Shown: positions 1 to 64,000 of the stretch, one piece after another
How the letters are laid out: each line of letters opens with the position of its first letter
Numbering within the stretch: position 1 is the first letter of the stretch
NCBI GenBank assembly: GCA_028875245.1
Contig: JAPPEU010000069.1
Coordinates: 124,001 to 188,000 of the forward strand
Direction: 5' to 3'
DNA from: Chloroflexota bacterium
Lineage (GTDB): Bacteria; Chloroflexota; Anaerolineae; Aggregatilineales; Phototrophicaceae
DNA length: 64,000 nucleotides
The notes under the pieces: model-generated
The model's input: the letters and a program-made list of their open reading frames with translations, nothing else
Told to the model about the DNA's origin: nothing
The model's database searches: none
Program-made: the position numbers and the translations under genes

Positions 1-348
1 GAGCAGCAGAAGGCTCAAGCCAGCGACCGCCCACGCGCCGGCGCGCGGATCGCGCATGATTCTGACGCGCTCATCCGCAGTGACAGCCGCCAGCAGGCCG
101 TCGCAGCAATCGCCGAAGCCATCCAGATGCAAGCCGCCGGTGATGATCACCCAGGTTAGCAGGATGAGGAAGGCCGAGAGATCGCGGTCGAATGGCGAGA
201 GATGCGCGGCCGCCAGCAGCAAAGCGCCGATGCACAGGCCGACCAGCGGAAACCAGGCAGAGGTCTTGCCCGGCCTTCGCATGGCCGCCGCCGAACCCAG
301 CGGCAGAATCGTCAGAAAAGTGAAGGCGGCGCGGATATCAGCAAGCAT
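1..348 (-). CDS. cobS: Adenosylcobinamide-GDP ribazoletransferase (cobalamin synthase), partial, C-terminus beyond window start
   Basis: Own reverse-strand translation from ATG at 348: MLADIRAAFTFLTILPLGSAAAMRRPGKTSAWFPLVGLCIGALLLAAAHLSPFDRDLSAFLILLTWVIITGGLHLDGFGDCCDGLLAAVTADERVRIMRDPRAGAWAV; GGLHLDGFxDxxDG is the CobS hallmark. No stop in the window, so absent from the ORF track. Confidence 0.9.
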   Translation of the reverse strand, partial: MLADIRAAFTFLTILPLGSAAAMRRPGKTSAWFPLVGLCIGALLLAAAHLSPFDRDLSAFLILLTWVIITGGLHLDGFGDCCDGLLAAVTADERVRIMRDPRAGAWAVAGLSLLLL

Positions 349-490
349 CGGCGGTGGTCAATGATTGGATCGGCACGATGTCAGTCTAACGAATATTGTC
401 GGCGGGTAACAGCGCAGAATCCGACGGAGCGGCTCGCTTCTGAATGTGTTAAGCTGTCGCTGCGGGCTGGGCGGCGAGAGGAGCGTCATC

Positions 491-1042
491 ATGGTCCTGG
501 CTGTATCGCTATTGCGCGGCATCAACGTTGGCGGCCACAACAAAATTCGCATGGCCGACCTGCGCGCTTTGTACGCTTCGCTCGGTTTCGGGGAGGCGCG
601 TACGCTGCTGCAGAGCGGCAACGTCGTCTTCGAGACATCCGAGGGCGATTTGACGCTCGTCGGCCGTCAGATTGAAGCCGGCATCCGGCGCGATTTCGGC
701 CATGATATCCGCGTGATCATGCGCTCGTCGGCGGACTTCGAAACGATCTTCAGTCGTCATCGCTTCAGTGCCGAGCAATTGCTCGAAACGAAAAAGCTCG
801 TCATTGTGTTTCTGTCCGGCGAAGCGGCGCCGGCTGCGGTTGATGATTTGCGCTCGAAGAACCCGGGGCGCGAAGTCATCCATGCCGATGGCAGCGAGCT
901 CTTTGTCTTTTACCGCGACGGGCAAGCCCGGTCAAAACTTGACAACAGCCGGATCGAAAGGGCGCTCGGTCTGCAATCAACCGCCCGCAACTGGAACAGC
1001 TGCAACAAGCTCTTGAAGCTGTTCGCGGAATTTGACGCTTAA
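491..1042 (+). CDS. DUF1697 domain-containing protein
   Basis: MVLAVSLLRGINVGGHNKIRMADLRALYASLGFGEARTLLQSGNVVFET is the typical DUF1697 N-terminus; start trimmed from the ORF start at 446. Confidence 0.85.
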   Translation: MVLAVSLLRGINVGGHNKIRMADLRALYASLGFGEARTLLQSGNVVFETSEGDLTLVGRQIEAGIRRDFGHDIRVIMRSSADFETIFSRHRFSAEQLLETKKLVIVFLSGEAAPAAVDDLRSKNPGREVIHADGSELFVFYRDGQARSKLDNSRIERALGLQSTARNWNSCNKLLKLFAEFDA

Positions 1043-1680
1043 GGCAGCCGGTCGACGTAGTGGCGCGCTTCCTTCCGCAATCGCTCCCAATCGCGATCGG
1101 CGATGGCGTCGTTGTTGATGAGCGAGGAGCCGACGCCCAAGGCAAAGGCGCCCTGTGCGAGGAACTCGCGCATATTGTCCCGGTTGACGCCGCCCGTCGG
1201 CATCAAGCGCAGGTGAGGCAGCGGCGCCAGCACATCCTTTATATAGCGCCGGCCCAAATGGTTCGCCGGAAACACTTTGACGACGCTCGCGCCCCTTTCC
1301 CAAGCCCGCTGGATTTCAGTCGGCGTGAAGGCGCCCGGCATGAAGGGCAGGTCGGCTTCGAGGCAGGCGCTGTTCACCTCGCGCTTCCAAACCGGCGACA
1401 CGACAAACTGCGCGCCGGCATCGGCCACCGCCCATACCTGCTCCGCCGTGATGACGGAGCCCGCGCCAATGGCAACGGATTCGTCGACCGTCCCCCGGAT
1501 CTCGGCGATGGTCGCGACGGCGTCGGGATTAGTCAGCGTGAATTCGATAGCGCGTATGCCGCCGTCAATCAGCGCCGCGCAGAGGTCCATCGCGATAGAC
1601 AGGTCATCAAGCCGGACGATGACGACGATTTTCTTTGTCGAGATGATGTCGAGCGCGGTCATTTTGCCGGGCCTTCCCAT
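1039..1680 (-). CDS. eda: Bifunctional 4-hydroxy-2-oxoglutarate / KDPG aldolase
   Basis: IVRLDDLSIAMDLCAALIDGGIRAIEFTLTNPDAVATI, GAGSVITAEQV, FVVSPVWKREV, MPGAFTPTEIQRAWERGASVVKVFPA, LMPTGGV. Confidence 0.9.
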   Translation of the reverse strand: MGRPGKMTALDIISTKKIVVIVRLDDLSIAMDLCAALIDGGIRAIEFTLTNPDAVATIAEIRGTVDESVAIGAGSVITAEQVWAVADAGAQFVVSPVWKREVNSACLEADLPFMPGAFTPTEIQRAWERGASVVKVFPANHLGRRYIKDVLAPLPHLRLMPTGGVNRDNMREFLAQGAFALGVGSSLINNDAIADRDWERLRKEARHYVDRLP

Positions 1681-1894
1681 GCGGCATTGGTCCTATGTAG
1701 CGTTGCTGGATTAATGGCCACGCTCGGCATTGCCTTATCGCGTGACCGATCCCGCCGATGATTCTTCTCATAGCAAATATAACAAGCGCTCTGCTCAATG
1801 GCAATTTATGGTGGGGGCGACAGTGTATCGAATTCGGTTGAAATTCTTTAAGCCAGTCATCGAATTATATCATCAACCCCAAATACCTAAGATT

Positions 1895-1963
1895 TTGTAG
1901 GGGCGATTCTTGAGTCGCCCACTGTCAAATCGCCGACGGGCGAGCCAAGGATCGCCCCTACAA
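1895..1963. repeat. Short palindromic intergenic element with 13-bp perfect inverted termini (ttgtaggggcgat ... atcgcccctacaa)
   Basis: Left arm 1895-1907 is the exact reverse complement of right arm 1951-1963; related copies at 27200, 44664 and 53616. Confidence 0.8.
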
Positions 1964-2002
1964 GGCTTGTCCGCTACTCTAGCGAAATTGCTGCTTTTTC
2001 TA

Positions 2003-2046
2003 CCCCATCCCCCGGCCCCTTCCCCGAATCATCAGGGAAGGGGAGC
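2003..2046. repeat. Dispersed palindromic repeat (ccccatccc.cggccccttcccc ... aggggaaggggagct)
   Basis: Near-identical copy at 9982-10030; internal inverted repeat ccccttccc/gggaagggg. Confidence 0.8.
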
Positions 2047-2353
2047 TTTTCTTGGCGAATTAAGTAGAAATCTGTCGCCCTTCACAAGTTACGCCCGCAT
2101 TTTAGTTTTGTTTTGGTGTAATTTCAGTTGTTGTTGCATAAGAAATGCAGTACCGGACAAGCCTTACAGACTGCTAGGTGGATGCAATTTACCTAATTCA
2201 ACCGGAAAGGTTACACTACCGTGGGGGCGGAATAGAGCAGTTTCATCAAAGGAACGGCATCTGAACCGACGCAAATTCAAGCATACGTTCAACCGTCGAG
2301 TTCACCGAGCTAAGCACAAGGCAAGCGCACTAAACGCTGTGCCCGCTGCGTCT

Positions 2354-3706
2354 TTAATCCCCGCCGCGATTCTGCGCGTACCAGAGTTCCAATTGCGATT
2401 CCTCGTAAGCGTCGGGCGCGGCGGCCGGGTCGAAGTCGGGATGCATCGGCGTCCAAACGGGGTATGTCGCCGCATGATCGGAGATGCTGGCCCGCGGACG
2501 CAAGGCGACGATCCGCCCACCCGTCATGCTGATGTAGATCCAGCCGCGCGGGTGAACGGCGACCGCTAGGGGACGCTGCGGGTATAGCCCGAAACCCTGT
2601 TCGCTGACATAGATGAAGCGCTCCCAGAAGAGCCCATCGGGTTGATACTTCACATAAGCCGGCTGCCAGGACTGATGGCGGTATGGCATCAGTATCGTCG
2701 CGCCCAGCGGTTGATTCGCCTCATCAAAGCTGATCATGATCACCTTGTAGCCGACAATATCAATCTGGCTTGGTTCGCCGCCAAGGACGACTATCAGCGT
2801 ATCGCCCGCGCCCGGCAGCGTGTCATGTGGATAAGCCGCCAGATTGATCGGCTTCGCGCCGGCGCCGAAAAGCATCACCGGCGAAATGCTCTCCGCGCAG
2901 TCATGACTGTCCGACGCGAGATTCTCCTCCGCCGCGCCAAGGCAATAAGGAAAGCCATACCAGCCGCCCGGCCGAACCCAATTCAACTCATCGCGCGCTT
3001 TGCCTTCCGATCTTCGCGGCGCGCTGTCCAGGGTCCAGAGCTGGCCGCGATAAAAGGCGACATCAGCCGGCTGCCGGAAACCGTCCGCGACGATCCGCCG
3101 GTCGCTTCCGTCCAGGTTCATGCTGAGGATGGCGCCGCGCTCGCGCTCGTCGAATTCACAGTTGTCGCAGGGCGCGCCAAGGGCCACGTACAAACGCCGG
3201 TCAGCGCCGATGGTCACCCCGCCGGTCCAGAAGCCGGCGCCGGCCGGCAGGTCGTCGACGATCGTAGCAACTGCGCCCGTTTCGGAAATGCGATAAATGC
3301 GCGCGCCGCCGGCAACATAAATGAATTCCTCATGGTAGGCGATGCCGTTCGGCCGCGTCAGTCCGTCCGCGAAGGGCTCCATCCTGTCCGGAAGCGCGTC
3401 GCCGTCACTGTCGCGTATGGCCACGACCGACCCGCTCAAAGGCCGCGTCGCGTATAGCGTTCCGTCGGGCGCCACGGTCATCGCCGTGAAAGACAGCGGC
3501 TCCAGCTCTGTATCATGCAAGACGCCTTCGACGCACCAGCGCGCGTTGTCGGCGTATAAGCGGCTGAAAATGTATGTCGGCCGCTCGCTGCAGGGTCCCA
3601 GATCGGGCTGCTGCGCCTGTATGCCAAGGCTTCCGCCTGACAAGAGCAGCGGCAGAAACAAGACGAACGGCGCCAAGCCCCGCCTCAATAGCGCAGGGAC
3701 AGGCAT
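2354..3706 (-). CDS. Secreted glucose/sorbosone dehydrogenase-like six-bladed beta-propeller protein
   Basis: N-terminal signal-like segment; repeated propeller motifs (GLTRPNGIAYHEEFIYVAGGARIYRI, GGVTIGADRRLYVALGAPCDNCE, GFRQPADVAFYRGQLWTLD). Confidence 0.75.
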   Translation of the reverse strand: MPVPALLRRGLAPFVLFLPLLLSGGSLGIQAQQPDLGPCSERPTYIFSRLYADNARWCVEGVLHDTELEPLSFTAMTVAPDGTLYATRPLSGSVVAIRDSDGDALPDRMEPFADGLTRPNGIAYHEEFIYVAGGARIYRISETGAVATIVDDLPAGAGFWTGGVTIGADRRLYVALGAPCDNCEFDERERGAILSMNLDGSDRRIVADGFRQPADVAFYRGQLWTLDSAPRRSEGKARDELNWVRPGGWYGFPYCLGAAEENLASDSHDCAESISPVMLFGAGAKPINLAAYPHDTLPGAGDTLIVVLGGEPSQIDIVGYKVIMISFDEANQPLGATILMPYRHQSWQPAYVKYQPDGLFWERFIYVSEQGFGLYPQRPLAVAVHPRGWIYISMTGGRIVALRPRASISDHAATYPVWTPMHPDFDPAAAPDAYEESQLELWYAQNRGGD

Positions 3707-4464
3707 GTCACGCCACCATCCATTTTGACGAACTCGCTCAAATCGAGCGGAATGACGCGATCGCAGTGTTGCCGCGCGGCATGGAGGGCGCTTGGGCAGC
3801 CGGCGGCGATTAAAAGCGTATCGTTCACCGGCATCGCATCCGCGGCATGAGCTTCCGCGGGCGGCAGGTCAATCACCTCCGCCCAGCCAAGATCGTAATC
3901 GGCTCGCAGGGCGGGATCGCGGAACAGGACGCCCGGCGTCAATTCAGTCAAGCCGCTTTTAAGATGCAGGACGCCGCTAAGGGGGACCGGGTCGACGCGG
4001 ATATCCGGCTGCGCCGATTGCAGCGCCCCTCGCAGCGCTTCATAACCGGCGCGGTTGCTGCGTTCGGTGATGCCCACGAGGACGCGATCGGCGCAGAACA
4101 AGACATCCCCGCCGTCTATGCGGGCGGCAGGCGGCGGCTCGACGATGCGCAGATGCCGCAGATAGGGCTTCAGCGATTCGCCTTCTTCGCGCCTGGCCGG
4201 CGCGCCCGAGTGGCAGAGAAATGCCATGTCGCGGAAAATCACGAAGGGGTCTTCGACGAAATGGCCATCGGGGAAGCGTTCATCGGCGGGGGCGATGGCA
4301 ACCGTCAATCCGCAGTCGCGCAGAGCCTGTGCGTATATGTCGAATTGCCGCAGCGCGCGGTCATAATCCGGCGCGCCGAGGCGCCTGGAAGTCGTCTCGC
4401 CATCCGCGAGATTCGGCGCCGGCCGACGCATCAGGGCGCGGGTGAAAGGGGGGAGTAAATGCAT
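3685..4464 (-). CDS. Dimethylarginine dimethylaminohydrolase / amidinotransferase family protein
   Basis: VEDPFVIF, RIDGGDVL, VGITERSNRAGYEALR, HLKSGLTEL and C-terminal GGVTCLSLRY (catalytic His and Cys regions). Confidence 0.85.
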   Translation of the reverse strand: MHLLPPFTRALMRRPAPNLADGETTSRRLGAPDYDRALRQFDIYAQALRDCGLTVAIAPADERFPDGHFVEDPFVIFRDMAFLCHSGAPARREEGESLKPYLRHLRIVEPPPAARIDGGDVLFCADRVLVGITERSNRAGYEALRGALQSAQPDIRVDPVPLSGVLHLKSGLTELTPGVLFRDPALRADYDLGWAEVIDLPPAEAHAADAMPVNDTLLIAAGCPSALHAARQHCDRVIPLDLSEFVKMDGGVTCLSLRY

Positions 4465-4612
4465 AACCGCCTGCTGGCTGAATTCTGCATGACAATCCTA
4501 GTTTAGCGGAAAAGCGCGCAGGAGAAACCGCAAGCAAGCGATTTCAGATGCGCGTTTATATTTGCGCTCATCGCCGTTAGAATGGAGACTTGTAGCCGCA
4601 GTTGGATGGAAA

Positions 4613-6454
4613 ATGCCCAGAGACCGCAAATACGACTTTGACGCCGAGGCCCACCGCGAGCAGTTGATCCCCCTGCTCAAGGTCATTCTGCATGCGCCCC
4701 GCCGCCTCAGCTCGCGCGAGCATCAGCAGCTGATGCGGCGCCACCCCCGGCCGGCGGGCGAAGGATTCTACAGCCTGGCGAACCTGGTCGATGGCTGGCG
4801 CGCTTTCGCCGGGCAAGATGGCTTGCCCAAATTCGATGAGGCCCTGCTCTACAAGCTGCGGCGGAAGCCCGTTCGCACACTCTCCGGCGTGACGCCGCTG
4901 ACGGTCTTGACGAAGCCCTTCCCCTGCCCGGGCACCTGCATCTTCTGCCCGAATGACGTGCGCATGCCGAAGAGTTACCTGGCCGATGAACCGGGCGCGC
5001 AGCGGGCGGAAAAGAACGCCTTCGATCCTTATTTGCAAACCGTGACGCGCTTGCAGACCTACCACAATCTCGGGCACTCGACCGACAAAATCGAGATCAT
5101 CATTTTGGGCGGCACCTGGTCCTTTTATCCCGAGACTTATCAAATCTGGTTCGTCAAGCGGATTTTGGACGCCTTGCATGACTTTGGAAAGGGCGTCGAC
5201 CGGCGCGCTGAAGTGCGAGCCGCCTTGCGCGAAAAATCGATGTTCACGGGGGAACCGGTCAGCAATGTAACGCTGCAGGGCGCGCAGATGACGGCGTCTT
5301 ACAATCAAACGGTGCAGGAGATTTACGCCGCGGAGATGACGCGCTCCCGCGGGCTGGCGGCTGAAATCGCTGCCGGGCTGCGCGCGCCCAGCCTCGTTGA
5401 CGAATATGCCGCCTGGGATGAACTGGAAGCGGCGCAGCGGGAGAACGAGACGGCCGCCTGCCGCGCCGTCGGCCTGGTCATTGAGACGCGCCCCGACCAT
5501 ATCAGCGAAGATGAAGTCATACGCGTACGGCGCCTCGGCTGCACCAAAGTGCAGATCGGCTTTCAAAGTCTGAATGACCACGTCCTGGCTCTGAACAAAC
5601 GCGGGCATGATGTGGCGGCGACGCGGCGGGCGGTGAAGCTGCTGCGCAAAGCCGGCTTCAAGATTCACGCCCACTGGATGCCCAATCTCTACGGCTCGTC
5701 GCCGGCTGATGATCTTGCTGATTTCGAAAGGCTGTTTGGCGACCCGGCTTTCCGGCCCGACGAGCTGAAGATTTATCCCTGCTCGCTGATCGAAAGCGCC
5801 GAATTGATGCAGCAGTATCAGGCGGGCGACTGGCGGCCCTACCGGCATGAAGAGCTGCTTGAGCTGCTGGTCGCCTGTTTCAAGCGGACGCCGGAATACT
5901 GTCGGCTGACGCGTGTCATCCGCGACATTCCGGGCACCGACATCGTCGCCGGCAACAAGGTGACGAACTTCCGTCAACTGGTCGAGCGCGAGCTGGCGCG
6001 GCGCGGGCGAGGCAGCGTCGATATCCGCGCCCGTGAAATCGGCGTGAAAGCGGTTGATGAGCGTGATTTGCAACTGGATTGCCTGCATTATCGCACCAGC
6101 GTTGGCGAAGAAGTGTTTGCGCAATACATCACGGCGGAGCGCGACATCGCCGGCTTTCTGCGCTTGTCATTGCCCGATGATGCGGAAGCGCCCTTGCTCG
6201 AAGAATTGCGCGGCGCGGCTATCATCCGCGAGGTTCATGTATATGGGCTGGCGCTCGGCATCGGCGCGGCGCAGCCCGGCCGGGCGCAGCATGTTGGCCT
6301 GGGCCGGCGGCTCATCGAAAAGGCGGCTGGCATGGCGGCGGCGCGCGGGTTTGGGCGCCTGGCGGTCATTTCCTCAATCGGCACCCGCGCCTACTATCGC
6401 AAGCGCGGCTTCGTTGACGGCGAGCTCTATCAGATCCGCGATATCAGCGATTGA
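4613..6454 (+). CDS. elp3: Elp3-family radical SAM / GNAT tRNA uridine(34) modification enzyme
   Basis: CPGTCIFCPND radical-SAM cysteines, VKIQIGFQSL-like TKVQIGFQSLNDHVLALNKRGH, C-terminal GNAT domain (HVGLGRRLIEKA...YYRKRGF). Start set to MPRDRKYDFD. Confidence 0.93.
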   Translation: MPRDRKYDFDAEAHREQLIPLLKVILHAPRRLSSREHQQLMRRHPRPAGEGFYSLANLVDGWRAFAGQDGLPKFDEALLYKLRRKPVRTLSGVTPLTVLTKPFPCPGTCIFCPNDVRMPKSYLADEPGAQRAEKNAFDPYLQTVTRLQTYHNLGHSTDKIEIIILGGTWSFYPETYQIWFVKRILDALHDFGKGVDRRAEVRAALREKSMFTGEPVSNVTLQGAQMTASYNQTVQEIYAAEMTRSRGLAAEIAAGLRAPSLVDEYAAWDELEAAQRENETAACRAVGLVIETRPDHISEDEVIRVRRLGCTKVQIGFQSLNDHVLALNKRGHDVAATRRAVKLLRKAGFKIHAHWMPNLYGSSPADDLADFERLFGDPAFRPDELKIYPCSLIESAELMQQYQAGDWRPYRHEELLELLVACFKRTPEYCRLTRVIRDIPGTDIVAGNKVTNFRQLVERELARRGRGSVDIRAREIGVKAVDERDLQLDCLHYRTSVGEEVFAQYITAERDIAGFLRLSLPDDAEAPLLEELRGAAIIREVHVYGLALGIGAAQPGRAQHVGLGRRLIEKAAGMAAARGFGRLAVISSIGTRAYYRKRGFVDGELYQIRDISD

Positions 6455-6568
6455 AACCTGCAATTTCTGTTCATTAGGCTAGAATATGCGCTAGAGCTTG
6501 GCCACAGAGAACCGGCTCTTAAACCCGCCAGCCTGCGCCCCGGTCGCGGGGGCGCGTTCTCATATTCT

Positions 6569-6958
6569 ATGAAAACTGAAAGCGGCAAGTTCCTCAGAAA
6601 CAGTTTGATGCTCGTCTTGTTACTTGCGCTGAGCTGGATGTTTCTCGCGCCGGCGCTGCGTCATGCGATCAATTTGTCCTTAGATTTCGAGAATCATTAC
6701 CGCCGCGCTATGGAATTGCCGGCGCAGACAACAGACCGCGCCGTTGGTCATGTTCTTTACCACGCCGTTGTCAAAGTCTTCCGGGTGCTGTTGCCCGCAG
6801 CCACAGAATCGGATGTTCAATTGATAAGCATACTGAGTTTCATGCTGCCGCTTCCCGCGATGATTTTCCTGTTGCTGAAGCGATCCGCCAGCGGGGCGCT
6901 GCATCGCCGGCGCGCCGTTTCCTTCCCGGGCGTATCCGCTGGCAAATCGCGAGCATAA
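6569..6958 (+). pseudogene. N-terminal fragment of a polytopic membrane protein (possibly GT-C/GT39-like), truncated
   Basis: Two hydrophobic helices then an abrupt Arg/Ser-rich end (GALHRRRAVSFPGVSAGKSRA*); the downstream sequence reads more membrane-protein-like in another frame (YPLANREHKVYWNSL). Confidence 0.45.
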
Positions 6959-6976
6959 AGTTTACTGGAACAGCCT

Positions 6977-7660
6977 GTGAGAACGATCGACGTCCTGCAA
7001 GGTCAGAGCAATCGTAATCAATGCCTGCGCCTGCTGATGCTCTTGATCATCGCCGGCACATTTCCCTTTTACGCGCTGGCGATCATCCTCATCGGCAGCG
7101 CCCCGGCTGATGTGCCGGTCGCTGATCTGACGCGGACCGCGACGCTGGCGCCGAGCGTCACGCCGCTGGGGGCGGGTCAAGCGCGCGCGCCCACGTTCAC
7201 GCCATTGGCGCCGCTGTCCGCCACGAATACACCACAGAGCCGCTTGCCAGCCACGCCCGCCCAGTACGTGCCGCCGACCCCGCTGCCGGCGCAAACGATC
7301 GCCGCGCAGACGGTCATCAGCCCGTCCCCAATCCCAATCGCGGCATCGCCTACACCATTCGCCAGCGCCACGGTCGGCGTTCCAGATGCCGATGCCGACG
7401 GCGTCGCCGACGCCGATGACACCTGCCCGCGGGATTTCGGTTTCGCCGATAATAACGGCTGCCCTTACCAGGACGACCCGGACCGAGACGGCTTCCGCGG
7501 CGACGCCGATACTTGCCCCAAGGAGTTCGCCCCAAATACGCGGCGCGGCTGCCGAGATTTTGACGATGACGGCCTGGACACAGCCGAGGATGATTGCCCG
7601 GAGGCGGCCGGGCCGGCGGCGAATCGCGGCTGCCCGGCCCAAGCTGACGCCGGCGGCTGA
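6977..7660 (+). CDS. Membrane-anchored protein with Pro/Thr-rich stalk and thrombospondin type 3-like calcium-binding repeats
   Basis: One N-terminal TM helix, P/T/A-rich linker, then DADADGVADADDTCP / DPDRDGFRGDADTCP / DFDDDGLDTAEDDCP repeats. GTG start. Confidence 0.75.
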   Translation: MRTIDVLQGQSNRNQCLRLLMLLIIAGTFPFYALAIILIGSAPADVPVADLTRTATLAPSVTPLGAGQARAPTFTPLAPLSATNTPQSRLPATPAQYVPPTPLPAQTIAAQTVISPSPIPIAASPTPFASATVGVPDADADGVADADDTCPRDFGFADNNGCPYQDDPDRDGFRGDADTCPKEFAPNTRRGCRDFDDDGLDTAEDDCPEAAGPAANRGCPAQADAGG

Positions 7661-7730
7661 GCGCGCTCGGCAATACATTTTCTCTACGCTACAATCTTGG
7701 GCGGATTCAAGGCAGCCAGGGGGATTGGCA

Positions 7731-8678
7731 ATGGATACCCTACGCGTTGCGGTGGCGCAGTTGGCGTCCGTCTTCGCCGACAAGCGCGCCTGCATCGAGA
7801 AGACCGCCGCGGCAATTCGAGAGGCGGGCGCCAATGGAGCTGCCCTCATCCTGCTGCCCGAAGTGATGATATCGGGCTATCCGCGCGGTTTCACCTACGG
7901 CGCGACTGTTGGCAATCGCAGTTTGGCCGGCCGCAGAGATTTCGAGCGCTACTGGAAATCATCAATGAGCCTGGACGGCGCTGAAACGCAGCCGCTGCGC
8001 GAAGCGGCCCAGGAAGCCGGCGTGTATGTGGCGGTGGGCATTTCTGAACGGAGCGGCGAAGGCAACGGCGGCACACTGTATAATTCGCTGCTCTACATCG
8101 ATCCGGCCGGCGATGTGCTGGGTGTGCACCGCAAACTCATACCCACGGCCGCTGAAAGGCTGATCTGGGGTTGCGGCGATGGCAGCACGCTCACGACGGC
8201 GGATACCCCATTTGGCACGATTGGCGGCCTGATCTGCTGGGAAAATTATATGCCGCTGGCGCGCATGGCGATGTATGCCAAGGGCGTGAGCATCTATCTG
8301 GCGCCGACGGCGGACCAGCGTGATTCCTGGCAGGCGACGCTGAGGCATATCGCCTGTGAAGGCCGCTGCTTTGTCCTCGGCTGCAATCAATATTTCACGC
8401 GCTCGATGTACCCGCAGGACCTGGCGCTTTATGAAGAATTGGCCGACCTGCCGGAAGAGCTCTGCCGCGGCGGCAGCGCCATTGTGGATCCCTTCGGCGA
8501 GTATGTTTGCCCGCCGCTATACGGAAAAGAGGGGCTGCTCTATGCCGATCTTGATTTGCGCAAGATCCGTCAGGGGCATCTGGATTTCGATGTCGTGGGC
8601 CACTACAACCGCCCGGATGTATTTGCTTTCTCCGTCAACGAAGCGCCTAATCCGGCGATGACGCGCGCCGCCCTCTGA
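7731..8678 (+). CDS. Nitrilase / carbon-nitrogen hydrolase family protein
   Basis: MDTLRVAVAQLASVFADK, LILLPEVMISGYPRG (Glu), HRKLIPTAAERLIWGCGDG (Lys), GGLICWENYMPLAR (Cys). Confidence 0.92.
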   Translation: MDTLRVAVAQLASVFADKRACIEKTAAAIREAGANGAALILLPEVMISGYPRGFTYGATVGNRSLAGRRDFERYWKSSMSLDGAETQPLREAAQEAGVYVAVGISERSGEGNGGTLYNSLLYIDPAGDVLGVHRKLIPTAAERLIWGCGDGSTLTTADTPFGTIGGLICWENYMPLARMAMYAKGVSIYLAPTADQRDSWQATLRHIACEGRCFVLGCNQYFTRSMYPQDLALYEELADLPEELCRGGSAIVDPFGEYVCPPLYGKEGLLYADLDLRKIRQGHLDFDVVGHYNRPDVFAFSVNEAPNPAMTRAAL

Positions 8679-8744
8679 TATTCTCCCCCGTCTAAAACTG
8701 CGGTAAGATTGTGCGAGCTTGGACTGGAAACGAAGGATCGAATC

Positions 8745-9923
8745 ATGACGATGTTGCAGCAAGCCAACGCGCTGGCGGATCAGTTGGTCGCCTGGCGGCG
8801 CGAGATTCACATGCAGCCGGAACTCGGCTTTGAAGAGGAGCGGACCTCGCGGCTGGTGGCCGAATCCCTGCGGGAGATGGGCATCGAAGCTGAAGTCGGC
8901 GTGGCGGAAACGGGCGTAGTGGCGCGCATCGGCGAAGGGCGCCCGGCCGTGGGCATCCGCGCTGATATGGACGCGCTGCCGATCCAGGAGGCCAACGAGG
9001 TGCCTTACAAATCGCGCCAGCCCGGCTTGATGCACGCCTGCGGGCACGATGCGCATACGTCAATGCTGCTGGGCGTCGCCAGCCTGCTGAACGATTTGCC
9101 CGACCGGCCCGCCGGTGAGATTCGCCTGCTGTTTCAGCCCAGCGAAGAGAAATGGCGCGAAAAAGATGGCCACAGCGGCGGCAGCCTCATGGTCGAGGAG
9201 AAGGCGCTGGACGGCCTGGACGCCGTGATCGCCTGTCATGTGGCGAGCGGCCGGCCGATGGGCGAGGTGCGCGTGGCCGATGGCGTTTCCATGGCGGCGC
9301 CCGATGTCTTCGAAGCCAAGATCATCGGCGAAGGCACGCACGGCGCGACGCCAAATCATGGCCTGGACCCCATCTGGCTGCAGGCGCAAGTGGTGAATGC
9401 CCTGCAGGCGATTCGCTCCCGCCGGCGCGACCCGACAGAACGGTCAGTCGTGAGCGTCGGCACGATCCACGCCGGCGTCGCCGACAATGTCATCCCCAAC
9501 GAAGTCTTCATGACGGGCACGATTCGCAGCTTCGAGCAGGAGGCGCGCGAAGAAATCCATCGTCTGGTGGAAGAAGCCTTTGCGCTGGTGCGGCACTTCG
9601 GCGGTGATTACGAATTAACGATCCGCACCGGCTATCCCCCGCTGTACAATGACCCGGCCGTCGCTGAATTGATACGCAGCGCCGCGGCCGACCTGCTGGG
9701 CGAAGACCGAGCGGGCCATGGCGAGCCGATCATGGCCGGCGAGGATTTCGCCTACATGACCCAGAAGGCGCCGGGCGCGATGCTGCGCTTGGGCGCGCAG
9801 CTGGATGAGGTGAATCGGCCGCATCACAGCCCGATCTTCGATATTCATGAGGGCTGCCTGCCGGTCGGCGTCGGCGTCATGGCGGAAAGCGCGCTGCGTT
9901 TGCTCAAGAAGCACGGCGGCTGA
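8745..9923 (+). CDS. M20-family amidohydrolase (N-acyl amino acid / hippurate hydrolase-like)
   Basis: RREIHMQPELGFEEERTS, GIRADMDALPI, MHACGHDAHTSMLLG, RLLFQPSEE, GEDFAYM. Confidence 0.92.
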   Translation: MTMLQQANALADQLVAWRREIHMQPELGFEEERTSRLVAESLREMGIEAEVGVAETGVVARIGEGRPAVGIRADMDALPIQEANEVPYKSRQPGLMHACGHDAHTSMLLGVASLLNDLPDRPAGEIRLLFQPSEEKWREKDGHSGGSLMVEEKALDGLDAVIACHVASGRPMGEVRVADGVSMAAPDVFEAKIIGEGTHGATPNHGLDPIWLQAQVVNALQAIRSRRRDPTERSVVSVGTIHAGVADNVIPNEVFMTGTIRSFEQEAREEIHRLVEEAFALVRHFGGDYELTIRTGYPPLYNDPAVAELIRSAAADLLGEDRAGHGEPIMAGEDFAYMTQKAPGAMLRLGAQLDEVNRPHHSPIFDIHEGCLPVGVGVMAESALRLLKKHGG

Positions 9924-9981
9924 GGCAATTGAACGAGGCCTGTAAGGCTTGTACGGTATTGGAGTCCAAGCGCGCAATCCT

Positions 9982-10030
9982 AACCCCATCCCACGGCCCC
10001 TTCCCCCAACGCATTAGGGGAAGGGGAGCT
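9982..10030. repeat. Second copy of the ccccatccc...ggccccttcccc/aggggaaggggagct palindromic repeat
   Basis: taaccccatcccacggccccttcccccaacgcattaggggaaggggagct; compare 2003-2046. Confidence 0.8.
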
Positions 10031-10111
10031 AAAACTGCCCGAACTTTGCGTCTTTTCCGGCCAATTGAAGGTTTTTCGCCAGACATCCCAAGTTGATTCA
10101 AAGCGAAACAA

Positions 10112-10148
10112 CTTCCCCCCATTGCTATGGGGGGATTGAGGGGGGTAG
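10112..10148. repeat. C-rich/G-rich palindromic intergenic element
   Basis: ttccccccattgctatggggggattgagggggg: inverted repeat cccccatt.../...atgggggg. Confidence 0.55.
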
Positions 10149-10192
10149 GCTGGCATCGGGCGAGTCACCGCCTTGCCCCAACAGAAGACATC

Positions 10193-11059
10193 TTATGCGG
10201 GGACGTCTTCAAACACGGATGGAAAGTGGCGCAGCGGATCGCCCGGCTCGCGCAGGAGCAGCTTCTGCCGCCGCGTCAATTCGACGTTGGGCGGCGCTTC
10301 GACCCGCTTCGACGTCCAGGCGAGGTGCGATACACAGTATTTGTATAGCAGCGCCCGGCGGACATGATCAGCCTGCCAGGTGGCGGTGCCGTGGGTCAAG
10401 GATTCGGTGAACAAGATGACGGAGCCGGCGGGCATCTCGGGTATGACGACGGCGGGCGAGGCGTCGTGCTCGTCGCTGATTCGCTGCGGCAGCTTGTAAT
10501 TGCTCTTGTGGCTGCCGGGGATGCAGCAGAAGCCGCCGTGATCCGGCCCGGAATCGGTCAGCGCCCAGGCGACGACAATGAAGCCCTCATAGATCTGATT
10601 GGGGCGGAAGGCGTAATATTCGCCCGGCTGCGAACCGGATTTTGGCGCGGTCGCGCCGTAATCGGCATGCAGGCGACCGTAGGACATGCCCTTGGTCATG
10701 TTCATGCCGTAGAGGCGGTCGAGGCGAAAGGCGTCGCCCAGGCGCATGCGCAGCGCCGGCAAGATGGAAGGGTGATCCAACAAGTCGCAAAACGGTTTGC
10801 CCCAGCCCAGAAAGCCGGACCCGACCGGGGCGCTCTGGTCAACTCTCGCCTCGCCTTCCGGCACGCCCGCTTCCGGCTTCACAAGCGACGCAGCCAGCGT
10901 GGGCGCGCTGCCGAAACGCGTCGACTCTGACGGTGGCGGCAGGTTTTGCTCATCGATGAGTCGGTTCAGCGCCGCGACTTCGTCCTCGCTCAGCGCATTC
11001 TCAATGACGAGATAGCCTTGTAAATCAAAGAGGTATTGCAGCAGTTCAAGATCATGCAT
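10193..11059 (-). CDS. Phytanoyl-CoA dioxygenase family protein
   Basis: LFDLQGYLVIENALSEDEVAALNRLID; LHADYG metal-binding H-x-D; GGFCCIPGSHKSNY; LTHGTATW distal His. Confidence 0.88.
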   Translation of the reverse strand: MHDLELLQYLFDLQGYLVIENALSEDEVAALNRLIDEQNLPPPSESTRFGSAPTLAASLVKPEAGVPEGEARVDQSAPVGSGFLGWGKPFCDLLDHPSILPALRMRLGDAFRLDRLYGMNMTKGMSYGRLHADYGATAPKSGSQPGEYYAFRPNQIYEGFIVVAWALTDSGPDHGGFCCIPGSHKSNYKLPQRISDEHDASPAVVIPEMPAGSVILFTESLTHGTATWQADHVRRALLYKYCVSHLAWTSKRVEAPPNVELTRRQKLLLREPGDPLRHFPSVFEDVPA

Positions 11060-11179
11060 TCATCTGTCTCCTTCGGCGCGCCTATGCCCCGAGACTGGAG
11101 GCGGGCATAGGCTTGGGCTGAGCCAGATAATATCACTTGAACTGCCGCTGGACAAATGGCCGCGGCGGGCCTTCCCTCG

Positions 11180-11581
11180 TTAGCTCGCTTTTTCCTGCAC
11201 CACTGTGATGTAATTGCCGCAGGTATCCTTGAAGACCGCCATGATGGCCGGCCCGATGTCGGTTGGCGTCATGGTGAATTCGACGCCGCGCTCGCTGAGT
11301 CGGTCGTATTCCGCTTGGATATCGCTGCTGTTGAACTGCCCGCCCGAGATGCCTTGCTCGAACATCGCCTGCTGAAAGTCGCGCGCAAGGGAGTTGCTGC
11401 TGGGCTCGAGCAGCAGCTCGACGCCATGGGCGCCTTCGGGGGACACAAGCGTCAACCAGCGATCGCCGGCTGGATTGCCGAGGGGCATGTCTCGCTTCAG
11501 CTCAAAGCCGAGTTTTTCAGTATAGAATTTCAGCGCTTTGTCTTGGTCGTCCACAAAAACGCTGGTAAGCCCGATGATCAT
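11180..11581 (-). CDS. VOC/glyoxalase family protein
   Basis: SVFVDDQDKALKFYTEKLGFELKRDMP and ...FKDTCGNYITVVQ are classical VOC motifs. Confidence 0.88.
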   Translation of the reverse strand: MIIGLTSVFVDDQDKALKFYTEKLGFELKRDMPLGNPAGDRWLTLVSPEGAHGVELLLEPSSNSLARDFQQAMFEQGISGGQFNSSDIQAEYDRLSERGVEFTMTPTDIGPAIMAVFKDTCGNYITVVQEKAS

Positions 11582-11806
11582 GACTGTTGACCTTTCTCCT
11601 GTTTATGCTCTGGGATGCCAATGCCCAGCCATTGTCAGCATAAATGTTCGCTTTGTCAAGGCGGCGCGTTATTCCGTAAGGGCTTGGCGGCCGAAACCTG
11701 CCACTGCGATTTGGCGAGTCGGGAGCTGACCGAATCGCGGTTGCGCGCCAAGATGAAATATGCGCTGACGGATATGCTATAATCCTGCTGTGCCATGTGA
11801 CATGAA

Positions 11807-12346
11807 TTGCTGGAAGGCATTATGAAGCTCAACTCGAACGCCAAGGATTTGACCGCGATGATGGCTCTGGTCGGCGCCATTGTCCTCGCGCTGAACGCTG
11901 TGATCGCCCCGGAAAGCGGGCGCGATATGTTCCCCTGGTCGCTCGGCCTGCTGGCGGTGGCGATCCTGTTTTGGATTTGGATCCGCCGTGACGCGGCGGC
12001 CGAAGGCTCCGCTGAGGCGGTCAAGGCGGCGCAGGACGCGGCGGATGAGGCGGAAGCGCTGGTGAAACGGCGCGAAGTGCGGCGCGAAACGGAGCAGCCC
12101 GCGGGCAGCGAACATGATGACCTGACCAAGCTCAAAGGCATCGCAGCCGGTTATCAGCGGATTCTGAATGAAGCGGGCATCCACAGTTACGCGGCGCTGG
12201 CGGGCGCTTCCATAGAAGACCTGCGCGCGATCTTCCGCGAGGCGGGGCGCGCCGCCCCGGCCGGCCTGGAAACGATACCGCGGCAAGCTGACTACGCGGC
12301 CAAAGGCGATTGGGAAGGTCTGCGCGCCTTTCAAGACAGCATGTAA
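11807..12346 (+). CDS. Membrane protein with C-terminal helix-hairpin-helix (DUF4332-like) domain
   Basis: Two N-terminal TM helices; DLTKLKGIAAGYQRILNEAGIHSYAALAGASIEDLRAIF HhH signature. Confidence 0.65.
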   Translation: MLEGIMKLNSNAKDLTAMMALVGAIVLALNAVIAPESGRDMFPWSLGLLAVAILFWIWIRRDAAAEGSAEAVKAAQDAADEAEALVKRREVRRETEQPAGSEHDDLTKLKGIAAGYQRILNEAGIHSYAALAGASIEDLRAIFREAGRAAPAGLETIPRQADYAAKGDWEGLRAFQDSM

Positions 12347-12448
12347 CGCTGCAATCCGGGGTTCTGCTGGGGCAACCCTTTGCTCTGCCATTTGGCTGCT
12401 TTGCCATACTTGAGCGAGAGATTAAGAGGAACAGTGGTAAAAATCTCT

Positions 12449-12493
12449 CTAAACTCTGTGCCCTCTGTGTTCTCTGTGGTGAAAAAAAATTGA
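12449..12493. repeat. Dispersed repeat aactctgtgccctctgtgttctctgtggtgaaaaaaaattg
   Basis: Matches 36279-36317 (gaactctgtgccctctgcgttctctgtgttcagaag); minus-strand translations FFTTENTEGTEF and NTENAEGTEF. Confidence 0.8.
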
Positions 12494-12593
12494 AGCGATG
12501 CCCTGCATAGTGCGCCAAGTCGCGTTCGCATAGTCCGCGAAAATCAGTACACTGGACCCTGTAACCGCCTCGTCATTCTCCATAGGTCGGGCC

Positions 12594-15515
12594 ATGCCCT
12601 CTGTCGCGCATATCATACGCCGCCGACACAGCCGCAAACGCCGGCGGGTCAAGGGCGCCCGGCGCTCCGCGTTCTGGTCGATTGTCATCATCGGCATTCC
12701 GCTCGCGCTGGCGATGACGCCGCTGCTGGCTGGCCTGGCGCTGTCTCTCTGGCTTTATCTCGCCGCCGCCAGCCACATGCCGCCGCCACAAGCGACCGTC
12801 TTCTTTGATCAAGCGCCGGGCAGGGCACGCTTTCTTGACGCGAGTGGCGAAAGACTCATCCATACCGTCGCCGATCCCTTGGGCGAGAAGCGCCGCTGGC
12901 TGGCGCTGGAGGAGTTGCCGCCGCAGCTGGTCGCGGCGACTGCGCTGGCTGAAGACGGCGGGATCGACTCCGCGTCCGAGCGCTTCGATTTGCCCCAGAC
13001 CCTGATACAAATCATGCGCTATATCTTGGGCTTGCCGCTGAAAATTAAGCCGGGCATCAGCGGCAATCTTATGCGCGATGCCGTTTTGCCGCTGACGAAG
13101 ACGAGCGGCTTGGACGCGCGCCTGCTGGAGATCGTGCTTGTCGCCGAGAGCAGACGCATCCATTCGCCGGAGGCGCTGCTCGAATGGCGGCTGAACAGCG
13201 CTTACTACGGCGGGGACGCCTTTGGCATTGAGGCGGCCGCGCAGGTTTATCTCGGCAAGTCGGCGCTGGATTTGTCGCTGGCGGAGTCGACCCTGTTGGC
13301 TGCCATCGGCGAGGCGCCATCGCTCAATCCGGTCGACGCGGCCCAGAAAGCGCGTGAACGGGGCGCGGACCTGCTGTTCAAAATGCTTGACAGCGGCCTG
13401 ATTGAAAAATCCCAGTTCGATGAAGCGGCGGCGGCCGTCCCCAGCTTCCGAGGGGGCGACGCGCGACAATCCGACATTGCGCCGGCATTCATCAAGTACG
13501 CGCTCGGGCAAGCGGAAACGCTCCTGGGCAAGCGCGGACTTGACGGCGCCCGGCTCATGGCTCGTGGCGGCCTGCGAATCACGACATCGCTCGACCTGGA
13601 CCTGCAGCTGAGCGCGGAGTGCCTTCTGCGCGCGCATTTGCAGCGGCGGGACGCGGCGGTTGCCCTGGATGGTTCACCCTGCTCGCTGGCGCAATCCCTC
13701 GCCACAGCAGAGGAAGGCGCGCCGGATACTGGCGCGCTGGCGCTCATTGATGTCGGCAGCGGGCGGATCCTGAGCTTGGTAGGGGAGGCGCAAGGGGCCC
13801 GCCATCAGCCCGCAATCCTGCTCCAGCCCTTTGTGTACCTGGATGCCTTCCTGCGCCGCGAGTTCACGCCGGCTTCAATAGTTTATGATTTGCCGCGCTC
13901 TTACCCGGGCGCGTCCGCCGACTTGATTTACCGTCCGGCGAATGCGGATGGCTTGTATCGCGGTCCCATGAATCTGCGCGATGCGATGGCGGCCGGGCTC
14001 TTGCCCCCGGCTGTTCAAGTGGCGAGCGTCAGCGGCATTGAGCCGGCGATACATACCGCGAAAGCGCTGGGCTTCAATAGCCTGGCAGCCAGCGGCGGGA
14101 GCCTGGATCTGCTGGAGCGGGGCGCGGCCGTCTCCGTGTTGGATAGCGCCTACGCCTACAGCGTTCTGGCTTCCATGGGCGCGATGCGGGGCATAACGGC
14201 GCCGCCAATCGAGGCTGGCTTCCGCGGACGAGACCCGGTTGCAGTCTTGAAAATCGAAGATGAGACGGGGCAGGTCCTCTGGTCCTACGTCGATGACCCC
14301 AAGGCGAATGAGACCGTGCTCATTCCGCCCAGCGCCGCGTTCATGGTGAATGACATTCTGGCGGATATAGACACGCGGGAAGCTGTTTTGCAGCGGCGGG
14401 AAAGCAGCCTGCGCATTTCTCGCTCGGCGGCCGTCGTCGATGGCTTGAGCGCCGACAAGCGCGATAGCTGGACCCTGGGTTATACGCCCGATCTGGTCCT
14501 GGCGCTGCATACGGGCCGAGCCGACGGCGCGCCACTCGGCCTTCGTGACGGCGACCGCGCCGCTTCCACGCCGGTCTGGCGGGCGCTGATGGAATATGCC
14601 CACGCGCATCTTGAACTGCCGGAGCGAGTTTGGGCCCCGCCCGCCGATATCGAGGAATTTCTGGTTTGCGAGATTTCCGGGTTGCTGCCGGCGACCACAT
14701 CTCATTGCCCGACGCGGCGAGAAGTGGTGCCCGCCGGCTCTGTGATGCAGCGCGATCAGTTTTGGCAAACCGTCGAGATCAACCGGGCGACGGGCCACTT
14801 GGCCACCGTGAATACGCCGGATGAGTTGCGCGAGTCCGTCGCATTCTTTATGCCGCCGGAAGAGTTGATGGACTGGTGGGTGGAAAACGGAAAGCCGCTC
14901 CCGCCAAGCAGCTACAGCACCGATGGCGCGCCGCCCAGCGTCAAACCTGTGCGCCTTACATCGCCGGCGAATTATGCCTATGTCGGCTCTCGGGTGGATA
15001 TCGCCGCCAGCATAGAGCGGGCGGGCGCGCGAACCTGGCAGTTGGAATACGGCGCTGAGGTCAATCCCGACCGATGGATCCCGATCGGCGAACGGCAAAC
15101 TGTCGACGCGGGCGGCGAGATTTCGGCGACATGGAACACAGCCTTGTTCAGCGGCATCTACACCCTGCGCCTTTCGGTTGAATTCGCTGATGGGGATGTG
15201 GCGGCGGATAGCAAGCTGCTCACCTTTGACAATACGCCGCCAGCGGTGAAACTGCGGCTCAGCGAGCCGGCCGCGGAAATTCGATACCCGTCTCAAGGGA
15301 CGCTGTCACTGCTGGCGGATGTCAGCGACAACCTCACCATTGACAGAGTGGAATTCTACCGCGATGACAGTTTGCTGGGCGACGATCGCGACTGGCCCTA
15401 TGGCTACGAGGCTGTACTGGACGGCGCGGGCGAATTTGTATTCAAGGCGCTCGCCTTTGACAAGGTGGGCAATCGAGCCGCGTCCGAGCTGGCGCTATTG
15501 ATAAAGGAAGGCTGA
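12594..15515 (+). CDS. Penicillin-binding protein 1C-like bifunctional transglycosylase/transpeptidase homolog with degenerate catalytic motifs
   Basis: N-terminal TM; GT51-like AYYGGDAFGIEAAAQVYLGKSALDLSLAESTLLA; transpeptidase scaffold QPFVYLDAFLRREFTPASIVYDLP, RDSWTLGYTPDLVLALHTGRADG; C-terminal CEISGLLPATTSHCPTRREVVPAGSVMQRDQFW plus Ig-like domains. Catalytic SxxK, SxN and KTG are not conserved. Confidence 0.85.
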   Translation: MPSVAHIIRRRHSRKRRRVKGARRSAFWSIVIIGIPLALAMTPLLAGLALSLWLYLAAASHMPPPQATVFFDQAPGRARFLDASGERLIHTVADPLGEKRRWLALEELPPQLVAATALAEDGGIDSASERFDLPQTLIQIMRYILGLPLKIKPGISGNLMRDAVLPLTKTSGLDARLLEIVLVAESRRIHSPEALLEWRLNSAYYGGDAFGIEAAAQVYLGKSALDLSLAESTLLAAIGEAPSLNPVDAAQKARERGADLLFKMLDSGLIEKSQFDEAAAAVPSFRGGDARQSDIAPAFIKYALGQAETLLGKRGLDGARLMARGGLRITTSLDLDLQLSAECLLRAHLQRRDAAVALDGSPCSLAQSLATAEEGAPDTGALALIDVGSGRILSLVGEAQGARHQPAILLQPFVYLDAFLRREFTPASIVYDLPRSYPGASADLIYRPANADGLYRGPMNLRDAMAAGLLPPAVQVASVSGIEPAIHTAKALGFNSLAASGGSLDLLERGAAVSVLDSAYAYSVLASMGAMRGITAPPIEAGFRGRDPVAVLKIEDETGQVLWSYVDDPKANETVLIPPSAAFMVNDILADIDTREAVLQRRESSLRISRSAAVVDGLSADKRDSWTLGYTPDLVLALHTGRADGAPLGLRDGDRAASTPVWRALMEYAHAHLELPERVWAPPADIEEFLVCEISGLLPATTSHCPTRREVVPAGSVMQRDQFWQTVEINRATGHLATVNTPDELRESVAFFMPPEELMDWWVENGKPLPPSSYSTDGAPPSVKPVRLTSPANYAYVGSRVDIAASIERAGARTWQLEYGAEVNPDRWIPIGERQTVDAGGEISATWNTALFSGIYTLRLSVEFADGDVAADSKLLTFDNTPPAVKLRLSEPAAEIRYPSQGTLSLLADVSDNLTIDRVEFYRDDSLLGDDRDWPYGYEAVLDGAGEFVFKALAFDKVGNRAASELALLIKEG

Positions 15516-15522
15516 TTCAGGC

Positions 15523-16977
15523 GTGCAACTGAGAATGAAGGCGGACGCGGGCGCGCGGGCAGCTTGGCTTGTGGCCGCGCTGGCTTTGACGCCGGTCGCG
15601 CTATTCGTCTACCTGGGTCATTTCAGCCGCATGATGGGCGATGACTGGGGGCATTTCGCCACCGCTCAACAGCTTGGCGGCGCCGATTATTTCCAGTTTT
15701 GGTGGGCGCAAAGGTATAGCAGTTATACCTATATTCTGCTTCACAAAGCGCTGGCGCCCATGGGCCCGGAAATCATGCCGCAAGTTTTTCCGGCGGCAAT
15801 CATCGCGCTCTGGCTGCTGAGCTTGGCCTGGCTGATCGCTGCCATCCTTCGCATCTTGCAAATCGAGCGCAATCGCCGGCCGGTCAGCGTCGCCTTGGCC
15901 GCACTGCTGCTGACCGCGACCCTCAACTCGCTCTACACCTGGGAGAGCATCTATTGGTATTCCGCCAGCGTACGGTACGCGCTGCCGGTGGCGCTGTTCA
16001 TTCTATACATCGCATTCGCCATAGACGGCGCCAGCCGCGGGCGAACTTCATCCGGGACTGGCGCCGCGGCGCTGGGCGGGGCGGTTCTCTGCTTCCTCAA
16101 CGCGGGCTTCTCCGAGATGCAGCTGATAATCCAACTCGTATTTCTGTCTTGCATGTTGGCGGGCGTTTTCGCTTTCAAGGGGGGGCGGGCGCGCGGACGG
16201 ATGCTGGCGCAGATCGCGGCTGGCTGGGGCGGCACTGTCATCAGCCTGCTCTTGCAATTGACATCCCCCGCGATTTCGACGCGGATGCACGATGGTTCAA
16301 GCCTGGGCGAGCGGGTTCCGCTGCGCTCATTGGGGACGCTCATCGCGGAAACCGTCGAGACCGTCGTCGCATACCTTGGCGACGCGGGAACGATCGCCGG
16401 CTTCTCGCTGATGCTGCTGCTCGGTTTGGCAATGGCGCAGGTCATGGCACAGCCGCAGCAGAGAGGGAAGGCGGAGGCGAAAGGCCTCGCTTTGGCAGCG
16501 TTTCTGGCGTTGGCGAGCGCGCTGTTGGCTCTTATTTTGCCCGTTGCAATCGGCCTGTATTCGATCGGCATTGTTTATCCCCGGCTCATGATATCGTCCG
16601 TCTTTGCGCAAATCATCGCGGGCGTCGTTTTTGGCGCCTGCGTCGGCTGCATGATCAAAAGCAGTTTCCACAATTTAGACGGCGCTGCTGTATGGTATTC
16701 TCCTGTTACAAAGATCGGCGCCGCCGTCGTAGCATGTTACACGCTCGCTGTGGTCATCACGCAAGTCAGCCTGATCCCCGACTTCAGCCTTTACGCCCGC
16801 GAGTGGGACGCGCGCCATCAGCGCATCATTGAATTGCGTGAAAGCGGCGCGAAGAATATAGAAGTGCCGCCTTACACTTTTGACATGACCGCCTTCATCG
16901 CCGCCAATAAAGAACCCATCCGAGGGAGCGACGCCTACTTCTACGGCGTTGAAACAATCGTGGAAACAAGATCGTGA
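15523..16977 (+). CDS. Polytopic membrane protein, GT-C-like paralog 1
   Basis: About 10 predicted TM segments; FSRMMGDDW motif; C-terminal EWDARHQRIIELRESGAKNIEVPPYTF...YFYGVETI. GTG start 8 bp after the PBP stop. Confidence 0.65.
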   Translation: MQLRMKADAGARAAWLVAALALTPVALFVYLGHFSRMMGDDWGHFATAQQLGGADYFQFWWAQRYSSYTYILLHKALAPMGPEIMPQVFPAAIIALWLLSLAWLIAAILRILQIERNRRPVSVALAALLLTATLNSLYTWESIYWYSASVRYALPVALFILYIAFAIDGASRGRTSSGTGAAALGGAVLCFLNAGFSEMQLIIQLVFLSCMLAGVFAFKGGRARGRMLAQIAAGWGGTVISLLLQLTSPAISTRMHDGSSLGERVPLRSLGTLIAETVETVVAYLGDAGTIAGFSLMLLLGLAMAQVMAQPQQRGKAEAKGLALAAFLALASALLALILPVAIGLYSIGIVYPRLMISSVFAQIIAGVVFGACVGCMIKSSFHNLDGAAVWYSPVTKIGAAVVACYTLAVVITQVSLIPDFSLYAREWDARHQRIIELRESGAKNIEVPPYTFDMTAFIAANKEPIRGSDAYFYGVETIVETRS

Positions 16978-17067
16978 CCAAACCGCAGTCCTGTGAAACG
17001 GGCTTAAATTCAGACTCGCTTCGTCTGCTGCATTCTGCTCGCCCAGCTGCGCGAGGGAATATCTGTC

Positions 17068-18705
17068 ATGCGCCCTAATCAAGGCCCTGTGCTCTGGCTT
17101 TTGGCGCTTCTTGCCAGCCTGCCGACGCTGCTCATCGCCTACCTGGGGCAATTCAGCCGGCTGATGGGCGACGACTGGTGTTTCTTTAACAGCGCGCTGC
17201 ATTTGGGCGGAAGAGATTACTTCAGTTTCTGGTTAAACAACTGGCACAGCAGCCTGACCTATATCGCCATACATGACATTCTGGCGCCGCTCGGTCCCGA
17301 ATACATGCCGCCGATTTTTCCTGCGATCATCTTTGGGCTTTGGCTGCTGGGGCTGGTTTGGCTGTTTTTCCTTGTCTTGCGTGGTTTGCAGCTGGATGCG
17401 AACAGACTTCCGGTCGCTTTGATTCTGGCGTTCCTGTCTTTGGCGGCATTTGTGATCGGCGTTTACGATTGGGAGCCGCTCTATTGGTATTCGGCCAGCA
17501 TTCGCCATAGCCTGCCGGTGGGGATATTTCTGTTGGTCTTGGCGCTGTTTTGGGAGGCGGCCTCCCGGCAATGCTCAGGTCGACGGTTGGCGGTCTTGGC
17601 GGCAGCCGGGGCAGCGGCATGTTTCGTCAACGCTGGTTTGTCCCAGCTGCAGACCATCCTGCAGCTAATCTGCTTGACGCTGATGTTGCTTGCAATTCGC
17701 GCTTTAATCGACAGCCCGCGGCGCCGGCCCTGCCTGACGCTGTATTCGGCGGGCTGGGTGGGCAATGCTGCCGGGTTAATCGTTCAATTGGTCTTACCTG
17801 GCAGCGCTACTCGAATGTCGGATATGGGGACGGGCGCAAGGTACGACCAGATTCGCGCGCTTCCTGAACTGCTTGTTGAAACCGTAGAGACATCCGCCGC
17901 GTTCATTGGGCATCAGGGGAATATCGCCGGCTTTACGTTGCTCTTTGCCGCCGGCTTGGTGGCTGCGCTTCTGTTGGTCAAGCCAATTGACGGCGAACCC
18001 GGGCGCAGGCCGGCTGCGGCAAAGGCAGGGGCCGGCGCGCGCTATTGGTCAGCCGCGCTTCTGTTCGGCGCTTTTGCCAGCTTGGCATTGACGCAGGTCG
18101 CGGGCTTGCATTTCTTGGCATCCGCCATTCTCTACATCTGCGCGCTCATTCTACTCGTCGTCCTGGCCGCTCGGCTGGCCGCCGCCACGTCGGATTTCTT
18201 ATCGCGCCGGATATTCCTGGCTGCGTTAGTCGGGTCGGCGCTCGCCTATAGTTCACTTGCGCTTTCGATCGCGGTCGGGCATTTCTCGATTGGAATCATC
18301 TATGAACGGACGCTGACCTTTGCCGCGCTGCTGTCTGTGCTATCGGGGCTGGCTTGGGGCGGCTGCATCGGCTTCCTGCTCCGGCGGCGCTACAGCCGGA
18401 CGCCGGGAGAAGCCCCCTGGCTGCGCGGCGTGATTGGCCTGGGCTCGCTCGTGCTAGCCCTCGCATACCTCAGCATCGTGTCCATGCAGGCCGGGCTGAT
18501 TCCGGATTTCGCAACATACGCGCGGGAGTGGGACGCGCGTCACCAACGTATCGTCCGGTTGCGCGAGGGCGGCGAGCAAGTCATCACGGTGACGCCATAC
18601 AGCTATCACATGACTCAGGCGATTTCGCCGGTTGATCTGGAAATAGTCGGCTGGGATTGCCAGCCCTATTATTACGGTCTGGAAGCCATTACGATGGAGC
18701 CTTAG
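17068..18705 (+). CDS. Polytopic membrane protein, GT-C-like paralog 2
   Basis: FSRLMGDDW motif; APLGPEYMPPIFPAIIFGLW; C-terminal EWDARHQRIVRLREGGEQVITVTPYSY...YYYGLEAI. Confidence 0.65.
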   Translation: MRPNQGPVLWLLALLASLPTLLIAYLGQFSRLMGDDWCFFNSALHLGGRDYFSFWLNNWHSSLTYIAIHDILAPLGPEYMPPIFPAIIFGLWLLGLVWLFFLVLRGLQLDANRLPVALILAFLSLAAFVIGVYDWEPLYWYSASIRHSLPVGIFLLVLALFWEAASRQCSGRRLAVLAAAGAAACFVNAGLSQLQTILQLICLTLMLLAIRALIDSPRRRPCLTLYSAGWVGNAAGLIVQLVLPGSATRMSDMGTGARYDQIRALPELLVETVETSAAFIGHQGNIAGFTLLFAAGLVAALLLVKPIDGEPGRRPAAAKAGAGARYWSAALLFGAFASLALTQVAGLHFLASAILYICALILLVVLAARLAAATSDFLSRRIFLAALVGSALAYSSLALSIAVGHFSIGIIYERTLTFAALLSVLSGLAWGGCIGFLLRRRYSRTPGEAPWLRGVIGLGSLVLALAYLSIVSMQAGLIPDFATYAREWDARHQRIVRLREGGEQVITVTPYSYHMTQAISPVDLEIVGWDCQPYYYGLEAITMEP

Positions 18706-18729
18706 AAACCACAGTTGATGAGTTGAAGC

Positions 18730-20580
18730 ATGCTGCGCAGCCAAATGTTCAAATCAGGACTAAGCGCGTTGCTGGTGGCGCTGGCGCTCGTTCCCGCGCT
18801 GCTGTTTGCCTATAGCGGTCAATTCAGCCGTATGATCGCGGACGACTATTGCCGCATTGAAGCGGGTTTGGCAAATGGGCCTTGGCAAAATGTGGCACAC
18901 TGGCGCAGCATCTGGACCGGATCCTACACAAATTACTTCTTGCACGGCGTCTTTGCGCCCCTGGACTTGCAGATTACGCGGATGCTGCCGGCCGCCACCA
19001 GCTTGCTCTGGCTGATTGGCTTGTTCTGGCTGCTATGGCGCGTCTTTGGATTCGAGGGATGGCGCCGGCACAGGTTATCCGCCGCCCTCATCTGCGCCTC
19101 GCTGCTGCTCGCCACAATGATCGACGCCTTCTATTCGAAGCAGACCTTCTTCCACTACACCGCGCATTTGAGTTATGCCTCGCCGATTGTGCTGTTCACC
19201 ATCTACTTGGCGGCGATTCTTGAAGCAATATGCCGGCTGCGCGCAAGACGAAGTTGGGCGTTAGCGGCGGCGGTCGCCAGCCTTGTCTTCTGCTTCTTGA
19301 ACGCCGGCTTTGCGGAGATGTACCTCGTTGCTCAAGGGACCGCGCTCTTCGTCTTCCTCGTCGCGGCATATCTCTTGGTGCAACATCCGCATCGGCGTCC
19401 GACCCTGCTGCTTCTATCAGCTGGCATGTTTGGCACGGCGACGAGCGCCGTCGTCATGTTGACTGCGCCTGGCGTGATGCTTCGCGCTGCAGACTCGCAC
19501 AGCCTTGTTATGCCCGTGCGCGATCTGCCGGAATTGCTAGATCTGAGCATGGCTCGCGCGGTCGAATACCTAACCGACGCGAATGCCTTTGCCGGCTTTG
19601 CGCTTGTATTTGCGCTTGGCATGGCCGCAGCGCAGATTGCTGGCAAACCGAGCCTGGCTGATACGAGGCCGCTTCGAGCGGGCGTCCCGTCAGCCCCGCT
19701 CTATGCCGGCTTGGCCATACAACTTCTCTTCGTCCCGTTTCTGTGGTCGCATGCAAGTGACAGTCCGCAGTTTTTCGGCCGCTTCAGCTTGCCCTATATG
19801 GCGGTCGTCATACTCAATCTCGCGCTGATAATTGGCTATGGCGCGCTGTTGTGGTGGCGAAACAGACTTAACCAGCAGCTTAGTGAAAATCAGAAACGCC
19901 TGGCGCCGATTGCCGGCCTCGCATTAACTGTGGCCTTCGCCTTATTCATGGCAACCCAGTTGAGAAGCGTTCATATTCGAGCCGAGTTTTTCTTGTATGT
20001 CAGCGCCTTGGTTATACTCGCGAACATATCTGTGCAGTTGTCGCGCGGCCTTCCGCAATCAGTCGCAAAGCGTTGGCGGGAGGTCATAATCGTGTGCTTG
20101 GGGGCGGCTCTGATGTCTTCATTTGTCTTGGCGCTTATCGCATTCTATGCGGTTGGTTTCGTCGGAGCCCGTTACATGGGACCGGTGGCTGTCTTTCAGA
20201 TCTCCGCTGGCTTTGCCTGGGGAGCGCTGGTCGGCTCCGCGCTTGGATGCGTTTTGCGCGCTGCAGGCCCCCGGTCGGCGATAGTTTTGGCTTTCAGGCT
20301 TGCGCCCTTGCTTGTTGTCTTGATGATTGGTATCGGCATCGTCGCAGCCCAAATACGCTGGATTCCGGACCTGCAATTCTTTGCTGACGGATGGGACGAG
20401 CGCCACCAATATATCCTCGAGCAGCGAGACAGCGGTCAGCGTCAAATCGAAATTTGGCCGCTGAGTTACGATTTGGGTAGCGAGTTTCGTAATGTTATGT
20501 CTCCTCGATCTCAAACTTATGAGAACAGCTGCGCCGCGATATACTACGGCGTGGAATCAATAAAACTGGCAGACAGCTAA
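18730..20580 (+). CDS. Polytopic membrane protein, GT-C-like paralog 3
   Basis: FSRMIADDY motif; APLDLQITRMLPAATSLLWLIGLFWLL; C-terminal GWDERHQYILEQRDSGQRQIEIWPLSY...AIYYGVESI. Confidence 0.65.
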   Translation: MLRSQMFKSGLSALLVALALVPALLFAYSGQFSRMIADDYCRIEAGLANGPWQNVAHWRSIWTGSYTNYFLHGVFAPLDLQITRMLPAATSLLWLIGLFWLLWRVFGFEGWRRHRLSAALICASLLLATMIDAFYSKQTFFHYTAHLSYASPIVLFTIYLAAILEAICRLRARRSWALAAAVASLVFCFLNAGFAEMYLVAQGTALFVFLVAAYLLVQHPHRRPTLLLLSAGMFGTATSAVVMLTAPGVMLRAADSHSLVMPVRDLPELLDLSMARAVEYLTDANAFAGFALVFALGMAAAQIAGKPSLADTRPLRAGVPSAPLYAGLAIQLLFVPFLWSHASDSPQFFGRFSLPYMAVVILNLALIIGYGALLWWRNRLNQQLSENQKRLAPIAGLALTVAFALFMATQLRSVHIRAEFFLYVSALVILANISVQLSRGLPQSVAKRWREVIIVCLGAALMSSFVLALIAFYAVGFVGARYMGPVAVFQISAGFAWGALVGSALGCVLRAAGPRSAIVLAFRLAPLLVVLMIGIGIVAAQIRWIPDLQFFADGWDERHQYILEQRDSGQRQIEIWPLSYDLGSEFRNVMSPRSQTYENSCAAIYYGVESIKLADS

Positions 20581-20665
20581 CGTCCTGCCTACCCATTGGC
20601 GCAATCCGCCAACATTAGAATTGTATATTATTTCTGGCAATCGCCCCTGTCGTCTGCCAAGACTA

Positions 20666-20694
20666 TTGACTGGGCAGCGGCGATATGATAAATT
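20666..20694 (+). promoter_or_regulatory. Putative sigma70-type promoter of groESL
   Basis: TTGACT (20666-20671), 17-nt spacer, TAAATT (20689-20694), immediately upstream of the CIRCE-like element. Confidence 0.55.
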
Positions 20695-20706
20695 ATGCGG
20701 TGAAAT

Positions 20707-20733
20707 CTGGCACTCGGGTGCATTGAGTGCCAG
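20707..20733 (+). promoter_or_regulatory. CIRCE-like HrcA operator upstream of groESL
   Basis: CTGGCACTC-N9-GAGTGCCAG perfect inverted repeat with 9-nt spacer, matching the CIRCE architecture (TTAGCACTC-N9-GAGTGCTAA). Confidence 0.82.
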
Positions 20734-20793
20734 CGAAGACAGTCAGACTTTCGTCATGCGGCGAAGGCAACCTTAGTTCAAGGAGGAGATAAA

Positions 20794-21096
20794 ATGCCCG
20801 TCTCGATTCGTCCACTGGGCGACCGCGTCCTGGTTGAACCCGTGGAATCCGAAGAAACATTCGCAGGTGGCGCTTTTGTACTGCCGGAGACGGCCAAGGA
20901 AAAACCGCAGCAGGGGTTGATCCGCGCGGCCGGCCCTGGCAAGTACGACGAAGAGGGCGAAAAACGCATTCCGATGGATGTTCAGGAAGGCGACCGCGTA
21001 CTCTTCGCCAAGTATGCTGGCACTGAGGTAAAGCTTGATGGCGTCAGCATGCTCATCATGAAAGAATCCGACATCCTCGGTATTGTCGAAGCCTAA
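20794..21096 (+). CDS. groES: Co-chaperonin GroES
   Basis: [83 protein letters not shown]. Confidence 0.97.
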
Positions 21097-22803
<1,707 letters not shown>

Positions 22804-22836
22804 GCCGGCTCCAAGCCAAAGAAACAAACATTTACG

Positions 22837-22864
22837 GGGGACTGTCGCAAGGCAGTCCTCTTTT
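22837..22864 (+). terminator. Rho-independent terminator after groEL
   Basis: GGGGACTG-tcgcaagg-CAGTCCTC hairpin followed by TTTT. Confidence 0.75.
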
Positions 22865-22927
22865 GTATAGTTGAAAAAGTGCTAACAAACAGCAATTAGA
22901 CAAGCCAGACGATTGGAGACAATCGCG

Positions 22928-23158
22928 ATGCAAGATTCAGAAGATCTTCGGGAAATTCGTCTAAACATATTGAAAAAATTGTTCCGCCCATACATTGAGG
23001 GAGATGCAACGTTGGAACAAGTTCTGCTTGACCAAGCCGGGCGGATTGAGGGGCTGGATGAACGCTTGGATCGAGTCGATAAAAACCTAAGAAAGATGAT
23101 CGGAATTCTGAGATCCGGCCAGAAAATCCGGAATCGTGGCAGTTCATTTCACGTCTGA
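22928..23158 (+). CDS. Small coiled-coil-like protein (paralog A)
   Basis: MQDSEDLREIRLNILKKLFRPYIEGDATLEQVLLDQAGRIEGLDERLDRVDKNLRKMIGIL; heptad-like pattern shared with the next ORF. Confidence 0.5.
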   Translation: MQDSEDLREIRLNILKKLFRPYIEGDATLEQVLLDQAGRIEGLDERLDRVDKNLRKMIGILRSGQKIRNRGSSFHV

Positions 23159-23375
23159 AACCAAATCGACTAAACTTTATGATCTGCGCCTTCATCGTCT
23201 TGAGCAATTGACGAGCTCGATGGTGGAGTGCCAAGCCTCGATGGTGCAAATTTTGCAGGATCAATCGGCGCGCCTGGAAAGGATTGGAAAACGTCTGGAC
23301 CGAATAGAAAAGCAGCAAACGCTCATTCTGGATGATCTCGGATTCATCAAAACCATCCTAACAGTGCGCGAGTGA
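23136..23375 (+). CDS. Small coiled-coil-like protein (paralog B)
   Basis: LYDLRLHRLEQLTSSMVECQASMVQILQDQSARLERIGKRLDRIEKQQTLILDDL parallels paralog A (LLDQAGRIEGLDERLDRVDK); overlaps A by 23 nt; GTG start. Confidence 0.5.
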   Translation: MAVHFTSETKSTKLYDLRLHRLEQLTSSMVECQASMVQILQDQSARLERIGKRLDRIEKQQTLILDDLGFIKTILTVRE

Positions 23376-23397
23376 GAGCGCGTCTGAATTGGAATCG

Positions 23398-23427
23398 GAG
23401 GGCTGCCGCAGGGCAGTTCTCTTTTTT
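23398..23427 (+). terminator. Rho-independent terminator after the small coiled-coil ORFs
   Basis: GAGGGCTGC-cgcagg-GCAGTTCTC hairpin (two G.U pairs) followed by TTTTTT. Confidence 0.7.
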
Positions 23428-23572
23428 CGCGTGGTGAATGAGTTTATTCAAGGCTGCAATCTGGCGAGTCCCGGCGTCGACTGGACCGAGACGCGCGCCG
23501 ATTCGGTTGCTCACAGCCGAGCAGCCTCAACGTCGAATCGTCATGAACGCGGCGAGTCGCGGACGGAGACCC

Positions 23573-26071
23573 TTAGATCTGCGCTTCCAGTTCGTCCGCG
23601 ACTTCTTCTTCCTCGACCGTGTACAGCGTCAGACCGCCGTCATCATCGACATCGACGCGCACGACGCTGGCCAGGCCGAATTCACCCGAAAGGATGCCAT
23701 CGGAGAGGCGATCTTCGACTTCGTTTTGGATCAGGCGGCGCAGGGGGCGGGCGCCGAATTCGGGGTTGTAGCCATTGTCTGAGAGCCAGTCGATTCCGCC
23801 ATCGCTGGCTTCCAGCGTGATAGCGTGCTCAAGCAGGCGTTCGCGCACTTTGTTCAATTCAAGGTCGACAATCTGCCTGATCTCGTCGCGGGTGAGCGAG
23901 CGGAAGATGATCGTGGCATCGACGCGATTGAGGAATTCCGGCCGAAACATGCGCTGGAGCTTGTCGGTTACGTTGCGGCTCATGTCCTGATACTGCTCGT
24001 CATCGAGCTTTTCAGCATCCAGATGGGTATTGAAACCCAGGCCGGAATTGGGTTTGATCAACTCGGCGCCGACATTGCTGGTCATCACAATCATCGCATT
24101 GCGAAAATCAACCCGCCGACCGCGCGCGTCCGTCAAGGTGCCTTCTTCCATGACTTGCAGCAGCATATTAAAGGCTTCCGGATGCGCTTTCTCCACCTCG
24201 TCGAAGACGATAATGCTATAGGGGCGGCGCCGCACAGCCTCGGTCAATTGCCCGGCATCTTCGTAGCCGACATAACCGGGAGGCGCCCCGACGAGCCGCG
24301 CGACCGAATGCCGCTCCATGAATTCGCTCATATCAAGCTGGATCAGGGCGTCCTCGCTGCCGAAGAGAAACTCGGCCAGGGCTTTCGTCAACTCGGTTTT
24401 GCCGACGCCGGTCGGGCCGAGGAACATAAAGGAGCCGATGGGGCGCCGCGGATCTTTCAGGCCGGCGCGGGCGCGGCGGACCGCCTTGCTAATGGAGACG
24501 ATGGCTTCGTGCTGCCCGATGATGCGCTCGTGCAGCTTGTCTTCCATCTCCATCAAGCGCTCGCTCTCTTCGTTGGCGATACGCGTGACCGGGATGCCCG
24601 TCCACATCGCCGCCACCTCGGAGATATCCTCGCCGACCAGGCGCGGCTGCCCGGTGTCTTCATTCCAGTTCAGGCGAATATCCGCCAACTTGGCATCCAG
24701 CGACTCGCGCCGAATTCGCAGCGTCTCGGCTTCTTCCGGCTCGCCCGCGTCCTGCAGCAGTTCGATATCTTCGTGAATTTCTTCCAGTTCATCCATAACG
24801 CGGCGCACGGCGGCCGCCTCCGGGCTCTTGTACATGCGCAGCCGCGCGGCCGCTTCGTCAATTAAATCGATCGCTTTATCGGGCAGAAAGCGGTCGGGGA
24901 TGTAACGGGCGGACAGGTTTGCGGCGGTCTCAATGGCGTCGTCGGTGATTTCGACATTATGATGATCTTGATAAGGGAATTTGATGCCTTGCAGGATTTC
25001 AATCGTTTCTTCAATCGTCGGTTCCGCCACTTGAATCTGCTGGAAGCGGCGCTCGAGGGCGGCGTCGCTTTCGATATGCTTGCGATATTCATCGAGGGTG
25101 GTGGCGCCGATGCACTGCAATTCGCCCCGGGCCAGCGCCGGTTTAAGGATGTTGGCGGCGTCGACGCTGCTGCCGGCCGAGCCCGCGCCCACCAGCATGT
25201 GCACCTCGTCAATAAACAGAATGGTATCGGATGCCTTCAGCTCCTCAATGACGCGCTTGAGGCGTTCTTCAAATTGCCCGCGGTACATGGTGCCGGCGAC
25301 CAATGAGCCGACATCCAACTGCAGCACGCGCTTGCGGAGCAGGGGTTTGGGCGTATCGCCCTCGACGATGCGTTGGGCCAAGCCCTCCACGATGGCGGTC
25401 TTGCCGACGCCGGGTTCGCCGATCAGCGCCGGGTTATTCTTTCGCCGGCGGCTCAACACTTGAATGACCCGTTCAATTTCCATCTCGCGGCCGACGACGG
25501 GGTCGAGCTTGCCATTTTCCGCCAGGCTAGTCAGGTCGGTCGCCAATTGATCAACGAGAGGTGTGCTGTCTTTGCGCGAGCCTTTGCCTTGGGGGCGGTC
25601 CTGCGTTCTCTGCGCCGATTGCACCGGGCTCTCCTGCAGCACTTTGCTGGTCTGCCGGCGCACCTCCTCCGGGCTTACGCCCAGCCGCCGCAGCACATCC
25701 AGCGCGATGCCTTCCTGTTGGCGGACCAGGCCCAGCAGCAGATGCTCCGTGCCGATGTAATGATGGCCCATCCGGCGCGCTTCATCGACCGCCAACTCGA
25801 GCACTTTTTTGGTCCCCGGCGACAGGTCCAACTGCACATGGCTGCGGCGCTCGTCAGCCGTCGACAGCCGCGACACAAGTTCTTCCACCCTGCGCGCATC
25901 CAAGCCCAAGTCGCGCAGGACGCGCCCGGCAACCCCGCCATCTTCGCGCATCAAGCCGAGAAGCAGATGCTCCGTTCCAATCTGATGGTGCTGCAGTCGT
26001 TCGGCCTCTTCCTGCGCCAGGCTCAGCACACGCCGCGCCCGCTGTGTGAAGCGTTCCATTTTATTCGGCAC
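23573..26071 (-). CDS. clpC: ATP-dependent Clp protease ATP-binding subunit ClpC
   Basis: Two Clp_N repeats, two AAA+ modules ([32 protein letters not shown]), UVR-like middle region, ClpB D2-small domain. Confidence 0.95.
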
Positions 26072-26324
26072 GGTCTAACTCCTCCAACATCAGCGGCCCG
26101 ACTCTGGGGCCCGTCCGAAAGTTAAGCCTACCCGCAATTATACCAGCACTTGCGTCTCGTCGTGATATGCCTTCTTAAATCTTCACAAGAATTTCACGCC
26201 TCAGGTTCCGGCGCAAGCTCGCGAATCAATACTAGCGGATGCATCCCGTTTTATCAACGCAGACTCAACCGCAAGGAACAAGGAGGCGGGAATATCGCAG
26301 GGCGGCGGCCTTGAAAATGCCGAA

Positions 26325-27092
26325 TCAGTTGTCGCCGGGGCGGCGCAGCCTGAGGATCAATTCATCAAGTTCAATGCCCGCCTCAAGCAGGATGCGGCTG
26401 AGAGCGCCGTCTCGATTCTGAAGCAGGCCGAGAAGCAGATGCCGCTCGTCCAGCAGCAGAGAACCAGAATGCCCGACTTCTTTCAGCGCTTCTTCCAGCG
26501 CGGCTTTGACGTCGGGCGAGAGATCGACAGGCAAATGGCTGATTTGACCCGACGATCGGCTGGTCGTCCGCAAGAGGAAGTATTCGATATTGCTAGAGAT
26601 TGCAGGTCGAGAAGAGCCGGGCGCGGCGCTTCGCGTGGCGGGCGGCAGCTGCTCTTGCATGACAGCGGCGACTTGCTGGCGAACTTGCTCAGGCTGGATG
26701 TTCAGCTCTTGCAATATGTCGACAGCGACGCCTTCCGGTGGACGAAGCAAGCCCAGGAGCAGGTGCTCCGTGCCGATGTAATTTTGCTGTAGACGGCGCG
26801 CCTCATTGACGGCTAGCTCCAGCACTTGCTTTGTGCCCGCGGACAAATCAAACTGCGCGTCTGGCCTGGTTTCATCATCAGTGGAAATTCGCCTAACCTG
26901 CTCTTCAACGCGCCGCGTATCCAAACCCAGATTGCGCAGGGCGCGCCCGGCCGCGCCGCCCTCTTCTCGCATCAAGCCGAGCAGCAGATGTTCTGGTCTG
27001 ATTTGATGATGCTGAAAACTGATCGCCGCCTCCTGAGCCAGGCTCAGCACACGGCGCGCCCGCTGCGAAAAACGTTCCATTTTGTTTGGCAC
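26325..27092 (-). CDS. Stand-alone Clp N-terminal domain protein (Clp_N repeats, no AAA+ module)
   Basis: [44 protein letters not shown]... closely resembles the ClpC N-terminus; second copy [20 protein letters not shown]; third LLLDERHLLLGLLQNRDGALSRILLEAGI; no Walker motifs. Confidence 0.85.
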   Translation of the reverse strand: MPNKMERFSQRARRVLSLAQEAAISFQHHQIRPEHLLLGLMREEGGAAGRALRNLGLDTRRVEEQVRRISTDDETRPDAQFDLSAGTKQVLELAVNEARRLQQNYIGTEHLLLGLLRPPEGVAVDILQELNIQPEQVRQQVAAVMQEQLPPATRSAAPGSSRPAISSNIEYFLLRTTSRSSGQISHLPVDLSPDVKAALEEALKEVGHSGSLLLDERHLLLGLLQNRDGALSRILLEAGIELDELILRLRRPGDN

Positions 27093-27199
27093 AGCAAATA
27101 CATCCCGCTCATAAAAACTGGCCGCCTGTTAATCATGCTACGCTTTGAGGGAAGAGATGTCAAATCTAGCAGCTCAAAGTTGCTCATATAAATGAGCGC

Positions 27200-27331
27200 T
27201 GTAGGGGCGTTTGACCCGCAGTGTCGGCGGTCAGTGTCGGCGGTCAGTGTCTACGCGACCTATGTCGCGGCACCGAAACGCCCAAAGAATTGCGCTTTGA
27301 GAAGCGGGCGTCTCAGCGAGAGGCCCCTACA
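27200..27331. repeat. Larger tgtaggggcg...gcccctaca intergenic element with internal tandem repeat
   Basis: tgtaggggcg at left, aggcccctaca at right; internal (cagtgtcggcggt)x2 tandem. Confidence 0.65.
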
Positions 27332-27395
27332 ATTTTCCAAAAGGAAGGGCGCCGACATGGACGCCCCTTGTATAATTCTTGTCACTGCTGCTCGG

Positions 27396-29024
27396 CTAGT
27401 CTTCGGTTTCGGCTTGCGCGTCCGGCGTTTCCGCCGCGGCTTGGGCTTCCGGCGCTTCGTCTTCAGCCGCCTGGTCTTGCAGCGTGACCGATTCTTGAAT
27501 CGCCATCTCCCAATCGAGATCGAGGTATTCGGTAGAATTGACCGATTTCAAACTCAGGCCGAGGCGGCGGTCTCGAATATCTATCTTGACGACGCGCAGG
27601 ACGAGCTCATCGCCGCGATTGACGACCTCGCGCGGATGGGTGACGCGCTCGCCCGAGAGCTCGGAAATATGGATGAGCCCCTCGATGGCGTCATAGTCTG
27701 TCAAGCGGGCGAAGGCGCCAAACTTGGTGAGTTTTGTGATACGGCCGCGCACCAACTGGCCGCGGCGGAGGGCGGTCGCGACTTCGTCCCATGGATCGCG
27801 CAGGACGCGCCGCCGGCTCAAGCCGATCCGCTTTGCCTTGGGATCAATGCTGATGACTTCGACCTCAACTTCGTCGCCCACTTTGACGGCCTGGCGCGGG
27901 TGGGTGACGTGCCCCCATGCCAATTCAGAAACATGCACAAGGCCCTCGCCGCCGCCGATATCAACGAATGCGCCAAAATTCTCCAGGCTGACGACGAGCC
28001 CGCTTCGGATATCGCCGACCTTCAACTCGGCGATCAGCGCTTCCTTGCGCGCTTGACGAACCTCGCGCGACGCGGCGCGTTCAGACAAGATTAGCCGGTT
28101 GCGATGGCGATCGACTTCCATCACCTTGACGCCGATCGGCTGATTGACCATGGGGCCGTAGCGTTCTTCCGGCGTCGCGCCGGACATGCTCCGGGCTCGT
28201 TCTTCCGCCAGTTGGCTCTGCGGCACGAAGCCACGCAGGCGGCCGAAGCGCACAATCAGCCCGCCTTTGTTGTACCCGCCAATCAAGGCGTCGTACATAG
28301 CTTTGGATTTGGCGAAATCTTCGGCGTTGCGCCAATCCAGTTCTTCCAGCGCGTGATTGATTGACAGAATCGTTTCGCCACGATGATTGCGCGGGTTGAC
28401 GACGTAAACATCAATCTCGGCGCCGACAACCAGCGATTCGAGCAGCTTGCGCGTCATTAGTTCCAGCTCGCGGCCGGGCACGACGCCCTGGTCGCCTTCC
28501 CCGAGGTCGACGGTCACCGCGGTCGGTTTCGTGGCGCTGATGACACCGCGATAAACCTGACCCCGCTTGAAGCGCGATGTTTCTTTGGCGGGCGCCGGCT
28601 CTTCAGCCACTTCCGCTTCGGTCGCGCCTTGCGACTCCGCCGGGGCGGCCGCTTCTTCGGCGGCGGCAGCCTCGTCGGGGTGGTCTTCGCTCGCGGCGTC
28701 CGCTTCTTCAGCGGGCGCTTCGGCGACGGACTGCGCCCCAGCGGCGTCGGCGTCGATTGTAGGCTGTGCCGGTTCTTCGGCGGCTTCGCTCTCCTCCGGC
28801 GCAGGGGCTTGAGCTTCTGCGCTTGCGTCCGCTGCTGTTTCGACGGCGCCCGACCCGTTAACGGCCTCTGATGATTCCGCCGCTTCCGCTTCTTCGCTCG
28901 CCGCTTCGATTGCTGCGGCGTCGTCGGCCGCGCCGGCGGGTTCTTCCGCTGCTGGTGGCGTCAACTCGGCGGACGAAGCTTCCGTAGCCAGTTCCTCGTC
29001 TTTGCCGCGTTCCTCTAGACTCAT
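27396..29024 (-). CDS. rpsA: 30S ribosomal protein S1-like protein (four S1 domains) with long acidic N- and C-terminal extensions
   Basis: GQVYRGVISATKPTAVTVDLGEGDQGVVP; GGLIVRFGRLRGFVPQSQL; GDIRSGLVVSLENFGAFVDIGGGEGLVHVSELAWG; GQLVRGRITKLTKFGAFARLTDYDAIEGLIHISEL. Confidence 0.9.
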   Translation of the reverse strand: MSLEERGKDEELATEASSAELTPPAAEEPAGAADDAAAIEAASEEAEAAESSEAVNGSGAVETAADASAEAQAPAPEESEAAEEPAQPTIDADAAGAQSVAEAPAEEADAASEDHPDEAAAAEEAAAPAESQGATEAEVAEEPAPAKETSRFKRGQVYRGVISATKPTAVTVDLGEGDQGVVPGRELELMTRKLLESLVVGAEIDVYVVNPRNHRGETILSINHALEELDWRNAEDFAKSKAMYDALIGGYNKGGLIVRFGRLRGFVPQSQLAEERARSMSGATPEERYGPMVNQPIGVKVMEVDRHRNRLILSERAASREVRQARKEALIAELKVGDIRSGLVVSLENFGAFVDIGGGEGLVHVSELAWGHVTHPRQAVKVGDEVEVEVISIDPKAKRIGLSRRRVLRDPWDEVATALRRGQLVRGRITKLTKFGAFARLTDYDAIEGLIHISELSGERVTHPREVVNRGDELVLRVVKIDIRDRRLGLSLKSVNSTEYLDLDWEMAIQESVTLQDQAAEDEAPEAQAAAETPDAQAETED

Positions 29025-29197
29025 GGCGGTTTCCGTTTCACCTTGAATTGCGCCAAGCCATTATAGCCATAGAGCCACCATAGTCAAATGACAATTCGGT
29101 CGCGGTTATTTGTTGCGCTTGGCTTTGGGGGCGGCTGCCCGTCCGATTATGGCAAGATGAAGCCCGGCAAGGGGAGCTGGACCCGCGCTAAGGCGTT

Positions 29198-31840
29198 CTA
29201 GTCCAATCTGTCAACATCCTCGGGCCGGCGTCGCGGCGTGGCCGGGTAGGGATCAAACTCGTCGTCATCGTCAGTCTGCGACAAGAAGTCGGCGAAGTCA
29301 TCGTCTTCATATTCGGCATCGTAGTATTCACGCGCCGGGTAGCTGTCTTCAAAGAGATTCTCGAATTCGTCCAGCGGCCTGGGGGCGGCGCCTGCGTAGT
29401 CGCTCGCTTGATCGCGGTGGCGCGAGAATTCGAGCTGGTCATCCTGTTCATTGATGACGATCAGATCGCCGGCGCTGAAATCGCCCTGCAGCAAGTGAAT
29501 GCTCAACGGATTTTCGATATGTCGCTGGATGGCGCGGCGCAGGGGGCGAGTGCCGAACTGCGGGTCATAACCCTGCCTCGCCAGCCAGTAGCGGGCGGGT
29601 TCTGTGAGGTGGATCGCCAGGCCCGATTCGTCCATGCGCTCCGCCAGCTCTCTGATATGCAGGTCCACCATCTGCTCGACCGCGGCCAGCGTCAGCGGCT
29701 CGAAGATGATGATTTCATCAATGCGGTTGAGGAATTCCGGGCGGAAAGTATCGCGCATCGCCTTTTCAATTTTGCGGTGGTCGGCGACGGCTTCGTCATC
29801 CTGCGGCAAGAAGCCCAGCGCGCCGCCATGCTTGGCGAACTCGGTGCCGAGGTTGCTGGTCATGATCAGAACCGTATTGCGGAAGTCGACGGTATGCCCC
29901 TGGCCATCGGTCATCCGGCCGTCTTCCAGCACTTGCAGAAGGGCGCTCCAGACATCGGGATGGGCTTTTTCGATTTCGTCAAAGAGGATGACGCGATACG
30001 GGCGGCGGCGGATGGCCTCGGTCAATTGCCCGCCCGCTTCATAGCCGACATAACCGGGCGGCGCGCCAAAGAGCCGGCTGACGGTGTGCTTCTCGCGGTA
30101 TTCGCTCATATCAACGCGGACGAGATTGTCTTCGTCATCAAACATGAACTCGGCCAGCGCCTTGGCCAATTCAGTCTTGCCGACCCCGCTCGAGCCCAGA
30201 AAGATGAAAGAGCCGATCGGCCGTTTCGGGTCCTTGAGGCCGCTGCGCGCGCGGCGGATGGCGTCAGCCAAGGCGGCAACCGCCTTTTTCTGCCCGATGA
30301 CGCGTTCGTTGACCGCCTCTTCCATGCGCAAGAGCTTCTCCGATTCCGTCTCGAGCATGCTCTGCACCGGGATGCCCGTCCATTGCTCGACCACTTGCGC
30401 CACGTTGTCAGCGGTCACGAGTTCATCCAGCGTGTTCTCTCGCCGCCAGGCGTGATGCGCCTGCTCATATTCCGATTCCAGTTGAATGCGCTGCATCTTG
30501 CAATCGGCGGCGCGTTCATAATCGCGCGATAGACCGGCGGTCTGCTCTTCCATCGCCAGCTGATCGATGGTTTCGCGCATTTGCTTGAGGCTCGGCGGCA
30601 TGGAAAAGAGCGCCACCCGCAGCTTGGCCGCGGCTTCATCGAGCAGGTCGATCGCCTTGTCCGGCAGTTTGCGCTCGGTCAGATAGCGGGCGGACAAGCG
30701 GGCGGAGGCCTCTATCGCGTCATCGGCGATGTTGACATTGTGGTGCGCTTCATAACGATCGCGGATGCCATAAAGCATCTCGATGGTGTCTTCGACATTG
30801 GGCTCTTCGACAAAGATGGGGGCGAAGCGCCGGTCCAGCGCGCTGTCCTTTTCGATGTGCTGCCGGTATTCGTCCATGGTGGTGGCGCCGACCGTCTGCA
30901 ACTCTCCGCGAGCCAGGGCCGGCTTCATCATGTTGCCGGCATCCATAGCGCCGGCCGCCGCGCCCGCGCCCACGACCTGATGCAGCTCGTCAATGAAGAG
31001 AATGATTTCGCCTTCGGAGCGCTGGATCTCTTCGATAGTGGCTTTGAGGCGCTCTTCAAATTCGCCGCGGAAACGGCTGCCGGCCAGCATCCCGCTCAAG
31101 TCGAGGCTCAGCACGCGCTTGCCTAAGAGCAGGTCGGGCACGTCGTTGCTCCCAATTTTCTGCGCCAGGCCTTCGACGATGGCGGTCTTGCCGACGCCGG
31201 CTTCGCCGATCAGCACCGGGTTGTTCTTGGTGCGGCGGCTGAGCACCTGGATGACGCGCAGGATTTCGCTGTCGCGGCCGATGACGGGATCGAGCTTGCC
31301 TTCCTGCGCCATGCGCGTTAGATCCCGGCTGTACTTCTCGAGTGTGCGATAGCGGCTCTCAGCTTGGGGATCGGTGACGCGCTGCCCGCCGCGGATGTCC
31401 TTGACGGCGTCGGCGACGCGGTCGCGGGTGACGCTGTATTCAGCCATCGTAATGGCCACATCAGTGTTGCGCTCGCTGAGGATGGCCAGGAAGATGTGCT
31501 CGGTGCTGATGTATTCGTCGCGCAGTCGATTGGCTTCTTCGTTGGCGCGGTCGATGATGCTTTTCAGGCGCGGCGTGATGAAGACCTGGTTCGTGCCCTG
31601 GCCATAAATGGTCGCCGTGCGCGGGCTGCCCCGGAGGACGTCATCCACGCGCGAACGCAGCGCGCCGACATCGACGGCCAGCCGCTCCAGGATTTGCGGC
31701 ACGACGCCATCAGTCTGCTCCAGCAGGGCCAGCAGGAGATGTTCGGTGTCCACCTGGCTGTGGCCGTAGCGGTGGAGGATTTCATAGGCGCGGGCGGCGG
31801 CGTCTTGCGCGCGCTCGGTAAAGCGGTCGAATTGGATCAT
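29198..31840 (-). CDS. Second ClpC/ClpB-type AAA+ unfoldase with acidic C-terminal tail
   Basis: [75 protein letters not shown]-terminal [24 protein letters not shown]. Confidence 0.92.
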
Positions 31841-31980
31841 GGATGTTCCCTTATCGCCAGGTGTGATGACTCGCTGCCATGTTCGGGTCAACCATTATTG
31901 TATAGCGGCGTATGATTTTCGCATGGCGCAATTGCAGGATAAGAGGCGACGGTTAGAAATATGTCTGAACTTCGCACGTT

Positions 31981-33153
31981 TCAGTTGAATAGCCCAAAAT
32001 ACAAATTTTCAAGATTTTCAGCAACCTTATCCCATGAGTAATTCGATTCGGCGAGCCGCCGCGCTCGCCCTCCCATTTTAAGGCGCAAGGCTTCATCGCC
32101 AAGCAGCGCCTTCATTCGTTCCGCGACTGCCTGGACAGTTGCCTCCACCACGAAGCCAGCGCCGCAGCCAGCCACTTCGTCCATGTTGCAGCCCGGCGAG
32201 AGCAGCACCGGCAGTCCGGCCGCCATCGCTTCCAGCGCCGCCATCGGTTGACCTTCGCCTGTCGCGGGCAGGGCGAAGACATCGCTGGCCGCCAGCGCGC
32301 CGAGCCGGGCATCGCCCCGCAGGTAGCCGGTGAATACGATTCCCGCATCGTCGCCCGCCAGCGACTTCAAGGCAGGCAGCATGCCTTCATCGGGGCCGAC
32401 GATGAGAAGGCGAGAACTGGCTACCTCGGCCGCTTTGAAGGCCTGGATGAGCACATCGACGCCCTTGCGCGCCTGCAAGCGCCCCATGAAGAGCACGGTC
32501 GGCGCGTCGCCCAGGTCATATCGCTTGCGAAATCCCGCAGCCAGTGCGGGCCTGTTGAAGTCGCCCAGTCGAACGCCGTTGGGGATGACGCTGAAACGAA
32601 TCGGCCGCTGTCGAGTCCCGAAGCGGCTCCAGAGCGCCTCCGCTTCGGCGCGTTCTCTTTCTGTAAGGGCGATCACTTGATCGATCCGCCAAGCGATGCC
32701 CGGGCTCAAGGTCCGATCCCAGGCGGCTTTGAGCGCTCCGCGGCCGGTCGACAAGTTGAGCGTACCATGGGGAGACAGCGCGATCGGTTTGTTGAGCGCC
32801 TGGGCGACGGGCGTCACCAGCAGATTCTCCAGCGTGCGAAATTCGTGAATGTGCAGGACATCGACCGACGGCAGGATGGACGCGGCGGTCTTCTTCATGC
32901 TGCGCGGCGTTGACAAGTTGAGGCGCCCGCGCGTCCATTGCAAGAGATTGGGCCGCCGCAGGATGCGCACGCCATCAATCATCTCGTCCAGCGCGCCTTG
33001 GTAGCGCCCGCGCTGATCGAGGGCGTCGGTCGTCAGAACCGTCACCTCGTGTCCGCGCTCGGCCAGCGCTGTCGCCATCCCCTCGACCGAGCGCACGACG
33101 CCGCCGAAGGCATAAGCCGGCCGGTAATAGGGTGTCAGGTGCAGGATGCGCAC
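31981..33153 (-). CDS. Glycosyltransferase family 4 protein
   Basis: MRILHLTPYYRPAYAFGGVVRSVEGMATALAERGHEVTVLTTD; VLFMGRLQARKGVDVLIQAF; EGQPMAALEAMAAGLPVLLS. Confidence 0.92.
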   Translation of the reverse strand: MRILHLTPYYRPAYAFGGVVRSVEGMATALAERGHEVTVLTTDALDQRGRYQGALDEMIDGVRILRRPNLLQWTRGRLNLSTPRSMKKTAASILPSVDVLHIHEFRTLENLLVTPVAQALNKPIALSPHGTLNLSTGRGALKAAWDRTLSPGIAWRIDQVIALTERERAEAEALWSRFGTRQRPIRFSVIPNGVRLGDFNRPALAAGFRKRYDLGDAPTVLFMGRLQARKGVDVLIQAFKAAEVASSRLLIVGPDEGMLPALKSLAGDDAGIVFTGYLRGDARLGALAASDVFALPATGEGQPMAALEAMAAGLPVLLSPGCNMDEVAGCGAGFVVEATVQAVAERMKALLGDEALRLKMGGRARRLAESNYSWDKVAENLENLYFGLFN

Positions 33154-33160
33154 GGCGCTT

Positions 33161-34687
33161 TCACCAGCTCAGCTCGACATCGCGCTGCCAGAAACGCAGC
33201 AGGAAGCCGCCGCCGGGGCTTGACGCCGCCAGCCGATAAAGCAGATCCCAATCGTCGCTGTTCAGGACGCGTCCCAATATCATGCCGGCGAGGTAGATGA
33301 CAGCGCCGGCGAGGACAGGCAGCGCGATGAATTGCTCGCGCAGGGCAAGCATGACGAGCGCGGTGGGAGCGGCGACAAGCAGCAAGCGGAAGGCGCTGTT
33401 CAGAACCTTGCGGCTACGCCAGCCAGCCGCGCTGAATCCACTCAGCAGCAAGCTGACGACCAGAATCTCGCCGGCGATCGAAGCGATGACGGCGCCGCGC
33501 GGGTCCCCCCAATTGAGCAGGAGCATCGCGGTTAAGGCGACATTGAGCGCCAGCCCCGCCCCGCGGATCAGCAGGAGGCGGCCTTGCCGATTCTGAATGA
33601 GCAGCGCTTTGCTGAAGACATTGCCGAACATGGTGATAGCGGTGTACCAGATCAGCAGGCGCAGGATGCCGGCCGATGGCGCGTATGCCTCGCCCAGCAG
33701 CGGCGTCATGATTTTGTCGGCGAGGATGCTGATGCCCAGCGCAAGCGGAACGCCGATAATCAGCATATAGCGGGCGAGCTTTTCTATCATGCCCCCAAAG
33801 ACCGGATTGTTTCCATCGTCATAGGCGCGCGCCAGCAAGGGATAAGCCGCCACCAGGACCGAGGTGCTGAAGAGTTCGATGACGCCGAAGTTGATGACAA
33901 AAGCGGCGGTCAAATATCCGGTGACGCGCTCGCCCAGGATGCCGGTGCTCAGCAGCTTGTCGGAATGCTGATAAGCCAGCGTCAGAAATGACGACAGCGC
34001 CAGGGGCGCGCTGTTGATGATCAGGGGACGCCCGATTTCGCGGTCGAAGGGAAATTCAGGCCGGAGGCCAGCGCGCAGATTAAAAGCGACCAGAACAGCC
34101 GAGCGCAGCAAGCCCGAGGCGATCGCGGCGCCATAAACGCCCAGCAAACCCCAGCCCGCCGTCAGCGCCAGCAAAGCCAGCCCGATGCGCAGGAGAATAT
34201 GGGCGATCTCGACCAGCGAGGTCTTGACCATGTCTTCCCGCGCCAGCAGCAGGTCGTAACCCATATTGCCGAAGAGATCGATGAAGAGGTTGATGCCCGC
34301 CAGCGCGACAAACGCGCGGACCGCGTCGCTGTAGCCGCCGGCGACGCCGTTCATGCCGACATAGGCGAACAGGGCCAGGATCGTCTGCGAGAAGAGCATC
34401 GCCGACCAGTATCTGCCGGCTTTATGCGGCGCGCGCGCGACATCGCGGATGACGATCAAGCCCATGCCGAAGCTGGCGACCGCCGCCGCGTTGACCATCA
34501 GCCCGCCGACCGTGCCGTAGATGCCATATTCGCTGGGGCCGAGCCAGGGGGACAGCACCAGCTGCCAGAGGTAGAGCGCGCCCTTGCTGATGATGCTGGC
34601 GAACATCAATACGCTGATGTTGCGGGCGGCGCGCCTGGCATCGCTGCCGGAGGCGCTTGCGGATTCGGACATGGTTGGGCTCGTCAT
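33161..34687 (-). CDS. Oligosaccharide flippase (Wzx/MATE-like polysaccharide biosynthesis protein)
   Basis: Multi-TM; NISVLMFASIISKGALYLWQLVLSPWLGPSEYGIYGTVGGLM ... IPLALGISILADKIMTPLLGEAYAPSAGILRLLIW. Confidence 0.88.
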   Translation of the reverse strand: MTSPTMSESASASGSDARRAARNISVLMFASIISKGALYLWQLVLSPWLGPSEYGIYGTVGGLMVNAAAVASFGMGLIVIRDVARAPHKAGRYWSAMLFSQTILALFAYVGMNGVAGGYSDAVRAFVALAGINLFIDLFGNMGYDLLLAREDMVKTSLVEIAHILLRIGLALLALTAGWGLLGVYGAAIASGLLRSAVLVAFNLRAGLRPEFPFDREIGRPLIINSAPLALSSFLTLAYQHSDKLLSTGILGERVTGYLTAAFVINFGVIELFSTSVLVAAYPLLARAYDDGNNPVFGGMIEKLARYMLIIGVPLALGISILADKIMTPLLGEAYAPSAGILRLLIWYTAITMFGNVFSKALLIQNRQGRLLLIRGAGLALNVALTAMLLLNWGDPRGAVIASIAGEILVVSLLLSGFSAAGWRSRKVLNSAFRLLLVAAPTALVMLALREQFIALPVLAGAVIYLAGMILGRVLNSDDWDLLYRLAASSPGGGFLLRFWQRDVELSW

Positions 34688-34833
34688 CGAGTCTCATCCC
34701 AAAATCTAGCCGAAAGGCCAGCATAAACATAGTGGGAAAGGCAGGCGCTTCTTGAGACCGGTATCGCGGCTGGCCTAGGGATGTCGCGCTTCATTCGTTA
34801 TGATTCAGGCAGCGGAGCCAAGCGGGGCAGGTC

Positions 34834-36192
34834 ATGACATTCGACTCGATTGACGAGGCGATAGACAGCATCTTTGCCACTCGCCGGCGGCTGGACGGGG
34901 CGCCGCGCGGCCTGGATGAATATACACGCGACATCAGTTTGACGCGCAGCCTGCTGGGGCGGGCGCGCCTGCTCGACGCCGAACGCGAATACGTTGTGGT
35001 CACCGGCAGCCGCGGCAAAGGCTCGGTCACGACTATCATGGCGAAATTGCTCAGATCCCTTGGGCATACGGTCGGCGCAATCACCAGCCCGCACCTTGTG
35101 CACTGGAATGAGCGGATCCGCGTCAACGGTCGCATGATACCGAGCGAGGACTTCCTGCGAATCCTGCGCGAGCTGAGGCCGCGGATTGATCAAATCACCG
35201 CTGAGATGTCGGCGGCGCAATACCTCAGCCCGCAAGGCATCTTCCTGGCCATCGCGCTGCGCCACTTCGACGAACAAGGCGTCAATATCGCCGTTCTGGA
35301 GGTCGGGCGCGGCGGCCGATTTGACGATGTCGCAGTTGTGCCGAACAAGCTGGCCGTCTTCACGCCGATCATGCTGGAACATACCGCGCTGCTTGGCGCT
35401 TCCCTTGGGCGAATCGCCTGGCACAAGGCGGGCATCATCAAAGCCGGCGGCGACGCCTTGACCTTGCCGCAGGCGGGGACGGTGATCGACGCGCTGGCGG
35501 CTGAAGCGAGGGAGCAGGGCGCGCGCTTCACCACTTTGACAGAAACTGAACTGGCGGCCCGAGTGGCGGATCGTCCCGGCGGGCAAGTGATTCAACTGCA
35601 GCCTTATGGCGAACTCTTCCTGCCATTGCTCGGTCGCTACCAAATCGCCAATACAACGCTGGCGATACGGGCCGTCGAAAACTTGCAGCGGCGTCTGGAT
35701 GGAGCCAGACCCGAGACGCCCGCCTTCATTGACGCGATTCGGCGAGGCCTGAGCGAGGTGAGCTGGCCGGGCCGCGCGCAGCGCCTGGCGGGAAAGCCCG
35801 CTGCTTTCGTCGATGGCGCGATCACTGTGAAATCAGCGGAATCCTTTGTCGCCAGCGTTAGAGACCGCGCGCGCGAGCCGGTGGCAGCTATCGTCGGCGT
35901 CCCACGGGACCGCGATTACGCCGGTGTCTATCGTGTGATGGCGGCGGTCAGCCAATCGCTGATCATCACCGAGACCGACGTTAACCCGAGTACGCGCTTT
36001 CCGGCTCGCGAGGCGGCCATGGTCGCGGCGGGCGAGACGGCTGCGGCGGTTTATTACGCGAAGGATCTGACAGGCGCGCTTTCGATCGCGCGAGAGCAAA
36101 CGGGAGAGCGCGGCACGATCTTGCTGGCTGGCTCGCTAATGCTGGTCGGCGAGTGCATGCTGATTTGGGGCGTGGACACGAGCGCCATCTAA
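34834..36192 (+). CDS. folC: Folylpolyglutamate/dihydrofolate synthase family Mur ligase (FolC-like)
   Basis: VVTGSRGKGSVTTIMAKLLRSLGHTVGAITSPHLVHWNERIRVNG; NIAVLEVGRGGRFDDVAVV; SWPGRAQRL. Confidence 0.85.
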   Translation: MTFDSIDEAIDSIFATRRRLDGAPRGLDEYTRDISLTRSLLGRARLLDAEREYVVVTGSRGKGSVTTIMAKLLRSLGHTVGAITSPHLVHWNERIRVNGRMIPSEDFLRILRELRPRIDQITAEMSAAQYLSPQGIFLAIALRHFDEQGVNIAVLEVGRGGRFDDVAVVPNKLAVFTPIMLEHTALLGASLGRIAWHKAGIIKAGGDALTLPQAGTVIDALAAEAREQGARFTTLTETELAARVADRPGGQVIQLQPYGELFLPLLGRYQIANTTLAIRAVENLQRRLDGARPETPAFIDAIRRGLSEVSWPGRAQRLAGKPAAFVDGAITVKSAESFVASVRDRAREPVAAIVGVPRDRDYAGVYRVMAAVSQSLIITETDVNPSTRFPAREAAMVAAGETAAAVYYAKDLTGALSIAREQTGERGTILLAGSLMLVGECMLIWGVDTSAI

Positions 36193-36278
36193 GCCGCTGA
36201 AAAGGCGCGATGCAGCGCGTCGGGCAGCGCGTTTCGCTGAGACGCCCCTGCGACGCTTCCCGCTTGCTTGCAAGTTGA

Positions 36279-36317
36279 CAGAACTCTGTGCCCTCTGCGT
36301 TCTCTGTGTTCAGAAGA
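36279..36317. repeat. Second copy of the actctgtgccctctgtgttctctgtg repeat
   Basis: See 12449-12493. Confidence 0.8.
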
Positions 36318-36420
36318 TTAGCTGTCATCCGCATCTACGGGCGCAAGCCAACATATCCTCCACTCCTTGATTGACAAAGCCCGCCTTTTTCTATAGCCTT
36401 TCGCTAATCGTTTCTACAAG

Positions 36421-37113
36421 ATGAGCATTCAGCGGGAGCAGGGCAAAATGGATTATCCCAAGCAAACACAGGAGAGCATGGCGGCGCGCGTCATGCGCTT
36501 TGAAGAACTCAAGGGCAAGGGCATCCCGATCATGTTCATCGATAGCATGCTGCCCCGGCATATGCGCATGAATTATGCCGTGATCGGCGATACCGCGTCC
36601 GAGAATCCCGATTTCAGCATTCAGCGCGCCATCACCGAGCCGCATCGTTATCAGATCGGCATGGTTTGGGCGCCGCCCGGTTGTGGGCCGGCCTGGCACA
36701 CCCATGATTATGTCGAATCATTTTTCATGCTCACCGGACCCTGGACCTTTTATTGGGGCAATGAAGACGATCCCGATACGGTTGAAGGCGAGTTCGTCTT
36801 GAACGCCTGGGACATGATTTCGCTGCCGCCGGGCATGTATCGCAGCTTCGAGTACACCGGCGACGAGATCGGCTGGATTTATGCGGTGCTCGAATCGCAC
36901 GAGGTCTTCGAGGGCAAGGATCCCTACTGGTCGCCGCAGATTGAGGCGGCGGCGGCGGCAATCGGTTATGAGGCCGACGCGCTTGGCAAGATGGTGCATC
37001 CCGCTGATTATGAGGCGCAGAAGGCCGCCCAGAACGAGTATTTGTTGAAAACTTTCCGCGAGCGGACCGGGGTCGAACTGAAGGACTTTCGCCCGCCGCG
37101 CCAGATGCGATAG
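36421..37113 (+). CDS. Cupin domain-containing protein
   Basis: GMVWAPPGCGPAWHTHDYVESFFMLTGPWTFYWG ... LNAWDMISLPPGMYRSFEYTGDEIGWIYAVL; likely start at MDYPKQ (36448). Confidence 0.8.
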   Translation: MSIQREQGKMDYPKQTQESMAARVMRFEELKGKGIPIMFIDSMLPRHMRMNYAVIGDTASENPDFSIQRAITEPHRYQIGMVWAPPGCGPAWHTHDYVESFFMLTGPWTFYWGNEDDPDTVEGEFVLNAWDMISLPPGMYRSFEYTGDEIGWIYAVLESHEVFEGKDPYWSPQIEAAAAAIGYEADALGKMVHPADYEAQKAAQNEYLLKTFRERTGVELKDFRPPRQMR

Positions 37114-37129
37114 TGAGGAGCGGGAGATT

Positions 37130-38278
37130 ATGTTGACCAGCAGAGAACGCATTCTGACAACCCATGTCGGCAGCATGCCGCGGCCGCAGGTTGTGGTCGA
37201 TCAGCTGTTCGCCCAAGATCGGGACGAAGACTATGACCAGGCCAAATTCGACCGGGTGATGGCGCGGGCGGTGCGCGAGGTGGCGCGGAAGCAGGTCGAT
37301 GCCGGCGTCGATGTCATCAGCGATGGCGAGATGAGCAAGATCAGTTATGTCACTTATATGCGGCACCGCTTCACCGGTTTCGAGATCGCCGATGTGCCGC
37401 GGGCGACGCCCCAGGACCTTGATGATTTCCCCGCTTACAAGCAGCGCCTGGCCGACGCCGGCGGCACGCCGGTGTATCATCGGCCCATCGTGCGCAACGC
37501 GATCACGATTAAAGATCTGGGTCCCTTGGAGAAAGATATAGCCAATCTTTTGGCGGCGAAAGAAGCAGCCGGCGCGGCCGAAGCTTTCATGAATTCGGCA
37601 TCGCCCGGGGTCGTCGCCGGCTTCCAGCCTAACGAATATTATCCCAATAAGGAGCAGTATCTGGGGGCGCTGGCTGATGTGCTGAAGGTCGAATACGAGA
37701 AGATCACCGAGGCCGGCTTGATCCTGCAAGTGGATTGTCCCGATTTGGCGATGGGGCGGCATATCTTGTTCCGCGGCGTGGATATCGCGGCGTTCAAGAA
37801 GGCGGCCTGGGCGCAGGTCGAGGCGCTCAACTATGCGCTGGAGAATGTGCCCGCCGACCGCGCCCGTCTGCATCTCTGCTGGGGCAACTACGAGGGTCCC
37901 CATCACCACGATGTCGATATCGCTGAAGTCATGGATATTGTGCTGGCGGCGAAACCGCAGGCGATCCAGTTTGAAGCCTCCAACCCGCGCCATCAGCACG
38001 AGTGGCGAACCTGGGCGGCGGCCGATATCCCCGATGACAAAATCCTGATTCCCGGCGCGCTGGATACCACGACCAATTTCATTGAGCATCCGCAGTTGGT
38101 GGCGGAGCGGATCGAGCGATACGCCGGCATCGTCGGGCGAGAGCGTGTCATAGCCGGCACCGATTGCGGCTTCGGCACCTTCGCCGGTTTCGGCGCGATA
38201 CATCCCGATATTGCCTACGCAAAGCTGAGTTCCCTGGCCGAGGGCGCGCGGATCGCGAGCGAGCGGCTGTGGAGTTGA
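37130..38278 (+). CDS. Cobalamin-independent methionine synthase-like (MetE C-terminal family) protein
   Basis: ILTTHVGSMPRPQ, DAGVDVISDGEMSK, LHLCWGNYEGPHHHDVDIAEVMDIVL, LIPGALDTTTNFIEHPQLVAERI, AGTDCGFGTFAGFG. Confidence 0.85.
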   Translation: MLTSRERILTTHVGSMPRPQVVVDQLFAQDRDEDYDQAKFDRVMARAVREVARKQVDAGVDVISDGEMSKISYVTYMRHRFTGFEIADVPRATPQDLDDFPAYKQRLADAGGTPVYHRPIVRNAITIKDLGPLEKDIANLLAAKEAAGAAEAFMNSASPGVVAGFQPNEYYPNKEQYLGALADVLKVEYEKITEAGLILQVDCPDLAMGRHILFRGVDIAAFKKAAWAQVEALNYALENVPADRARLHLCWGNYEGPHHHDVDIAEVMDIVLAAKPQAIQFEASNPRHQHEWRTWAAADIPDDKILIPGALDTTTNFIEHPQLVAERIERYAGIVGRERVIAGTDCGFGTFAGFGAIHPDIAYAKLSSLAEGARIASERLWS

Positions 38279-38306
38279 CGTCTGACAAGCCGGAATATAG
38301 AGGCAA

Positions 38307-39596
38307 GTGATGGCAATTCAAACCATCAAACGCGGCAAGACCCTTGAACAAAAGGCCGACGCCGATGCTCAGGTGCAGGAGACGGTGCGCGGCATCCTGG
38401 CCGATATCGCAGCGCGCAGGGATGAAGCGGTGCGCGAGCTTTCTATGAGGTTTGATAAGTGGAAACCCGCCAGCTTCAAGCTGAGCGCCGAAGAGATCGA
38501 GTCGGTCATCGCTGGCCTGCCCGAGCGCGCGATCGCGGATATCCAGTTCGCTCAGGAGCAGGTGCGCAATTTCGCGCTGGCGCAGCGGGCGGCGCTGCAG
38601 GATGTCGAGGTGGAAACGCTTCCCGGCGTGGTCCTGGGGCACAAGAATATCCCGGTCAACCGGGTTGGCTGTTATGTGCCGGGCGGGCGCTATCCGATGG
38701 TGGCGTCGGCGCACATGAGCGTGGTGACCGCCAAAGCGGCCGGCGTCAAGGAAGTAATTGCCTGTACGCCACCGATCAAGGGCGAGCTGCCGGCCGCGAC
38801 CATCGCCGCGATTCACCTCGGCGGCGCCGATGAGATTTACATTCTGGGCGGCGTGCAAGCGCTGGCGTCGATGGCCTACGGCGCCCTGGGCATGGAACCG
38901 GTCGATATGCTGGTGGGGCCGGGAAACGCCTTCGTCGCCGAAGCCAAGCGGCAACTTTTCGGCCTGGTGGGGATTGACCTGCTGGCGGGCCCGACCGAAG
39001 TGTTGATCGTGGCCGATGAAAGCGCCGACGCCGAAATGTGCGCGGTTGACCTGCTGGGGCAGGCGGAACATGGACCGACATCGCCGGCCGTGCTGGTGAC
39101 AACGAGCCGTGCGCTCGCCGAAAGCATCGAAGCCGAGATCGGCCGCCAATTGGAGAGCCTGCCGACGGCGGACCTGGCGGGCGTCGCCTGGCGCGATTAT
39201 GGCGAGGTCATCCTGGTCGACAGCGACGCGGAGATGGTCCAGGTCGCCGATGACATCGCCAGCGAGCACGTGCAGATCCTGACGCGCGACCCCGATTATT
39301 TTCTGCGGAACATGACAAATTACGGCGCGCTCTTCCTCGGTCCGGAGACAAACGTCGCCTATGGAGACAAGGTCATCGGCACCAATCATACGCTGCCGAC
39401 CAAGAAAGCCGGGCGCTATACCGGCGGCTTATGGGTGGGCAAGTTCATCAAGACGGTCACCTACCAGCGGGTGACGGAAGCAGCGAGCGCGCTCATCGGC
39501 GAATATGGCAGCCGCCTCTGCGACCTCGAAGGCTTCATGGGGCATAAAGAGCAGTGTGACTTGCGCGTGCGGCGGTATGGGGCTGGGCTTACGTAG
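38307..39596 (+). CDS. Histidinol dehydrogenase superfamily protein, resembling sulfopropanediol 3-dehydrogenase (HpsN-like)
   Basis: [111 protein letters not shown]. Confidence 0.85.
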
Positions 39597-39633
39597 TGGC
39601 CGGGCGAAATGCCTCCGCACCTCCAACAGCGGT

Positions 39634-39984
39634 TTAGTCTAGGCGACTAACGTATTCCACATGGTTTCGCGCTTCGTCGGCAGTGAATACTCTGGCCATT
39701 AGGTCAAGGTATCTAACAACGACGCCGATTTCGCTATGCTCGCTGGGGATGAATACGATTCCCGCGTGCTGTGCCCCTTCAGTTGCAAGATCGACGTAGT
39801 CGCTGTCCATCGTGCAGAGTACACGCCCAAGTTGAGTAGCAATTTGCAATTGGATGGGGTCATCCTCGCCTTGAGTTTCTAGCGCTTGCACGGTTATTGT
39901 GTCAATGCCGATGCGATTGAGTTGTCGTGCTATCTCTACATTCACATGCTCGTCGAGATAAAGGCGAAGGCTGTCCTCACTCAA
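39634..39984 (-). CDS. DUF5615-family PIN-like toxin
   Basis: LRLYLDEHVNVEIARQLNRIGIDTITVQALETQGEDDPIQLQIATQLGRVLCTMDSDY. Confidence 0.85.
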   Translation of the reverse strand: MSEDSLRLYLDEHVNVEIARQLNRIGIDTITVQALETQGEDDPIQLQIATQLGRVLCTMDSDYVDLATEGAQHAGIVFIPSEHSEIGVVVRYLDLMARVFTADEARNHVEYVSRLD

Positions 39985-40447
39985 GGGACTTTACCGATCG
40001 CGCGGTGGGGAAGGCATTGACTTCTTGCTCCTTGGCGTCCATCTTGGCAAAAAGCGCCCTTATGCGCGCGGTACGGTTTTCGTCAGACGCCTCAATCGCC
40101 TCGGATAACGCGGCTCGAAAATCATCATTCTGCATGTAACGCTGCAAACGCGAATATAGTGAGCTCTTGTCAGCAAGCACTTTCTCAGCTATCGCTTGAC
40201 TCTTGCGTTCGCTTTCGCTAATGTCGGCATCAATCTCGGCTTGATTGCAATAATAGTAGGCGAGCGCCGCGTGAACTTGTCCCAGCGAGATTTGATAGGC
40301 GTCCGCCATCTGTTCCGGGCTGCGCCCATTCCACCGCATCGCGTTCACTATATCCATCACGCGCAATCCTGTGCCGACGATGCAGGGGCGGCCCCCGCGT
40401 ACTTCGGGATTGCGATAGATGAGGTTGATGCTCTCTATCTTGTTCAT
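39977..40447 (-). CDS. DUF433-domain antitoxin with C-terminal extension
   Basis: LIYRNPEVRGGRPCIVGTGLRVMDIVNAMRWNGRSPEQMADAYQISLGQVHAALAYYYCNQAEIDADI; overlaps the toxin gene by 8 nt. Confidence 0.85.
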   Translation of the reverse strand: MNKIESINLIYRNPEVRGGRPCIVGTGLRVMDIVNAMRWNGRSPEQMADAYQISLGQVHAALAYYYCNQAEIDADISESERKSQAIAEKVLADKSSLYSRLQRYMQNDDFRAALSEAIEASDENRTARIRALFAKMDAKEQEVNAFPTARSVKSLE

Positions 40448-40505
40448 TGCCGGCTCCTGGCGAACTTCAAGTATTCAGATTTTACCAGAAGAAAATGCGA
40501 AGCGC

Positions 40506-41264
40506 TTAATCCGAATCCGCCCGCGCCTCCTCGACCACCACCGTGCCCGCCATCTTGTCGTGCCAGGCCTGCCGCTCGCCATCAAAGAGCGCCCACAGGT
40601 AGCCCAGCAGAAAAATCTGCGAAACAGTGTAGCCGAAGACATTGCGCAGCAGCGCGTCCAGCAGCGTGATGCGGCCGCCGCGTTTCTTGACCACGCGCAG
40701 GCGCAGCATCATTTTGCCCAGCGTCTGCCCGTTGAACCAAACCATCAGGGCGACATTGTACACCGCGCTGACCAGCAGATTGCTCGCGAGCGTACGGGAT
40801 TGAAACTGGGCAAAGGCATCGGACACGGCGGCCGCGTCGGCGCTGGAAAGGGCGGCGTCCAGGGGCGCCAGAGCCCCGCCAACGATCAAGACCAGCATCG
40901 TGGCGATGCCGACGATGACGCCGTCAATAATGATCGCCAGCCAGCGCCTGCCGATAGAGGCCAGTTGAAGCGCCGGCGTTTCAGCCACGGCCGGCTCCAC
41001 CGGTTGAACAACGGGCTTTTTCTTGACTGTCGTTAATGGCGCGGCGGCGGCCAGTTCATCGGCGGCGGCCTGATAATCGGGGTCGATTTCCAGCGCCTGG
41101 CGCAAGTAGCCAAGCCGTTCGCCCTGCGTCAACGCCGCCTGCGACGCCAGGTAATAAGCGGTCGCGCTCGGGTTCTCCTCCAGCTCTTGTTGCGCCAGGG
41201 CGCGCGCTTCATCCATTCGGAAACTGTCGAGCGCCCGCTGGATTTCCGCCAATCTGTCCATCAT
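40506..41264 (-). CDS. RDD-family membrane protein with N-terminal TPR-like segment
   Basis: MMDRLAEIQRALDSFRMDEARALAQQELEENPSATAYYLASQAA; RRWLAIIIDGVIVGIATMLVL ... WFNGQTLGKMMLRLRVVKKRGGRITLLDALLRNVFGY. Confidence 0.82.
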   Translation of the reverse strand: MMDRLAEIQRALDSFRMDEARALAQQELEENPSATAYYLASQAALTQGERLGYLRQALEIDPDYQAAADELAAAAPLTTVKKKPVVQPVEPAVAETPALQLASIGRRWLAIIIDGVIVGIATMLVLIVGGALAPLDAALSSADAAAVSDAFAQFQSRTLASNLLVSAVYNVALMVWFNGQTLGKMMLRLRVVKKRGGRITLLDALLRNVFGYTVSQIFLLGYLWALFDGERQAWHDKMAGTVVVEEARADSD

Positions 41265-41397
41265 GCCGCCGTTCTGCCCATCGAATCGCACTTTCCGCAA
41301 TGATACTTGATTTTGCGGGCTTGTGTTATGATATGGCGCAGTCTGCGCCAGGCGGCGGTTGATTGAGTTCGCAGGCTTGGCCTTGGATGCGGTCTGT

Positions 41398-41775
41398 ATG
41401 AATGATCTGAAACAACAAATCGGCGCGAGCAAAGCGGGGCGGCGCTTCATTGCCCAGATGCGCTTTTACAACGAGGGCGACTTTCGTAAACTGCGCGGCT
41501 TTATGCGCAGCGGCTATTACGATATGGTCTTGATGGAGAACCCGGTCGAACGGCGGCTGCTCGATTTGAAAGCGACCCGCCGCTTGCATGGCCGCTTGAA
41601 AGTGACTGAAGTGGAACGGGCCGAAGACTACAGCATCGCGCTGAGACTGTCCGGCGAGAAGGGCGGCGCCTGCTTGCGATTGCGCATGAATGTCACCGAG
41701 AGCTACCCGCATCTCATCACACATTATTCTCTGAAGCCGATAGATAGCGAGATCGATGGCTGCAAGGAAGACTGA
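41398..41775 (+). CDS. Hypothetical protein
   Basis: MNDLKQQIGASKAGRRFIAQMRFYNEGDFRKLRGFMRSGYYDMVLMENPVERRLLDLKATRRLHGRLKVTEVE; overlaps nadE start; no family recognised. Confidence 0.6.
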   Translation: MNDLKQQIGASKAGRRFIAQMRFYNEGDFRKLRGFMRSGYYDMVLMENPVERRLLDLKATRRLHGRLKVTEVERAEDYSIALRLSGEKGGACLRLRMNVTESYPHLITHYSLKPIDSEIDGCKED

Positions 41776-42634
41776 AGCGGCGCCGGGCAAGGCAGTGCTG
41801 CCGCGCCTGACGATCAACTGCGCGCTGGCGACGCGCATCCTCACCGGTTTCATCCGCGACAGCATCAGCAAAGCGGGCATGACGCGGGCGGTGATCGGCC
41901 TGTCCGGCGGCATTGACTCGGCGGTTTCCGCTTATCTCGCGGCGCAAGCGCTGGGCCGGGAAAATGTGCTTGCGCTGCGAATGCCCTACAGCAGCTCTTC
42001 CGCCGAAAGCCTGAGCGATGCCGAAGCCGTGATCGAAGACCTTGGCCTGCCGCGCATGACGGTGTCGATCAGCGAGATGGCGGATCCGCTGATTGAGCGC
42101 TTCCCCGATATGAGCCGGCTGCGCAAGGGCAATATCATGGCGCGCCTGCGCATGATCGCGCTTTACGATCAGTCAATGGCCTGGGGCGGCCTGGTTATGG
42201 GCACGAGCAACAAGACGGAATTCCTGCTCGGTTACAGCACGATCTATGGCGACAGCGGCGTGGCCCTGCATCCGATCGCCGACCTGTACAAATGCCAGGT
42301 GCGCCAGATGGCGCGGCATTTGGGCGTGCCGGTATCAATCATCAACAAGCCGCCTTCGGCCGATCTTTGGGTCGGGCAGACCGATGAAGAGGAACTTGGC
42401 TTCACTTATGACGAAGCGGACCAGGTCCTCTTCCTCTTGGTGGATGAGCGCTATACGGTGGACGAGGTGGCGGATGAAGGCTTCGACCGCGACTTCGTCG
42501 TCAAAATTTGGGAACGGGTCAAAGCCAACCACTACAAGCGCACGATGCCCAATATCGCCAAGCTCAGCAAGCGCAGCATCGGGCATGACTTCCTGTATTT
42601 GCGCGATTACACCGGCCGCGCCGGGAAAGTGTGA
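41756..42634 (+). CDS. nadE: NAD(+) synthase
   Basis: AVIGLSGGIDSAVSAYLAAQALG, LVMGTSNKTEFLLGYSTIYGDSGVALHPIADLYKCQVRQMARHLGVP, PSADLWVGQTDEEELG. Confidence 0.95.
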   Translation: MAARKTEAAPGKAVLPRLTINCALATRILTGFIRDSISKAGMTRAVIGLSGGIDSAVSAYLAAQALGRENVLALRMPYSSSSAESLSDAEAVIEDLGLPRMTVSISEMADPLIERFPDMSRLRKGNIMARLRMIALYDQSMAWGGLVMGTSNKTEFLLGYSTIYGDSGVALHPIADLYKCQVRQMARHLGVPVSIINKPPSADLWVGQTDEEELGFTYDEADQVLFLLVDERYTVDEVADEGFDRDFVVKIWERVKANHYKRTMPNIAKLSKRSIGHDFLYLRDYTGRAGKV

Positions 42635-42640
42635 ACGCCT

Positions 42641-43051
42641 CTACATCCCGTTGACTTTGGTCGGGTTGATCTTGTAGATGACGCGCTGTTCCTTCCCTTT
42701 GCCCTCGGGATTGAAGGAGTAGTAATCATCGTTGCCGGCGTAGATGCCGGCGAGCTTGTTGATATGCGCCAGCGCCGCTTCCGACTCATCGAATTCGACC
42801 ACTTCGCCGCGGATCTCCACCCAATGGAAGGCGTTCTCCGGGTCGAGGGCGAGCACAGTCACTTTGGGATTGGCGCGAATATTGCGGTCCTTGCGCCGGC
42901 CAAGCGCTGAGTTGATCCACACCTGGCCGCCTTCCAGGCTGGCCCAAACCGGCGTCACCTGTGGCTGTCCGTCGGGGTTGCTGGTGGCGAAGGCGACGAC
43001 GATCGGCCGCTCAAGCAGATCTTTCACATTATCCGGGATGTTTGCGGGCAT
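42641..43051 (-). CDS. PPOX-class / pyridoxamine 5'-phosphate oxidase-like flavin or F420-dependent protein
   Basis: IVVAFATSNPDGQPQVTPVWASLEGGQVWINSALGRRKDRNIRANPKVTVLALDPENAFHWVEIRGEVVE. Confidence 0.9.
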   Translation of the reverse strand: MPANIPDNVKDLLERPIVVAFATSNPDGQPQVTPVWASLEGGQVWINSALGRRKDRNIRANPKVTVLALDPENAFHWVEIRGEVVEFDESEAALAHINKLAGIYAGNDDYYSFNPEGKGKEQRVIYKINPTKVNGM

Positions 43052-43094
43052 GATTCTCTTCTCCTCTTGATACGGTTAAATGATTGTCTTGCGA

Positions 43095-44570
43095 TTAAGC
43101 CAGGGGGCTCGGGTCGGTCTCATCGTCCAGTTCCGCCGCCTCCCAGATCTCCTTGGGATTCTGCAGCAAGTCGTTCAAGCGGGTCGCTTTCTCCATCGAG
43201 GCGCCGGCGCTCTGCTCAACCTCGCGGTGGTAGAACAGGCTCGCCAGCACCTGCGCCACATCCTCGCGCAGACGCTGCTTCAATTCCCCCTTGCTCTCGC
43301 CCGGCAGCTGCCCATTGAGCGTAAACGAGAATTGTTCCGGCACGCGCTCGCCGGTCTGCCCCAATTCCGGCTCCCATTGGTCGATAAGCTGCCAGGCGCC
43401 TTCGCGGTACTGATACAGCTCAAAGACGATGCGGATCTCATCAGCCAGGCCCTCAAAGCGAATGTCGAGCGCGATCGGCAGCATCAGGTTTTGCTTTTCT
43501 ACGGGGTCGAGGGCTAGTTTGCTCAAACGCCGCGCGATCGGCAGCATCGCCTTGCGCAATTCCTCGCTGCTCAAGGTTGGCGCGCGGCGGGCGACGCGAT
43601 TGAGCATCTTGATAATCTTCCGCGGCATCACCACTTCGGTTCGGTTGAGGCGCCCATAGACGTCATATTGGGCGGTGCGCATCGCCTTGACTTGCCAGCC
43701 GCCAAGGACAAGTCCGCGCTTGTCCAGCAGACGCTTGACAACCGTTACCTGTTCCGGCGCGCCTTGAGCGGCGATGACGCTGTTCTGCGCATGAAACTGC
43801 CAGCCTTGGCGGCGTCCGACGGTTGTGTTGGGGTCCTGCCAATTGTTCAGCGCGTAGGGCGGCTGCCAAAGGTCAAACTTAGGCGGCCGGCGGAATATCA
43901 GGCGCAGGATCAGGCTGAGCAGCCACAGGCAAAAGAGCGCCAGCGCCAGCGAGGCGACCGCGCCCAATATGTCGTCGCGGGAGAACAAGCTGTCATTCAA
44001 CTTGATCCCGTTAGCGCGGAAGTCAATGCCCAGATTCACGATCGGGATGAAGATGTCAAAGGGCGCGCGTGAATCCGCAGGCGGGTCAAGGCCGGTCGCT
44101 GCCCGCGCGTCGGTCTTGTTGATGCGGAACAGCTGCGTGTTGTTGCGCGCGATCGGGCTGCCCGCGACTTCGTAATCGTCGATGCCCGCTTCAATCTTGA
44201 AGAAAATGTCGTCGTCGGCGTAATCCGCCAAAGCCAGCTCAATGGAGAATGATTGCGTTTGACCGGCCGCGAGGGCAGGCAGGATATCGCTGATTTCGAC
44301 GCTTCCACTCTGGTTTTCCGTGATGACGATCAAAGAAGGTTCCGCGGCGTCGCCACCCTGGTTGCTCACCGTGAAGCTGACGACGGCCGTCCTGCCATCG
44401 GGACTGTATCTAACCGGCGGTGGCGAGATGGAATAATCGCGCGGTCCGGCTTGCGCGGCAACCGCAAGCGGGAACAGCAAGAGGCAAGCCAGCGCGGCCC
44501 GTCCTGCCAAACCTCGCAGGATGGCAGCGGCCCTTCCATTGCCAAAGCGGCAGCACTCGCGATTCAACAT
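43095..44570 (-). CDS. Secreted/membrane protein with CARDB-like domain, one central TM and a large C-terminal domain of unknown function
   Basis: Signal peptide; FTVSNQGGDAAEPSLIVITENQSGSVEISDILPALAAGQTQSFSIEL; TM around VASLALALFCLWLLSLILRLIF. Confidence 0.6.
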   Translation of the reverse strand: MLNRECCRFGNGRAAAILRGLAGRAALACLLLFPLAVAAQAGPRDYSISPPPVRYSPDGRTAVVSFTVSNQGGDAAEPSLIVITENQSGSVEISDILPALAAGQTQSFSIELALADYADDDIFFKIEAGIDDYEVAGSPIARNNTQLFRINKTDARAATGLDPPADSRAPFDIFIPIVNLGIDFRANGIKLNDSLFSRDDILGAVASLALALFCLWLLSLILRLIFRRPPKFDLWQPPYALNNWQDPNTTVGRRQGWQFHAQNSVIAAQGAPEQVTVVKRLLDKRGLVLGGWQVKAMRTAQYDVYGRLNRTEVVMPRKIIKMLNRVARRAPTLSSEELRKAMLPIARRLSKLALDPVEKQNLMLPIALDIRFEGLADEIRIVFELYQYREGAWQLIDQWEPELGQTGERVPEQFSFTLNGQLPGESKGELKQRLREDVAQVLASLFYHREVEQSAGASMEKATRLNDLLQNPKEIWEAAELDDETDPSPLA

Positions 44571-44663
44571 GATGCTGTTACTATAATGCCAAAGTGTGGC
44601 GCTTCCAAGTACGTCGCCAAATGAGGCGCGGATGCTTCACTGACGTCCGCCGAAACGTGAAAA

Positions 44664-44737
44664 TGTAGGGGCGAGCCACTGGGTCGCCCGTGACAGCCGC
44701 TTCGTGAAAGGCAGGCGACTTGATGAGTCGACCCTAC
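44664..44737. repeat. tgtaggggcgagcc...gactcg/gaccctac intergenic palindromic repeat (degenerate copy)
   Basis: tgtaggggcgagccactgggtcgccc ... ggcgacttgatgagtcgaccctac. Confidence 0.6.
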
Positions 44738-44801
44738 GCTTGCGACTCCCAGCCCTTGGCTCTCCGATTTAAGCAAATTCCGACGGCTCCTGGGGAGGCG
44801 A

Positions 44802-45464
44802 ATGATGAGATTGCCCATCAATTCTCAGATTGATGATTTGATTCACGATCTGTCCAATGCGGACCTCCCGCCTGATGCCTTCAATCAATACAGGCCCGGA
44901 GACGAAAACAACGCGGTCCGCCGGGCCAATCTGCGCCTTTATCTGAAGACGATGAAGGCGCGCGAACCGGCTGCCTTGCTGCTGATGGAGGCGCCCGGTT
45001 ATCGCGGCTGTCGGCTGACCGGCGTACCGGTGACGAGCAGAAAGGTCATGCTGGAAGGGGCGCCCGCGCTCGACATCTTCGGCCTTGAAGCGGGTTTCCG
45101 CGATGTCGCCGATGCAGGCTTCGAGCGCGTCTACGGCGAGCAGTCGGCGACGATCGTCTGGCATACGCTCTCCTCGCTGAAGGCGCTGCCCATGATCTGG
45201 AATACCTTCCCCTTTCATCCACATCAGCCGGGGCGGCCGCTCAGCAACCGCCGTCCGCGCCCGGCGGAAATCGTCCTCGGCGTCGAGTTTCTGCGTCAGA
45301 TTCTGGCAATGTGGGATTTCGAGCAATTGATCGCCGTGGGCAATGTCGCCTATGAGACGCTGGAAGTGTTGCGCTTGGACGCGCGGAAAGTGCGGCATCC
45401 CGCGCATGGCGGAAAGCGTGAATTCGTCGCCGGCTTGTCGGCTCTGCTGTCAATCGGCGCTTGA
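44802..45464 (+). CDS. Uracil-DNA glycosylase superfamily protein
   Basis: LLLMEAPGYRGCRLTGVPVTS, IWNTFPFHPHQPGRPLSNRRP, AVGNVAYETL, VRHPAHGGKREFVAGL. Confidence 0.85.
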   Translation: MMRLPINSQIDDLIHDLSNADLPPDAFNQYRPGDENNAVRRANLRLYLKTMKAREPAALLLMEAPGYRGCRLTGVPVTSRKVMLEGAPALDIFGLEAGFRDVADAGFERVYGEQSATIVWHTLSSLKALPMIWNTFPFHPHQPGRPLSNRRPRPAEIVLGVEFLRQILAMWDFEQLIAVGNVAYETLEVLRLDARKVRHPAHGGKREFVAGLSALLSIGA

Positions 45465-45836
45465 TGGCGCGGCGGTGGTTTCATCCGCCTTCGCCGCTTC
45501 TTCATCGCCCGCTGGCTCCGGCTCGCCGCCACCTGCTTCTTCGTAAACATCGGCGAAGAGCAATTGGGCCGAACCGGCGGGCAAGCGCGCGAGCTCGGCG
45601 CCCGCTTCCTGGCCGACGGGCGACAGCAGCGCTTCCGTCTGCTTCGCCGTCGATTGGAAATAGATTTCCAGGATTCTGTAGATTTCGGGCGCGCCTTGCG
45701 GGCTGCCGGTCACGTGCATGACCTGGCGGCGCAAAATGTTCGGCATGCGTTCGACCAGCGCCAGAAAGTCCTGATAGATATTTTCGAAACTTTCGGCATC
45801 TTCCGGCTCGCTGAAGAGGATCATGAACTTGATCAT
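45450..45836 (-). CDS. EthD-like small protein
   Basis: MIKFMILFSEPEDAESFENIYQDFLALVERMPNILRRQVMHVTGSPQGAPEIYRILEIYF; tail-to-tail overlap with the UDG gene. Confidence 0.6.
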   Translation of the reverse strand: MIKFMILFSEPEDAESFENIYQDFLALVERMPNILRRQVMHVTGSPQGAPEIYRILEIYFQSTAKQTEALLSPVGQEAGAELARLPAGSAQLLFADVYEEAGGGEPEPAGDEEAAKADETTAAPSSAD

Positions 45837-46035
45837 CGCGCGGTCATTCTAATTTGGGAATCATAAGCGAATACGATACGCAACATCAGCGCGATATGCA
45901 AGGGGATGCCCCGCTTTGATTGCCGGGCCGCCGTCCACGCTCGGGCGCGCGCTTGGTGTAATCTCGCCTGCTGTGGTAAAGTCGTCATCGCGTTAGGCAT
46001 TGCGCGGCAAACAGCGGATTAAGAGGGAGACAAGC

Positions 46036-48693
46036 ATGCCTGAACTGAATGATGTCGGACGTCTGCCCCTGCCATCGGACAACTGCGCGATTGCGATACG
46101 AGATCTGGATGCGGGAATGACGGTGCGCCACGGCGAATCGTCCTTCAAGCTGTCGCATCATGTGCTCGTCGGCCATCGCTTCGCGATAGAGCGCATTGCC
46201 CGGGGCGAAAGGTTGACATCATGGGGCCAGCGCTTTGGCATCGCCCTGGGCGATATCGAAGCGGGCGACTACGTCATTAACGAGGGTGTGCAGATTGAAT
46301 TGGCGCGGCGCGATCTCGTTTTTGAAGTGCCGGCCCAGCCAAACTTCGACAACAAGATTATCCCCTACGCCTTTGACGAATCCGCCTTCCGGCCGGCGCC
46401 GCCCTTGCCGCGGCACGCCGACATGCGCCATTTCGCGGGCTACCCGCGCGCAGGCGGCCGGGGCGTCGGCACGCGCAATATGATCGTCGTCCTGGGCACG
46501 TCATCGCATACGGCCGGCTTCGTCCGAACACTGACGCAAATGACGGCCGCAATGGCCGACAGCTATGAAAATGTCGATGGGATTGTGCCGGTCGCTCATA
46601 CCGAGGGCGGGCACAGCGACCCCAACAATCGCGAGCAGCTGCTGCGGACGCTGGCCGGTTTTGTTGTGCACCCGAATGTCGGCGCGGTCGTCGCCATCGA
46701 CTACGGCAATGAACCGGTCAACAATGATGACCTGCGCGCTTATCTGCATGAACAGAATTATCCCATTGCCGACGTGCCGCATCGCTTTTATTCGCTTTCG
46801 CGCAGCTTCGAAGCCAATGTCGCCTGGTTCATGGATTTGCTTGCCGAGTGGCTGCCTTTGGTGAATCGATCCCGGCGCAGCCCGCAGCCGCTCAGCCAGT
46901 TGCGGATCGCCCTGCAATGCGGCGGCTCTGACACATTTTCCGGCATCAGCGGCAACCCCTTGGCGGCCTGGGTGGCGAAGGAAGTCATCCGTTATGGCGG
47001 CTCGGCAAACCTGGGCGAGACCGACGAGTTGATCGGCGCCGAGTCCTATGTTTTGGACAAGGTCGAGCGGCTGGAAAGCGCCCGCAAGTTTCTGCGGATG
47101 GTGGAGCGCTTCAAGGAAAGGCTCGGCTGGCATGGGCAAACGGCGGAAGGCAATACCTCCGGCGGCAACAAATATCGCGGACTCTACAATATATATTTGA
47201 AATCCCTGGGGGCGGCGGCCAAGCGGCATCCCGATGCGCCGCTGCATGATGTGATCGATTACAGCCAGCGCATGACTGAGGGCGGCTTTTATTTCATGGA
47301 CAGCCCGGGCAACGATCTCGAAAGCGTCGCCGGCCAGGTGGCCAGCGGCTGCAATGTGATCTTCTTCATCACCGGCAACGGCTCGATCACCAATTTCCCC
47401 TTCGTACCGACCATCAAGTTTGTGACGACAACCGCGCGTTACAACTTGCTGCAAAATGAGATGGATGTGAATGCCGGCGAATATATCGATGGAACGCCGC
47501 TGGACGAGCTCGGCGCGCGCACGCTGGATCTGACGGTGGATGTGGCGGGCGGGCAGCGATCCGCCGGCGAGAAAGCCGGGCATTATCAAGTGCAGATCTG
47601 GCGCGATTGGCAGCAGACGCGCCCGGCCAATGTCAGCTTCCTGGAGAACAGAACTTACTCGGGGCAGCCCCTGATGATTCCCGCTGTGGCGCCGCTGCCG
47701 CAGGTGCGGATTCCCGCCTATGACATCGACGGCGTCTGGACGACCGAGCAGATCGCCCTGGTTATGCCGACCAGTCTCTGCTCCGGGCAAATCGCCAAGA
47801 TGACAACCGACGCGCTGAACGGCGAAGGGCTGGCGCAGGCTGCCGGGCTCTCCCGCTTTGCCACGCTGGTGCACACCGAGGGCTGCGGCGGCAGCGTCGT
47901 GCCGGAATATAAAGATATGCAGATCGGCTATCTGCAGCATCCCAAGCTGCGTCATGTCTTGCTCCTGGAGCATGGCTGCGAGATCACGCATAACAGCTAT
48001 TTTCGCGGCATGATGGCGGAGCAGGGCCTCGACCCGGCGGATTTCGGCTGGGCGAGCATTCAGCTGGATGGCGGCATCGATGCGGTCATGCGCAAGATGG
48101 AGCGCTGGTTCGACGAGCGGCTGCGCGACGATGCCATGCCGCCGCGAAAGATTGCCGGCCTCGACGCGCTGCGCATCGGCTTGCTGACGCAGGCGGCGCC
48201 GCCCGATCATGTGTCGCTGGGCTTGGCGGCGCTTTGCAAGATCATCGTCGCCGGCGGCGGGGTCGTCGTTCTTTCGGACCAGGACGCCTTGCTTGACGGC
48301 CCTTTCGCGGAGGCGCTGCGCCTGACAGATGGCGCGGGCGCGACCCTGGGTTATGGCCAGCGGGCGAAGCGGGCCGGCTTTTACATCATGGCCAACCCGC
48401 GTCAGCATTGGGCCGAGACCCTTGCCGGGCTGGGCGCCAGCGGGGTCGAGCTCATGCTCGGTTATGTCGAGGGCTTCCTGCTGGCCGGTCACCCGTTGGT
48501 GCCGGTGCTGCAGGTCGGCGGCGCGGCGGCGGTTGACGATCTTGACGCCGTCTTATCCGACGGCGATGAGGTCTCGGCGCGCCTGCTCAATCTGCTGGTG
48601 GAAACGCTGTCCGGCGATTATATGCCGCGTCATCAAGTGACCGGCGCCCATGATTTCCAGGTGACGCGCGGCGCGCTCGGGGTCTCGATGTAA
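46036..48693 (+). CDS. UxaA/GarD-family altronate/galactarate dehydratase-like protein with N-terminal SAF domain
   Basis: IAIRDLDAGMTVRHG SAF; FAGYPRAGGRGVGTRNMIVVLGTSSHTAGFVRTL; ALQCGGSDTFSGISGNPLAAW; HTEGCGGS. Confidence 0.88.
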   Translation: MPELNDVGRLPLPSDNCAIAIRDLDAGMTVRHGESSFKLSHHVLVGHRFAIERIARGERLTSWGQRFGIALGDIEAGDYVINEGVQIELARRDLVFEVPAQPNFDNKIIPYAFDESAFRPAPPLPRHADMRHFAGYPRAGGRGVGTRNMIVVLGTSSHTAGFVRTLTQMTAAMADSYENVDGIVPVAHTEGGHSDPNNREQLLRTLAGFVVHPNVGAVVAIDYGNEPVNNDDLRAYLHEQNYPIADVPHRFYSLSRSFEANVAWFMDLLAEWLPLVNRSRRSPQPLSQLRIALQCGGSDTFSGISGNPLAAWVAKEVIRYGGSANLGETDELIGAESYVLDKVERLESARKFLRMVERFKERLGWHGQTAEGNTSGGNKYRGLYNIYLKSLGAAAKRHPDAPLHDVIDYSQRMTEGGFYFMDSPGNDLESVAGQVASGCNVIFFITGNGSITNFPFVPTIKFVTTTARYNLLQNEMDVNAGEYIDGTPLDELGARTLDLTVDVAGGQRSAGEKAGHYQVQIWRDWQQTRPANVSFLENRTYSGQPLMIPAVAPLPQVRIPAYDIDGVWTTEQIALVMPTSLCSGQIAKMTTDALNGEGLAQAAGLSRFATLVHTEGCGGSVVPEYKDMQIGYLQHPKLRHVLLLEHGCEITHNSYFRGMMAEQGLDPADFGWASIQLDGGIDAVMRKMERWFDERLRDDAMPPRKIAGLDALRIGLLTQAAPPDHVSLGLAALCKIIVAGGGVVVLSDQDALLDGPFAEALRLTDGAGATLGYGQRAKRAGFYIMANPRQHWAETLAGLGASGVELMLGYVEGFLLAGHPLVPVLQVGGAAAVDDLDAVLSDGDEVSARLLNLLVETLSGDYMPRHQVTGAHDFQVTRGALGVSM

Positions 48694-48716
48694 GCCGCCG
48701 GGCGGGCGCCTTGGCG

Positions 48717-49268
48717 TCATCCGCGCCGTATCGCCAGCTCGCGCCAGAAGGTCACGATGCGCTCAATGAGGATGGCTTCTGTGACATAGGTCGCGTCGAA
48801 TTCGACGATCTCCTCAATGTCGCGGATTCTCCATTCCCGCTGCAGTTCGCCGATGGCGCGCGAGCGCTCGACCGGATCGTGATAACGCGCGCCCAGGGTG
48901 AGGTGGATGCGCCGCAGAATGGAATCCAGCGACGCCACCAGGCAAACGATCACGCCGTTGCGCTGCAATTCCGCCAGATGCCCGCTATTGAGCAGCGTGT
49001 TGCCCGAGACGCGTATCAAGGCGCGCCGATGCAAGGCGATCTCATCCATGATCTGCGTTTCCATCGCCAGCAAGCGCCGTTCGCCGTAGAGCTGGCGCAT
49101 TTGCTCCATGGTATTGCCGAGGCGATCTTCCAGCGCCCGCTCGACATCAATCATCTCCAGGCCGAGCCGCCTGGCTAGTTCGCGCGCGATGCGCGGCCGA
49201 TTGGGTTCGAGATAACCGGTGACGATCAGATTAAGATCGCCATGCAGAGGAAAGTCACGCGTTACCAT
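48717..49268 (-). CDS. Shikimate kinase-like protein lacking a canonical Walker A motif
   Basis: LNLIVTGYLEPNRPRIARELARRLGLEMIDVERALEDRLGNTMEQMRQLYGERRLLAMETQIMDEI...IRVSGNTLLNSGHLAELQRNGVIVCLVASLDSILRRI aligns by eye with shikimate kinase, but GxxGxGKS is replaced by GYLEPNRPR. Confidence 0.6.
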   Translation of the reverse strand: MVTRDFPLHGDLNLIVTGYLEPNRPRIARELARRLGLEMIDVERALEDRLGNTMEQMRQLYGERRLLAMETQIMDEIALHRRALIRVSGNTLLNSGHLAELQRNGVIVCLVASLDSILRRIHLTLGARYHDPVERSRAIGELQREWRIRDIEEIVEFDATYVTEAILIERIVTFWRELAIRRG

Positions 49269-50070
49269 TGCGCCAGCCCGGATACCACTCGTCCAGGATC
49301 GCCGGCAATTCACGCAGCGAATGGAGACTTCGCTGACTGTCCAGCCGGTCCTGCATGGGGCCCGGGGTCGCCGCGCGCAGCCATTCCTCGCCATCCTGAT
49401 CCGCGCCGCCATTCAGCCGCAGGACCGCGCGCATGCCGATCGCGTTGGCGCCGGCGATATCCGCCTCCGGATTGTCGCCGATGAAAACGGTCTCGGCAGG
49501 CGCGGCGCCCATTCGCTCCAGCGCGCAGGCGAAGATCCGCGCATGCGGTTTCAAGTAGCCGATATCGGCCGCCGCGAGTCGGCAATCAGGGAAAAAATCG
49601 AGCAGGCCGTGGGCAGCCAACTCGGCATCGCGCATGGACATCGGCTGCGAGGCATTGGTGACGATTCCCAGTTTGATGCCCAGTTCGCGCAGCATTTTCA
49701 GCGCCGGCGGCACATCGGGGAAGACGACCGTGCCTGGCACGACATTCCAGTCGTATGCGCGAATGACTTCCTCCGCGTCCAGGCCCTCGATAGCCACATC
49801 CAGCGTTTCCAGCGCTCCCATGAGAATGCTCGGCATGTGTGGCGCGCGCAAGCTCAGACGCGCTTCCGCCCAGGCCGCGCGCGTCCGCTGCAGATAGACT
49901 TCCAAAAGCGCGCTGGTTTTGAGCCGATTGGCGCCCGTTTTGCGCTGCACGTAGTCTCGCACGCCGGACAGGCGCGCGGTTTCGATTTCTCGCCAGGGGA
50001 GCCGGACCCCGCTCCAGTCGACCAGGGTGTCATCAAAGTCGAAGAGCAGCCCGCGCAGTTGCTCGGCCAC
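49255..50070 (-). CDS. HAD-family hydrolase
   Basis: LLFDFDDTLVDWS, LGIVTNASQP, TVFIGDNPEADIAGANAIGMRAVLRLNG. Confidence 0.92.
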   Translation of the reverse strand: MAEQLRGLLFDFDDTLVDWSGVRLPWREIETARLSGVRDYVQRKTGANRLKTSALLEVYLQRTRAAWAEARLSLRAPHMPSILMGALETLDVAIEGLDAEEVIRAYDWNVVPGTVVFPDVPPALKMLRELGIKLGIVTNASQPMSMRDAELAAHGLLDFFPDCRLAAADIGYLKPHARIFACALERMGAAPAETVFIGDNPEADIAGANAIGMRAVLRLNGGADQDGEEWLRAATPGPMQDRLDSQRSLHSLRELPAILDEWYPGWRNGNA

Positions 50071-50076
50071 TGTCCA

Positions 50077-51300
50077 CTAGCCTCCGGCCTGCCGGGCGGC
50101 GCGTTTGGCTTTGCGTTCGAGGGCTTTGCGGCGGCGTTCTTCCCGCTTGGCTTCGTCTTCATTCCAGGGCGTGGGGCCGTCCGACGGCGGTGGCGCGGCC
50201 GCTTTGACCGGCGCCTCTTCCGCCTCTTGCTGTGGGGCGGGCGCTGCCGTTTCCGCGACTGGTTCCGGCAGAGCCACATCGTAGGCGAAGGACGCGATCG
50301 CCGCTGCCGCCTCGTCTTCGTAGTCATTATAAAAGTCGTCGGCGTCCACAGCGTCTTGCATGCGCCAGACGAGGGCGCTGGCCTCCAGGCCGCTTTCAAC
50401 GCTACTGTGCGCCGGCGCCCAGCCGATTCGCCGTCGGAGCGCGCTGCTGTCGATGATGATCTCGCGTTCCAGCAGCTTGTCGCGCAGGGATTTCTCTCGC
50501 AGCGTCGAGAAAAAACCACCGGTGGCGAAGCGGGGCGCGCTGAGCCCGAGCGCATCGCTGAGGGCGCCGCTGAAGTCGTTTGGCGAAAGGGGCGCCCCGG
50601 CCGCGGCGTTGAGCAGCTCGATGCCGGCGCTCGCTTCATCGCTTTCCAGCAAGGCGACGAAGGCCGCTGCCAGATCGTCTTCGTGGATCCAGGAGGCGGG
50701 CCGGTCACCGTTGGGGAGCCGCTGTGAGCCCTTGATGGCATCGGCGAGGGCGGCGGTTTCGCTGCTGTGGCCGCCGTAGATGTAGCCGCTGCGTATGATA
50801 GCGCCGCTCAAGCCGCTTTCGCGGACGAGCGTCTCGGCCCGCAGCATCGGCGCATACTCGGCGTCATGCGCATCGCGGTCGCCTTCTCTGGCGGCGCCAT
50901 CCGCGGCCTCGTAAAGGTAGGCGAAGCTAAGTGAAACCACGCGCTTGAGGCCATGCTGTTTCGCCGCCTCGATCACAGCGGCGGTGCATTCGATCAGGTT
51001 GTCGACGGCGGGGGCGTCTTCCGCGCCGGCCTGCGGGACAGCGCCACAAATCTGCGGCGCGGCATGAACCAGCGCGTCGGCCTTTGTCAGTTGCAGGATG
51101 CTCAAGACTTCACTGGCGCGGCCGAGATTGGGGTAGACCGGCAGCGCGTCCGCCTGACGAATTGCCAGGGCGCCCGCCGCGTCCGGGGCAGTCGCGGCGA
51201 CCTTGTGCCCTCGTTTAAGCAATGCGCGCGCCGTCGCGAGCCCGACGCCCACGGCGCCGCCCGTGACCAGAACGCTTAGTGGGTTGCCTGATTCCGCCAT
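50077..51300 (-). CDS. NAD-dependent epimerase/dehydratase (extended SDR) with low-complexity Lys/Arg/Ala-rich C-terminus
   Basis: VLVTGGAVGVGLATARALLKRGHKVAAT, VVSLSFAYLYE, GAIIRSGYIYGG, SWIHEDDLAAAFVALLE; tail AKREERRRKALERKAKRAARQAGG. Confidence 0.82.
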   Translation of the reverse strand: MAESGNPLSVLVTGGAVGVGLATARALLKRGHKVAATAPDAAGALAIRQADALPVYPNLGRASEVLSILQLTKADALVHAAPQICGAVPQAGAEDAPAVDNLIECTAAVIEAAKQHGLKRVVSLSFAYLYEAADGAAREGDRDAHDAEYAPMLRAETLVRESGLSGAIIRSGYIYGGHSSETAALADAIKGSQRLPNGDRPASWIHEDDLAAAFVALLESDEASAGIELLNAAAGAPLSPNDFSGALSDALGLSAPRFATGGFFSTLREKSLRDKLLEREIIIDSSALRRRIGWAPAHSSVESGLEASALVWRMQDAVDADDFYNDYEDEAAAAIASFAYDVALPEPVAETAAPAPQQEAEEAPVKAAAPPPSDGPTPWNEDEAKREERRRKALERKAKRAARQAGG

Positions 51301-51525
51301 CAGATCGTCTTTCTCCGCTTGTGAAAACCGTCGCCATTATGCCATAACTTGGCGGCCTTTGGCATGCGCGTTTGCCGGTGAATTCAGCCGCTGTCAAGAG
51401 TCAGTTGCGGCGAAGACGGGAGATGGCTGTTAGAAATCGCGCTCCGCGAATATAATCGGGGTGGCAGGCTGCCCGCGGGTGGGGCGCGCAATCCGCAAGA
51501 TCCACGACGGCGGGGAAGGCATCCA

Positions 51526-51996
51526 ATGGCTCGCAAGCGCAAAAGCAACAGGCCAAAGCTGATAACGCTGCGCGGAATCCTGTATCTTCACGTCGCTATC
51601 TACATCGGCGCGATTCTTTACACCTGGTGGGAATTCGTCGACCTGATGTACCGATCGGGTTTCATCTTTAACCAGGCCGATGTGCCGCTCCCCTTTCATG
51701 CGGCCTGGACCGGAATCCTCGCCATTCACATCGTGCTGACGGGAGCATTGAGTTTGCTGAACAAGTGGAGACTGTCGCGCAAGAGCCGGATGGAAAGAGG
51801 CGCGCTTGCAAGTATGAAATCAGACGAGGAGCGCTTCAACACGCTGCTGGACGAATTGACCGAATTGCGCGAATCGCTGGAAAGCCGACGGCATAAAGCG
51901 GCGCCCTATCGACTGGTCGATTGGGAAGACGAACCAGATGACGAGATTAAGCGTCTTCAACAGCTCCAAGCCGAGCGCGAGGCGCTCAAGCGGTAA
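51526..51996 (+). CDS. Small membrane protein, 2TM-domain-like
   Basis: Two TM helices (ILYLHVAIYIGAILYTWWEFV; GILAIHIVLTGALSLL) and a C-terminal coiled-coil-like tail. Confidence 0.6.
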   Translation: MARKRKSNRPKLITLRGILYLHVAIYIGAILYTWWEFVDLMYRSGFIFNQADVPLPFHAAWTGILAIHIVLTGALSLLNKWRLSRKSRMERGALASMKSDEERFNTLLDELTELRESLESRRHKAAPYRLVDWEDEPDDEIKRLQQLQAEREALKR

Positions 51997-52112
51997 CGGC
52001 GCCCAGCACTCACGCATTTTGACGCATTCGCTGTCCCGCCCTAAGGCTTCAGCGTCGAATTCGCGTATCTATTGACAGTCGTCTGCATCGTCGCTAAGAT
52101 ACGCCAACTTGC

Positions 52113-52185
52113 GGGCCTGTAGCTCAGTTGGGAGAGCGCCACAATGGCATTGTGGAAGTCAGGGGTTCGAGTCCCCTCAGGTCCA
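52113..52185 (+). tRNA. tRNA-Ala(GGC)
   Basis: GGGCCTG/CAGGTCC acceptor with G3.U70 identity pair; D-arm GCTC..GAGC; anticodon stem CCACA/TGTGG with loop ATGGCAT (GGC); T-arm AGGGG-TTCGAGT-CCCCT; discriminator A; CCA not encoded. Confidence 0.95.
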
Positions 52186-52230
52186 CTGGCGAGCTTGCAT
52201 GGAATGCGGGATTCCGGAAAGGGCGCTGCC

Positions 52231-52395
52231 GTGGCGAAGCACAGGCGCAGTGTTTGGGAAGAGTTGCTGGAGATGGGTCGGCGGATTGTGAAGGAATTGG
52301 ATGACCTGCTCGATATGGGAGCGCGGCAGCCACGCAAGCCGGCTCGCGTGCCCGTGCCGGTCGACAAGAGGCGCGGCGGCCACAAAGACAGCTAG
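52231..52395 (+). CDS. Possible small basic protein downstream of tRNA-Ala
   Basis: GTG-start reading MAKHRRSVWEELLEMGRRIVKELDDLLDMGARQPRKPARVPVPVDKRRGGHKDS; amphipathic helix plus basic tail. Confidence 0.35.
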   Translation: MAKHRRSVWEELLEMGRRIVKELDDLLDMGARQPRKPARVPVPVDKRRGGHKDS

Positions 52396-52541
52396 TTTGA
52401 AATACCGGCGGCATCGCTTGCGGCGCAGTTCGAAAGGGCTGCGTCGTTTGCTTTATGCCGCGGAAGCGAAAACTTGCGGCCTTTTTGATTTGCTGACATC
52501 ATCTAAACGTCGCGCCGCACAGGCAATTTTGGAGACGGATC

Positions 52542-53591
52542 ATGGCGGAATACCCGATATTTGATGGCCATAACGATACGCTGCTGCGTTTCTATCAAGA
52601 CGATGATGTCAGTTACCGAGACCTTTTCCGCGAGTTGGACAGCGGGCATATCGACCTGGTTCGGGCGCGCAGGGGCGGTTTTGCCGGCGGCTTCTTCGCT
52701 GTCTGGGCGCCCAATAAGGAGCGTATCGCGCCGGACAGCATGCCGGATACATCCAAGCCCTTCACCCCGCCGGCGGTCGATTTCGAATTTGCGCGAAGTT
52801 GCGCGCTGCGCATGACGGCTGACCTATTCAGGCTGGAGGCGGAATCTGAGGGGCAGATTAAGGTGGTCCGCACGGCAGATGAATTGCAGCAGTGCATCGA
52901 CAATGAGATCTTCGCCGCCATCCTGCATTTTGAAGGCGCCGAAGCCATTGACAAAGACCTCGACGCGCTTGAAGTGCTTTATCGAGCTGGGCTGCGCTCG
53001 CTGGGCATCGTCTGGAGCCGCCCGACAATCTTCGCCCACGGCGTGCCAATCGCCTTCCCGTCGTCGCCCGATATCGGTCCCGGCTTGACCGACGCGGGCA
53101 AGCGGCTGGTCAAGCGCTGCAACGAGCTCGGCATCCTGATTGACCTTTCGCACATGAATGAAAAAGGCTTTTGGGATGTGGCCGCCTTGAGCGACGCGCC
53201 ACTGATCGCCACCCATTCCAACGTCCATGCGCTCTGCCCGATCTCGCGCAACCTGACCGACAAGCAGCTGGACGCGATCAAAGCCTCGGACGGCATGGTC
53301 GGCTTGAATTTCGCTACCGGCTTTCTCAACGAAGACGGCGCTTGGGATAGCGACCGTCCGCTTGATGTGATGGTGCGCCACCTGGATTACCTGGTGGAGC
53401 GGCTGGGCGAGACCCGCGTCGGCCTGGGCTCGGATTACGATGGCGCGCGTGTGCCCGACGCCGTGGGCGATGTCTCGAAGCTGCCAAATCTGATTGCCGC
53501 GTTGAAAGACGCCGGCTACAATGATGATCTGCTGCAGAAGCTGAGTCATCAGAATTGGCTGCGCGTCTTGCGCCGGACCTGGGGCGGCTAG
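52542..53591 (+). CDS. Membrane dipeptidase (peptidase family M19)
   Basis: IFDGHNDTLLRFYQ, ILHFEGAEAIDKDLDALEVLYRAGLRSLGIVWSRP, LGILIDLSHMNEKGFWDV, LIATHSNVHALCPISRNLTD, VGLGSDYDGA. Confidence 0.93.
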   Translation: MAEYPIFDGHNDTLLRFYQDDDVSYRDLFRELDSGHIDLVRARRGGFAGGFFAVWAPNKERIAPDSMPDTSKPFTPPAVDFEFARSCALRMTADLFRLEAESEGQIKVVRTADELQQCIDNEIFAAILHFEGAEAIDKDLDALEVLYRAGLRSLGIVWSRPTIFAHGVPIAFPSSPDIGPGLTDAGKRLVKRCNELGILIDLSHMNEKGFWDVAALSDAPLIATHSNVHALCPISRNLTDKQLDAIKASDGMVGLNFATGFLNEDGAWDSDRPLDVMVRHLDYLVERLGETRVGLGSDYDGARVPDAVGDVSKLPNLIAALKDAGYNDDLLQKLSHQNWLRVLRRTWGG

Positions 53592-53615
53592 GCCCCGCCC
53601 GCCCAAACAGAGCCA

Positions 53616-53670
53616 TGTAGGGGCGAGCCCGCCTCCGCAAGGATAAATTGGTCCAAAATTGCCTCGCCCG
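53616..53670. repeat. tgtaggggcgag...ctcgccc intergenic repeat (degenerate copy)
   Basis: tgtaggggcgagcccgcc ... aattgcctcgcccgc. Confidence 0.5.
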
Positions 53671-53938
53671 CATCCGCTGTTTACAAACTCGGCGCGCTAT
53701 GTTACGCTCCGCGCCAGACGAGACGAAAGCAAGCATGACATGAAAGCAATAGCGACCTCGGGCTTCGGGGTGACCCGCTCTTTCCTTATGTAGGCCGCGA
53801 CGGCCGCTTGCTTCGTTTTTCCCCAGAACTTGCCCCACGCTTCGCACTGCTAATCCAAGTGAACGATCTGCACATTTATGGCGCGCGCTAGATGCGCCCT
53901 TTGCGTATTCACATCTGAAAGAGAAACAGAGAAAGCCC

Positions 53939-56710
53939 ATGTCTGACAAGTATCAACCCCATGCGATAGAAGTGAAATGGCAGCGCGAATGGGAGGCGAC
54001 CGAGCTCTACCGCTCGAAAGTGGATTGGAGCAAGCCCAAACATTATGCCTTGACCATGCTGCCCTATCCATCGGGCGATTTGCACATCGGCCACTGGTTC
54101 GCCATGACGCCGTCAGACGCGCGCGCCCGCTGGATGCGCATGAAGGGCTACAATGTGCTCTTCCCGATGGGCTTTGACGCTTTTGGCTTGCCGGCCGAGC
54201 AAGCGGCCATTTCCAACAACATCCATCCCTGGAAGTGGACCTACGCCAATATCGAACGCATGCGCGAGCAGCTGCGCAGCATGGGCGCCATGTTCGATTG
54301 GGAACGGGAAGCCATTTCCTGCACGCCGGAATACTACAAGTGGTCGGAGTGGTTCTTCAAAAAATTCTATGAGCATGGCCTGGCTTACCGCGGCTCGGCG
54401 CTGGTGAACTGGTCGGAGACTTTGCAGACCGTCCTGGCCAATGAGCAGGTTATCGACGGCAAAGACGAGCGCATGGGCCAGCCGGTCGTTCACAAGATGA
54501 TGGAGCAGTGGTTCTTCGCCATCACCCGCTACGCCGACGAGCTGCTGAACTTCAAGCCGCTGGATTGGCCCGAATCGATCAAGATCATGCAGACCAACTG
54601 GATCGGCCGCAGCGAAGGCGCTCGCGCGACCTTCCGGACCGAAGTCGGCGGCCATCCCATCGAAATCTATACCACGCGACCGGACACGCTCTGGGGCGCG
54701 ACATTCATGGTGCTGGCGCCCGAGCACGATCTGGTCGAGAAGATCACAACCGAGGAGCGGCGACCGGCGGTGCGGGCTTATGTCGAGCGGACGGCGCTAG
54801 AGAGCGAAATCGAGCGCATGGTTGAGGATCGCGAAAAGACGGGCGTCTTCACCGGCGCTTTCGCCATCAACCCGGTCAACGACGAGCGCATCCCCATCTG
54901 GATCGCCGATTATGTGATGATCACGTATGGGACGGGCGCGATCATGGCGGTGCCGGCGCATGACCAGCGCGACTTCGAGTTCGCGCGCGCCCAAGGGCTG
55001 CCGGTCCGGGTGGTGATTCAGCCCGTTGACGCGGCTGAAGCGCTGGATGGCGATACGATGAGCGCGGCATACGATGGCCCCGGCCTGATGGTCAATTCGG
55101 ACGCGATGGATGGAAGCGAAAGCACTTGGGACAAAGGGCGCAAAAACCCGGCCATCAATCGCGTCATCGACTGGCTGGAAGCGACGGGCAAAGGCGAGGA
55201 AGCAGTCAATTACCGTCTGCGCGATTGGCTGATCAGCCGCCAGCGTTATTGGGGCAGCCCGATACCGATGATCTTCGACGGCGACGCGGTGATACCGGTG
55301 GACGATGAGCAATTGCCGGTGGAATTGCCGGAAGATGTCGACTTCATGCCGACCGGCCGCAGCCCGCTGACCTATCACGAGCCATTCTATAAGGTGGACG
55401 AAAAGCGCCGCCGCGAGACCGATACGCTCGATACCTTCATGTGCTCGTCCTGGTATCAACTGCGTTATCTGTCGCCGGAATGCGAGAGCGCGCCCTTCGA
55501 CGCCGAGGAAGCGGCCTACTGGCTGCCGGTTGATGTTTATACCGGCGGGGCGGAGCACGCGGTGATGCACCTGCTGTACACGCGATTCTTCACCAAAGCG
55601 CTGCGCGATATCGGCCTCTTTGACGACGCGATTGAAGCGATGCGCCGAAATGGACGCGACCCCGCCGGCGCATTTGACGAGCCGATGACGGTGCTGCGCA
55701 ATCAGGGACAGGTCCTGGGCGGGGAGCGGCAGGGCGATTTCGTGCTCTGCGGCGGCAGGCAGGTCGGGGGCAGGCTGCTGGCGGAGCGCGTCGAGGTGGT
55801 CGAATGGAATCAGGTGCCGCCCGGTTTCGCCGGCGTCTTCGGCGAGCTCGCCCATCGCACCGAGAATGTCTTGCATGTCGATATGGCGGGAATCACTCAA
55901 TTCGTCGATGTGCAGCCCGACGCCGAGATCATCATTCCCGATATCGCCGGCGAGAACAACGTGAATCAACTGCGCCATCACCTGGATATCCAGCGCATGT
56001 CCAAAAGCAAGGGCAATGTGGTCAACCCGGATGAACTGGTCGCGGAATACGGCGCCGATGCCATGCGCTGCTACCTGATGTTCAACTTCGATTGGCAGAA
56101 GGGCGGCCCCTGGAACGAAAACAACATCAAGGGCCCGCAAGGCTGGCTGGGGGATGTCTGGGAGATTGCGGCTGCCGGTGCGCCCAGCGCGCCCGGTGAC
56201 CCGTCAGCCGAACGCGATATCGAGCGCAAGCTGCATCAGACGATCGCCGTCATCAACCGCGGCCTGGAGGAATTCAGCTTCAACACCGCCATCGCCGAAC
56301 AGATGAAGTTCAAAAACGCCCTGAAAGCGGCGCTGCGCGCAGGCGGCATCGGCGCGGAAGTCTGGCATTCGGTGATGAATCAGGCGATACGCTTGCTGGC
56401 GCCTTTCGCGCCCCATATCGCCGAGGAACTTTGGGCGATGCTGGGCTGGGAATACAGCGTGCACCGCCAGCCCTGGCCCGAATATGACGCCGAAAAAGCG
56501 CGCGAGGAGCAGGTCGATCTGGTGGTGATGATCAACGGCAAGCCGCGGGAGACCATCTCGGTGGCCGTCGATATCGCGCAGGAACGGGCGCGGGAGCTGG
56601 CTTTGGCGAGCGGGGCCGCCCAGCGCTTCCTGGATGGCAAAGCGCCGCGGCGCACGATCTTCATTCCGGGGCGGAACGGGACTGACCCGAAGGTGAATAT
56701 TGTGGTGTGA
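53939..56710 (+). CDS. leuS: Leucyl-tRNA synthetase
   Basis: MLPYPSGDLHIGHWFAMTPSDARARWMRMKGYNVLFPMGFDAFGLPAEQAA; RDWLISRQRYWGSPIPMI; RMSKSKGNVVNPDELVAEYGADAMRCYLMF. Confidence 0.96.
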   Translation: MSDKYQPHAIEVKWQREWEATELYRSKVDWSKPKHYALTMLPYPSGDLHIGHWFAMTPSDARARWMRMKGYNVLFPMGFDAFGLPAEQAAISNNIHPWKWTYANIERMREQLRSMGAMFDWEREAISCTPEYYKWSEWFFKKFYEHGLAYRGSALVNWSETLQTVLANEQVIDGKDERMGQPVVHKMMEQWFFAITRYADELLNFKPLDWPESIKIMQTNWIGRSEGARATFRTEVGGHPIEIYTTRPDTLWGATFMVLAPEHDLVEKITTEERRPAVRAYVERTALESEIERMVEDREKTGVFTGAFAINPVNDERIPIWIADYVMITYGTGAIMAVPAHDQRDFEFARAQGLPVRVVIQPVDAAEALDGDTMSAAYDGPGLMVNSDAMDGSESTWDKGRKNPAINRVIDWLEATGKGEEAVNYRLRDWLISRQRYWGSPIPMIFDGDAVIPVDDEQLPVELPEDVDFMPTGRSPLTYHEPFYKVDEKRRRETDTLDTFMCSSWYQLRYLSPECESAPFDAEEAAYWLPVDVYTGGAEHAVMHLLYTRFFTKALRDIGLFDDAIEAMRRNGRDPAGAFDEPMTVLRNQGQVLGGERQGDFVLCGGRQVGGRLLAERVEVVEWNQVPPGFAGVFGELAHRTENVLHVDMAGITQFVDVQPDAEIIIPDIAGENNVNQLRHHLDIQRMSKSKGNVVNPDELVAEYGADAMRCYLMFNFDWQKGGPWNENNIKGPQGWLGDVWEIAAAGAPSAPGDPSAERDIERKLHQTIAVINRGLEEFSFNTAIAEQMKFKNALKAALRAGGIGAEVWHSVMNQAIRLLAPFAPHIAEELWAMLGWEYSVHRQPWPEYDAEKAREEQVDLVVMINGKPRETISVAVDIAQERARELALASGAAQRFLDGKAPRRTIFIPGRNGTDPKVNIVV

Positions 56711-56751
56711 ATGGGTGATTTGAGGATTCTAGAAACTGTGTGAATAGGGCA

Positions 56752-59448
56752 CTAATACAACGCAAACGGAAGTTGGTCGAGAGCATCAAGTGCCTTGCTC
56801 TTAAGATTTTGACAATATTCATTGCCGGGATCGACTTTGAGGCCACGCTCTGCCGCGTCGAGCGCCTTCTCATTTTGCTTGCTCTGCATATACAGCCAGC
56901 CGAGCCTAGAGAAATCGTCAGCATTAGCTTTTTCTATTCTGCTTTCCATTAACTCAATTAGTAAGTCCAAGATAACTTCTTTCTCTCCTTCGTCGAAAAT
57001 GTATTTCCGTTCTTCATTTCTGGGACTATTTATAGCATTGAAGCGATTCACCGCCTCGCTGATTTTGTCATATGAAGTCCCCGGCATTTGGGCCAGTTGA
57101 ATACGAGCGTCGAGTTCCTCCGAGTATTCGTGATCGGCGGCGCTAAGATTGGCTAGCTTTTCCCATATCATTCGCTTCTTCTGAGTATCCCCTGAAAATT
57201 CTATAAAATTTCTTAGCGTTTCTTTATGCTTTTCAGTATCGTTATATTCTGCGTAGAGATCAGCTAGATATAACCACGCTTCTGGATATCTGCGCTTGGC
57301 AATGAATTCCACAATCGGTTTGTATAATTCTAGTTCACTTGGACAATTGCGGATTTGTCTTCTTATCTCACCAAATAGCCTGCTTATTCGTGGTGAAATG
57401 GTCTTGCTAAGGTCGGATTCTTGAGTGACACCAAATGATCGCAAGAATTTCAGGTCGGCCTTTATCGCCATTTTCATGGTGCTGGTTTCTAACTTCCTCG
57501 TGCCAAATTGGGACGCAACCAACGGCACTTCCCAGTACGTCTCGTTGTCAGCGGTGGAGTCACGCTTACGGATAAGCGAACTGTCATAAAGTGCGTCAAT
57601 TGCTTCAGATATGCGTCGCATGCCGTTATCAGGACGCAGCAGTACAGCCTCTAGTGCCGATTCCGCGACTAACGACTGCCAGTCGCATAGGGTTAGGAAC
57701 ACGCGCTTAGCGACCTTATTCAATTGATTGTAGTTCCGCTCAAAAAGCGAATCCAACAAGTCGTCATGATTCGTAACAATGTTCTCCAATTGAACTAAGC
57801 GGTCAGACTTTTTGATTTCACCTAATACGATCTTTATGACATATGGATGACCCTCCGAGAAGCCTATCAACCGATCTGTAAACGCACTGCTCAAGTGATG
57901 ACGAATAAACAACCTATCTGCCGTTGAGTCTATTAGTTTGTTGCATTCTTCATTAGACATGCCTTCTAGTTCTATCGGAAAGTCAGCTTTGAATTCGCGT
58001 ACCCGTGTGGTTATTACTGCCTTGTTAGTCTTTCCCAAGTATTGGTAAATCCATTCGTACAACTCCACTGGGCTTGCTACCGTTTCAAAGTTGTCGAAAG
58101 CGAATAGAATTTTCCCTAACTCACTCTTGTGCATGTTCTGTTGCAGAAACGTTACGGCATTTGCTTTGTCCTTTAACTCTTCAAAACTCAAGAAGTAAGT
58201 GCCCAGCAATCCTTTGAATACGTCAGCAATATCGTCCTGGTTCAACACTTGTGGTTTAACTTGTTTAGGCACTCCGGTTATCGACAAGTCGATATCTCTT
58301 GAGCTAAACCACAATATTGCCCGGAAATGCTCTTCATGTGCAATTCTATGTAATACCTCAAGTGTCAACCACGTTTTCCCGATGCCCCCTCGCCCACGCA
58401 ACGTAATGATATGATGAGGTGTATCATTTACGATTTCCCGATATAGACTCTCTTCCTCTTCAAGTCGGCGAATATACTCGACGGGCCTTGACGGTAGATT
58501 TGTTATTGTGTCTCCGTGTGCACCCGTTTCGACAAGCTCGGAAAGGCCCTGTGTTTCACTGTCTGGCAAATCAGTAACTGGTTTCCTATACTCCTTTGCA
58601 TCCGGGTATTGTTTCTCGCCAGACAGGTACGAAATCATCTCTATTCTTTTGCCATTCCATCCCCCGTTCGAGACAAAGACGTTATCTATTTCTGAATCCG
58701 AAACAATCAAATCTACTTCACGTAAGTTCTCGCGATTGACGTGTTGTCCAAAGTGGATGTACAAGCCCTCATGTAGAGTGATCTGGCTGCCCAACTTTGT
58801 GGCGAGCATATCTAAACTGTGCGCTTCACTATGCCACCGAACGACGTGGTATTTCCCTTTTAGAGTCTGCTGAAGATACGCCCAAGGTCGCCGGAAGATT
58901 AGAAACTCCTCTGCAATGATGATAATGGACCGATGCAACGGTTCACACATTGAACGGACATCGTCGCTAAGAAGTGCTCCATGAGCTTTTGACTTGTTGC
59001 GCAATGTGGCAAAATCGTGAAACCACATCTTTCCTCTGACTTGTTTATCAGATTGTGAATCAAATGGCGGATGGGCAATTTCAACGCATTTGCGCAGAAG
59101 TGTCACACTTTCGTGCTGCCATGTTCCTGACAGTCTCCTGTCACTGAGTTGGCTTGCCTCGTTTCCGTCAGCTACGATCTCGTCATGCAGGTGTTGTGCT
59201 GCAACGCCCGCGATGATTTGTTCAAGAACTTGACTCCACTCGCCGATACTGTCGGCTCGCACCAGTCGATGCTTTAGTCTGTATTGGTGACGATCTTTAC
59301 CATCTGTAACGGCAGATACCAAACCGGCAATCGCAAATTTGAAAACCATTTCCCCAAAAAGCATTAACGAATCGAAATACTCTCGTGCGGAGTCATCCCT
59401 AGCATCTTCAACACGCTCTTGCATTTTTTCGAATGGCTTAAGTAGCAT
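56752..59448 (-). CDS. STAND (NB-ARC-type) NTPase with N-terminal HEPN-like region and C-terminal TPR-like repeats; candidate defence protein
   Basis: Walker A LRGRGGIGKTWLTLEVL, Walker B KILFAFDNFE, NKAVITTR sensor; N-terminal LRNKSKAHG; C-terminal tandem helical repeats (RLGWLYMQSKQNEKALDAAERGLKVDPGNEY). Local GC visibly lower than flanks. Confidence 0.82.
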   Translation of the reverse strand: MLLKPFEKMQERVEDARDDSAREYFDSLMLFGEMVFKFAIAGLVSAVTDGKDRHQYRLKHRLVRADSIGEWSQVLEQIIAGVAAQHLHDEIVADGNEASQLSDRRLSGTWQHESVTLLRKCVEIAHPPFDSQSDKQVRGKMWFHDFATLRNKSKAHGALLSDDVRSMCEPLHRSIIIIAEEFLIFRRPWAYLQQTLKGKYHVVRWHSEAHSLDMLATKLGSQITLHEGLYIHFGQHVNRENLREVDLIVSDSEIDNVFVSNGGWNGKRIEMISYLSGEKQYPDAKEYRKPVTDLPDSETQGLSELVETGAHGDTITNLPSRPVEYIRRLEEEESLYREIVNDTPHHIITLRGRGGIGKTWLTLEVLHRIAHEEHFRAILWFSSRDIDLSITGVPKQVKPQVLNQDDIADVFKGLLGTYFLSFEELKDKANAVTFLQQNMHKSELGKILFAFDNFETVASPVELYEWIYQYLGKTNKAVITTRVREFKADFPIELEGMSNEECNKLIDSTADRLFIRHHLSSAFTDRLIGFSEGHPYVIKIVLGEIKKSDRLVQLENIVTNHDDLLDSLFERNYNQLNKVAKRVFLTLCDWQSLVAESALEAVLLRPDNGMRRISEAIDALYDSSLIRKRDSTADNETYWEVPLVASQFGTRKLETSTMKMAIKADLKFLRSFGVTQESDLSKTISPRISRLFGEIRRQIRNCPSELELYKPIVEFIAKRRYPEAWLYLADLYAEYNDTEKHKETLRNFIEFSGDTQKKRMIWEKLANLSAADHEYSEELDARIQLAQMPGTSYDKISEAVNRFNAINSPRNEERKYIFDEGEKEVILDLLIELMESRIEKANADDFSRLGWLYMQSKQNEKALDAAERGLKVDPGNEYCQNLKSKALDALDQLPFALY

Positions 59449-59563
59449 TGTGGTCCCCCAAGAAAGTAAATGCCTTTAGAATCAATATTACATGAGTATA
59501 ATGCAAAGCCCAAGATCGAAAACAGTGGTCCCTATGCGGCAGAAAAAGTATGGGGTCAGATTG

Positions 59564-59592
59564 TTGCAAACGCGCGACCTAAGTGTTATGCT
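59564..59592 (+). promoter_or_regulatory. Putative sigma70-type promoter of the SelW-like gene
   Basis: TTGCAA (59564-59569), 17-nt spacer, TATGCT (59587-59592). Confidence 0.55.
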
Positions 59593-59634
59593 ACGACTAT
59601 CGGCCGTGAAGAACGCTTGAAGAGGAGCAATCTT

Positions 59635-59928
59635 ATGCAAGAAGGTGGAATGGACGTTGTCGTCAAGTACTGCGCGACTTGAGGACACCAACCCAATGCC
59701 GTCAGTTTGACGGACGAAATCTTGAACGAACGCGAAATTGAATATTTCATCAGCAGTTGGAAACTGATCCCGGGCACCGGCGGCGTCTTTGACGTCACGG
59801 TCAACGGCGAGTTGGTTTTCTCCAAGCACGAGGTTGGGCGCCATGCGGAACCGGGCGAAGTACGGGCCGGCATCTTGAAGGCGCTGGAAGCCGTCCGCCC
59901 GGCCGATTTTGAGTTGGCCAGCAAGTAA
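59635..59928 (+). CDS. SelW/Rdx-family selenoprotein with in-frame UGA (Sec) codon at 59680-59682
   Basis: ATG at 59635 preceded by agaggag Shine-Dalgarno (59621-59627). Readthrough protein: MQEGGMDVVVKYCATUGHQPNAVSLTDEILNEREIEYFISSWKLIPGTGGVFDVTVNGELVFSKHEVGRHAEPGEVRAGILKALEAVRPADFELASK; CxxU followed by the family hallmark LIPGTGGVFDV.NGELVFSK. ORF track splits it into 59470..59682 and 59707..59928, which share one frame. Confidence 0.85.
59699..59713 (+). promoter_or_regulatory. Putative bacterial SECIS element apical stem-loop
   Basis: CCGTCA-GTT-TGACGG perfect 6-bp stem, G at first loop position, loop begins 22 nt after the UGA. Confidence 0.72.
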
Positions 59929-59978
59929 CAAGCCTGGATTTGCGAATCTGATTCGCAATCAAATCGCCAAGAGCAAAG

Positions 59979-60010
59979 CCGCCCGAAAGCAGCTTCGTCG
60001 GGCGGTTTTG
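59979..60010 (+). terminator. Rho-independent terminator after the SelW-like gene
   Basis: CCGCCCGA-aagcagcttcg-TCGGGCGG hairpin followed by TTTTGTTG. Confidence 0.8.
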
Positions 60011-60149
60011 TTGCCCCAAGCTGTTGCATAGTCTCGGCAAACTATTGTAGACTGATATTGTAAGCAGCGCTGGAGCCTTCGTCGAAAACGCTGGCATTCA
60101 GCGCAAGTATCGCCGTTCAATCTAAATTCCCCAAGGAGGTTGGAGAAAA

Positions 60150-61187
60150 ATGAATCGTCTTGTATTGGTAGGACTACTTGTGGTCGCTGTTTTCCTCGTG
60201 AGCGTCGGGCTGGCGTCCGCGCAGGACGGGCACATCGTTGAGCGCATTCGCGATCGCGGTGAGTTGATCTGCGGCGTGAACTCGGTACTGCCCGGTTTTG
60301 GCACGCAGAATGACGCCGGCGAGTTTGAAGGTTTTGATGTGGACATTTGCCGCGCCGTCGCCGCCGCAATCCTCGGTGACGCCAACGCAATCGCCTTCCG
60401 TCCGCTGGCCGCCGCTGAACGCCCGACCGCGCTGGCAAGTGGCGAGATTGATATGCTAAGCCGCAACACGACCTGGACGCTCAGCCGCGATACCGAATGG
60501 GGCGCGACCTTCGGGCCCACGACCTTCTATGATGGCCAGGGCATCATGGTCAAGATCGACTTTGGCGTGACCACCATTGACGAGCTCGGCGAAGAGAGCA
60601 TCACCATGTGCGCGACCGCCGGCACCACCACTGAGCTGAACATCACGGACAAGGCCAACGCGCTGAACGCTGACTGGGAGCTGAACACATTCCCGGATTT
60701 CGACGCCATCATGGATGCCTATGAAGCAGGCGCCTGCGATGCCTTCACCAGCGATATCAGCAGCCTGGTTTCGCGCAAGGCCACTTCGGCTGATCCCGCC
60801 GCGCACTCGATTCTGCCCGGCGCCATCAGCAAGGAACCGCTTGGCCCGGTCAGCCCGCAGAACGACGCCAATTTCGCCGACATTATCCGCTGGGTCGTTT
60901 GGGGTCTGCTGTCCGCGGAAGAATTTGGCATCAACAGCATGAACATCGGCGACTATATGGATAGCGAAGATGCCGGCATCGGCCGCCTGCTAGGCCTGGG
61001 CGACAATGTGGCTGGCGACTATCTCGGCATCAACGATCAGTTCATGGTTGATGTGATCACGCAGTTGGGCAACTACGCCGAGATCTTCGACCGCAATCTG
61101 GGTCCGGATACGATCTTCGGCCTGGAACGCGGCTTCAACGCCCTGTGGACGGACGGCGGCCTCATGTACGCGGCGCCCTTCCGTTAA
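60150..61187 (+). CDS. aapJ: General L-amino acid ABC transporter substrate-binding protein (AapJ-like)
   Basis: Signal peptide; IVERIRDRGELICGVNSVLPGFGTQNDAGEFEGFDVDICRAVAAAILGDANAIAFRPLAAAERPTALASGEIDMLSRNTTWTLSRD; strong SD aaggagg. Confidence 0.92.
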   Translation: MNRLVLVGLLVVAVFLVSVGLASAQDGHIVERIRDRGELICGVNSVLPGFGTQNDAGEFEGFDVDICRAVAAAILGDANAIAFRPLAAAERPTALASGEIDMLSRNTTWTLSRDTEWGATFGPTTFYDGQGIMVKIDFGVTTIDELGEESITMCATAGTTTELNITDKANALNADWELNTFPDFDAIMDAYEAGACDAFTSDISSLVSRKATSADPAAHSILPGAISKEPLGPVSPQNDANFADIIRWVVWGLLSAEEFGINSMNIGDYMDSEDAGIGRLLGLGDNVAGDYLGINDQFMVDVITQLGNYAEIFDRNLGPDTIFGLERGFNALWTDGGLMYAAPFR

Positions 61188-61403
61188 ACCGAAGCTGAAC
61201 GCAGCTGGCGCAAGTTTTGCAGAGGCGTGTCACCCAAGCGGTGGCGCGCCTTTTGTTTTTATGTAAGTTTCGGAAATCTCGCCGGTTTTGGGCGGCCCCT
61301 GGTCAATTCGAATTCGTCGGGCGGGCGACGCGGGATGCGCAGGCGCAATTTCGATTCAACGTAGAATTTGGGTAGTGTATCGAAGTCGGTGGAAATTCAT
61401 TTT

Positions 61404-61501
61404 CACCACAAAGGAAAGAAGGACACAAAGAAATTGCATATAGTCTACGTTTCTCGGTGTCCTCGATTTTCTCGGTGTCCTCGGTGGTAAAGTTTTTTTG
61501 T
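61404..61501. repeat. Dispersed ttcaccacaaagg...ggacac...ctcggtgtcctcggtggtaaag intergenic repeat
   Basis: Same family as 12449-12493 and 36279-36317; reverse translation gives the NFTTEDTEKIEDTEK-type spurious peptide. Confidence 0.7.
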
Positions 61502-61619
61502 TTCCACCGAAAGGTATACACTTCCAGAATTTGTCATATCCGCCGAGATTGAATAAAATTATTCCAGTTGAGCGACGAGCCGGGCGGAAGAGATCCTCCA
61601 TCTCTGTGGCAATTAGCGT

Positions 61620-63134
61620 ATGACAGCAAAAACAGCGGGTCAACAAGAGCAGCTTTTGCCGGCGATATTCCGTGACGCCCGCATTATCAGGGGCATCGCG
61701 CAGTTGATATTCGTCGTCATCGTCGTCATCGTCCTGAACGATTTGCAGACGCGCATCAACACCGCGCTGGAATCCACCAATCAATCGCCGAATTTCGAAT
61801 TCTTGCAGAACCGAGCCGGCTTCGACCTCGCCGATTCCGGCAGTTACTCCTCGAACGATCGTTACATTGACGCTTTTCAGGTTGGCTTCATCAATACGCT
61901 GCGCGTTGTTTTGCTGGGCTTGGCGTCGACAACCGTGATCGGCATCATGGTCGGCATCTTCTTGTTGAGCCGGAACTTCTTGCTGCGCACGATTTCGCGC
62001 GTCTATGTCGAGGTCTTGCGCAACACGCCGGTCCTGCTGCAGATTTTCGCCTGGTTTTATATCGCGCTTTTTTCCTTGCCGCCGCAGCAGGAATCCATCG
62101 CCTTCCCGCAAGAGGGCATCCGCAGCCTGCCGCTGCTGCAATATGGTCTGTCCTTGCTGGTCATTCTTTTGATCTGGCAATACAGCGGCTCGCTGCGGCG
62201 CCCGGCCTGGCGCAATGGCCTGCGGCAAGTGGGGATCGCGGTCGTCCTGTTGGTCAACCTGCTCGGCATCGTCATCGTCGGCGCAGGGACGCCGATTGAA
62301 TTTCGGCCGGGCATCTACATCAGCATCAAGGGCGTCGCCATCTTCGAATTGATTCCGACTTCGCTCTTCGGGATCTGGATGGTTTTTGTCGTGATTGGCG
62401 CTGTCGTGTCCTTCGCGATGTCGCGCTATTTCGCCTTTATCACGGAGAGCAGCGGCCAGCCGATTCCGCGAACGCGTTATGCCCTGGCTGCCTTCGTCGG
62501 GTTCACGCTGCTGGGCTGGCTCATAATCGGCATGCGCCCGACGCCGTCGCAGATTGCGGTCTACGATGATGACCGTGATGAATTCATCGAGATGGAGTAC
62601 GAAGAGGCTTTCGAATCCGCCCTGCTGACAATTGAGCAAGAGCTGGAATACACGCGGCAGCCGCTGATCTTCCGCCCGCCCACGCTGGACAGGCGCGGGC
62701 GCAACATCGAGACGGGCATCGAATTCTCGCCATCGTATCTGGCCATCTTCCTGGGCCTGGTCATTTACACCTCGGCCTTCATCGCCGAGATTGTGCGGGC
62801 CGGCATTCAGGCGGTCCCCAAAGGGCAGTTGGAAGCCTCGCGGGCCTTGGGGCTGTCGCAAGGCGATATGCTGCGCTTGATCATCTTGCCGCAGGCGCTG
62901 CGCGTCATCATACCGCCGCTGGGCAATCAGTTTTTGAATCTCTCCAAAAATTCCAGCCTGGCGATCGCCGTGGCCTACACGGATATCTATCAGGTGACGT
63001 TCACGATAATCAATCAGTCGGGTCAATCGGTAACAGGCATCGTGATGGTTATGCTTTCATACTTGTTGATTAGTCTGTGCATTTCATTAGTGATGAACGT
63101 GGTCAACCAGCGCTATCAGCTGGTTACCAGGTAG
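61620..63134 (+). CDS. aapQ: Amino acid ABC transporter permease (AapQ-like)
   Basis: GFINTLRVVLLGLASTTVIGIMVGIFLLSRNFLLRTISRVYVEVLRNTPVLLQIFAWF; YTSAFIAEIVRAGIQAVPKGQLEASRALGLSQGDMLRLIILPQALRVIIPPLGNQFLNLSKNSSLAIAV. Confidence 0.93.
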   Translation: MTAKTAGQQEQLLPAIFRDARIIRGIAQLIFVVIVVIVLNDLQTRINTALESTNQSPNFEFLQNRAGFDLADSGSYSSNDRYIDAFQVGFINTLRVVLLGLASTTVIGIMVGIFLLSRNFLLRTISRVYVEVLRNTPVLLQIFAWFYIALFSLPPQQESIAFPQEGIRSLPLLQYGLSLLVILLIWQYSGSLRRPAWRNGLRQVGIAVVLLVNLLGIVIVGAGTPIEFRPGIYISIKGVAIFELIPTSLFGIWMVFVVIGAVVSFAMSRYFAFITESSGQPIPRTRYALAAFVGFTLLGWLIIGMRPTPSQIAVYDDDRDEFIEMEYEEAFESALLTIEQELEYTRQPLIFRPPTLDRRGRNIETGIEFSPSYLAIFLGLVIYTSAFIAEIVRAGIQAVPKGQLEASRALGLSQGDMLRLIILPQALRVIIPPLGNQFLNLSKNSSLAIAVAYTDIYQVTFTIINQSGQSVTGIVMVMLSYLLISLCISLVMNVVNQRYQLVTR

Positions 63135-63141
63135 GCGGGCA

Positions 63142-64000
63142 ATGGCGGAGCAAATGAGCGCGGACCCCAGCCAATCGATCATCAATCATCAGGATGAGCC
63201 GGCGCGGCCGCCACCGACGCTTGAGGTCGGCCTGGCGGGCTGGCTGCGGCAAAACCTCCTCAATTCACCGGCCGATATCGCCGTGACTATCCTGACGACG
63301 TTGCTGATTCTCACGTTGGCGGCCGGCTTTTTCGATTGGGCGGTGCGCTCCGCCAACTGGTTCGCCATCATCAACAATCAGCGCCTCTTCATGATGCTGT
63401 CCTTCGAACCATTCTTCGAGTGGCGTCTGGCGCTGACGGTGCTGCTGGCGGCGTTTTTGACCGGGGTCAGCCTGGCGGCCTGGGCGCGCGGCGCCGCTCG
63501 CGCCTTGGCCAGCGTCGCGCTGGCGGTCGTCTTGATCACGGGTGCGCTGCCGCCCATCATAGAGGCGACCATTGAGCAGCCGCCCTCGTATTTCACCGCC
63601 GGCAATGTGGATATTGTCGACCGCGCCAGCAAACTGACGCCCCAATCGGAGCTCGCCTTCATCGCGCAGGCGGGCGAGACGGTGTCGGTCCGTATGGCGC
63701 TTGATGAAGTTGTCGATATCGAAACCTTGAGTACGCTATCGGGCTTTTCCGACCGCGCCTCCAACGCTTTGGGCAACGCCGCTCGCAATCGCATCGAGCA
63801 GCGGGCCAGGACGGGCGATGCCTTCGACCGTATGCTGAGCGGGGAATTGACCGAAGCGCTGGAAGAACGCACGCGGCTGAATGTGCGCACATTCACGCGC
63901 ACCAACGATATGCTGGCCTCGACTGCGGACGCGGTCGGGCATTTTGGCGCCCACTTGACGGCGGCGGACGCGGAAGTCGGCGAGCTGCGTTATTGGCTGG
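63142..64000 (+). CDS. aapM: Second amino acid ABC transporter permease (AapM-like), partial, N-terminal part
   Basis: Own translation from ATG at 63142: MAEQMSADPSQSIINHQDEPARPPPTLEVGLAGWLRQNLLNSPADIAVTILTTLLILTLAAGFFDWAVRSANWFAI...; directly follows aapQ; no stop before window end, so absent from the ORF track. Confidence 0.82.
   Translation, partial: MAEQMSADPSQSIINHQDEPARPPPTLEVGLAGWLRQNLLNSPADIAVTILTTLLILTLAAGFFDWAVRSANWFAIINNQRLFMMLSFEPFFEWRLALTVLLAAFLTGVSLAAWARGAARALASVALAVVLITGALPPIIEATIEQPPSYFTAGNVDIVDRASKLTPQSELAFIAQAGETVSVRMALDEVVDIETLSTLSGFSDRASNALGNAARNRIEQRARTGDAFDRMLSGELTEALEERTRLNVRTFTRTNDMLASTADAVGHFGAHLTAADAEVGELRYWL

Follow-up and report, generated by a model that had tools for sequence, protein, structure and literature searches.

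The gene considered in the present work, carried by a 64,000-nucleotide stretch of DNA from a Chloroflexota bacterium (hereafter, the window), encodes a protein that we read, with a probability of about 0.6, as a class A penicillin-binding protein (PBP) with a dead transpeptidase (TP) domain, inactivated in place and retained as a non-catalytic partner of glycan, lipid II or peptidoglycan synthases. The 973-residue unbroken open reading frame, together with the motif strings that an earlier note on this DNA had quoted from it, was borne out; its features are listed in Table 1.

Class A scaffold and transpeptidase site

The Pfam scan of the window protein retrieved GT51 (61 bits, against a cut-off of 27) and, at the C terminus, an Ig domain (Big_7, the only domain shown there, with no BiPBP_C found), and it did not match the PF00905 transpeptidase domain. 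Since the intact orthologues from sister families do score for PF00905 (53-56 bits, with GT51 at 189 bits), the missing match is a property of the protein and not of the search. Among the features of class A PBPs, the N-terminal anchor, a GT51 domain above the Pfam cut-off, the fold and the GT51 Glu pair are present; SxxK, SxN, KTG and the GT51 motifs I and II (EDxxF and GSTITQQL) are absent.

Table 1. Features of the PBP gene and of its product; positions are those of the window.
Feature	Position	Strand	Basis
TP-dead class A PBP pseudoenzyme, 973 aa	12594..15515	+	ORF open, unbroken
N-terminal transmembrane helix, about residues 28-56	12675..12761	+	Sequence; AF2 long helix 4-59
GT51 domain, residues 97-264, degraded	12882..13385	+	PF00912, 61 bits vs 189 in intact orthologues
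E120, first GT51 catalytic Glu position, kept; motif I F, H and G lost	12951..12953	+	
GT motif II site, GSTITQQLVKN (intact orthologues) replaced by KPGISGNLMRD	13047..13079	+	Alignment
E179, second GT51 catalytic Glu position, kept	13128..13130	+	
Cys343 and Cys363 (linker), common to intact and inactive orthologues	13620..13682	+	
TP domain, about residues 381-670, predicted catalytically dead	13734..14603	+	No PF00905 match; alignment
SxxK site, residues 406-415, PAILLQPFVY (S to I408, K to Q411)	13809..13838	+	Alignment
SxN site, residues 468-470, GLL	13995..14003	+	Alignment
KTG site, residues 615-617, V-D-G	14436..14444	+	Alignment; AAVVDG begins at 14427
Cys692/Cys705 pair, C-terminal domain, kept in intact and inactive groups	14667..14708	+	
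C-terminal bacterial Ig domain PF17957	15255..15416	+	Pfam

The AF2 model of the protein has a mean pLDDT of 72 and is poor at residues 425-470, a region too uncertain for a real active-site overlay. Foldseek, probed with this model, retrieved A. baumannii PBP1a as the best match with a probability of 1.00, a value also reached by PBP1b and S. aureus PBP2. Moreover, the family profile matches PBP1a (4oon) with an E value of 2.7e-58, and the best PDB matches of the window protein are PBP1a and PBP1b. The fold of a class A PBP is thus retained. The label "PBP1C-like" given there turned out to be too specific, since PBP_1a_fam ranks first among the NCBIfam models and every model scores under its cut-off, including those for PBP1C (TIGR02073, 145 bits against 494; NF051885, 160 against 900; NF008414, 77 against 1121).

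The anchor, GT51, the TP fold and the domain order are shared with the PBP1A- and PBP1C-type class A PBPs (TIGR02074 and TIGR02073, respectively); compared to these, the window protein has lost its TP residues, save the Gly of KTG, and the glycosyltransferase (GT) motif II. The intact Anaerolineae orthologues (e.g., L040 and L048) have the same domain order and length, 33-40% identity, and the Cys-pair and Ig domains, and in several families they lie at the same locus, with a divergent OmpR-type regulator; unlike the window protein, they keep SxxK, SxN, KTG(T) and all the GT motifs.

According to the alignment with the intact orthologues, I408 and Q411 occupy the Ser and Lys columns of SxxK, G468 and L470 the Ser and Asn columns of SxN, and V615-D616-G617 those of KTG; furthermore, the 13-residue stretch preceding SxxK in the intact enzymes is deleted. 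The loss of all the TP motifs claimed earlier therefore holds for SxxK, for SxN and for the K and T of KTG, but not for its Gly, which is the sole TP motif residue left. The motif comparison within the order embedded 98 inactive copies and 19 intact orthologues: SxxK is present in none of the former (0/98), which retain one TP residue out of seven in 79 cases (nearly always the Gly of KTG), none in 12 and two in seven.

The 99 TP-domain columns that are invariant in the intact orthologues were then scored across the inactive clade. The non-catalytic ones are kept at a mean of 66%, and the six Ser, Lys, Ser, Asn, Lys and Thr columns at 0-4% (hypergeometric P about 5e-6); the TP loss is targeted at the catalytic columns and is not chance drift. 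An alternative Ser/Lys pair in the active site, which according to the earlier note would speak against inactivity, is excluded: the TP domain of the inactive clade has no conserved Lys, so that no replacement pair exists, and the only conserved Ser residues (Ser514 and Ser523) are also found in the intact enzymes. As the nucleophile, the general base and KTG are all absent, neither peptidoglycan cross-linking nor beta-lactam acylation is expected. From the sequence, no known mechanism allows an acyl-enzyme to form at the window TP domain, and both transpeptidation and beta-lactam acylation by this protein are excluded on the same grounds.

What remains of the GT51 domain

The GT half of the window protein appears to be crippled rather than erased. 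Both catalytic Glu columns are retained (E120 and E179, equivalent to the E. coli PBP1b residues E233 and E290), and the inactive copies keep the first Glu in 88 cases out of 98, the second in 84 (with Asp in five more) and the Asn of motif IV in 97. Motif II, which belongs to the pyrophosphate site, is rewritten: its Lys is replaced by Arg in 82 out of 98 copies, with a new conserved consensus (TGRLVRN), and its two Gln and the Lys of motif III are kept in 0, 6 and 0% of the inactive clade, respectively. It was fair, then, to state that "most" of the GT51 catalytic motifs were lost; "all" would have been wrong.

In the basal inactive members (L104 type) the two Glu are still there, as is a large part of motif I, and the PF00912 match of L104 and L056 reaches 97-108 bits. 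The window's genus has additionally lost two motif I residues, the Phe and the Gly, and the match is down to 61 bits in the window protein. Because motif I is degraded there too, GT activity appears unlikely in this genus; other members of the clade may have kept some residual activity.

The two Glu, the motif IV Asn, the scores of L104 and L056 and a motif II that has moved to a new consensus instead of decaying at random would also fit a protein that, in the less-derived members at any rate, is dead in its TP domain only and still works as a GT, so that a class A scaffold would carry a monofunctional enzyme whose motif II is altered. We consider this unlikely, given that the Gln pair of motif II and the Lys of motif III are gone in nearly all the members and that the window's genus has undergone the further loss of the motif I residues, with the PF00912 score of the window protein at 61 bits. 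The carboxylates count also against our preferred reading of a non-catalytic partner, their retention in most copies being unexpected if the GT function had been wholly dropped.

Distribution, origin and selection

Orthologues of full or near-full length were retrieved from nearly all of the 61 relatives searched, the named ones being uncultured Chloroflexi/Anaerolineae MAGs. In the family of the window (f1), 94 out of 97 genomes, from 24 genera, carry a copy (a few as fragments at contig ends), and G033, G105 and G120 gave paralogue-level matches only. Within the same order, another family (f4) harbors an inactive copy in five genomes out of five. In f2, f3 and f5-f8, six further families of this order, the orthologues are intact, as are 21 out of the 22 examined class-wide outside the order.

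Some further cases were observed. L267 (G307, family f42, outside the order) is a separate, partly degraded orthologue, with SALQ at SxxK, QTG at KTG and damage in GT motifs I-II as well, which suggests that inactivation occurred more than once in the class. In G042 (f7), a 1355-residue class A PBP paralogue (L085:1802-5866) has PGTALQPF in place of PGSxxKPF, GNGYN at SxN and KMGTSD at KTG; it may be another TP-dead PBP. Lastly, the inactive PBP of G112 (L201) is split into two adjacent ORFs of 694 and 438 residues, by either a frameshift or an assembly error.

A PBP tree was constructed under a PMSF mixture model after removing the motif columns. The inactive copies of f1 and f4 form one clade (99 SH-aLRT; 100/99 in a second tree), which is the large monophyletic group whose existence the earlier note had proposed to check. 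These data indicate a single origin of the inactive copies, with long branches as a caution. In the RpoB tree f4 groups with f6, with weak support (80/88), and f4 retains the SxxK Ser in four copies out of five and the segment preceding SxxK; both aspects would be in agreement with two independent inactivations, one in f1 and one in f4. This scenario is possible but rather doubtful, since the motif-free tree joins f1 and f4, the f4+f6 grouping is rejected there (p = 2.6e-5), and RpoB itself is compatible with f1+f4 (p = 0.14).

A divergent OmpR-type response regulator is located upstream of both intact (L040, L044 and L041; f3 and f5) and inactive (f1) copies, and it adjoins about 15 inactive loci. 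The regulators flanking the two kinds of copies are 46-53% identical, vs about 25-31% for unrelated regulators nearby. The sharing of the same regulator implies that inactivation took place at the locus of the active gene itself. A spare duplicate of an active gene was considered and ruled out by this regulator and by the tree, both of which make the inactive gene an orthologue of the active enzymes of other families.

A regulator immediately upstream of the gene, next to which 10 inactive loci have a GAF/HisKA kinase, also raises the idea of an envelope sensor, in which the dead PBP would bind peptidoglycan or lipid II and signal to the adjacent two-component system. A transpeptidase-like fold is used in signalling by the sensor domains of BlaR1/MecR1, which are acylated by beta-lactams at SxxK; the window protein has such a fold in common with them and lacks SxxK. 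We regard the sensor as quite improbable: the same regulator flanks the intact enzymes listed above, it is absent from the window's genus, and the kinase has no extracytoplasmic Pfam domain.

The neighbourhood of the gene in the window's genus does not name any function: the regulator is gone and genes for DUF6056 membrane proteins follow the PBP. In the window, three tandem DUF6056-like membrane proteins (15523-20580) come directly after it; most members of this genus have one to three of them next to the PBP gene, and the other genera sampled have none there. Just upstream, on the same strand, a short protein (11807-12346) is hydrophobic over an N-terminal stretch and resembles a helix-hairpin-helix at its C terminus, with relatives similarly placed in several members of the genus.

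Regarding selection, pairwise dN/dS ranges from 0.05 to 0.26 in the inactive clade (14 listed pairs) and from 0.04 to 0.15 in the intact one. The window gene compared with its nearest relative gives 0.218 overall, with 0.256 for the GT, 0.285 for the TP and 0.112 for the Cys domain. From the intact to the inactive group, near-invariant columns go from 26 to 22 in the Cys domain, from 103 to 46 in the TP and from 79 to 31 in the GT, a rough comparison, given the unequal size and depth of the two groups; the C-terminal Cys-pair domain has lost the least conservation of the domains compared. The Cys-pair region thus remains, as previously noted, with Cys692/Cys705 conserved in both groups. Moreover, f1 gained fixed residues, such as E508 (95%; Leu in all the intact enzymes) and R642 (90%). 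The anchor, the overall fold, the Cys pairs and the Ig domain are maintained by purifying selection.

In principle, lost catalytic motifs in a survey in which most genomes are MAGs might denote a pseudogene that is being lost, or a MAG/assembly artefact. This explanation is refuted and retains a negligible probability: the dN/dS values, well below 1, exclude a decaying pseudogene, the length is conserved, the 94 copies in 97 genomes include that of the single-contig genome G117, and the inactive copies form one old clade. The view that selection maintains the gene at full length was therefore correct.

Possible role of the protein

The host genome harbors two class A PBPs with all the motifs (L075 and L076), i.e., the catalytically intact second PBP that the earlier note had suggested looking for, as well as other PF00905 proteins and three FtsW/RodA (SEDS) proteins. 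This, in turn, implies that catalysis by the window protein need not be required for peptidoglycan synthesis.

We can depict the following scenario. The ancestral locus would have held an active class A PBP, otherwise present across the class Anaerolineae; this enzyme would have been inactivated in place, and the pseudoenzyme then kept by one lineage (f1 and f4). The TP domain has lost catalysis and the GT domain its substrate phosphate-binding motif, with both catalytic carboxylates kept. The resulting protein would be anchored in the membrane and, as a partner without catalysis, bind glycan, lipid II or the synthases that are active in the same genome, that is, the two intact class A PBPs and the SEDS/class B pairs, which would be positioned or regulated by it. 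Given the scaffold that is kept, the pattern of selection and the known case of PBPs that matter apart from their TP chemistry, we infer that it probably binds peptidoglycan or lipid II at the membrane, to which it is anchored, and acts either as a regulator or as a subunit of the active synthases. A stronger version, in which an old, lineage-wide and fully non-catalytic PBP holds lipid II or glycan in remodelled clefts and is a dedicated subunit controlling the active synthases, is tentative, and we would give it slightly less than even odds.

As for the precedent, the main division role of class B PBPs is the activation of their SEDS glycosyltransferase partner (FtsI/FtsW) and not their own TP chemistry (PMC12539705). 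As in the role proposed for the window protein, their importance need not rest on TP chemistry; class B activators, however, keep their catalytic residues, whereas the loss in the window's clade is natural, ancient and family-wide. Pseudoenzymes are well known as such; the open-access literature searched yielded no description of a pseudoenzyme family among the class A PBPs, which is weak evidence of absence, and the present case has no described precedent there.

Possible chemistry-independent roles of PBPs are usually probed by point mutants; in these bacteria the separation of scaffold and catalysis is natural, ancient and family-wide, and the intact orthologues of the sister families at the same locus represent built-in controls. 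Furthermore, for a whole lineage, the annotation "penicillin-binding protein" and the counts of beta-lactam targets based on it can mislead.
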